NCBI GenBank assembly: GCA_945607605.1
Contig: CALYZE010000027.1
Span: 1 to 33,528 of the forward strand
Length of the DNA stretch: 33,528 bases
Reading direction: 5' to 3'
Origin: an uncultured Bacteroides sp.
GTDB taxonomy: Bacteria > Bacteroidota > Bacteroidia > Bacteroidales > Bacteroidaceae
The translations under genes were made by a program, and so were the position numbers. Below the pieces are notes generated by a model that was not told where the DNA came from, searched no databases, and saw only the letters and a list, made by a program, of their open reading frames with translations. Positions 1 through 33,528 of the stretch are shown piece by piece. How positions within the stretch are numbered: position 1 is the first letter of the stretch; the number at the start of each line of letters is the position of its first letter.

Positions 1-444
1 GGAACTGTCTTTTTCTGCCAACAGGTTACTTTCCCTTAAAGACTCACGGTATCTCTTCATGTTCATCAGCAGACTGATATACTGGATGCGTACGTATTTA
101 TTGTCCGGATTTATGTGGAGCGCATTTTGATAGTAATCCAGTGCCTCACCATATTTGGCAAGTGATTTGCAGCATTCGGCAGCTTCAATGTATGCCCGGG
201 GATTGAGAGAATCCTGGGATACGACTTCCTGAAATACGCTCAGAGCTTCAAGATTATTGCCCAGCCCTTTCAACGCTTTTCCTTTTTGATAGAGTAGGGG
301 AATGGTTGGAGATTCCTGTTCAATAAGTAATAAAGCCGCTTCATAGTTATAGTTGGTCATTGCTTCTTGAATGGGATTGGAGATTTGTGCAGACAAGAGG
401 GAATAACAGGCACTGAGGCATAAGGATATAAAAAGTTTTCTCAT
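1..444 (-). CDS. Secreted TPR-repeat protein, N-terminal part (runs off the window)
   Basis: This is an open frame of 148 codons read on the minus strand from an ATG at 442-444 and cut by the window edge. The protein starts MRKLFISLCLSACYSLLSAQ, a typical signal peptide with a likely cleavage after SA-Q. The mature part is helical and contains TPR-like units, for example a segment of the form ALDYYQNALHINPDN around residues 100-115 and an earlier one around residues 55-80 (KGLGNNLEALSVFQEV). TPR proteins are protein-interaction scaffolds; nothing visible here gives a specific partner. No good promoter match was found upstream. It is separated from the oadB end of the next operon by a terminator at 539-563, so it is probably its own transcription unit. 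Confidence 0.85.
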   Translation of the reverse strand, partial: MRKLFISLCLSACYSLLSAQISNPIQEAMTNYNYEAALLLIEQESPTIPLLYQKGKALKGLGNNLEALSVFQEVVSQDSLNPRAYIEAAECCKSLAKYGEALDYYQNALHINPDNKYVRIQYISLLMNMKRYRESLRESNLLAEKDSS

Positions 445-538
445 AGGGCATTAGCTTTTATTTATTGTTAGACTATGCGCAAGTTACTAAAAAGAATAGT
501 ACTACGAATTAATCGTAGATGATTTTTTATAGATTAAC

Positions 539-563
539 AAAAAAACCCCTTCCGAAGAAGGGG
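539..563 (-). terminator. Intrinsic terminator of the propionate operon
   Basis: On the minus strand a 7-bp stem CCCCTTC/GAAGGGG closed by a TTCG tetraloop is followed by seven T residues. It lies about 50 bases after the stop codon of the OadB-type gene and before the TPR gene, as expected for the operon end. Confidence 0.9.
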
Positions 564-615
564 CTATAACAAATAGATTGATACTGTTTCAATCTAATAT
601 ATGCGGAGCATATAC

Positions 616-1785
616 TTACATTAAGAATCCTAATAGGATACCGGCTGCTACTGCAGAGCCGATTACACCTGCAACGTTCGGACCCATGGCGTGCATCAAT
701 AAGTAGTTAGTAGGATCATATTCCAAACCTACTACTTGAGAGATACGAGCAGAGTCAGGTACGGCAGATACGCCAGCATTACCGATCAACGGATTGATCT
801 TGTTGCCTTTCTTCAAGAAAAGATTGAAAATCTTCACAAAGATAACACCAGATGCGGTGGCGATGATGAACGACAGAGCACCAAGAGCAAAGATTTTGAT
901 AGAATCAAGTGTCAAGAACTCAGATGCCTGTGTAGAAGCACCCACTGTCAAACCAAGCAAAATGGTAATGGTATCAATCAGCGGACCGCTGGCCGTATTA
1001 GCCAAACGACGTGTAACGCCACTCTCTTTCAGTAAATTACCGAAGAATAACATACCCAACAAGGGTAGACCGGACGGTACAAGGAACGTAGTTAGTAATA
1101 AACCGATGATTGGGAAGATTACTTTTTCAGTATGAGACACAACGCGAGGAGGTTTCATACGAATCAGACGTTCTTGTTTGTTGGTCAACCAGCGCATGAT
1201 AGGCGGCTGTATCACCGGCACTAATGCCATATATGAATAAGCCGATACCGCAATAGCACCCATTAAGTTAGGAGCCAGTTTGGAAGACAAGAAGATGGCA
1301 GTCGGACCGTCGGCACCACCAATGATACCGATTGCACCGGCCTGCATAGGATCAAATCCTATTTCAATGGCAATCATATAAGCACCGAATATACCGAATT
1401 GAGCAGCTGCACCAATCAGCATCAGTTTGGGGTTCGATATCAAGGCCGAGAAGTCAGTCATGGCACCGATACCCAAGAAAATAAGCGGTGGATACCATCC
1501 GGAAGTTACGCCTTGATACAGAATGTTAAGCACAGAACCTTCTTCATAGATACCGATTTGTAGTCCGGCTTCCATGTTGAAAGGTATATTACCAATGAGC
1601 ATACCGAAGCCGATAGGAATCAGCAACATCGGCTCAAATTCCTTGGCAACAGCCAAGTATATGAAAAACAAACCTACCAGGAGCATTACCACATGGCCTA
1701 CCGTTGCATTGGCAAAACCTGTATAAGTCCAGAAGTCGGCAAGGTTGTTTCCTAAAAATGTGATAAAATCTCCCATATTATTCAA
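616..1785 (-). CDS. Sodium-pumping decarboxylase beta subunit (OadB/MmdB family)
   Basis: A 389-residue, highly hydrophobic protein with about ten membrane segments. It carries the conserved family signatures GGADGPTAIFLSSKLAP (about residues 155-171) and GNAGVSAVPDSARISQVVG (about 335-353), which in this family line the Na+ and carboxybiotin decarboxylation site. The beta subunit decarboxylates carboxybiotin on the carrier protein and exports Na+. Together with the upstream carboxyltransferase, membrane subunit and biotin carrier it should form a methylmalonyl-CoA decarboxylase that yields propionyl-CoA. The start (ATG at 1783-1785) overlaps the end of the biotin carrier gene by 8 bases, indicating translational coupling. 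It is the last gene of the operon. The family assignment is firm; the substrate is inferred from the neighbouring epimerase. Confidence 0.93.
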   Translation of the reverse strand: MNNMGDFITFLGNNLADFWTYTGFANATVGHVVMLLVGLFFIYLAVAKEFEPMLLIPIGFGMLIGNIPFNMEAGLQIGIYEEGSVLNILYQGVTSGWYPPLIFLGIGAMTDFSALISNPKLMLIGAAAQFGIFGAYMIAIEIGFDPMQAGAIGIIGGADGPTAIFLSSKLAPNLMGAIAVSAYSYMALVPVIQPPIMRWLTNKQERLIRMKPPRVVSHTEKVIFPIIGLLLTTFLVPSGLPLLGMLFFGNLLKESGVTRRLANTASGPLIDTITILLGLTVGASTQASEFLTLDSIKIFALGALSFIIATASGVIFVKIFNLFLKKGNKINPLIGNAGVSAVPDSARISQVVGLEYDPTNYLLMHAMGPNVAGVIGSAVAAGILLGFLM

Positions 1786-2212
1786 TAATTACGAGGTCAG
1801 TACCTTCGAGAACCGAGTCCCCTTTATTTACGCTGATAGCTGTAATCTTACCGTCTTTATCAGCATTGATATTGTTTTCCATCTTCATGGCTTCCAGAAT
1901 GATGATAACTTGACCTCTCTTCACTGTATCGCCTACATTTACTTTGATGTCAAGGATAACACCGGGAAGCGGAGATTTCACGCCTGATTTACCAGTAGAA
2001 GGAGCAGCGGGTTTCACTACCGGAGCAGTCGGAGCTGCCGGAGTAGCTGTTGCTACGGGACGTACTACCGGTTTAGAAACTGCTTTCGCTGTTTTTTCCA
2101 TCTCAACTTCATAGATAGTACCATTCACTTCTACATGAGCAATGTTATCTTCAATTTCTCCAATGGCAACGTGATATGCGTTACCGTTAATTTTATATAT
2201 ATATTCTTTCAT
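1778..2212 (-). CDS. Biotin carboxyl carrier subunit of methylmalonyl-CoA decarboxylase
   Basis: 144 residues in three parts: a short N-terminal beta segment (1-40), a flexible Ala/Pro/Val-rich linker (about 45-75), and a C-terminal biotinyl domain (about 78-144). The biotinylation motif EAMKMENN is present, with Lys110 as the expected biotin acceptor. It shuttles carboxybiotin from the carboxyltransferase to the membrane-embedded beta subunit. The gene follows the LTD-OadG gene after 22 bases and overlaps the beta subunit gene by 8 bases. Confidence 0.93.
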   Translation of the reverse strand: MKEYIYKINGNAYHVAIGEIEDNIAHVEVNGTIYEVEMEKTAKAVSKPVVRPVATATPAAPTAPVVKPAAPSTGKSGVKSPLPGVILDIKVNVGDTVKRGQVIIILEAMKMENNINADKDGKITAISVNKGDSVLEGTDLVIIE

Positions 2213-2234
2213 CGTTTTATCTTTTTATGGGTGC

Positions 2235-3167
2235 TTACTTTTTGTGGGGAGTTTCACGCAACGTATAAATCTTTGAACTCCATGGTGAATAGCTGCGTTT
2301 TACACGGGTAATGGTGAGTACAGTGTCTTCCACATCGTGTACGTCGCTTTGAAATTCGTACATTGCCATGGAAATAGCGGCATAGATTTCTCCCGGAGCT
2401 TGACCCAACAGTTTCTCTTTGGCCTCTTGCTTGTCTGTGATACCTTTAGCTCTCATTGCATTACGCTTGCTGAGATTGACAGATATCTTGCCTACCAATT
2501 TGAATGATAGATAAAGCAGTATCAATCCGCAGAATACAACAGACATAGCAGAAACAGACATTCCGATACCTATACTGTCATGTTGTTCGAACTTTTCCAT
2601 CTTGGCATTGCTGTCGATGGTTTTGTTGTTGGTGCTTGGAGTCACATACTTGTCGGTACTTTGACCTTTCACTTCCCATTCGTCTGAAGCATCGCTGACA
2701 CGAGCATAAGACTGATCAGCTTTCAGCGTATTGGCAGGTACGACGATTTGGTCAAGCAAATTCCTGCCCGAATCGTATAAACCAATCCAATTGGCATTGA
2801 AAGGGTCCAGCTTGAAATTGGTATGGAAAGTACCACGGTTAGGTTGTCCATCAGCCCAGAATAAGGCATGTTGACGGGGTTTTACCACAGTCAAAATATC
2901 ACCTTTAGGAATAAAGTAGCTGAGAGTATCACCTGGCTGGCTGCTGATTTTCAGATAACAGCCTGCGAGGTTGGAACTACCGTATGATCTATTGAATATT
3001 TCAATCCATGCGCTGTGTACGCCATAGTCATCCTGAAAGCTGAGTTGATTGTCCATCAACACTTCATTCAGTAATAACTTCGTATTCGATTTCTGCTCTC
3101 CGCAAGAAGAACAGAAGCCTAACACCAGCATCAATGAAAGGAATATTCCGATTTTAGTTTTGTTCAT
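2235..3167 (-). CDS. Lamin-tail domain/OadG-type membrane subunit of the decarboxylase
   Basis: 310 residues. An N-terminal hydrophobic signal ends in a Cys (LVLGFCSSC), suggesting a signal peptide or lipoprotein anchor. Residues of about 30-170 resemble a Lamin Tail Domain (LLLNEVLMDNQ, WIEIFNRS, LAGCYLKIS, the usual LTD strand pattern). A membrane segment lies at about 199-222, followed by a short basic and acidic cytoplasmic tail, which matches the gamma chain (OadG) that assembles the alpha and beta subunits. Classical OadG proteins are about 80-90 residues and have no such extracytoplasmic domain. Position between mmdA and the biotin carrier supports the OadG role. The function of the LTD part is unknown. 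Confidence is high for the OadG-like role by context and moderate for the LTD fold. Confidence 0.8.
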   Translation of the reverse strand: MNKTKIGIFLSLMLVLGFCSSCGEQKSNTKLLLNEVLMDNQLSFQDDYGVHSAWIEIFNRSYGSSNLAGCYLKISSQPGDTLSYFIPKGDILTVVKPRQHALFWADGQPNRGTFHTNFKLDPFNANWIGLYDSGRNLLDQIVVPANTLKADQSYARVSDASDEWEVKGQSTDKYVTPSTNNKTIDSNAKMEKFEQHDSIGIGMSVSAMSVVFCGLILLYLSFKLVGKISVNLSKRNAMRAKGITDKQEAKEKLLGQAPGEIYAAISMAMYEFQSDVHDVEDTVLTITRVKRSYSPWSSKIYTLRETPHKK

Positions 3168-3199
3168 AATCGTTCTTGTTTTTAATGTAAAAAGCCTGA

Positions 3200-4753
3200 T
3201 TACAAAGGAATATTACCATGCTTCTTAGCCGGGTTAGTTATTTTTTTGGTTTGCAATTGCTGCAGGGCACGAATGATGCGGAAGCGTGTGTTACGCGGTT
3301 CGATCACATCATCAATGTAACCATATTTTGCTGCATTGTAAGGATTAGCAAACAGCTTGTTGTATTCGGCTTCTTTCTCAGCTAAGAATTGAGCCGGATT
3401 CTCTTGGTCTTTAGCTTCACGGGCATACAGTACTTCTACAGCACCTGCACCGCCCATTACGGCGATTTCAGCAGTAGGCCATGCGTAATTCATATCGCCA
3501 CGAAGTTGTTTACAGCTCATCACGATGTGAGAACCACCGTAAGACTTACGCAGAGTAATGGTTACTTTAGGTACAGTAGCTTCGCCATAAGCGTAAAGCA
3601 ATTTAGCACCGTGAAGAATTACACCATTGTATTCCTGGCCTGTTCCTGGGAGGAAGCCTGGTACGTCTACCAAAGATACAATAGGAATGTTGAAAGCGTC
3701 GCAGAAACGAACGAAGCGTGCACCTTTACGAGAGGCATTGCTATCGAGTACACCTGCTAAATATTTAGGCTGGTTAGCAACGATACCTACAGACTGCCCA
3801 TTGAAACGTGCAAAGCCGATGATGATATTTTTGGAGTAGTCTTTCTGAACTTCGAGGAACTCACCATTATCAACAATAGCACCGATCACTTCGTACATGT
3901 CATACGGTTTGTTAGGGTTATCAGGGATGATGTAGTTCAATGAATCTTCCAAACGGTCAATGGGGTCAGCACAATCTGCATAAGGAGCTTCTTCCAAGTT
4001 GTTTTGTGGAATATAACCCAAGAGTTTGCGGATAAGAGCCAAACCTTCTTCTTCTGTTTGAGCTGTGAAATGAGTAACACCTGATTTAGTAGAGTGAACG
4101 CTTGCACCACCTAGGTTTTCCTGACTAACGTCTTCACCGGTTACGGTCTTAACAACCTTCGGACCAGTAAGGAACATGTAAGAAGTACCTTCCATCATTA
4201 AAGTGAAGTCTGTCAAAGCAGGAGAGTAAACAGCACCACCGGCACAAGGACCAAAGATACCGGAAATCTGTGGAATCACACCGGAAGCAAGAATGTTGCG
4301 TTGGAAGATTTCAGCATATCCGGCCAAGGCATTGATACCTTCCTGAATACGAGCACCACCCGAATCGTTGATACCAATACAAGGAGCACCCATTTTCATG
4401 GCCTGGTCCATGATCTTACAAATCTTCATAGACATGGTTTCAGACAAAGAACCGGCAGAAACAGTAAAGTCTTGTGCAAAGATATAAATCAAACGACCTT
4501 CGATAGTACCACAACCAGTAACTACGCCATCACCGGGGTAGTGTTTCTTTTCCATGCCGAAGTTCGTACATCTGTGCTCAACGAACATGTCCATTTCCTC
4601 AAAACTACCTTCGTCAAGAAGTATAGCAATGCGTTCGCGAGCTGTATATTTACCCTTCTCGTGTTGCTTGACAATTGCCTTTTCACCACCACCAAGACGT
4701 GCAGCAGTGCGGCGGTCGATAAGCTCTTTAATTTTTTCAAGTTGATTACTCAT
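3200..4753 (-). CDS. mmdA: Methylmalonyl-CoA decarboxylase carboxyltransferase (alpha) subunit, PccB/MmdA family
   Basis: 517 residues, the usual length for biotin-dependent acyl-CoA carboxyltransferases. Visible landmarks are [10 protein letters not shown] (about 130-139), the oxyanion motif [16 protein letters not shown] (about 168-183), SGVTHF, and the C-terminal segments [20 protein letters not shown] and [16 protein letters not shown]. The enzyme moves the carboxyl group between methylmalonyl-CoA and biotin on the carrier. In this operon, beside the epimerase and an Na+-pumping beta subunit, the decarboxylating direction is expected. A propionyl-CoA carboxylase role cannot be excluded from sequence alone, but no biotin carboxylase gene lies nearby. 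It starts 69 bases after the epimerase stop codon. Confidence 0.93.
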
Positions 4754-4822
4754 CTTATTATTATGATTTATGATTTATAATTTATGATCTGAGGTTGAAA
4801 TCTAAAATTTATCTCAGGATTC

Positions 4823-5239
4823 TCATTCTCCTTTTTCGCAAAGTTCTGTCAAAACACCCATAGTTGATTTCGGATGAAGGAAAGCGATGTTCATACCTTC
4901 TGCACCTTTGCGGGGAGCTTTGTCAATAAGGCGGATGCCTTGTCCTTCAATGGTAGCAAGTACATTGGCTACTCCGTCTTCAACAGCGAATGCCAAGTGG
5001 TGCATTCCACCATTCCCATTATTCTTTTCGATAAATTTAGCTATTGTACTTTCAGGAGAGGTAGGTTCCAGTAATTCTATTTTTACTTCACCAACTTTTA
5101 GAAATGCAGTTCTTACTTTCTGGTCTTCAACTGTTTCAATGTTGTAGCACTTCAGACCTAAAACGTTTTCATAATACGGAAGGGCTTCTTCAATACTATT
5201 GACAGCAATGCCCAAATGTTCAATGTGTGAAATCTTCAT
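4823..5239 (-). CDS. mce: Methylmalonyl-CoA epimerase
   Basis: 138 residues with the two-module VOC (glyoxalase-like) fold. Likely metal ligands are His8 (IEHLGIAV), His80/His81 (GGMHHLAFAV) and Glu132 (GVLTELCE). It interconverts the R and S forms of methylmalonyl-CoA, linking methylmalonyl-CoA mutase to the decarboxylase encoded just downstream. It is the first gene of the five-gene minus-strand operon. I see no clear -7 box in the 244 bases upstream. Confidence 0.93.
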   Translation of the reverse strand: MKISHIEHLGIAVNSIEEALPYYENVLGLKCYNIETVEDQKVRTAFLKVGEVKIELLEPTSPESTIAKFIEKNNGNGGMHHLAFAVEDGVANVLATIEGQGIRLIDKAPRKGAEGMNIAFLHPKSTMGVLTELCEKGE

Positions 5240-5483
5240 AATTATATAAATTAATATTGGTTTTGAAATCTTCTGATAAAGGCATAAGGCAGCACAAAGA
5301 AAGATAATTCTTCCATAATAAAGAAATAATTCATCAATTAATTATTCATTAATCGAACTTCAGGAAGATTCGTCTATCAATTTGAATAATTGCCGAATGC
5401 AAACAATTCTGTTCTTGTTTTTTTTGAAATGTTCTCATTGGATTTGAAATGTCCAACTGTTATCGGCTTTAAGCTGTCATCAA
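5240..5483. other. Intergenic region upstream of the propionate operon
   Basis: No coding frame was found. The region must hold the minus-strand promoter of the mce operon, but no good TAnnTTTG/TTTG pair is visible. It is AT-rich and contains two direct copies of TTTGAAATGT at 5423-5432 and 5443-5452, 20 bases apart, which is about two helical turns and could be an operator. Confidence 0.5.
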
Positions 5484-5525
5484 CAAAAAAACTCCTGCAA
5501 CCATTAAGATTACAGGAGTTTTTTT
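5484..5525 (-). terminator. Strong intrinsic terminator after the GGGtGRT gene
   Basis: On the minus strand a 12-bp stem (5491-5519, two G-U pairs, loop TTAAT) starts with ACTCCTG and closes with CAGGAGT, followed by seven T residues. On the plus strand the same stem is followed by eight T residues, so it may work in both directions. It lies 24 bases past the stop codon of the GGGtGRT gene. Confidence 0.92.
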
Positions 5526-5542
5526 TAGGTAAGCAATTTCAA

Positions 5543-6553
5543 TTATTTGCTCAAAGCCTGTGATACGTCTACCGCACAAGCTACTGTACAACCTACCATC
5601 GGGTTGTTACCAATTCCCAAGAATCCCATCATTTCTACGTGAGCAGGAACTGAAGATGAACCAGCGAACTGAGCGTCTGAGTGCATACGACCCATTGTAT
5701 CTGTCATACCGTAGGAAGCAGGACCTGCACCCATGTTGTCAGGATGAAGAGTACGACCTGTACCACCACCTGAAGCTACTGAGAAGTACGGCTTACCAGC
5801 AAGCATACGTTCCTTCTTGTAAGTACCAGCTACCGGATGTTGGAAACGAGTCGGATTGGTAGAGTTACCTGTGATAGATACATCTACTCCTTCTTTCCAC
5901 ATGATAGCTACACCTTCGCGCACATCGTCAGCACCGTAGCATTTAACTTTGGCACGAGGACCGTCGCTATAAGCGATTTCACGAACTACTTTCAGTTCAC
6001 CTGTGTAGTAGTCGAATTGAGTCTGAACATAAGTAAAGCCGTTGATACGAGAGATAATTTGTGCAGCATCCTTACCCAAACCGTTCAGGATACAACGCAA
6101 AGGTTCTTTACGTACCTTGTCAGCTTTAGCTGCAATCTTGATAGCACCTTCGGCGGCAGCGAATGATTCGTGGCCTGCCAGAAAAGCGAAACATTTCGTT
6201 TCTTCGCGCAGCAACATGGCAGCAAGGTTACCATGACCGATACCCACATTGCGGTCGTCGGCTACAGAACCCGGAATGCAGAACGCCTGCAGACCGATAC
6301 CGATAGCTTCAGCAGCTTCAGCAGCATTCTTACAGCCCTTCTTGATAGCAATGGCACAACCTACAACATAAGCCCATTTTGCATTCTCAAAACAGATAGG
6401 TTGAGTTTCTTCACACGTTTTATAAGGATCAACTCCGGCAGCTTCGCAAATGGCGTTAGCTTCCTCGATGTCTTTGATGCCGTTAGCGTTCAAAGCTGCA
6501 ATGATGCCTTTGATACGACGGTCTTGACTTTCAAATTTTACTTCTCTAATCAT
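5543..6553 (-). CDS. GGGtGRT-family protein of unknown biochemical function
   Basis: 336 residues from the ATG at 6551-6553, chosen because a strong AGGAGG site sits about 10 bases upstream; a 13-residue longer frame exists but overlaps the previous gene. The protein contains the name-giving motif SGGGTGRTLHPDN at about 261-273. It is rich in cysteine (for example Cys36, 47, 54, 66, 74, 92, 121, 154, 205, 322, 326), which suggests metal or Fe-S chemistry. The family is known mainly from its constant pairing with a NifU-like scaffold gene, which is also the case here (19 bases between the genes). The pairing suggests an Fe-S enzyme or a cluster-handling partner. The reaction is not known to me. 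Confidence 0.88.
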   Translation of the reverse strand: MIREVKFESQDRRIKGIIAALNANGIKDIEEANAICEAAGVDPYKTCEETQPICFENAKWAYVVGCAIAIKKGCKNAAEAAEAIGIGLQAFCIPGSVADDRNVGIGHGNLAAMLLREETKCFAFLAGHESFAAAEGAIKIAAKADKVRKEPLRCILNGLGKDAAQIISRINGFTYVQTQFDYYTGELKVVREIAYSDGPRAKVKCYGADDVREGVAIMWKEGVDVSITGNSTNPTRFQHPVAGTYKKERMLAGKPYFSVASGGGTGRTLHPDNMGAGPASYGMTDTMGRMHSDAQFAGSSSVPAHVEMMGFLGIGNNPMVGCTVACAVDVSQALSK

Positions 6554-6572
6554 AGTTTCTTTCCTCCTTATA

Positions 6573-7274
6573 TTATTCGTGACGTGGATCAATGTGTTTA
6601 ACGGCTCCCTGTTCAGCAGTGAAGCGTCCGTAAGTACCGGTTACTTTCTTCAATGCTTCGTTGGCATCAGTACCCTTCTTGATTTCATCCATGAATTTAC
6701 CCATGTGAACGAATTCGTATCCGCAGATTTCATCGTTTTTGTCAAGAGCGATGGTTTTGATGTAACCTTCTGCCATTTCCAAATAACGAGGACCTTTTGC
6801 CAAAGTACCGTAAAGTGTACCTACCTGGCTGCGTAAACCTTTGCCTAAGTCTTCCAAACCGGCACCGATAATCAAACCGCCTTCAGAGAAAGCTGACTGA
6901 GTACGTCCGTAAACGATTTGCAGGAAGAGTTCACGCATTGCTGTGTTGATAGCGTCGCAAACAAGGTCGGTATTCAAAGCTTCAAGCACTGTCTTGCCCG
7001 GAAGAATTTCAGCCGCCATAGCTGCAGAGTGAGTCATACCGGAGCAACCGATTGTTTCAATCAGTGCTTCTTGAATAATACCTTCTTTAACATTCAAAGT
7101 TAGTTTGCAAGCACCCTGTTGAGGAGCACACCAACCTACACCGTGTGTCAAACCAGAAATATCAACAATTTCTTTTGATTTTACCCATTTGCCTTCTTCG
7201 GGTATGGGAGCTGGTCCATGGTTAGGACCTTTCTTTACAACACACATGTGTTCCACTTCGTGTGAATAAGTCAT
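6573..7274 (-). CDS. NifU-like iron-sulfur cluster scaffold protein
   Basis: 233 residues from ATG 7272-7274 (MTYSHEVEHMC). The open frame extends 31 codons upstream, but that extension would cross the predicted promoter at 7337-7367, so the shorter start is preferred. It has the NifU/IscU-like core with cysteines at 49 (GWCAPQ), 56 (GACKL), 77 (GCSGMTHSAAMAAE) and 106, and it is longer than IscU (about 125 residues). It probably holds an Fe-S cluster for the co-transcribed GGGtGRT protein. No cysteine desulfurase is encoded nearby. Confidence 0.85.
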   Translation of the reverse strand: MTYSHEVEHMCVVKKGPNHGPAPIPEEGKWVKSKEIVDISGLTHGVGWCAPQQGACKLTLNVKEGIIQEALIETIGCSGMTHSAAMAAEILPGKTVLEALNTDLVCDAINTAMRELFLQIVYGRTQSAFSEGGLIIGAGLEDLGKGLRSQVGTLYGTLAKGPRYLEMAEGYIKTIALDKNDEICGYEFVHMGKFMDEIKKGTDANEALKKVTGTYGRFTAEQGAVKHIDPRHE

Positions 7275-7336
7275 AATTAGCTCTTTATTAAGTGATATAA
7301 TTAAAAAAAACGTAGTTTCGCTTTCAAATTCGTGTG

Positions 7337-7367
7337 CAAAGTTAGTCCTTTTATTGGTTTCTGCCAA
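7337..7367 (-). promoter_or_regulatory. Bacteroidetes-type promoter for the NifU-like/GGGtGRT operon
   Basis: Read on the minus strand: a -33 element TTGG (7367-7364), a 19-base spacer and a -7 box TAACTTTG (7344-7337) that matches TAnnTTTG exactly. The predicted start near 7330 leaves a 5' UTR of about 55 bases. Confidence 0.75.
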
Positions 7368-7451
7368 CCGTATTATTTGACTTTTTTATTAAAAATAGGT
7401 AATAGGTTGTTGAATTCTGTGGAATGTAAAGTGGAGTTTGCAGTTTTGTCG

Positions 7452-7459
7452 TAACTTTG
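7452..7459 (+). promoter_or_regulatory. -7 box for the DUF4375 gene
   Basis: TAACTTTG matches the Bacteroidetes -7 consensus exactly and lies 24 bases before the ATG at 7484. The -33 region is poor. It forms a divergent promoter pair with 7337-7367. Confidence 0.6.
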
Positions 7460-7483
7460 TAGCATAACTAAAGAACACTATTT

Positions 7484-7981
7484 ATGATAGAAGTGACTGA
7501 TGATGCTTTACGCCATTCTGCAACCGAAGGAATGGATGCATTTATAAAAGTATTTACGGATGCGTATAAGGAGAAAGTAGGCGAAGAGTGGACTATTGAA
7601 ACGATGGCTTTGCTTACTGGCGAACAACATTCCTTGCTTGCTTATCAGATATTTCGGGATGAAATTATGGAAGGTGGATTTTGCCAGCTGATACAAAACG
7701 GATATGGTGGTTATATCTTTGTAAACCCATTTGCTAAGGTCATGCGTTTGTGGGAAATTGGTGATTTAAGTAAGCTGATCTATACGGCAAGGAAGGTCTA
7801 CGACGAGCATCGTGAGGATTTGGAGCGTGAACGTACGGATGATGAGTTCATGGCTATGTACGAGCAATACGAAATCTTTGATGAGTTGGAAGAAGAGTTC
7901 CTTGAAAAAGAAGAGGAATATACGGCTTTAGTTGCCGGATATGTGGATAAACATTTGGAACTATTTGCAAAGATTGTATGA
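7484..7981 (+). CDS. DMP19/DUF4375 family protein
   Basis: 165 residues, soluble and acidic. The central block LTGEQHSLLAYQIFRDEIMEGGFCQLIQNG (about 45-75) and a following YIFVNPFAKV segment are typical of the DUF4375 (DMP19) family. The C-terminal third is strongly acidic (EELEEEFLEKEEEY). The molecular role is unknown; the name comes from a DNA-mimic protein in Neisseria, but the assignment here rests only on the domain resemblance. It appears monocistronic, followed by 140 bases of AT-rich DNA with no clear terminator. Confidence 0.75.
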   Translation: MIEVTDDALRHSATEGMDAFIKVFTDAYKEKVGEEWTIETMALLTGEQHSLLAYQIFRDEIMEGGFCQLIQNGYGGYIFVNPFAKVMRLWEIGDLSKLIYTARKVYDEHREDLERERTDDEFMAMYEQYEIFDELEEEFLEKEEEYTALVAGYVDKHLELFAKIV

Positions 7982-8124
7982 TACGTAACCTAAACTTATT
8001 GCATTGATGATTCCAAATAAACGTTAAAAGGGCTGGAAGTACGCAGTATTTGGCTTCATTTTTCATTTAATCTTAAAAACAATAAAAAAGAGAAGCGAGT
8101 ACTGTATTACTTAATTCTTTTATC

Positions 8125-8132
8125 TAAATTTG
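8125..8132 (+). promoter_or_regulatory. -7 box for the lipoprotein-yip1-smpB-metH operon
   Basis: TAAATTTG matches TAnnTTTG and sits 24 bases before the lipoprotein ATG at 8157. It overlaps the more distal in-frame ATG at 8130, which argues against that start. No clear -33 element. Confidence 0.6.
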
Positions 8133-8156
8133 CAAACTCTAATATTTATAAGAAAG

Positions 8157-9002
8157 ATGAAACATTTAAAATTATTGATGGTTGCCTTTACCTTATTAAT
8201 GGGCATGTCTTTAACTTCGTGTCTGAATTCAGAAACTGAATACTCGCCGACAGTTGGTGGCTTTGTTAAGACTGGCAGCAGTATGTTTGGTGATTCCTTC
8301 ACGATGGTTGATGGTGTTACCAGAATTAGCCCTACCGCAGCTTCATTGGCTGCTGCAGAAACTAATATGGGTTTCAAACCATCAAGTACAAATATTGCTT
8401 ATTTAGTAGCAACCTATGATGAAACTTTGAATCCTAACCCGGTAGAAGCAAAAGAATATAAATCTGTCAATTTAACCTATGCTGTATCTTTGGATGGAAA
8501 GGTTGAAATAACAGAACGTGGCTCAGAGAGAGATTCTGTAAATAAGGCTGCCATTATTGATATTGATAACACGAATCTGGTAACTTATAATAAGGAAATC
8601 CATAAACCGTGGTTCTTCTATGATAAAACAAGCTTGATGCTACCTATCAATTATTATGTTTATAAGGCAGGTGCTCATAAGTTTACTTTGGTTTATTATC
8701 CGGAAGATAATGCCGATGGTAACACAACTTTGAAGTTGTATTTGAAACATTATGATGCAGATGATAAAGCAACTTCTACTACTTCTTTAATCAATTCTGG
8801 TAGTTATCCTAATATTTACTATTATGCATATGATTTGAGAGATGTATTCTTAAGATATAGTATGGCCGCAGGTGGAGAAGTTCCCTCAACTATCACTATT
8901 GAATATGCAGCAAATGCGAATGGAATCGACTTGAAAGATGCAGAAGTTAAAATGTGTGAGGTTGAAGTGAAGGCTCTCAACGACTCAACTACTGAAAAAT
9001 AA
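8157..9002 (+). CDS. NigD-like secreted lipoprotein
   Basis: 281 residues starting MKHLKLLMVAFTLLMGMSLTSC, a clear lipoprotein signal with lipobox LTSC (Cys22). The remainder looks like a two-domain beta protein. It resembles the NigD-like family of Bacteroides surface lipoproteins in length and layout, with a small N-terminal domain around 30-70 and a C-terminal beta sandwich of about 90-275. Function unknown. The next gene begins 3 bases after its stop codon, so it probably heads an operon with the Yip1-family gene, smpB and metH. The family name is a moderate-confidence resemblance; the lipoprotein call is firm. Confidence 0.72.
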   Translation: MKHLKLLMVAFTLLMGMSLTSCLNSETEYSPTVGGFVKTGSSMFGDSFTMVDGVTRISPTAASLAAAETNMGFKPSSTNIAYLVATYDETLNPNPVEAKEYKSVNLTYAVSLDGKVEITERGSERDSVNKAAIIDIDNTNLVTYNKEIHKPWFFYDKTSLMLPINYYVYKAGAHKFTLVYYPEDNADGNTTLKLYLKHYDADDKATSTTSLINSGSYPNIYYYAYDLRDVFLRYSMAAGGEVPSTITIEYAANANGIDLKDAEVKMCEVEVKALNDSTTEK

Positions 9003-9005
9003 AAT

Positions 9006-9581
9006 TTGAATTACAAAGAATTATTTCATATAGCTTTACAACTGATTTCCTCTCCGGCTCGTGCTTGGGAGGAAATTCGTTTGGAAGAGGATAGACGAAA
9101 GGTATTTACAGCTTTTGTCTATCCTATGATTGGTTTATGCGGATTGTCCGTTTTCATTGGCTCTTTGTGGACAATGGGATGGGGTGGCCCGCAAAGTTTT
9201 CAATATGCCATGACGCAATGTTGTGCCGTGGCTGTATCCTTGTTTGGAGGATACTTTCTGGCATCCTACCTTATAAATGGATTGCGTGTCCGTATGTTTA
9301 TGATGGACAGTGATATACCGTTGACACAACAATTTGCAGGCTACGCCTTGGTAGTGCTTTTTATGCTTAAAATCATCATAGGTATCTTGCCTGATTTTAG
9401 GGTTGTTTCTTGGTTGCTCCAATTTTATATTGTGTATGTGGTGTGGGAAGGAAGTGCAAAAGTGATGCAAGTGGCAGAAAAAGATCGCTTACGCTTCACC
9501 CTTCTTTCTTCTTTTTTGTTAATAGCTTGTCCGGTAGTGATTGAATGGATGTTCAATAAGCTGACGGTGGTGCTAAACTGA
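9006..9581 (+). CDS. Yip1-family integral membrane protein (TTG start)
   Basis: 191 residues with an amphipathic N-terminus ([23 protein letters not shown]) followed by about five membrane segments (about 35-55, 70-95, 112-130, 135-150, 165-185). The pattern and the SPARAWEEI motif match bacterial Yip1/DUF1282-type proteins, whose function is poorly known. No ATG is available that would keep the conserved N-terminus; the TTG at 9006, 3 bases after the lipoprotein stop, is the natural start and implies translational coupling. smpB follows after 8 bases. Confidence 0.8.
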
Positions 9582-9589
9582 TTAAAGTT

Positions 9590-10042
9590 ATGAAACAGGC
9601 TCCTGTAAATATTAAGAATAAGCGCGCTTCGTTTGATTACGAACTGACGGATACTTACACCGCGGGTATTGTGCTCACCGGTACGGAAATCAAATCGATT
9701 CGTTTGGGAAAAGCCAGTTTGGTAGATACCTTCTGCTATTTTGCCAACGGTGAATTGTGGGTGAAAAACATGCATATTGCCGAGTATTTCTATGGTTCAT
9801 ACAATAACCACAACGCACGCAGGGAGCGAAAACTTCTTTTGACTAAGAAAGAACTGGGAAAACTGACACGCGGGTCTCAAGATGCCGGTTTTACGATTGT
9901 GCCTGTGCGCATGTTTATCAATGAAAAAGGTTTGGCAAAAGTTGTAGTTGCCCTTGCCAGAGGTAAGAAGCAGTACGATAAGCGAGAATCTTTGAAAGAA
10001 AAAGATGACAAACGCGATATGGCACGCATGTTCAAGAGATAA
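9590..10042 (+). CDS. smpB: SsrA-binding protein SmpB
   Basis: 150 residues, the usual length. It shows the OB-fold signatures [26 protein letters not shown] (about 10-35), [13 protein letters not shown] and the tail [21 protein letters not shown], whose basic C-terminal helix enters the mRNA channel. SmpB binds tmRNA and delivers it to stalled ribosomes. The tmRNA gene is not in this window. Confidence 0.97.
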
Positions 10043-10074
10043 TATCATCTTACCACTCTATCACTTATACAAAT

Positions 10075-12843
10075 ATGGCTTCACTTGAAAAGTTGGTGCG
10101 TGAGCGCATCCTTATCCTTGACGGTGCTATGGGCACCATGATTCAGCAATACAACTTAACGGAAAAAGATTTCCGAAGTGACCGTTTTTCGCATATTCCA
10201 GGACAATTGAAAGGAAACAATGATTTGCTTTGCTTGACTCGTCCGGATGTGATACAGGAAATTCATCGCAAATACTTGATTGCGGGTGCGGACATTATTG
10301 AAACCAATACTTTTAACTCTACCCGCGTCAGCATGGCAGATTATCATGTAGAGGAGTATGTACGTGAAATAAATCTGGCTGCAGCTAAACTGGCACGTCA
10401 ATTGGCGGATGAGTTTTCGGCTCTTACTCCTGATAAACCTCGTTTTGTGGCGGGTGCCGTAGGTCCCACCAATAAGACTTGTTCCATGAGTCCTGATGTG
10501 AATAATCCTGCTTATCGTGCCTTGACTTATGACGCTCTTGCAGCATATTATCGTGAACAGATGGAGGCTTTGCTTGAGGGAGGAGTGGATGCTTTGTTAG
10601 TAGAAACTATTTTTGATACGCTGAATGCAAAAGCTGCTGTTTTTGCTGCAACGCAAGCAATGGAAGCTACCGGAATTCATGTACCATTGATGCTTTCTGT
10701 AACGGTTACTGATACAGCAGGGCGTACGCTTTCGGGACAAACTTTAGAGGCTTTTCTTGCTTCCGTACAACATGCTGCTATTTTTTCGATAGGATTAAAC
10801 TGTTCTTTCGGTGCTCGCCAGTTGAAGCCTTTCCTAACCCAACTTGCACATCGTGCTCCTTATTATATAAGTGCTTATCCGAATGCGGGGCTACCCAATA
10901 GCTTGGGAAAGTATGATCAGAGCCCTACTGATATGGCACACGAAATAAATGAATATATTCAAGAAGGTCTAGTGAATGTCATCGGTGGTTGTTGTGGAAG
11001 CACGGATGCTTATATTGCCGAATACGCAGCGTTGATTGAAGGTATCTCACCTCGTGTACCTGCATCAAAACCGGAGCATCTTTGGCTTTCAGGTCTTGAA
11101 TTACTGGAAGTCAAGCCGGAGAATAATTTTGTGAATATAGGTGAACGTTGCAATGTGGCGGGTTCACGTAAATTCTTGCGTCTTATCAATGAGAAGAAAT
11201 ATGATGAGGCGCTTAGCATTGCTCGTCAGCAAGTAGAGGATGGGGCACAGATTATTGACATCAATATGGATGATGGTCTGTTGGATACTGAAACTGAAAT
11301 GACTGTCTTCCTTAATTTGATAGCTTCTGAACCTGAAATCGCTCGGGTACCCGTCATGATCGATTCTTCCAAATGGGATGTGATTGTTGCCGGATTGAAA
11401 TGCTTACAAGGAAAGTCCATTGTCAACTCCATTTCTTTGAAGGAGGGTGAGGAGGCGTTTCTAGAACATGCCCGTATCATTCAACAATATGGTGCAGCTG
11501 CTGTAGTGATGGCTTTCGATGAAAGAGGTCAGGCAGACACCTTCGAACGTAAGATAGAAGTGTGCGAACGGGCTTACCGTCTTTTAGTGGATAAAGCTCG
11601 GTTTAATCCTCATGATATTATTTTTGATCCGAATGTACTTGCAATTGCTACAGGTATGGACGAGCATAATAATTATGCCGTTGATTACATCAAGGCTGCC
11701 GGTTGGATAAGAAAGAATCTGCCCGGTGCTCATGTTAGTGGTGGGGTCAGCAATCTTTCGTTCTCGTTCCGTGGCAACGATTATATTCGTGAGGCCATGC
11801 ATGCCGTTTTCCTTTATTATGCTATTCGTGAAGGTATGGATATGGGTATTGTCAATCCTGCCGCCTCTGTACTTTATACGGATATTCCTGAAGATATATT
11901 GGAACGTATTGAGGATGTGGTGTTGAATCGTCGTCCCGATGGTGCCGAACGTCTTATAGAAACTGCTGAACGTTTAAAAGCAGAAATAGAATCTTCCAAA
12001 GCATCCGGTGTCAACGGCACTCAGGCAAGCGCACAGTCTCAACTTCTTTGGCGAGAGAATACCACCGTGGAAGAACGCTTGAAGTATGCCTTGACTAAAG
12101 GTATCGGTGACTATATGGAAGAAGACCTTGCTGAGGCTCTGCGAAAATATGCAAAAGCTGTAGATATTATCGAAGGACCACTCATGGCTGGCATGAATCA
12201 TGTCGGTGACTTATTTGGTGCCGGTAAAATGTTTCTCCCGCAAGTTGTCAAAACTGCGCGGACGATGAAAAAAGCAGTGGCTATTCTGCAGCCCATTATT
12301 GAATCGGAAAAGCAGGAAGGTCTCACTTCTGTAGGAAAAGTATTGCTTGCTACCGTAAAGGGAGATGTTCACGATATTGGAAAGAATATTGTTTCTGTTG
12401 TAATGGCCTGCAATGGTTATGAAATTATAGATCTTGGTGTAATGGTACCGGCCGATGTCATTATACAGCGAGCCATAGAAGAAAAGGTGGATATGATTGG
12501 ACTGAGTGGACTGATTACTCCCTCTCTGGAGGAAATGGCGCATGTGGCTCTTGAATTAGAAAAATCGGGTCTGGATCTTCCTTTATTAATTGGCGGGGCT
12601 ACTACCTCACAATTGCATACAGCATTGAAAATAGCCCCGGCTTATCATGCTCCGGTAGTTCATTTAAAAGATGCTTCTCAGAATGCTGCTGTGGCGGCCA
12701 AATTGATGAATCCGATAGCAAAGGTAGAATTGGAATCTCAATTAAAGATAGAATACCAACGTTTGCGCGATAAATACAAAGAGAAACAAGTAGTAACCGT
12801 TTCGCTTGAAGAAGCGCAAAAAAACAAATTGAATTTGTTTTAA
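10075..12843 (+). CDS. metH: Cobalamin-dependent methionine synthase lacking the reactivation domain
   Basis: 922 residues versus about 1,230 for the E. coli enzyme. The homocysteine domain (about 1-320) has the zinc ligands Cys243 (NCSFGA), Cys306 and Cys307 (GGCCGS). The methyltetrahydrofolate domain spans about 350-610 (NFVNIGERCNVAGS). The cobalamin cap (about 660-740) is followed by the B12-binding domain (about 750-890) with the lower axial ligand His766 in GDVHDIGKNI. The protein ends right after this domain, so the C-terminal AdoMet-binding activation domain is absent and must be supplied by a separate gene elsewhere. It lies 32 bases after smpB. No cobalamin riboswitch is visible immediately upstream. 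Confidence 0.97.
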   Translation: MASLEKLVRERILILDGAMGTMIQQYNLTEKDFRSDRFSHIPGQLKGNNDLLCLTRPDVIQEIHRKYLIAGADIIETNTFNSTRVSMADYHVEEYVREINLAAAKLARQLADEFSALTPDKPRFVAGAVGPTNKTCSMSPDVNNPAYRALTYDALAAYYREQMEALLEGGVDALLVETIFDTLNAKAAVFAATQAMEATGIHVPLMLSVTVTDTAGRTLSGQTLEAFLASVQHAAIFSIGLNCSFGARQLKPFLTQLAHRAPYYISAYPNAGLPNSLGKYDQSPTDMAHEINEYIQEGLVNVIGGCCGSTDAYIAEYAALIEGISPRVPASKPEHLWLSGLELLEVKPENNFVNIGERCNVAGSRKFLRLINEKKYDEALSIARQQVEDGAQIIDINMDDGLLDTETEMTVFLNLIASEPEIARVPVMIDSSKWDVIVAGLKCLQGKSIVNSISLKEGEEAFLEHARIIQQYGAAAVVMAFDERGQADTFERKIEVCERAYRLLVDKARFNPHDIIFDPNVLAIATGMDEHNNYAVDYIKAAGWIRKNLPGAHVSGGVSNLSFSFRGNDYIREAMHAVFLYYAIREGMDMGIVNPAASVLYTDIPEDILERIEDVVLNRRPDGAERLIETAERLKAEIESSKASGVNGTQASAQSQLLWRENTTVEERLKYALTKGIGDYMEEDLAEALRKYAKAVDIIEGPLMAGMNHVGDLFGAGKMFLPQVVKTARTMKKAVAILQPIIESEKQEGLTSVGKVLLATVKGDVHDIGKNIVSVVMACNGYEIIDLGVMVPADVIIQRAIEEKVDMIGLSGLITPSLEEMAHVALELEKSGLDLPLLIGGATTSQLHTALKIAPAYHAPVVHLKDASQNAAVAAKLMNPIAKVELESQLKIEYQRLRDKYKEKQVVTVSLEEAQKNKLNLF

Positions 12844-12924
12844 TCGATAAATATTTTAGACTTTCGTCTTTTGCACCTGCGAACATTTTCATGATACTTG
12901 TTGTTTTAAATGATATCTATCATC

Positions 12925-12945
12925 CATGAAACATGAAACATGAAA
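12925..12945 (+). repeat. Three tandem CATGAAA repeats at the sucC start
   Basis: Three exact 7-bp units run directly into the sucC start codon, which lies in the third unit. The first unit opens a five-codon frame (MKHET) whose stop codon overlaps the sucC ATG as ATGA. Confidence 0.7.
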
Positions 12946-14088
12946 GTACATGAATATCAGGCGAAGAGTATCTTTTCGCAATATGATATCCCGGTAGAAC
13001 GGCATATCTTATGTAGTACGGCCGATGAAGCTGTTGAGGCTTATAGGCAGTGGGGTGCGGCCCATATCGTAATCAAAGCTCAAGTCTTAACCGGAGGACG
13101 GGGAAAGGCTGGTGGAATTAAGCTCGCCAAAAGTGAAGAGGCTGTAAGGCTTTATGCTGAAGATATCTTGAATATGACTATCAAGGATCTACCTGTAACT
13201 CGCATCTTACTCAGCGAAGCTGTAGATATTGTAGCCGAATACTATGTTAGCTTTACTATTGATCGCAATACACGTTCTGTTGTGTTGATGATGAGTGAGG
13301 CAGGAGGGATAGATATTGAAGAAGTAGCTCGTAAGACTCCTGAAAAAATTATCCGCTACCATATTGACCCATTAATCGGAGTTCCTAAATATTTAGCACA
13401 ACGCTTGGCGTATAATTTATTCGATCAAGCCGCACAGGCTGAACGTATGACTTCCATTTTACAAAATCTCTATCACGCTCTTATTGACAATGATGCTTCA
13501 TTGGTTGAAATCAATCCGTTGGCTTTAAAAAAGGACGGGACGCTTTTGGCTATTGATGCTAAGATGGTATTTGATGACAATTCCCTCTATCGTCATCCAG
13601 ATATTCGCGCTCTTTTTGAACCGACTCCGGAAGAACAGTTGGAGGCTATAGCTAAAGACGGAGGTTTTAGTTATGTGCGCATGGAAGGGAATATTGGCTG
13701 TATGGTGAATGGAGCCGGACTGGCTATGGCTACTATGGATATGATTAAACTTTATGGAGGATCACCTGCTAACTTTTTGGATATAGGTGGAAGTTCGAAT
13801 CCGGTGAAGGTGATTGAAGCTATGAAACTGCTGTTGCAAGATAAGAAAGTAAAAACTGTGTTCATCAATATTTTTGGTGGCATTACTCGCTGTGATGATG
13901 TTGCCTTGGGGTTGATGCGGGCTTTTGAGCAATTACAAACCGATATTCCTGTCATTGTAAGGTTGACGGGAACGAATGAGAATATAGGTAGAGAATTGTT
14001 AAAACATAGTGCTCGTTTTCACGTGGCTGAAACGATGAACGAAGCTACATTGTTGGCTGTAAAATCAGTGAAAGGAGAAACAGAATGA
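12940..14088 (+). CDS. sucC: Succinate-CoA ligase beta subunit
   Basis: 382 residues. The N-terminal ATP-grasp domain starts MKVHEYQAKSIF and carries KAQVLTGGRGKAGGIK (about 46-61). The metal and nucleotide-site region LVEINPLAL lies at about 188-196. The CoA-ligase domain carries GNIGCMVNGAGLAMATMD and the conserved FINIFGGITRCD. It forms a complex with SucD and interconverts succinate and succinyl-CoA. In this organism it likely works with the propionate operon elsewhere in the window. It overlaps sucD by four bases (ATGA). Confidence 0.96.
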   Translation: MKVHEYQAKSIFSQYDIPVERHILCSTADEAVEAYRQWGAAHIVIKAQVLTGGRGKAGGIKLAKSEEAVRLYAEDILNMTIKDLPVTRILLSEAVDIVAEYYVSFTIDRNTRSVVLMMSEAGGIDIEEVARKTPEKIIRYHIDPLIGVPKYLAQRLAYNLFDQAAQAERMTSILQNLYHALIDNDASLVEINPLALKKDGTLLAIDAKMVFDDNSLYRHPDIRALFEPTPEEQLEAIAKDGGFSYVRMEGNIGCMVNGAGLAMATMDMIKLYGGSPANFLDIGGSSNPVKVIEAMKLLLQDKKVKTVFINIFGGITRCDDVALGLMRAFEQLQTDIPVIVRLTGTNENIGRELLKHSARFHVAETMNEATLLAVKSVKGETE

Positions 14089-14957
14089 GCATATTAATAA
14101 ATCAGTATACTCGCTTGTTGGTACAAGGTATTACAGGTAGAGACGGCAGTTTTCATGCCTTAAAAATGAGAGAATATGGAACTCTTGTGGTAGGTGGTAC
14201 TTCTCCCGGCAAAGGAGGAAGCACGGTCGATGGAATTCCTGTATTCAATACGATGTATGAGGCAATAGAACAAACGAAAGCAAATGCGTCTATCATTTTT
14301 GTACCTGCTCGATATGCGGCAGATGCTATAATGGAAGCTGCGGATGCAGGCATTGAGTTAATTATTTGTATTTCAGAAGGAATACCTACTCTTGATGTTA
14401 TCAAGGCGTATCGTTTTACTCAATTGAAAGGTGCCATGTTGATTGGGCCTAATTGTCCCGGCTTGATTTCGCCTGAGAGAAGCTTAGCTGGCATCTTGCC
14501 CGGCAGCATTTTCAAAAAAGGGAATATTGGAGTCATTAGCCGCAGTGGAACATTAACCTATGAAATTGTTTATCATCTTACAGCTCATGGCATGGGACAG
14601 TCGACAGCCATTGGTATGGGAGGTGACCCAGTGGTAGGACTTTACTTCCGTGAATTATTGGAAATGTTCCAAAATGATCCTGAAACGGAAGCAATCGTTA
14701 TGATTGGTGAAATTGGAGGAAATGCGGAGGAATTGGCTGCAAAGTATATTCAGGAGCATGTAACCAAACCGGTTGTTGCATTTATTGCCGGACAATCAGC
14801 ACCTCCGGGCAAACAAATGGGGCATGCAGGAGCTATTATTTCAGGTAATTCCGGTTCTGCAAAGGAGAAGATTACTGCGCTTGCTGAAGCAGGAATACAA
14901 ATTGCTCAAGAACCATCAGAGGTTCCTCTTTTGTTAAAGGGAGTCATTTCTCGATAA
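14085..14957 (+). CDS. sucD: Succinate-CoA ligase alpha subunit
   Basis: 290 residues with a Rossmann-type CoA-binding domain (LVQGITGRDGSFH at about 12-24, GTSPGKGG) and the catalytic phosphohistidine His247 in MGHAGAIISG. LIGPNCPGLISP and GVISRSGTLTYE are further family signatures. Translation is coupled to sucC by the ATGA overlap. The stop lies 21 bases from the convergent MltF-like gene; no strong terminator is visible between them. Confidence 0.97.
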   Translation: MSILINQYTRLLVQGITGRDGSFHALKMREYGTLVVGGTSPGKGGSTVDGIPVFNTMYEAIEQTKANASIIFVPARYAADAIMEAADAGIELIICISEGIPTLDVIKAYRFTQLKGAMLIGPNCPGLISPERSLAGILPGSIFKKGNIGVISRSGTLTYEIVYHLTAHGMGQSTAIGMGGDPVVGLYFRELLEMFQNDPETEAIVMIGEIGGNAEELAAKYIQEHVTKPVVAFIAGQSAPPGKQMGHAGAIISGNSGSAKEKITALAEAGIQIAQEPSEVPLLLKGVISR

Positions 14958-14978
14958 AAAGAAAAGCTGTAGAGTAAG

Positions 14979-16397
14979 TTATTTCTTTATTTGATTTTTG
15001 TATTGGTCAAATCGTGTAGTGATATCTCTTACAAAGTTGTAAGTCTCTATTCCACGGAAATAACCGTTCTTACAGACCGGATCAGTGAAGTATTCTTCAT
15101 TACTTTTGAGCAGAATATAGTTTTCTACATTATTCTGCCAAATGTATTTATTCTTGCCATATTTTTCTGCCAGTGCCATGGCATCTTGCACATGTCCAAT
15201 TCCTGAGTTGTAGGATGCCAATATAAAGTTGATACGTTCTTCTTCGGGCACTTTGGCGAAACTTTTGGTTGTAGCAGCGATGTATTTTACGGCAGCTTTT
15301 ATGCTTTCTTCAGGATTCTGCTCTTTGCCTTCGTGCAAACCCATGGCACGTGCTGTGGCAGGCATGAGTTGCATCAATCCCTTAGCACCTGCCCACGACA
15401 CAGCTGTACTGTCAAAGTTAGATTCCGTATAGGCAAGAGAAGCTAGTAACCGCCAATCCCAATTAATTTCCGGTGCATACTTTTTGAATAAGTGGTCAAA
15501 GTGTGAGATTTTTCCTTCTCGTATAGATAGAATGGGGGAGTGAGGGATGGCTTTACTAATTTCAAAATAACGCTTCATACTTGCCGAATAAGCGGGTGAA
15601 GTCATGTTCTCTTTATGCCATTTGTCAGTTATAGCAGCCAATTCAGGGCAATCTTTGCGTACCGCCCACGAGGCTCGCTGATCAAAACTGATGGAAAGCC
15701 CGATGTTTAAGTTGGAGTAATACGTGGTATTGAGTTGTGCCAGGTCGTTGTCTGCCACGGTATAAGGAATTTTTCCTTGTGAAACCTGCATCATTAAATC
15801 TTCTACGCTGATGCTATCGTTTGTCACTTTGTGGATGTGAATGCCTCCTCCCAGTTCTTCATCCAGATTGACCAACCGATCGTAATACTTTCCGGGTTTT
15901 ACGTATATATCCTTTCCGATAAGCTCCGTTACGTCGTTTAGAGGTTGGACACGTCCGCCGGTACGCTGTACAATGACTTGGTGCGTAATCACTTCTTCTC
16001 CGCAGTAGGTCAAACTATCTTTCCAGTCTTTGGTAATAGGCAAATTATATGCGATCAAATCTCCTTGACCTGTCATTAACTTTTCAATAAGTTCATGCAC
16101 GTTTCGTGCTACCTCTACCCGTAATTTGACTCCTATACTTTGAGCAAATTGTTCACTTAATTCATATTGAAAACCCATGTCTTGCCCGCGATAAATAAAG
16201 TAAGAAGTAGAGCTATATAAAGTTAATACTACGAGTTCTCCACTGTCTTTTATCTGTTGCAAATCACGATTGGTGCTTTCTACTTTTACTTGCTGATTGC
16301 CACGGCATCCAAGGATGCATAGAGAAATGAAAGCAAGAGAAAGCAAGAAGTGAGAAGTCGTAAGTCTTGGCTTGATGGATGGCAGATGATGAGGCAT
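14979..16397 (-). CDS. MltF-like membrane-bound lytic transglycosylase (lipoprotein)
   Basis: 472 residues. The signal has a lipobox (ISLCILGC, Cys at about residue 30). Residues of about 45-280 form a periplasmic solute-binding (SBP_bac_3-like) domain. Residues of about 300-450 form the SLT domain, with the catalytic Glu in LASLAYTESNFDSTAVSWAGAKGLMQLMP, and the later ASYNSGIGHVQDA motif. The enzyme cleaves the glycan strands of murein; the N-terminal domain is regulatory in the E. coli homologue. It follows udk after 47 bases and is probably co-transcribed with it. Confidence 0.92.
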   Translation of the reverse strand: MPHHLPSIKPRLTTSHFLLSLAFISLCILGCRGNQQVKVESTNRDLQQIKDSGELVVLTLYSSTSYFIYRGQDMGFQYELSEQFAQSIGVKLRVEVARNVHELIEKLMTGQGDLIAYNLPITKDWKDSLTYCGEEVITHQVIVQRTGGRVQPLNDVTELIGKDIYVKPGKYYDRLVNLDEELGGGIHIHKVTNDSISVEDLMMQVSQGKIPYTVADNDLAQLNTTYYSNLNIGLSISFDQRASWAVRKDCPELAAITDKWHKENMTSPAYSASMKRYFEISKAIPHSPILSIREGKISHFDHLFKKYAPEINWDWRLLASLAYTESNFDSTAVSWAGAKGLMQLMPATARAMGLHEGKEQNPEESIKAAVKYIAATTKSFAKVPEEERINFILASYNSGIGHVQDAMALAEKYGKNKYIWQNNVENYILLKSNEEYFTDPVCKNGYFRGIETYNFVRDITTRFDQYKNQIKK

Positions 16398-16444
16398 GTG
16401 TTTCTACATTTAAGGATTCGTAACTTCAACTTCCCATTTCATTT

Positions 16445-17056
16445 TTAATTTCTTAAGTGTTTTTTGATGTACATGGTTAATATATCAATAGCCACTTGGT
16501 TATTTCCACCTTCGGGAACGATGAGATCCGCATATCGCTTGCAAGGCTCGATAAATTGTAGGTGCATAGGTTTTAAAATGCGGGTATAGCGTTCCATCAC
16601 TGCCTCAGCAGTTCGTCCACGTTCTATGACATCACGTTGTATGACTCGAATTAACCGTTCGTCAGGATCGGCATCTACAAATATTTTGAGATCCATCATA
16701 CTGCGAAGTTTCTTGTCACATAACGCAAGAATACCCTCAATAATGACGACTTCGCGTGGTTCGATATGAATCGTTTCTGGTTGACGAGTGCAGGTGAGAT
16801 AGGAATAAGTGGGCTGTTCGATACATTTTCCTTCACGTAGCGAAGCAACATGTTTGGAGAGGAGACTCCACTCAAATGCATCCGGATGGTCAAAGTTAAT
16901 ATTCTGCCGTTCTTCAACCGGCACGTGGCTACTATCTTTGTAGTAAGAATCTTGTGGTAATAATACCACTTCTCCAGCTGGCAGGCTTTCAATAATTTTG
17001 CGTACTACGGTGGTCTTTCCCGAACCGGTTCCACCGGCAATTCCTATTATTAACAT
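16445..17056 (-). CDS. udk: Uridine kinase
   Basis: 203 residues from ATG 17054-17056. A longer frame exists upstream, but family proteins begin right before the P-loop, here MLIIGIAGGTGSGKTTVV. Walker A is GGTGSGKTT, and DSYYKD, NFDHPDAF and the lid segment RDVIERGR are typical. It phosphorylates uridine and cytidine in pyrimidine salvage. Confidence 0.96.
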   Translation of the reverse strand: MLIIGIAGGTGSGKTTVVRKIIESLPAGEVVLLPQDSYYKDSSHVPVEERQNINFDHPDAFEWSLLSKHVASLREGKCIEQPTYSYLTCTRQPETIHIEPREVVIIEGILALCDKKLRSMMDLKIFVDADPDERLIRVIQRDVIERGRTAEAVMERYTRILKPMHLQFIEPCKRYADLIVPEGGNNQVAIDILTMYIKKHLRN

Positions 17057-17120
17057 CCGTTTAAGTGTATATTTGAAACAAAACATGTACTTTTGTGCAC
17101 GAAGACAGGTCGTATTTCGG

Positions 17121-17152
17121 CAAAATAAAGTGAACTTTCTTTTGCGTTCAAC
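17121..17152 (-). promoter_or_regulatory. Possible promoter for udk-mltF
   Basis: On the minus strand GTTG (17152-17149), a 20-base spacer and TTATTTTG (17128-17121), which matches TAnnTTTG at all but one fixed position. The predicted start is about 58 bases before the udk ATG. Confidence 0.4.
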
Positions 17153-17166
17153 TTGCACTGTTTTTG

Positions 17167-17185
17167 CAGTTGTTAAAAACAACTG
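17167..17185 (+). repeat. Perfect inverted repeat upstream of the Dabb gene
   Basis: CAGTTGTT, three A residues and AACAACTG form an 8-bp perfect dyad followed by TTTT, in the divergent udk/Dabb intergenic region. It may be an operator or a weak terminator-like hairpin; its role is unknown. Confidence 0.5.
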
Positions 17186-17229
17186 TTTTGGCTGACAAAT
17201 ATAGATTAAATCATTTAAATAACAAAGGT

Positions 17230-17529
17230 ATGGTTAAACACATTGTATTATTTAAACTTAAAGATAGTGTTCCGGCTAACGAAAAGTTAGCTGTCATGAA
17301 TAATTTCAAGAAAGCAATTGAAGCTCTTCCTGCTAAGATATCCGTTATTCGTAAGGTGGAAGTTGGATTGAATTTCAATCCGAGCGAGACTTGGGACATT
17401 GCTCTTTATAGTGAATTCGATACATTGGAAGATGTGAAAATCTATGCAACGCACCCTGATCATGTAGCTGCAGGAAAACTGATTGCTGACGTGAAGGAAA
17501 ATCGTGCCTGTGTGGATTACGAAGTGTAA
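17230..17529 (+). CDS. Dabb (stress-responsive alpha/beta barrel) domain protein
   Basis: 99 residues starting MVKHIVLFKLKD, the typical opening of Dabb proteins, with the later YSEFDTLEDVKIYATHPDHVAAG block containing the conserved HPxH motif. A longer frame starts at 17164, but the ATG at 17230 is preceded by AAAGG and gives the family length. These small dimeric ferredoxin-like proteins have diverse or unknown roles. Confidence 0.88.
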   Translation: MVKHIVLFKLKDSVPANEKLAVMNNFKKAIEALPAKISVIRKVEVGLNFNPSETWDIALYSEFDTLEDVKIYATHPDHVAAGKLIADVKENRACVDYEV

Positions 17530-17582
17530 TAGAGAGTCGAATAATTAACATTTTAATCATTAATATTCAAGAATAAAAAGAC

Positions 17583-19613
17583 GTGAGGAAAAGTATTTTT
17601 ACTATTTTACTGTTGCTTCTCGCTACAGTAGTACAAGCACAGATTCAAGAACCTGTAAAGTTCAAATCTGAGCTGAAGACTTTGTCGGGTAATGAAGCAG
17701 AAGTTGTATTTATCGGAACCATTGAAAAAGGCTGGCATGTTTATTCTACAGATCTGGGCGACGGCGGTCCTATCTCGGCTACTTTCAATGCTGAAAAGCT
17801 TTCGGGAGCGGAAGTTGTAGGTAAATTGAAACCAGTAGGGAAAGAGATTTCTGCATTTGATAAATTGTTTGAAATGAAGGTACGCTATTTTGAGAATACA
17901 GCTCAATTCGTACAAAAAATAAAATTGACCGGTGGTGCTTATGAGATAGATGGTTACTTAGAATATGGTGCTTGCAATGATGAAAACTGTTTACCACCTA
18001 GCCAAGTGCCGGTGAAATTTTCCGGTAAAGGAGAAGGTACAGCTAAAGACGTTGAAACTGCAGGTAAAGCTGATAGCCAGTCTGCTCAGCAGGAAGTTGC
18101 CACTGATACTGCCGCAGCTGCCGTTGTGGGTGGTGGAGACCTTTCTGTAGGAGCCAATGTGGGAGAAGAAACCAATCTCTGGAAGCCTGTAATCAGTGAA
18201 TTGCATGCCTTGGGTGAGACCACTTCTCAGGAAAATATGTCATGGCTATATATCTTTATTACAGGCTTTATCGGTGGGTTATTGGCTTTGTTCACTCCTT
18301 GCGTATGGCCAATCATCCCAATGACGGTCAGCTTCTTCTTGAAACGAAGCAAAGATAAGAAAAAAGGAATTCGTGATGCGTGGACATACGGTGCTTCTAT
18401 TGTAGTGATTTATGTGACACTTGGTCTGGCAATTACTCTTATATTTGGAGCCAGTGCATTAAACGCTCTTTCTACAAATGCTGTCTTTAATATTTTATTC
18501 TGTTTGATGTTGGTTGTCTTTGCCGCTTCTTTCTTCGGAGCATTCGAAATTACATTACCTTCGAAATGGAGTAATGCTGTAGATAGCAAAGCTGAAACAA
18601 CAGGTGGATTATTGAGCATCTTCTTGATGGCATTTACATTGTCGTTGGTTTCATTCTCTTGTACCGGTCCTATTATCGGTTTCCTTTTGGTACAAGTGTC
18701 TACTACAGGTAGTGTAGTAGCTCCAGCCATTGGTATGTTGGGCTTTGCCATTGCTTTGGCTTTGCCATTCACATTGTTCGCATTGTTCCCGTCTTGGTTA
18801 AAGTCAATGCCTAAATCAGGTGGTTGGATGAATATTATTAAAGTAACCCTTGGCTTCTTGGAATTGGCATTTGCTTTGAAGTTCCTTTCGGTTGCCGACT
18901 TGGCTTACGGATGGCGTATCCTTGACCGTGAAACGTTCCTTGCTTTGTGGATTGTACTGTTCGGATTGCTTGGTTTCTATCTACTGGGTAAAATTAAATT
19001 CCCCCATGATGATGACGATACAAAAGTTAGTGTGCCTCGTTTCTTTATGGCTTTGGCTTCTTTGTCATTTGCCGTATACATGATTCCCGGTTTGTGGGGT
19101 GCGCCTTTGAAAGCTGTCAGTGCTTTTGCGCCACCTATGCATACTCAGGATTTCAACCTCTATAACAATGAAGTACATGCCAAGTTTGATGATTACGATC
19201 TCGGTATGGCGTACGCCCGTCAACAGGGTAAGCCTGTCATGCTAGACTTTACCGGTTACGGCTGTGTAAATTGTCGTAAGATGGAACTTGCTGTATGGAC
19301 CGACTCAAAGGTGAGTGACATTATTAATAATGACTATGTGCTCATTACTCTTTATGTTGATAACAAAACCCCGCTTCCTTCTCATGTGAAGATTATGGAG
19401 AATGGTACAGAACGTACTTTGCGTACGGTAGGTGATAAGTGGAGCTATTTACAGCGAGTTAAGTTCGGAGCCAATGCACAGCCTTTCTATGTGCTGATTG
19501 ACAACGAAGGTAAACCTCTCAATAAGTCTTACTCTTACGATGAAGATGTGCCTAAGTACATAGAATTCCTACAGACAGGACTAGAAAACTTTAAAAAAGA
19601 GAAAGGTAATTAA
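17583..19613 (+). CDS. dsbD: DsbD-like thiol:disulfide interchange protein
   Basis: 676 residues from a GTG start. The domains follow the DsbD order. A signal peptide (MRKSIFTILLLLLATVVQA) precedes a periplasmic N-terminal domain with a Cys131/Cys136 pair (ACNDENC). A membrane domain of about eight segments (about 220-510) carries Cys240 (TPCVWPIIP) and Cys360 (SCTGPIIG). A C-terminal thioredoxin-like domain carries the CVNC motif (Cys561, Cys564). It passes electrons from cytoplasmic thioredoxin to periplasmic thiol proteins. An Ala/Val/Gly-rich linker lies around 150-195. The gene ends at a good terminator. Confidence 0.93.
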   Translation: MRKSIFTILLLLLATVVQAQIQEPVKFKSELKTLSGNEAEVVFIGTIEKGWHVYSTDLGDGGPISATFNAEKLSGAEVVGKLKPVGKEISAFDKLFEMKVRYFENTAQFVQKIKLTGGAYEIDGYLEYGACNDENCLPPSQVPVKFSGKGEGTAKDVETAGKADSQSAQQEVATDTAAAAVVGGGDLSVGANVGEETNLWKPVISELHALGETTSQENMSWLYIFITGFIGGLLALFTPCVWPIIPMTVSFFLKRSKDKKKGIRDAWTYGASIVVIYVTLGLAITLIFGASALNALSTNAVFNILFCLMLVVFAASFFGAFEITLPSKWSNAVDSKAETTGGLLSIFLMAFTLSLVSFSCTGPIIGFLLVQVSTTGSVVAPAIGMLGFAIALALPFTLFALFPSWLKSMPKSGGWMNIIKVTLGFLELAFALKFLSVADLAYGWRILDRETFLALWIVLFGLLGFYLLGKIKFPHDDDDTKVSVPRFFMALASLSFAVYMIPGLWGAPLKAVSAFAPPMHTQDFNLYNNEVHAKFDDYDLGMAYARQQGKPVMLDFTGYGCVNCRKMELAVWTDSKVSDIINNDYVLITLYVDNKTPLPSHVKIMENGTERTLRTVGDKWSYLQRVKFGANAQPFYVLIDNEGKPLNKSYSYDEDVPKYIEFLQTGLENFKKEKGN

Positions 19614-19625
19614 TCATAAGGAAAG

Positions 19626-19652
19626 AGGATGCTTGAAAGATAGCATCCTTTT
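19626..19652 (+). terminator. Intrinsic terminator after dsbD
   Basis: A 7-bp stem AGGATGC/GCATCCT with a 10-base loop is followed by TTTT, 13 bases after the dsbD stop codon. Confidence 0.75.
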
Positions 19653-19672
19653 GTATAAATGCCCCTTCATAT

Positions 19673-20326
19673 ATGAAACATATCATTGATATTGAGAACT
19701 GGGAACGGCGTGATAACTACGGTTTTTTTCGTGGTTTTGTAAGCTCATGGTACTCGGTGACTACAGAGATTGATTGTACAGAAGCAAGTGCTTCTGCAAG
19801 GGCCGCGGGACGCTCCTTCTTCCTTTATTATTTGTATGCCGTGTTACGTTCCGCCAATGAAGTAGATGAATTGCGTTTTCGGATTGACAAGGATGGACAA
19901 ATTGTCTTTCATGATCAAGTAGATATTATCTCACCGATAGCCGTTCCTGGTCGAACTTTTCATACCGTTCGCATTCCTTATCAGGAAGATTTTGAAATCT
20001 TTTACTCCAAGGCTTATACGTTGATTACCCATATTCCTGAAGAGGCTGATCCTTATGCAGCGGAAAAAATACTGGCCGAGCAGGGAGATTATGACGTAGT
20101 GCATTTAAGTGCAGTTCCGAAAATGTATTTTACGTCTACAACCTTTACACTTGCCGAGGTGGGTAATGCTTGTAGCCATCCGTTAATGACTGCCGGAAAA
20201 GTGGTAACCCGTGAAGGACGCTTGGTCTTTCCTCTTTCCATTTATGTGAATCATGCTTTTGTGGATGGTTCTCATCTCTCGTTGTTCTTTCAAAAGATCG
20301 AAGAACATTTGAAAAGAATTTCATAG
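19673..20326 (+). CDS. Chloramphenicol acetyltransferase (CAT) family protein
   Basis: 217 residues, the length of classical trimeric CAT enzymes. It has the N-terminal [17 protein letters not shown] block and the catalytic motif NHAFVDGSH, with His194 as general base and Asp198 as its structural partner. Chromosomal relatives of this kind are common in Bacteroidetes, and many do not confer resistance. The acceptor substrate is therefore open. It starts 20 bases after the dsbD terminator and could share leaky transcription. Confidence 0.85.
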
Positions 20327-20400
20327 AGTGAATCTTTATTGACTCTAAATATTATGGATTGAGATCGTCCATATTACAGCTTTATTACAAAATTAATCTT

Positions 20401-20408
20401 TAGCTTTG
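20401..20408 (+). promoter_or_regulatory. -7 box for the DUF2490 gene
   Basis: TAGCTTTG matches TAnnTTTG and lies 20 bases before the ATG at 20429. The -33 region is weak. Confidence 0.6.
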
Positions 20409-20428
20409 CATTTTAAAATTGGATAAAT

Positions 20429-21109
20429 ATGAAGTCTTCAATTAATGTAATAAAGTGGACTCCTTTCGGAAAGAAAATTGGCTACTTGCTGGTCGGATTA
20501 CTGATTATGTCTCATTGCTCCTTATATGCGCAAGAGACAGACTTTGCCACTTGGGCGGATGTCGGGTTTATTTATAAGGTGAAACCCCAATTTGATCTGT
20601 CTGGTGGTCTGGAATGGCGTACGAAGAATAATTTAGGTACGACCGACCGTTGGGGGTTGGAGATAGGAGGCTCCTACAAACCATTGTCTTTTCTGAAACT
20701 GGGTGCTGGATATGAGGTACACTATCGCAATCGAGGTGAAGACGGATGGAAATTCCGTCATCGCTATCGGGTAGATGGTACACTTTCCGCAGCTGTATGT
20801 CGATTGAAGTTCTCTTTGCGTGAACGCTTTCAGCATACTTTCGATACAAAGAACAACGAACTTCATTTGCGTTCCCGTGCAAAGTTGGCGTATGATATTC
20901 CGAAATGTAAATTGGAACCTTATGTGTCGGTCGAGATGTATAATACTCTGAACCATGGTAATCATTTTGATGTACAACGCATGCGTTACCGTGGAGGTAT
21001 CACCTTACCGTTCTTTGATTGTTGGGAGGCAGATGTATTTTATTGTCGCCAGTGGGAAAGGAATAAGCAGAAAAACATTGTAGGTGTAGAATGTTCTTAT
21101 CACTTTTAG
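20429..21109 (+). CDS. DUF2490 family outer-membrane beta protein
   Basis: 226 residues with a signal peptide (LLVGLLIMSHCSLYAQ). The rest is a run of alternating beta strands rich in aromatic and charged residues (WADVGFIYKVKPQFDLSGG, EWRTKNN, RHRYRVDG). The last residues form a C-terminal strand ending in a Tyr-His-Phe, as in outer membrane barrels. It matches the DUF2490 layout. Its function is unknown. The stop codon directly abuts the stop codon of the convergent DUF4421 gene. Confidence 0.8.
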   Translation: MKSSINVIKWTPFGKKIGYLLVGLLIMSHCSLYAQETDFATWADVGFIYKVKPQFDLSGGLEWRTKNNLGTTDRWGLEIGGSYKPLSFLKLGAGYEVHYRNRGEDGWKFRHRYRVDGTLSAAVCRLKFSLRERFQHTFDTKNNELHLRSRAKLAYDIPKCKLEPYVSVEMYNTLNHGNHFDVQRMRYRGGITLPFFDCWEADVFYCRQWERNKQKNIVGVECSYHF

Positions 21110-22228
21110 TTAGTATGATTTACCTTGTTGGGTTTTCCGATGTTCTTTTTTTAGGTAGAAGTTGAAGCCGACATATACTTGTAGGGTTCCGAAACCGTTG
21201 TTCAAAGAAAAATGATTCCGGTAGTAATCATAGGTTCTACCTAAAAATGAAGTGCCTACGAAGTATTTGCTATTATTATACACAACGCCTGCTCGTAGTA
21301 TAAAGTCAATGTTGAAATTCTTGTACCAATCGTTTATTTCCCCTTCGGCTTTCTCAATGCGCGAGGTTTTGTAGGCAATGGCCGGACTGAGCGACAGGCA
21401 CGCAAGACAGTTGCGTGCAAATACCCAGTTGTATGCGTAACCGAAGTTAAGACTGATATTAGTGTATTTGATATGCCTCACTTTCATGTCCGGATTCATT
21501 GTTTCCTGAATGAGAGTTGGGAGTTTGGTGTAGTCAAAATTCAGATTGTGTGTAGAGGTAGAAAATCCGGCAATGAATGACCCCGCATTACGACGTTGAT
21601 TGGTAGACTGGCTGAATGCTGCTGGATAAGAAAAACGTCGGTTGTTGAAAATGTAGTAAAGATTCATTCCTTTCATATTAACTTTCAGTCCGTTGAAGTC
21701 CTCAGAATAGTTCGAAGGAATATCTTCGGAAAATCCTATGACTTTGTCTATCCTGTAACTGTTTCCAGTGCGATGGTAGAAAATATCTACTCCTAATTTT
21801 GAACTATAAAGACTCAAATCAAATTCAGTTCCCCTATTTTTCCCGCTTTTCTTTCCGTAAAGTCCTTCTGTATCAACAGCCCATCCTAAGAAAATCCAAC
21901 GCCAACCAAAATAAACTCCAATTTTATTATGAGGTTTGGGCGAGAAGCTGAGGTGTTGGGGGGTAAGAGAAGTGTTTCTGACGGAATAATACTCGTAATT
22001 TGTAAAATGATTGAGCATCAGAGCGTAGTTATATCGGTTGGGACTTATATAGGTGGTGTCAAAATCACTAAAGTTGAGAAATTTCTTTATTGCTCTACTC
22101 AAACCTTGCCGTTGTGTCGAAGGAACAATGCTATCATGCAAATCAAACTCTCTCTCTTCGTTTTGGGCAAACAAAGAGAAAGGTAACCATATTATCCATA
22201 ACCAGATGATACTCCTTTTCGGCATCAC
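21110..22228 (-). CDS. DUF4421 family outer-membrane protein
   Basis: 372 residues. A signal peptide (IIWLWIIWLPFSLFAQ) is followed by about 40 residues and then repeated beta strands (NKIGVYFGWRWIFLGWAVD, KLGVDIFYHRTGNSY, ISLNFGYAYNWVFA). The late strand TLQVYVGFNFYLKKE suggests a barrel in the outer membrane. It matches the Bacteroidetes DUF4421 family. Two adjacent ATG codons are possible starts. No terminator separates it from the convergent gene. Confidence 0.82.
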   Translation of the reverse strand: MMPKRSIIWLWIIWLPFSLFAQNEEREFDLHDSIVPSTQRQGLSRAIKKFLNFSDFDTTYISPNRYNYALMLNHFTNYEYYSVRNTSLTPQHLSFSPKPHNKIGVYFGWRWIFLGWAVDTEGLYGKKSGKNRGTEFDLSLYSSKLGVDIFYHRTGNSYRIDKVIGFSEDIPSNYSEDFNGLKVNMKGMNLYYIFNNRRFSYPAAFSQSTNQRRNAGSFIAGFSTSTHNLNFDYTKLPTLIQETMNPDMKVRHIKYTNISLNFGYAYNWVFARNCLACLSLSPAIAYKTSRIEKAEGEINDWYKNFNIDFILRAGVVYNNSKYFVGTSFLGRTYDYYRNHFSLNNGFGTLQVYVGFNFYLKKEHRKTQQGKSY

Positions 22229-22364
22229 TTACTATATTGAAAATAGATTTTATAATGAATGATTTAACTCATTTGTACAAACGAAGATAAGGAAAATCCC
22301 ATGAAAAAGGAAGAAAAATGGCAAGTATTTTCAATTTCATTTTATTCTGCTTCCGATTTTATGT

Positions 22365-22372
22365 TATCTTTG
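22365..22372 (+). promoter_or_regulatory. -7 box for the thioesterase gene
   Basis: TATCTTTG matches TAnnTTTG and lies 28 bases before the ATG at 22401. No clear -33 element. Confidence 0.6.
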
Positions 22373-22400
22373 TCAGGTAGAAGAATCAATAGAAGCTATT

Positions 22401-22892
22401 ATGAAAAAGATTATCAATCCATGGAAAAGCATGGAAGGTTACAATTGTTTCGGATGTTCTCCCGATAATGAAGCTGGAGTAAGAATGGAGTTTTATGAAG
22501 ATGTTGACGATATAGTGAGCATCTGGAAACCTCGTCCAGAATATCAGGGATGGTTAAACACGCTACATGGAGGTATTCAGTCAGTTTTACTGGATGAAAT
22601 ATGTGGGTGGGTGGTATTTCGCAAATTACAAACCGGCGGAGTTACTTCTAAGATGGAGACACGCTTTCGCAAATCCATATCTACAGACGAGACACACGTA
22701 GTATTGCGCGCTTCTCTTCGTGAGCAAAAACGAAACATTGCAATTATAGAAGCTCGCTTGTATAATAGTGAAGGAGAACTTTGTACGGAGGCCACCTGTA
22801 CTTATTTCACTTTCCCGAAAGAACAAGCTCAGAAGGAAATGTTCTTTCATCATTGCGAGGTAGAGAAAGAAGAGATATTGCCCTTGATTTAA
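22401..22892 (+). CDS. PaaI-type hotdog-fold thioesterase
   Basis: 163 residues. The segment EYQGWLNTLHGGIQSVLLDEICGWVV (about 47-72) is the PaaI/HGG-type active-site motif, with HGG at about 56-58 and the acidic residue on the following helix (LLDE). The N-terminal NCFGC motif is frequent in the family. It likely hydrolyses an acyl-CoA; the substrate is not evident. It stands alone upstream of the his operon. Confidence 0.85.
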   Translation: MKKIINPWKSMEGYNCFGCSPDNEAGVRMEFYEDVDDIVSIWKPRPEYQGWLNTLHGGIQSVLLDEICGWVVFRKLQTGGVTSKMETRFRKSISTDETHVVLRASLREQKRNIAIIEARLYNSEGELCTEATCTYFTFPKEQAQKEMFFHHCEVEKEEILPLI

Positions 22893-23040
22893 TATTTTCT
22901 TTTGGCAAAGATGCATTGAGAAGAGATACTTCTGAGCGCAATATTCAGAAAGAAAAAGACTCTTGAAAGTTGAATTTTGTAAAATCTCCTACTCTTTATA
23001 ATGAATTTGAAATAAAAATCAAACATTTTGTGATAATTCC

Positions 23041-23071
23041 TTGGATGTTTCAAAGAGAACATTTACTTTTG
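23041..23071 (+). promoter_or_regulatory. Promoter of the histidine operon
   Basis: TTGG at 23041-23044, a 19-base spacer and TACTTTTG at 23064-23071, matching the Bacteroidetes -33/-7 pattern. The predicted start near 23078 is about 13 bases before the leader peptide ATG. Confidence 0.8.
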
Positions 23072-23090
23072 TCGCATTAAAGAAAGAATT

Positions 23091-23138
23091 ATGAAGAATA
23101 TGGTTGCACATCATCACCATCATCATCCTGACGAATAA
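23091..23138 (+). CDS. hisL: Histidine operon leader peptide
   Basis: A 15-codon frame encodes MKNMVAHHHHHHPDE, with six consecutive His codons at 23109-23126 (CAT CAT CAC CAT CAT CAT). It lies between a good promoter and a strong terminator, with hisG about 130 bases downstream, which is the classical arrangement of a his attenuator. A ribosome stalled at the His codons when charged His-tRNA is scarce would favour read-through into hisG. The peptide itself probably has no other function. The name follows the enterobacterial convention; sequence similarity to enterobacterial hisL beyond the His run is not claimed. Confidence 0.95.
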   Translation: MKNMVAHHHHHHPDE

Positions 23139-23221
23139 CTCGGTGGGCGTATGAGTGTATGTGTATAACATAGAACATAAAATGACGAGGCTTGCCGATT
23201 ATTGGTAAGCCTCGTTTTTTT
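23139..23221 (+). terminator. Histidine operon attenuator: candidate antiterminator arm and terminator
   Basis: The terminator is a 12-bp stem, ACGAGGCTTGCC (23185-23196) with GGTAAGCCTCGT (23204-23215, one G-U pair), loop GATTATT and seven T residues to 23221. A competing antiterminator is possible: 23140-23148 can pair with 23190-23198 (9 bp, three G-U), which would occupy the left arm of the terminator. A 5-bp pairing of the His-codon region (23114-23118) with 23142-23146 could act as the anti-antiterminator. The terminator is clear; the alternative pairings are inference. Confidence 0.9.
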
Positions 23222-23270
23222 ATGTTCACTTTTCAGTTAAATCGTAAAAACATCAATTATAAATAAGCTT

Positions 23271-24122
23271 ATGTTAAGAATTGCAGTACAAGCGAAAGGT
23301 CGTCTCTATGATGAGACCATGTCATTTTTGGAAGAATCGGATATTAAATTAAGTGCCATGAAACGTTCGCTATTGGTACAATCTTCAAACTTTCCTTTGG
23401 AGGTGTTGTTTCTGAGAGACGATGATATTCCTCAGTCTGTGGCAACCGGAGTCGCCGATATTGGTATCGTGGGTGAAAATGAATTTGTAGAAAAAAAAGA
23501 AAATGCAGAAATTATAAAGCGTTTGGGATTCAGCAAGTGCCGTTTGTCATTGGCCATGCCAAAAGACATAGAATATCCCGGTGTGAAATGGTTTGAAGGG
23601 AAAAAGATTGCAACTTCTTATCCCGGCATTCTTTCTGCTTTTTTGAAAAAACAAGGTGTGAATGCAGAAATTCATGTCATTACAGGTTCTGTGGAAGTGG
23701 CACCGGGCATCGGATTGGCAGATGCTATTTTTGATATCGTAAGCTCAGGTTCCACTTTGGTAAGCAATCGCCTGAAAGAAGTGGAAGTGGTGATGAGGTC
23801 TGAAGCTTTGCTGATCGGAAACAAAAAAATGAATGAGGAGAAGCTGGAAGTCTTACGGGAACTTTTGTTCCGTATGGATGCTGTAAAAACGGCCGAAGAT
23901 AAAAAATATGTATTGATGAATGCTCCAAAAGATAAACTGAATGAGATTGTAGGTGCACTTCCGGGCATGAAAAGTCCGACCGTGATGCCGTTGGCGCAAG
24001 AGGGGTGGTGTTCTGTACATACCGTGTTGGATGAAAAAAGTTTTTGGGAGATTATCGGTAAATTGAAAGTGTTGGGAGCAGAAGGAATCTTGGTATTACC
24101 GATTGAAAAAATGATACTTTAA
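23271..24122 (+). CDS. hisG: ATP phosphoribosyltransferase, long form
   Basis: 283 residues, the self-regulated long form, with a C-terminal ferredoxin-like regulatory domain (about 205-283) that binds histidine, so no HisZ is needed. Landmarks are AVQAKGRLYDETM near the start, GVADIGIVGENEF, and the PRPP loop region GSVEVAPGIGLADAIFDIVSSGSTL (about 143-167). It catalyses the first step of histidine synthesis and is the first structural gene after the attenuator. Confidence 0.97.
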   Translation: MLRIAVQAKGRLYDETMSFLEESDIKLSAMKRSLLVQSSNFPLEVLFLRDDDIPQSVATGVADIGIVGENEFVEKKENAEIIKRLGFSKCRLSLAMPKDIEYPGVKWFEGKKIATSYPGILSAFLKKQGVNAEIHVITGSVEVAPGIGLADAIFDIVSSGSTLVSNRLKEVEVVMRSEALLIGNKKMNEEKLEVLRELLFRMDAVKTAEDKKYVLMNAPKDKLNEIVGALPGMKSPTVMPLAQEGWCSVHTVLDEKSFWEIIGKLKVLGAEGILVLPIEKMIL

Positions 24123-24160
24123 CGGATTTACGATTTATTAATCATTCAAAATATATCCTT

Positions 24161-25459
24161 ATGATCTTACTATCAAATCCTGATAAATCGCAATGGACTG
24201 AAATACTGAAACGGCCGGTGATGGATACCGAAAATCTGTTTGATACCGTACAAGTTATTCTCGACCGGGTAAAGTCGGAAGGCGATCAGGCTGTCATAGC
24301 TTATGCAGAGAAATTTGACCAAGCGATTCTAACTTCACTCTCTGTATCGGATGAGGAACAACTGGCAGCTGAAACTCAAGTAAGCGAAGAGTTGAAAGCA
24401 GCCATTCGCTTGGCAAAACAGAACATCGAAACGTTTCATGCTGCACAACGATTTGACGGTCAGAAGATAGAAACTCAACCGGGTGTTACCTGTTGGCAAA
24501 AAGCTGTGGGTATAGAGAAAGTGGGATTGTATATTCCGGGAGGAACGGCTCCGCTATTTTCTACCGTACTGATGCTGGCTGTTCCCGCTAAAATTGCCGG
24601 ATGCAAGGAAATCGTGCTTTGCACACCTCCGGGTAAAGATGGGAAAATACATCCTGCGGTGTTATTTGCTGCCAAAGTTGCCGGCGTAAATCTTATCTTC
24701 AAAGCGGGCGGTGTACAGGCTATTGCCGCAATGGCTTATGGCACGGAGAGTGTGCCTAAAGTCTATAAAATTTTTGGCCCGGGCAATCAGTATGTTACGG
24801 CTGCCAAGCAATTAGTAAGCTTGCGTGATGTGGCAATTGATATGCCTGCAGGTCCTTCTGAAGTCGAAGTTCTGGCAGATGAAACAGCCAATCCGATATT
24901 TGTAGCGGCTGATTTGTTGAGTCAGGCTGAACATGGAATAGATAGTCAGGCTATATTGATTACTACATCTACTCAGTTACAACAAGCAGTAAAAGAAGAG
25001 GTGACACGTCAGCTGAGTTTGTTACCTCGTCGAAAAATTGCCGAAAAGTCTTTGATTAATAGTAAGTTAATTGTGGTACGCAATATGGAGGAGGCCATTG
25101 AATTGACCAATGCTTATGCACCCGAACACCTTATTATTGAAACGGCCGATTATCTATCTGTTGCGGATAAGATCGTGAATGCAGGCTCTGTGTTCTTGGG
25201 ATCATTGAGTCCGGAGAGTGCAGGGGATTATGCTTCGGGCACGAATCATACATTACCAACCAATGGTTATGCCAAGGCATACAGTGGTGTGAGTCTGGAC
25301 AGTTTTATTCGTAAGATAACTTTCCAAGAAATCAAACCGGAAGGAATACAGATCATCGGCCCTGCTATCGAACTAATGGCAGCCAATGAGCAATTGGATG
25401 CACATAAAAATGCAGTCACTGTGAGACTGGCAGACTTACAAAATAAAAATAAAAGCTGA
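24161..25459 (+). CDS. hisD: Histidinol dehydrogenase
   Basis: 432 residues with the family motifs GLYIPGGTAPLFSTVLM, IFGPGNQYVTAAKQLV, DMPAGPSEVEVLAD and the zinc and catalytic region LLSQAEHGIDSQA; the catalytic His-Glu pair is seen in NAYAPEHLII. It oxidises histidinol to histidine in two NAD-dependent steps. It lies 38 bases after hisG. Confidence 0.97.
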   Translation: MILLSNPDKSQWTEILKRPVMDTENLFDTVQVILDRVKSEGDQAVIAYAEKFDQAILTSLSVSDEEQLAAETQVSEELKAAIRLAKQNIETFHAAQRFDGQKIETQPGVTCWQKAVGIEKVGLYIPGGTAPLFSTVLMLAVPAKIAGCKEIVLCTPPGKDGKIHPAVLFAAKVAGVNLIFKAGGVQAIAAMAYGTESVPKVYKIFGPGNQYVTAAKQLVSLRDVAIDMPAGPSEVEVLADETANPIFVAADLLSQAEHGIDSQAILITTSTQLQQAVKEEVTRQLSLLPRRKIAEKSLINSKLIVVRNMEEAIELTNAYAPEHLIIETADYLSVADKIVNAGSVFLGSLSPESAGDYASGTNHTLPTNGYAKAYSGVSLDSFIRKITFQEIKPEGIQIIGPAIELMAANEQLDAHKNAVTVRLADLQNKNKS

Positions 25460-25517
25460 TAGTTGAAGTCACTTCAATTGTAAATAGTCTAATCGCAAAT
25501 TGTCTAATCATACAATC

Positions 25518-26561
25518 ATGAAAACATTGCAAGAACTTACCCGTCCGAATATCTGTCGTTTGAAACCATATTCTTCTGCACGTGACGAATATAATGGTGC
25601 GGCAGCATCCGTCTTTCTCGATGCCAATGAAAATCCGTATAATTTGCCCCACAACCGCTACCCTGATCCTATGCAGCGTGAGTTAAAAGAGAAGCTGTCT
25701 AAGATAAAGAAGATAACTCCCGATAATATATTTCTGGGCAATGGTAGTGATGAGGCGATTGACCTTGTGTACCGTGCTTTTTGTGAGCCTCGTATCGATA
25801 ATGTCGTAGCCATTGATCCTACCTATGGTATGTATCAAGTTTGTGCGGAGATCAATGATGTAGAATATCGCAAAGTCTTACTGGATGAGAGCTTCCAGTT
25901 TTCTGCAAATCAATTGTTGGAAGCGGCAGACGAACATACCAAACTCATTTTTATTTGCTCTCCGAATAATCCTACGGGGAATGATCTTCTCCATAGTGAG
26001 ATAGAGAACTTGATTCAAAACTTTGAGGGATTGGTTATATTGGATGAGGCTTATAATGATTTTTCAGAAACACCGTCCTTTTTGGAAAAATTGAATGCAT
26101 ATCCCAATTTGATCATCCTGCAAACTTTCTCTAAAGCATGGGGGTGTGCTGCCATCCGTTTGGGTATGGCATTCGCTTCATCGGATATTATCAGTATTCT
26201 CAACAAGATAAAGTATCCTTATAATGTGAATGAATTGACTCAAAAACAAGCTTTGGAGATGCTGCATCGTTATAATGAGATAGAAAATTGGATAAAGATG
26301 CTGAAGGAGGCACGTGAGGAGCTGGAAACAGAGTTTGTAAAACTGGCTTGCTGCATCAAGATATTCCCTTCGGATGCCAATTTTTTCCTAGCACGTGTGA
26401 CGGATGCAGGAAAAATTTATCACTTTTTAGTAGGAGAAGGAATCATTGTCCGTAATCGAAATTCAGTTTCGCTTTGTGGTAACTGCCTACGTGTGACGGT
26501 GGGGACAAAAGTGGAAAATGAGAAGCTGATTAAAGCATTAAAAGCCTTTAAAATTGGATGA
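25518..26561 (+). CDS. hisC: Histidinol-phosphate aminotransferase
   Basis: 347 residues from ATG 25518; a TTG at 25500 would add six residues without family support. A PLP fold-type I aminotransferase with [43 protein letters not shown], the Asp in [11 protein letters not shown], and the PLP-binding Lys in TFSKAWG. It converts imidazole-acetol phosphate to histidinol phosphate. Confidence 0.97.
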
Positions 26562-26624
26562 TTCAATCATTCAATGATTTGACTATTCCTGAATTTACTA
26601 TTTACAATTTAGAAATTGCTATTT

Positions 26625-27773
26625 ATGAAGAAAGCACTATTTATAGACCGTGATGGCACCTTGGTCATTGAACCGCCTGTAGATTATCAGTTGGATGCTC
26701 TGGAAAAGCTAGAGTTTTATCCGAAAGTAATGCGTAATCTTGGTTTTATCCGCAGTAAATTAGATTTTGAATTTGTCATGGTAACGAATCAAGATGGACT
26801 GGGTACGACCTCTTTTCCGGAAGAAACCTTTTGGCCGGCACACAATCTGATGATGAAGACGCTGGAAGGTGAAGGTATTACGTTTGATGAGATTTGTATT
26901 GACCGCAGTATGCCGGAAGACCTTGCACCGACACGTAAACCACGTACAGGTATGTTGACAAAGTATATAGACCATTCGGATTATGACTTGGCCAATAGCT
27001 TTGTGATAGGTGACCGCCCCACAGATGTTGAATTAGCGAAAAATCTGGGTTGCCGTGCTATTCTTTTGCAAAACAACACTACCTGTCTAAAATCCAAAGC
27101 CGAAGGTGGGGAAGCTACTTGCGAAGGTTTAGAATCCGTCTGCATACTGGCTACAAAGGATTGGGACAAAGTTGCCGAATTTCTTTTTGCCGGTGAACGA
27201 AAAGCGGAAGTACGCCGTACAACCAAAGAAACAGACATCTATGTAGCTGTGAATCTGGATGGAAACGGAGTTTGCGACATTTATACCGGCCTTGGCTTTT
27301 TTGATCATATGTTGGATCAGATAGGCAAGCACGGTGGTCTGGATTTGACCATTCGTGTAAAAGGTGACTTGGAAGTAGACGAACATCATACGATAGAAGA
27401 TACCGCACTTGCATTAGGTGAATGCTTGTACCAGGCATTGGGCAACAAGCGGGGCATTGAGAGATATGGCTATGCGTTGCCTATGGACGATTGCTTGTGC
27501 CAAGTATGTCTTGACTTTGGCGGGCGCCCTTGGCTGGTGTGGGATGCCGACTTCAAGCGTGAGAAGATAGGGGAAATGCCTACGGAAATGTTCTTACATT
27601 TCTTTAAATCATTGAGTGATGCAGCCAAGATGAACCTGAACATCAAAGCGGAAGGTCAGAACGAACATCATAAGATCGAAGGTATCTTCAAGGCACTGGC
27701 GCGTGCACTGAAAATGGCAGTGAAGCGGGATATTTATCATTACGAATTGCCGAGTTCGAAAGGGGTATTGTAA
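26625..27773 (+). CDS. hisB: Bifunctional histidinol-phosphatase/imidazoleglycerol-phosphate dehydratase
   Basis: 382 residues from ATG 26625; an upstream TTG at 26616 is less likely. The N-terminal HAD phosphatase (about 1-165) has [11 protein letters not shown] with the DxD pair and [12 protein letters not shown]. The C-terminal dehydratase (about 190-382) has [31 protein letters not shown] and [14 protein letters not shown], which bind Mn. It covers two steps of histidine synthesis. It is the last gene of the operon; hisH, hisA, hisF and hisI are not in the window. Confidence 0.97.
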
Positions 27774-27848
27774 TAAAAGTCTCCTTTTCGCAAAGCTTCC
27801 CAAATCTGAAAATCTACTTAAGAAAAAGAAGTCTATCTGTTTTCGGGC

Positions 27849-27871
27849 AGCCTTCCGGGAGGGAGGCTTTT
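27849..27871 (+). terminator. Terminator of the his operon
   Basis: An 8-bp stem AGCCTTCC/GGGAGGCT (one G-U pair) with loop GGGA, followed by TTTT. It separates the his operon from the sigma-54 controlled locus. Confidence 0.88.
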
Positions 27872-27909
27872 GTCCGCAAATGAACATCCGGAGTGTCCGA
27901 AAATGAACA
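27871..27909 (+). promoter_or_regulatory. Two tandem dyad sites, likely upstream activating sequences
   Basis: Two copies of TGTCC-N6-GAACA lie at 27871-27886 and 27894-27909, 23 bases apart (about two helical turns). The 6-base centres are GCAAAT and GAAAAT. Each is an imperfect palindrome (TGTYC-N6-GRACA), as expected for a dimeric regulator. They sit about 60-90 bases upstream of the sigma-54 promoter start, typical for NtrC-family activators. The likely ligand is the response regulator encoded two genes on; this is inference. Confidence 0.75.
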
Positions 27910-27939
27910 CTGACCCCTTCCTGATACCATCCTTGCCGC

Positions 27940-27955
27940 TTGGCACGGTCTTTGC
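27940..27955 (+). promoter_or_regulatory. Sigma-54 promoter
   Basis: TTGGCACG, four bases, TTGC: the -24 GG (27942-27943) and -12 GC (27954-27955) are exactly 10 bases apart, matching the TGGCAC-N5-TTGC consensus at every position. The predicted start near 27966 is about 22 bases before the ATG of the TolC-like gene. This is one of the clearest regulatory signals in the window. Confidence 0.92.
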
Positions 27956-27987
27956 TTTTCTGTTAGCGATCATTTTAAAGACCGAAC

Positions 27988-29475
27988 ATGAAAAAGAATT
28001 GTTTACTTATAGCTTGCTTTTTAATGCCATTAATTGCATGGGCGCAAAACGATGCATTAGCGCAGGAGCGTGAGATTACTCTATCGGAGGCCATCGCCTT
28101 AGCACGTACCCAATCGGTAGATGCTGCCGTGGCTCTGAACGAGCTGAAGACTGCTTATTGGGAATATCGTACTTTTCGTGCCGATTTATTGCCGGAAGTA
28201 AATTTTACTGGAACACTGCCTAATTACAACAAATCATACAGTACGTATCAGAATTCTGACGGTTCTTATAGTTTTGTCCGTAGCAACACGTTGGGCTTGT
28301 CCGGTCAGCTTTCCATCGACCAGAACATCTGGTTTACGGGAGGTAAGCTATCTTTGGCCTCTTCATTGGATTATATCAAGCAATTAGGTTCCGGAGGTGA
28401 CAAGCAATTTATGTCCGTCCCTGTGAGCCTTGAATTGACTCAACCCATTTTCGGCGTGAATAATCTGAAATGGAACCGTCGTATTGAGCCCGTACGCTAT
28501 GCCGAGGCGAAAGCTGCATTTATTTCGGCTACGGAGGGAGTAACGATGAAAACCATCACTTATTTCTTTCAGTTATTGTTGGCAAAAGAGGCACTTGCTA
28601 CGGCAGAGCAGAATAAAACCAATTCCGACCGACTTTATGAAGTGGCTATTGCCAAACGTAAAATGGGGCAGATTTCGGAAAACGACTTATTGCAGCTTAA
28701 ACTGAATGCCTTGCAAGGAAAGGCGGATGTGACGGAGTCGGAAAGTAACCTGAATGCCAGAATGTTCCAACTTCGTTCTTTTTTGGGCATATCCGAGCAG
28801 GAAACTCTAAAACCGGTACTGCCCGCTTCGGTTCCTGATGTAAAAATGGAGTACGACCGTGTACTAAACAAGGCTTTGGAGCGTAACTCTTTTGCACAGA
28901 ACATTCGACGTCGTCAACTAGAAGCTGATTATGAAGTTGCCACGGCACGAGGAAATCTCAGAAGCATCGATCTTTTTGCGAATGTAGGTTATACCGGTCA
29001 AAATCGTGAATTCTCTTCTGCTTACCAAGATTTACTTGATAACCAGATTGTGAGAGTAGGAGTGAAGATCCCTATTCTTGACTGGGGGAAACGCCGCGGA
29101 AAGGTACGGGTTGCCAAGAGTAACCGTGAAGTGGTATTGTCGAAACTCCGTCAGGAGCAAATGGATTTTAATCAGGATATTTTCTTGTTGGTGGCCAACT
29201 TTAATAATCAGGCCCAACAATTGAATATTGCGGAAGAAGCGGATGTGATTGCTGAAAAACGTTACCAGACCAGTGTGGAGACTTTTATGATTGGAAAAAT
29301 CAGTACCCTGGATTTAAATGATGCTCAAAACTCCAAGGATGAGGCCCGTCAGAAACATATTTCAGAACTCTATTATTATTGGTATTATTTCTATCAACTC
29401 CGTAGCCTTACCCTTTGGGATTTCGATCGTAATTCTGAATTAGAAGCTGATTTCGATGATATTGTAAGAGGATAA
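27988..29475 (+). CDS. TolC-family outer membrane efflux protein
   Basis: 495 residues with a signal peptide (LLIACFLMPLIAWAQ) and the paired long helical repeats of the TolC fold. The first helix block starts EITLSEAIALARTQSVDAAVALNELKTAYWEYR, and the second repeat starts near residue 290 with YDRVLNKALERN. Strand segments such as LGLSGQLSIDQNIW and IVRVGVKIPILDWG fit the outer membrane barrel. The protein would be the exit duct for an efflux or secretion pump, but no membrane-fusion or inner-membrane transporter gene lies beside it. Expression probably depends on sigma-54 and the downstream regulator. Confidence 0.9.
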   Translation: MKKNCLLIACFLMPLIAWAQNDALAQEREITLSEAIALARTQSVDAAVALNELKTAYWEYRTFRADLLPEVNFTGTLPNYNKSYSTYQNSDGSYSFVRSNTLGLSGQLSIDQNIWFTGGKLSLASSLDYIKQLGSGGDKQFMSVPVSLELTQPIFGVNNLKWNRRIEPVRYAEAKAAFISATEGVTMKTITYFFQLLLAKEALATAEQNKTNSDRLYEVAIAKRKMGQISENDLLQLKLNALQGKADVTESESNLNARMFQLRSFLGISEQETLKPVLPASVPDVKMEYDRVLNKALERNSFAQNIRRRQLEADYEVATARGNLRSIDLFANVGYTGQNREFSSAYQDLLDNQIVRVGVKIPILDWGKRRGKVRVAKSNREVVLSKLRQEQMDFNQDIFLLVANFNNQAQQLNIAEEADVIAEKRYQTSVETFMIGKISTLDLNDAQNSKDEARQKHISELYYYWYYFYQLRSLTLWDFDRNSELEADFDDIVRG

Positions 29476-29500
29476 TAGTCTATTACTATAAATTTTTCTT

Positions 29501-29508
29501 TATTTTTG
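29501..29508 (+). promoter_or_regulatory. -7 box for the response regulator-kinase pair
   Basis: TATTTTTG matches TAnnTTTG in the 58-base gap after the TolC-like gene and lies 26 bases before the ATG. No clear -33 element. It could allow sigma-54 independent expression of the two-component genes. Confidence 0.45.
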
Positions 29509-29533
29509 CAAGAAACAAACTTCAAAATCCATT

Positions 29534-30889
29534 ATGATACTGATAATAGACGACGATAGTGCTGTACGCTCTTCACTTAGTTTTATGTTGAAACGTGCCG
29601 GATATGCGGTTATGGATGCTCCGGGACCCCGTGAAGCGATGGACATTGTTCGTGTCGAAGAACCGGCTTTAATATTGATGGATATGAACTTTAGCCTTTC
29701 CACCACCGGTGAAGAAGGGCTTACTTTATTGAAACAAGTCAAGGTCTTTCGCCCCGATGTGCCTGTCATTCTAATGACAGCGTGGGGAAGTATTCAACTG
29801 GCCGTGCAGGGAATGCAGACGGGGGCTTTCGATTTCATTACCAAACCGTGGAATAATGCGGCTTTGTTGCAGCGCATAGAAACGGCTTTAGAACTGACTG
29901 CTGTCTCAAAGGATCTTCCTGAAGAAGTGGATTTTACGTTAACCCGAAACCATATCATCGGCAAATCAAAAGGGTTGATGAATGTCTTGAATACGGTGGC
30001 TCGCATTGCTCACACGAATGCTCCTGTACTGATTACGGGTGAGAGTGGAACTGGCAAAGAACTCATTGCAGAAGCTATCCACATCAATAGTCAGCGTGTG
30101 AGGCAGCCTTTTGTTAAGGTCAATCTTGGCGGCATTTCACAAAGCTTATTCGAAAGTGAAATGTTTGGCCATAAGAAAGGGGCGTTTACTGATGCAAGTG
30201 CCGACCGTATGGGACGCTTTGAGATGGCAAACAAAGGTACGATCTTTCTGGATGAAATCGGTGACCTTGATCCTTCTTGTCAGGTAAAACTGTTAAGAGT
30301 CTTGCAGGATCAGACGTTTGAAATATTAGGTGACAGCCGTCCCCGTAAAGTAGATGTACGGGTTGTGTCTGCTACCAATGCCGATTTGCGCAAAATGGTT
30401 TCCGAACGTACCTTCCGCGAAGATTTATTCTATCGTATCAATCTGATAACAGTGCAGCTTCCTTCCTTGCGCGAGCGTCGTGAAGATATTCCTTTGCTGG
30501 CGCGTCATTTTGCCGATCGTCAAGCCGAACTGAACCGTTTGCCTCGTACGGAGTTCTCGACAGATGCTTTGAACTTTCTTTCGCGTTTGCCTTATCCGGG
30601 CAATATCCGTGAATTGAAGAATCTGGTAGAACGTACGATTCTGGTTAGTGGAAAATCTGTATTGGATGCTACTGATTTTGATGGTCAGTATCTGCGACAT
30701 GACGAACCGGTGAGAGCAGGTGAAAACTCTTCGTTTGCGGGTATGACGCTGGATGAAATAGAGCGGCAGACTATTTTGCAAGCTTTGGATCAGTATAAAG
30801 GGAATCTCAGTCAGGTGGCTGTGACATTAGGAATTAGCCGTGCGGCACTTTATCGCCGTTTGGAAAAATATAATATAAGTTATGAGTAA
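29534..30889 (+). CDS. NtrC-family sigma-54 dependent response regulator
   Basis: 451 residues in the classical order. The receiver domain (1-115) has the acidic pocket IIDDD, phospho-acceptor Asp50 (LMDMN), Thr82 and Lys104. The AAA+ domain (about 138-375) has Walker A GESGTGKE (168-175), the sigma-54 loop GAFTDA (215-220) and Walker B TIFLDE. The C-terminal Fis-type helix-turn-helix lies at about 420-447 (LSQVAVTLGISRAALYRRLEKY). GAFTDA differs from the usual GAFTGA at the fifth residue. The adjacent sigma-54 promoter and tandem dyads are its likely target. The kinase gene follows after 5 bases. Confidence 0.95.
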   Translation: MILIIDDDSAVRSSLSFMLKRAGYAVMDAPGPREAMDIVRVEEPALILMDMNFSLSTTGEEGLTLLKQVKVFRPDVPVILMTAWGSIQLAVQGMQTGAFDFITKPWNNAALLQRIETALELTAVSKDLPEEVDFTLTRNHIIGKSKGLMNVLNTVARIAHTNAPVLITGESGTGKELIAEAIHINSQRVRQPFVKVNLGGISQSLFESEMFGHKKGAFTDASADRMGRFEMANKGTIFLDEIGDLDPSCQVKLLRVLQDQTFEILGDSRPRKVDVRVVSATNADLRKMVSERTFREDLFYRINLITVQLPSLRERREDIPLLARHFADRQAELNRLPRTEFSTDALNFLSRLPYPGNIRELKNLVERTILVSGKSVLDATDFDGQYLRHDEPVRAGENSSFAGMTLDEIERQTILQALDQYKGNLSQVAVTLGISRAALYRRLEKYNISYE

Positions 30890-30894
30890 CTCAC

Positions 30895-32229
30895 GTGCGC
30901 ATTAAATTCTTCTTTTTCATACTTGTGATCTTTCTGCTTGGCCTGGGCGGATTGCTGATCTATTTTATCGGTAAATTACATTTCATGCACTTGTATATTA
31001 TCGAAGGGCTGATTGTATTTATCTTGATTTATCTGATTGTGTTCTACCGTAAGATTGTCAAGCCGATGAATACGATTGGAAACGGTATGGAATTATTGCG
31101 TGAACAAGACTTTAGTAGCCGTTTGAGTAAAGTAGGACAGTACGAAGCCGATCGCATTGTGAATATCTTCAACCGTATGATGGAGCAACTCAAAAACGAA
31201 CGGTTGAGATTGCGTGAGCAGAACCATTTTTTGGATTTACTGATTCAGGCTTCTCCAATGGGAGTGGTCATCACCAATATGGATGGCAAGGTATCTCAGG
31301 TAAATCCGATGGCCTTAAAAATGCTTGGAATTTGTCTGGAAGAAGCGTTGAACAAACCGTTGGAGCAAGTTGAATCGCTTCTGGCGATAGAGTTAGCTAC
31401 GATTCCAAAGGACGAAACAGCAGTGGTTCGTCTCAACGACGCAAATATCTATAAATGTACCCATTCTTTTTTCATTGACCGTGGATTTAAACACCCTTTC
31501 TTCTTAATAGAACGTATGACGGAGGAAGTGATGCGGGCTGAAAAACGGACATATGAGAAGGTTATTCGTATGATTGCTCATGAAGTAAACAATACGACGG
31601 CGGGCATTACCTCCACATTGGATACCGTAGAACAGGCTCTTTCTACGGAAGAGGGCATGGAGGATCTTTGTAACGTGATGCGTGTTTGTATGGAACGCTG
31701 CTTCTCGATGAGCCGGTTCATTACCCGTTTTGCTGACGTGGTGAAGATTCCTGAGCCTACTTTGGTACCTGTATCCTTGAACGAATTGGTTTCTATGTGC
31801 AAACGCTTTATGGAAGGCATGTGCAATGACCGCCAGATTAATCTTCACTTGGAATGTGACCCGGCAGTAGGAGTTCTTTGTCTGGATGTTTCTCTCTTTG
31901 AACAAGTGTTGGTAAATATCATCAAGAATGCTGCTGAAAGTATAGAAAGTGTTGCGGGACAATCGGATAAACGAGGAGAGATTACAGTACGTACCATTGC
32001 TCCTGCTGGCATTGAAATAGTGGACAATGGTCCTGGAATTAGCAAAGAGATCGAATCCAAACTCTTCAGCCCTTTCTTCTCTACCAAGCCAAATGGCCAA
32101 GGAATTGGCTTGATTTTTATTCGGGAAGTGTTGAGCCGCCATGGTTGCACATTCTCCTTGCGCACATACAAGGATGGTATGACGCGTTTTCGTATTCGTA
32201 TCTCCGATGATAGGTGTTTGCATCTTTAG
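30895..32229 (+). CDS. Membrane sensor histidine kinase
   Basis: 444 residues from a GTG start. Two membrane helices lie at about 4-25 and 32-51 with only a few residues between, so there is essentially no periplasmic sensor domain. A HAMP-like segment (about 52-105) and a PAS domain (about 110-205) follow. The H box has His229 in RMIAHEVNN. The ATPase domain has NIIKNAAES, DNGPGIS and GQGIGLIFIREVLSRHG. The layout suggests sensing within the membrane or cytoplasm. It is the likely partner of the response regulator 5 bases upstream. Confidence 0.93.
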   Translation: MRIKFFFFILVIFLLGLGGLLIYFIGKLHFMHLYIIEGLIVFILIYLIVFYRKIVKPMNTIGNGMELLREQDFSSRLSKVGQYEADRIVNIFNRMMEQLKNERLRLREQNHFLDLLIQASPMGVVITNMDGKVSQVNPMALKMLGICLEEALNKPLEQVESLLAIELATIPKDETAVVRLNDANIYKCTHSFFIDRGFKHPFFLIERMTEEVMRAEKRTYEKVIRMIAHEVNNTTAGITSTLDTVEQALSTEEGMEDLCNVMRVCMERCFSMSRFITRFADVVKIPEPTLVPVSLNELVSMCKRFMEGMCNDRQINLHLECDPAVGVLCLDVSLFEQVLVNIIKNAAESIESVAGQSDKRGEITVRTIAPAGIEIVDNGPGISKEIESKLFSPFFSTKPNGQGIGLIFIREVLSRHGCTFSLRTYKDGMTRFRIRISDDRCLHL

Positions 32230-32307
32230 CGATAGGCACTTACCTCTTTATCAATCATGCTTCGAATTTATCTGCCTTGTTTCGTCATACCGTATTTTTG
32301 AAAGTAA

Positions 32308-32334
32308 AGCCACTTGAATCAAAAGTGGCTCTTT
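32308..32334 (+). terminator. Terminator after the histidine kinase gene
   Basis: A perfect 8-bp stem AGCCACTT/AAGTGGCT with a 7-base loop is followed by CTTT, about 80 bases after the kinase stop codon. Confidence 0.7.
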
Positions 32335-32349
32335 AGAACATTTCTTCCG

Positions 32350-32357
32350 TACCTTTG
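32350..32357 (+). promoter_or_regulatory. -7 box for the DUF5686-type gene
   Basis: TACCTTTG matches TAnnTTTG and lies 28 bases before the ATG at 32385. Confidence 0.6.
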
Positions 32358-32384
32358 CCGTCTAAAATTGGGTAAAGATTGGGT

Positions 32385-32783
32385 ATGAAATTGTTTTTTA
32401 GGGTATTTCTGTTCATGCAACTGATTACTCTGTCGTTGCAGGCACAATATAGGGTGCAAGGTGTTGTTACCGACTCATTGCCAAAGGAGCCATTAGCTTA
32501 TACATCTGTTTATTTGAAAGGAACCACAGAAGGGGGAATGACTGATGATGAAGGGCATTTCTCTTTCAAAGCCTACCGTCCGGAAGGAACCTTAATCATT
32601 TCGGCTGTAGGGTCTCATGAATACGCACGGTTGATATATCCTGAACGTGATCTACGTTTACGCGTGGCACTATCACCGGCTACTTATGCGTTGAATGAAG
32701 TAGTGATAAAACCTAAACGGGAGCGTTATAAGAAAAAAGATAATCCGGCAGTGGAGTTCGTACGACAAATGATTGAGCATCGA
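32385..32783 (+). pseudogene. Truncated carboxypeptidase-regulatory-like/DUF5686 outer membrane protein gene
   Basis: The start is the ATG at 32385 (a TTG at 32379 is also in frame). The first residues form a signal peptide (LFFRVFLFMQLITLSLQAQ). A CarboxypepD-reg-like beta domain follows at about 20-95 (YRVQGVVTDSLPKEPLAYTSVYLKGT through LNEVVIKP). The linker motif KKKDNPAVEFVRQMIEHR then leads, in the DUF5686 family, into a large domain of several hundred residues. Here the familiar sequence stops at codon 133 (32781-32783). The frame runs on to 32927 through 48 unrelated residues that are antisense to an Rhs fragment. The gene is therefore interrupted by a rearrangement. The promoter and start look intact. 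Confidence 0.8.
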
Positions 32784-33009
32784 CCGCCAATTTGTCCAAC
32801 AAGCGCATCTGCGACAATTTGCTCCGTATTCACTTCTCCCTTCACCGCCATCTGCGAAGCCACACTCATTGTAGCATCCACTGTAACCTCAAATTGCCAT
32901 TCGCGTCATAAGCATACTCTACAGTAGTATTAGAACCATTTTTAAATTCAAAAACACCGTTGTAAGCCGCAGTCGTAGTTATTATACTATTGTTTATCTT
33001 TAAGACTAT
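32784..33009 (-). pseudogene. Rhs/YD-repeat gene remnants (two fragments in different frames)
   Basis: On the minus strand, 33009 down to about 32890 reads INNSIITTTAAYNGVFEF followed by KNGSNTTVEYAYDANGNL, a typical Bacteroidetes Rhs/YD-repeat unit. It ends at a stop codon shortly after, at about 32870. In another frame, about 32891 down to 32784 reads EVTVDATMSVASQMAVKG, then EVNTEQIVADALVGQIGG, which resembles the region between Rhs core and toxin tip in polymorphic toxins. The frame switch suggests an internal deletion. Neither fragment has a start or a complete domain. The YD-repeat call is fairly firm, the second fragment less so. Confidence 0.65.
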
Positions 33010-33098
33010 GCCAACTCAAAGAGAAAAGTGGCCAACTAATAGGAAACAACTTATTCAATACAAGAAGGAAACGTATTTTCTGTTAGGAGAGATCTCTG

Positions 33099-33170
33099 TT
33101 CCAAGGCTGGGAATACATATCCGCAACCTTGGAATAGGCATTCCCAATCTTGGAACAAGCATTCGCAAGC
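33099..33170. repeat. About three imperfect 21-bp tandem repeats encoding a heptad pattern on both strands
   Basis: Units of 21 bp share TTCCAAG-NN-TGGGAA-like dyads. On the plus strand they read VPRLGIH IRNLGIG IPNLGTS; on the minus strand VPRLGMP IPRLRIC IPSLGTE. Because each unit is nearly palindromic, both strands give the same L-G-x-x-I/V-P pattern. No promoter or clear start is associated. Confidence 0.75.
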
Positions 33171-33260
33171 TATGAATAAACTTTCTATTGAACTTATCTT
33201 GAAGTTGAAAAATGGCTATCCGATCAAACAAGCAAGTCAGTGCAGTGCTTACATAAAACA

Positions 33261-33296
33261 CACCCAATCTTACATCTTCGGATGTAAAACTGGGTG
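33261..33296 (+). terminator. Strong hairpin with TTCG tetraloop
   Basis: CACCCA, a 3x3 internal loop, TTACATC, loop TTCG, GATGTAA and TGGGTG. The outer stem has 6 bp and the inner 7 bp. The downstream side on the plus strand is not T-rich, while on the minus strand TGTTTTATG follows, so a minus-strand terminator is also possible. The direction is undecided. Confidence 0.6.
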
Positions 33297-33453
33297 CATT
33301 TAAATTATCAACCTGATAATCAGGCTATCCAGTGGAGATGGAAGGAACATTCCTCTCCTATAAACCGCTGTATATTAAATAAATACAATTCAATATGCCA
33401 CCTTATAAGCACCACAAGTATTTCAGTGATTCACTTAGGATTGCACTACTGTA

Positions 33454-33461
33454 CAAAGATA
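33454..33461 (-). promoter_or_regulatory. Possible minus-strand -7 box
   Basis: On the minus strand TATCTTTG matches TAnnTTTG exactly, but no -33 element is visible at the expected distance. A transcript from here would run toward the hairpin at 33261-33296. Confidence 0.3.
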
Positions 33462-33528
33462 ATAAATAAATCCTTCAAGTTTCGCAAGTTGACAATAATA
33501 GCTAGTATTAGTGCATAAAAAAGGCATA

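Follow-up and report, generated by a model that had tools for sequence, protein, structure and literature searches.

An NtrC-type two-component system probably controls a split MacB/FtsX-type tripartite pump through dyads and sigma-54-type promoters in Bacteroides

Introduction

In two-component systems such as NtrBC, ZraSR and AtoSC, a regulator with a receiver, an AAA+ domain and a Fis-type helix-turn-helix (HTH) domain is encoded next to its kinase, and palindromes are found upstream of a -24/-12 promoter. The enhancers of the NtrC family usually lie 80 to 150 bases from the -24 element. MacAB-TolC, a type VII ABC tripartite pump, is built from an HlyD adaptor, a permease of the MacB_PCD/FtsX kind and an outer membrane factor of the OEP family. 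The Bce-type modules of Firmicutes have an OmpR-type regulator. In the sections of PMC3023708 cited here, these modules pair an intramembrane-sensing kinase with an ABC transporter that has a large extracytoplasmic part, and Bce-like systems are termed Firmicutes-specific. For Bacteroidia, sigma-54 promoters have been predicted upstream of FtsX-like ABC permeases (COG0577); the cited sections of that study (PMC12316311) mention neither an activator nor its enhancer sites, and neither a link to TolC nor a split regulon.

We analyzed a system with the regulator, palindrome and kinase arrangement of NtrBC, ZraSR and AtoSC, the part list of MacAB-TolC and the kinase and transporter types of Bce modules. 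Its tolC, regulator and kinase genes lie in a stretch of 33,528 nucleotides from an uncultured Bacteroides sp., here called the window. By title or abstract opening, none of the matches listed in our literature search dealt with its regulator or its dyads.

Results

The locus, on the + strand, starts with a gene for a TolC-like outer membrane factor of 495 aa (27988..29475; PF02321 OEP, 1.8e-38). It is followed by a response regulator of 451 aa (29534..30889), in which Pfam identified Response_reg, Sigma54_activat, AAA lid and HTH_8 domains, that is, the receiver, sigma-54 AAA+ domain and Fis-type HTH of an NtrC-type protein. The HTH_8 DNA-binding domain (30746..30871, + strand, residues 405-446) contains the helix GISRAALYRRLEKY. 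A sensor histidine kinase of 444 aa with a GTG start (30895..32229; Pfam HAMP, PAS and HATPase_c) completes the series. Directly ahead of tolC, the translations appear to be those of hisD, hisC and hisB in our own reading rather than by a family search; hisG in the window was named by Pfam. The original observation that no pump gene adjoins the tolC locus holds within the ORFs scanned, as no pump family was found by Pfam in 19 of the 22 ORFs of at least 150 aa at positions 1-25000, nor in 32379-32927.

The regulator and kinase differ in several respects from the described NtrC-family systems. Against each of the best 25 NCBIfam models listed per protein, the window proteins scored under the cut-off (AtoC, 416 versus 714 bits; AtoS, 136 versus 646), short of the equivalog level for AtoSC, NtrBC or ZraSR. 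The AAA+ loop of the regulator is GAFTDA, unlike the GAFTGA of the known systems. Among 88 related regulators, 83 share this variant, 2 have GAFTGA and 3 have neither form, and the Walker A and B motifs GESGTGKE and FLDEI were present in 87 and 86 of them, respectively; a poorly designed arginine-finger pattern matched 0 of the 88. Among the paralogues of the same genome, the one on contig C84 also has GAFTDA, and those on C6 and C23 have GAFTGA. The HTH helix was identical or nearly so in closer orthologues and variable in distant ones, and it was unlike that of the C23 and C84 paralogues, the two covered by the comparison. As judged by eye from the N termini, the kinase has two membrane stretches separated by a loop of about 8 aa and almost no external domain. 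This fold, a minimal loop with two helices, is that of the intramembrane-sensing type and was seen by eye in the window kinase and 69 related kinases, of which L019 and L020 read uncleanly and L265 is a distant kinase; glutamates were counted as any E among the 14 residues covering the loop and the start of helix 2. The H box is HEVNN, and HE[VIL]NN was found in 69/69 related kinases.

Two dyads precede tolC on the + strand. The upstream one, TGTCCGCAAATGAACA (27871..27886), matches TGTCC-N6-GAACA exactly and fits the palindrome TGTYCR-N4-YGRACA, which is the better description of the dyad. The downstream one, TGTCCGAAAATGAACA (27894..27909), also an exact match, is presumably where the response regulator binds. 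Their starts are 23 bases apart, and a 31-base spacer (27910..27940, + strand) separates the downstream dyad from TGGCAC. The -24/-12 element TGGCACGGTCTTTGC (27941..27955, + strand) has the exact sigma-54-type consensus TGGCAC-N5-TTGC (GG-N10-GC). With these exact matches and the Pfam assignments, the originally noted arrangement of two dyads and a full-consensus promoter ahead of tolC, regulator and kinase is real. No other exact dyad occurs in the window. At up to two mismatches, the window has 31 matches against an expectation of 26.6, and the exact, paired dyads alone stand out. The exact promoter consensus occurs once in the window and 7 times in the 2.65-Mb genome; the bare -24/-12 pattern with one mismatch gave 231 matches in the genome versus 109 in the control and is therefore too frequent to be used alone.

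The genome was then scanned for the palindrome, which occurs at 7 places (2 for the reversed control). Only the window pair and a site at C76:4217 had a GG-N10-G(C/T)-like element within 75 bases downstream. For four single strict dyads (C1:1515, C11:1932, C52:143 and C57:6834), neither flank contained a -24/-12-like element within 75 bases; these were discarded as chance matches. The C76 site heads an operon encoding an HlyD-type adaptor, an ABC ATPase, a DUF2807 protein, a MacB/FtsX permease and a second FtsX protein. Its promoter-like element has GT rather than GC at -12, and its upstream dyad has two mismatches. It had been predicted that further dyad and promoter pairs would mark a regulon, probably with the missing pump parts in it; this holds in the own genome, where this operon was the single other match. 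In a scan of the own MacB_PCD loci (C38 twice, C45, C59, C28 and C76), dyads accompanied by a TGGC-type TTG promoter were absent within flanks of about 1.5 kb, a stretch that ends short of the C76 site and would equally miss more distant sites elsewhere. RpoN is encoded at C62. All parts of a MacAB-TolC-type pump, namely the adaptor, a MacB/FtsX permease with an ABC ATPase and the outer membrane factor, were thus found. Unlike in MacAB-TolC, the ABC ATPase is a protein distinct from the FtsX permeases, of which several are often encoded; DUF2807 and DUF3836 proteins belong to the predicted regulon, and the encoding is at two loci. Separate control of duct and pump, as originally claimed, is unsupported and was rejected, since the two are encoded apart but carry matching dyad and promoter elements.

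Across 119 genomes of the genus, the composite of dyad and promoter gave 134 sites, compared with 0 for the reversed control. It was present in 84 genomes, 40 of which had at least two sites; the strict composite was absent from 35 of the 119, and from 15 of 70 good assemblies. Of the 133 sites outside the window, 114 precede tolC (65), ABC ATPase (32) or HlyD-type adaptor genes (17), and the remainder precede genes for DUF3836 (10), head-GIN DUF2807 (8) or another protein (1).

Conservation of the dyads and of the GG/GC promoter in related species, as originally predicted, was borne out at 80 related loci fetched by TolC: in 64, a strict dyad lay no more than 300 bases upstream of tolC, and 63 had a dyad together with TGGYAY-N4-YTTG. 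A partner dyad (at most two mismatches) lay 22 to 24 bases upstream at all 37 tolC loci that combine a strict dyad with a 30- to 31-base spacer, and at only 9/20 with a 43- to 45-base spacer. The adaptor was located in 16 of 31 relatives. At 15 of these 16 adaptor loci (the own locus included, and one dyad with one mismatch), the dyad, the -24 TGG element and their 44- to 45-base spacing were kept despite differing spacers. The exception was L290, whose adaptor match begins at residue 96.

Spacers fall into a short class of 30 to 32 bases and a long class of 43 to 45 bases. In an alignment of 121 of the 133 sites, from which duplicates and other spacings were dropped, the short, tolC-type spacer had a conserved C-rich tract, and WATCARNNNNTTR was found in 0/39. 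The long class alone contained a box, TGATAATCAG, that resembles the IHF consensus; the window spacer is free of this box of the 44- to 45-base sites. At -12, short-spacer sites had GC in 34/47, whereas the long-spacer promoters, unlike those of the NtrC family, mostly end in GA (67/86; GC in 12, GG in 5 and GT in 2), with the -24 GG kept.

In the order, 24 genomes had an orthologue of the regulator; the composite pattern was present in 5 of these versus 1 of 271 without an orthologue (Fisher, 1.3e-5), and absent from the other 19. In the 20 order-wide regions fetched, pump genes adjoin the regulator in 17, and a strict dyad lies ahead of the adaptor or ABC gene in 11; 4 (L267, L269, L270 and L272) had no dyad. 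The genome G348 has a dyad and promoter ahead of genes for an adaptor, an ABC ATPase, two permeases and TolC; no regulator or kinase was found 3' of tolC over a further 5.4 kb of contig, and no orthologue in a genome search. It is a real exception to the co-occurrence in that assembly. Pump genes and tolC form one locus in many relatives, some with one dyad site at its head. On the starred branches of the regulator tree, with 12 loci of unreadable arrangement labelled unknown and excluded, at least 8 changes were needed for the joined and at least 10 for the split arrangement; we therefore make no claim of a single origin for the latter.

Discussion

The genes, their sites and the co-occurrence of motif and regulator very probably reflect a two-component system whose NtrC-type activator controls a split MacB/FtsX-type tripartite pump through dyads and sigma-54-type promoters. 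The kinase, whose periplasmic domain is all but absent, and the activator would form the controlling pair. Judging from the sequence, the phosphorylated regulator would bind one or two adjacent TGTYCR-N4-YGRACA palindromes about 30 to 65 bases upstream of the -24 element, closer than the usual NtrC-family enhancers, and would spend ATP to open the sigma-54 RNA polymerase. We infer this binding and sigma-54 dependence, and also that the halves of the pump, tolC-regulator-kinase in the window and adaptor-ABC-DUF2807-FtsX-FtsX on C76, build one machine. Since each locus has its own dyads and promoter, both halves would be induced together and the regulator would also boost its own level. At joined loci, it may be read from the promoter at the operon head. 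The signal is likely envelope or antimicrobial-peptide stress.

Alternatively, a different protein, such as a repressor or a second enhancer-binding protein, might bind the dyads, with the adjacent two-component system a passenger of the pump locus. The own genome does encode four strong sigma-54 activators, and G348 has the pump, dyad and promoter with no orthologous regulator found; however, at 93% completeness and in about 330 contigs, that assembly may lack the regulator gene. Together with the co-occurrence in the order and an HTH helix that is kept in closer orthologues and differs in the C23 and C84 paralogues, this makes another factor an unlikely explanation. Slightly less likely again is that the tolC and pump loci share the motif by descent only, co-regulation having been lost or the two not forming one pump. 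The many joined loci, some headed by just one dyad site, and the GT at -12 on C76 would fit such a history, but the elements and spacing kept at adaptor loci despite differing spacers, and the congeners with two or more composite sites, speak against it. Although the window count at two mismatches is near chance, the reading of the dyads as chance matches or part of a dispersed repeat is refuted by their conservation and was rejected, given the empty reversed control, the constant spacings and the small, recurring set of genes behind the sites; we give it next to no weight.

Control of the pump by the NtrC-type activator thus being the preferred reading, a broader proposal is more tentative and, in our judgment, rather doubtful: the system could be the counterpart, based on sigma-54, of the Bce modules of Firmicutes. 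Within the membrane, the loop-less kinase would sense how its own FtsX-type transporter is working, the regulator would activate pump and duct at scattered loci, and the two promoter designs, a short spacer without and a long one with an IHF-like bend site, would make duct and pump respond differently. The module is not classed as Bce because its regulator is NtrC-type, with sigma-54, and not OmpR-type; it also differs in having a kinase with HAMP and PAS domains and a tripartite pump in a Gram-negative organism.

Sigma-54 regulons of gut Bacteroides are sparsely charted in the literature that we found. Here, the predictions jointly cover an activator, its enhancer sites, its promoters and its set of targets, which recur across the genus, and the motif is a ready handle for locating the regulon. 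The system illustrates how pump genes in two places can bear one set of control signals, and it offers a Gram-negative case for testing transporter-coupled sensing.

The window locus and the predicted regulon in its own genome

Pattern searches confirmed the predicted positions of two dyads (palindrome TGTYCR-N4-YGRACA; 27871-27886 and 27894-27909) and a -24/-12 element (27941-27955) in the window. They precede genes for a TolC-like outer membrane factor (27988-29475), an NtrC-type response regulator (29534-30889), and a histidine kinase (30895-32229). The nearest named match to TolC was that of B. fluxus (94%), on which basis the genus was taken to be Bacteroides; the nearest NCBIfam models of the regulator and the kinase were AtoC and AtoS, with scores far under the model cut-offs. 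As originally noted, no pump gene was adjacent: none was found among the 19 of 22 ORFs (at least 150 aa, positions 1 to 25000) scanned. Elsewhere in the window, a protein of the oxaloacetate decarboxylase gamma type with a Lamin Tail Domain match at its N terminus is encoded at 2238-3167, and a chloramphenicol-acetyltransferase-family protein (PF00302) at 19673-20323, adjoining a DUF2490 gene. The kinase gene is followed by a CarboxypepD_reg-type gene (32379-32927). Similarity to six relatives ends near 32782, and none of the six stretches compared matched the final 750 bases (to 33528); either the contig is misjoined here or the rearrangement is genuine.

The original prediction expected further dyad-promoter sites before pump genes, and one was indeed found. 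The genome (2.65 Mb, 98.5% complete, 116 contigs, the window being contig C27) has seven strict dyads (two places for the reversed control), and only the window pair and a dyad at position 4217 of contig C76 had a promoter-like element at most 75 bases further on. The C76 dyad starts 124 bases ahead of an operon encoding, in order, an HlyD-type adaptor, an ABC ATPase, a DUF2807 protein, a MacB_PCD/FtsX permease, and an FtsX permease, inside whose gene the contig ends. An imperfect partner dyad (two mismatches) lies 19 bases upstream. The -12 dinucleotide is GT here and GC, GT, or GA in the equivalent promoter of relatives. The adaptor was present in 16 of the 31 relatives searched, and 15 of these 16 loci had a dyad with a TGG element 44 to 45 bases on (14 strict; one mismatch in L291); none was found in L290, where the adaptor match begins at residue 96.

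By eye, the N termini of the window kinase and 69 related kinases show two hydrophobic stretches joined by about 6 to 10 residues (L019 and L020 were not cleanly readable, and L265 is a distant kinase). This leaves no space for a periplasmic sensor domain, a trait shared with intramembrane-sensing kinases. The motif HE[VIL]NN was found in 69/69 related kinases; of the 67 that could be anchored, 65 have a glutamate close to where helix 2 begins. The window kinase and the FtsX-type transporter resemble Bce modules; assignment as such a module was rejected because the regulator class differs. Promoter scans have led to the prediction of sigma-54 control of Bacteroidia FtsX-type permeases (PMC12316311), and a sigma-54 regulon linked to envelope stress and protein quality control is reported in Flavobacterium psychrophilum (PMC9723704). 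Among the titles and abstract openings listed in the literature searched, none named this activator, its dyads, or the tolC-pump link.

Conservation upstream of tolC and across the order

Conservation of the dyads and promoter in related species was examined in the best 80 of 103 loci with named records, fetched by TolC. Of these, 64 had a strict dyad in the 300 bases preceding tolC, and 63 had both the dyad and the -24/-12 element. Among the 16 loci without a strict tolC dyad, 15 had pump genes no more than 6 kb ahead of tolC, and the remaining one (L050) had degenerate dyads only. In ten of the 16, another part of the fetched locus contained a strict dyad: seven had it at the adaptor gene (the stop-to-stop open frame of L067 begins before the dyad), L069 and L078 ahead of an ABC gene, and L076 ahead of permease genes. 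In five of the other six, the fetched stretch had no adaptor match.

We searched 295 genomes of the order with the regulator. Among the matches listed, 23 genomes scored at least 497 bits and the remainder at most 380 bits; G353 (a fragment, 57% identity) was added, giving 24 genomes with an orthologue. The strict composite motif occurred in 5/24 of these compared with 1/271 without (Fisher P = 1.3e-5), being absent from 19 of the 24 carriers. The exception, G348, has the dyad and promoter before adaptor-ABC-Perm-Perm-TolC genes (L275 and L293, contig C280), with no regulator or kinase in the remaining 5.4 kb of the contig behind tolC. Since this assembly is 93% complete, the regulator gene may be missing from it or may have been lost.

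We fetched 20 regions: that of G348 and 19 surrounding orthologues, including a second copy in G296. Pump genes adjoin the regulator in 17; of the others, L258 begins at a contig end, L273 has none in about 2.6 kb, and L275 is that of G348. A strict dyad precedes an adaptor or ABC gene in 11 regions (the open frame of L256 begins 40 bases ahead of the dyad). In eight of these, a promoter-like element lies within 74 bases of the dyad; in L265, it follows a neighbouring one-mismatch dyad instead, and none was found in L268 and L271. Among the nine regions without such a strict dyad, L266 has a dyad with one mismatch, L262 has one inside the adaptor's open frame, none was found in the fetched regions L267, L269, L270, and L272, and the other three were cut short. 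The regulator HTH helix GISRAALYRRLEKY is unchanged or almost unchanged in closer orthologues and variable in distant ones, and differs in the genome's own paralogues on C23 and C84. The second G296 regulator (L261, contig C15) is diverged (63%) and has its own ABC/FtsX genes, dyad, and promoter. In its sigma-54 contact loop, the window regulator has GAFTDA in place of GAFTGA, a variant shared by 83 of 88 related regulators and by the C84 paralogue.

Predicted genus-wide targets and two promoter designs

The composite pattern (dyad, 15 to 45 bases, TGGCAY-N4-TTTG) was found in 84 of the 119 genomes of the genus (55 of 70 good assemblies), and its reversed control in 0/119. There were 134 sites, two or more per genome in 40 genomes. 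We fetched all 133 sites lying outside the window and read the first gene after each one: tolC in 65, ABC in 32, adaptor in 17, DUF3836 in 10, head-GIN/DUF2807 in 8, and in one a gene resembling an outer membrane protein gene. A single DUF3836 protein and a single head-GIN protein were checked with Pfam; the others were assigned by BLAST against these two or against the genome's own genes. The DUF3836 protein, small and apparently secreted, is a recurrent regulon member (10/133 sites: L113, L121, L130, L153, L158, L177, L181, L183, L202, and L217); its promoter is well conserved, including a GCGAA block after it.

The spacer between dyad and -24 element was 30 to 32 bases at 47 of the 65 tolC sites and 45 bases at 18, and 43 to 45 bases at non-tolC sites. 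The short spacer is tied to a tolC lying away from its pump: it occurred in 29/35 such loci, the window included, versus 0/34 loci with tolC and pump genes together (P = 8e-14, a guide only, because the genomes are related). A partner dyad (at most two mismatches) was present in all 37 short-spacer tolC loci, 22 to 24 bases apart, and in 9 of 20 long-spacer tolC loci, 19 or 21 bases apart. The -12 dinucleotide was GC in 34 and GT in 13 of the short class (n = 47), and GA in 67, GC in 12, GG in 5, and GT in 2 of the long class (n = 86). In the 45-base class, a TGATAATCAG....TTA box is conserved some 23 bases ahead of TGGCA and resembles an IHF-type consensus. Sites fitting this consensus numbered 29/59 in the 45-base class (shuffled mean, 0.4), 6/23 in the 44-base class (shuffled mean, 0.08), and 0/39 in the 31-base class, which has C-rich and CTTCTG elements in place of the IHF-like box. 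These layouts suggest that the dyads may serve as a short-range enhancer, which in the long class would be aided by DNA bending.
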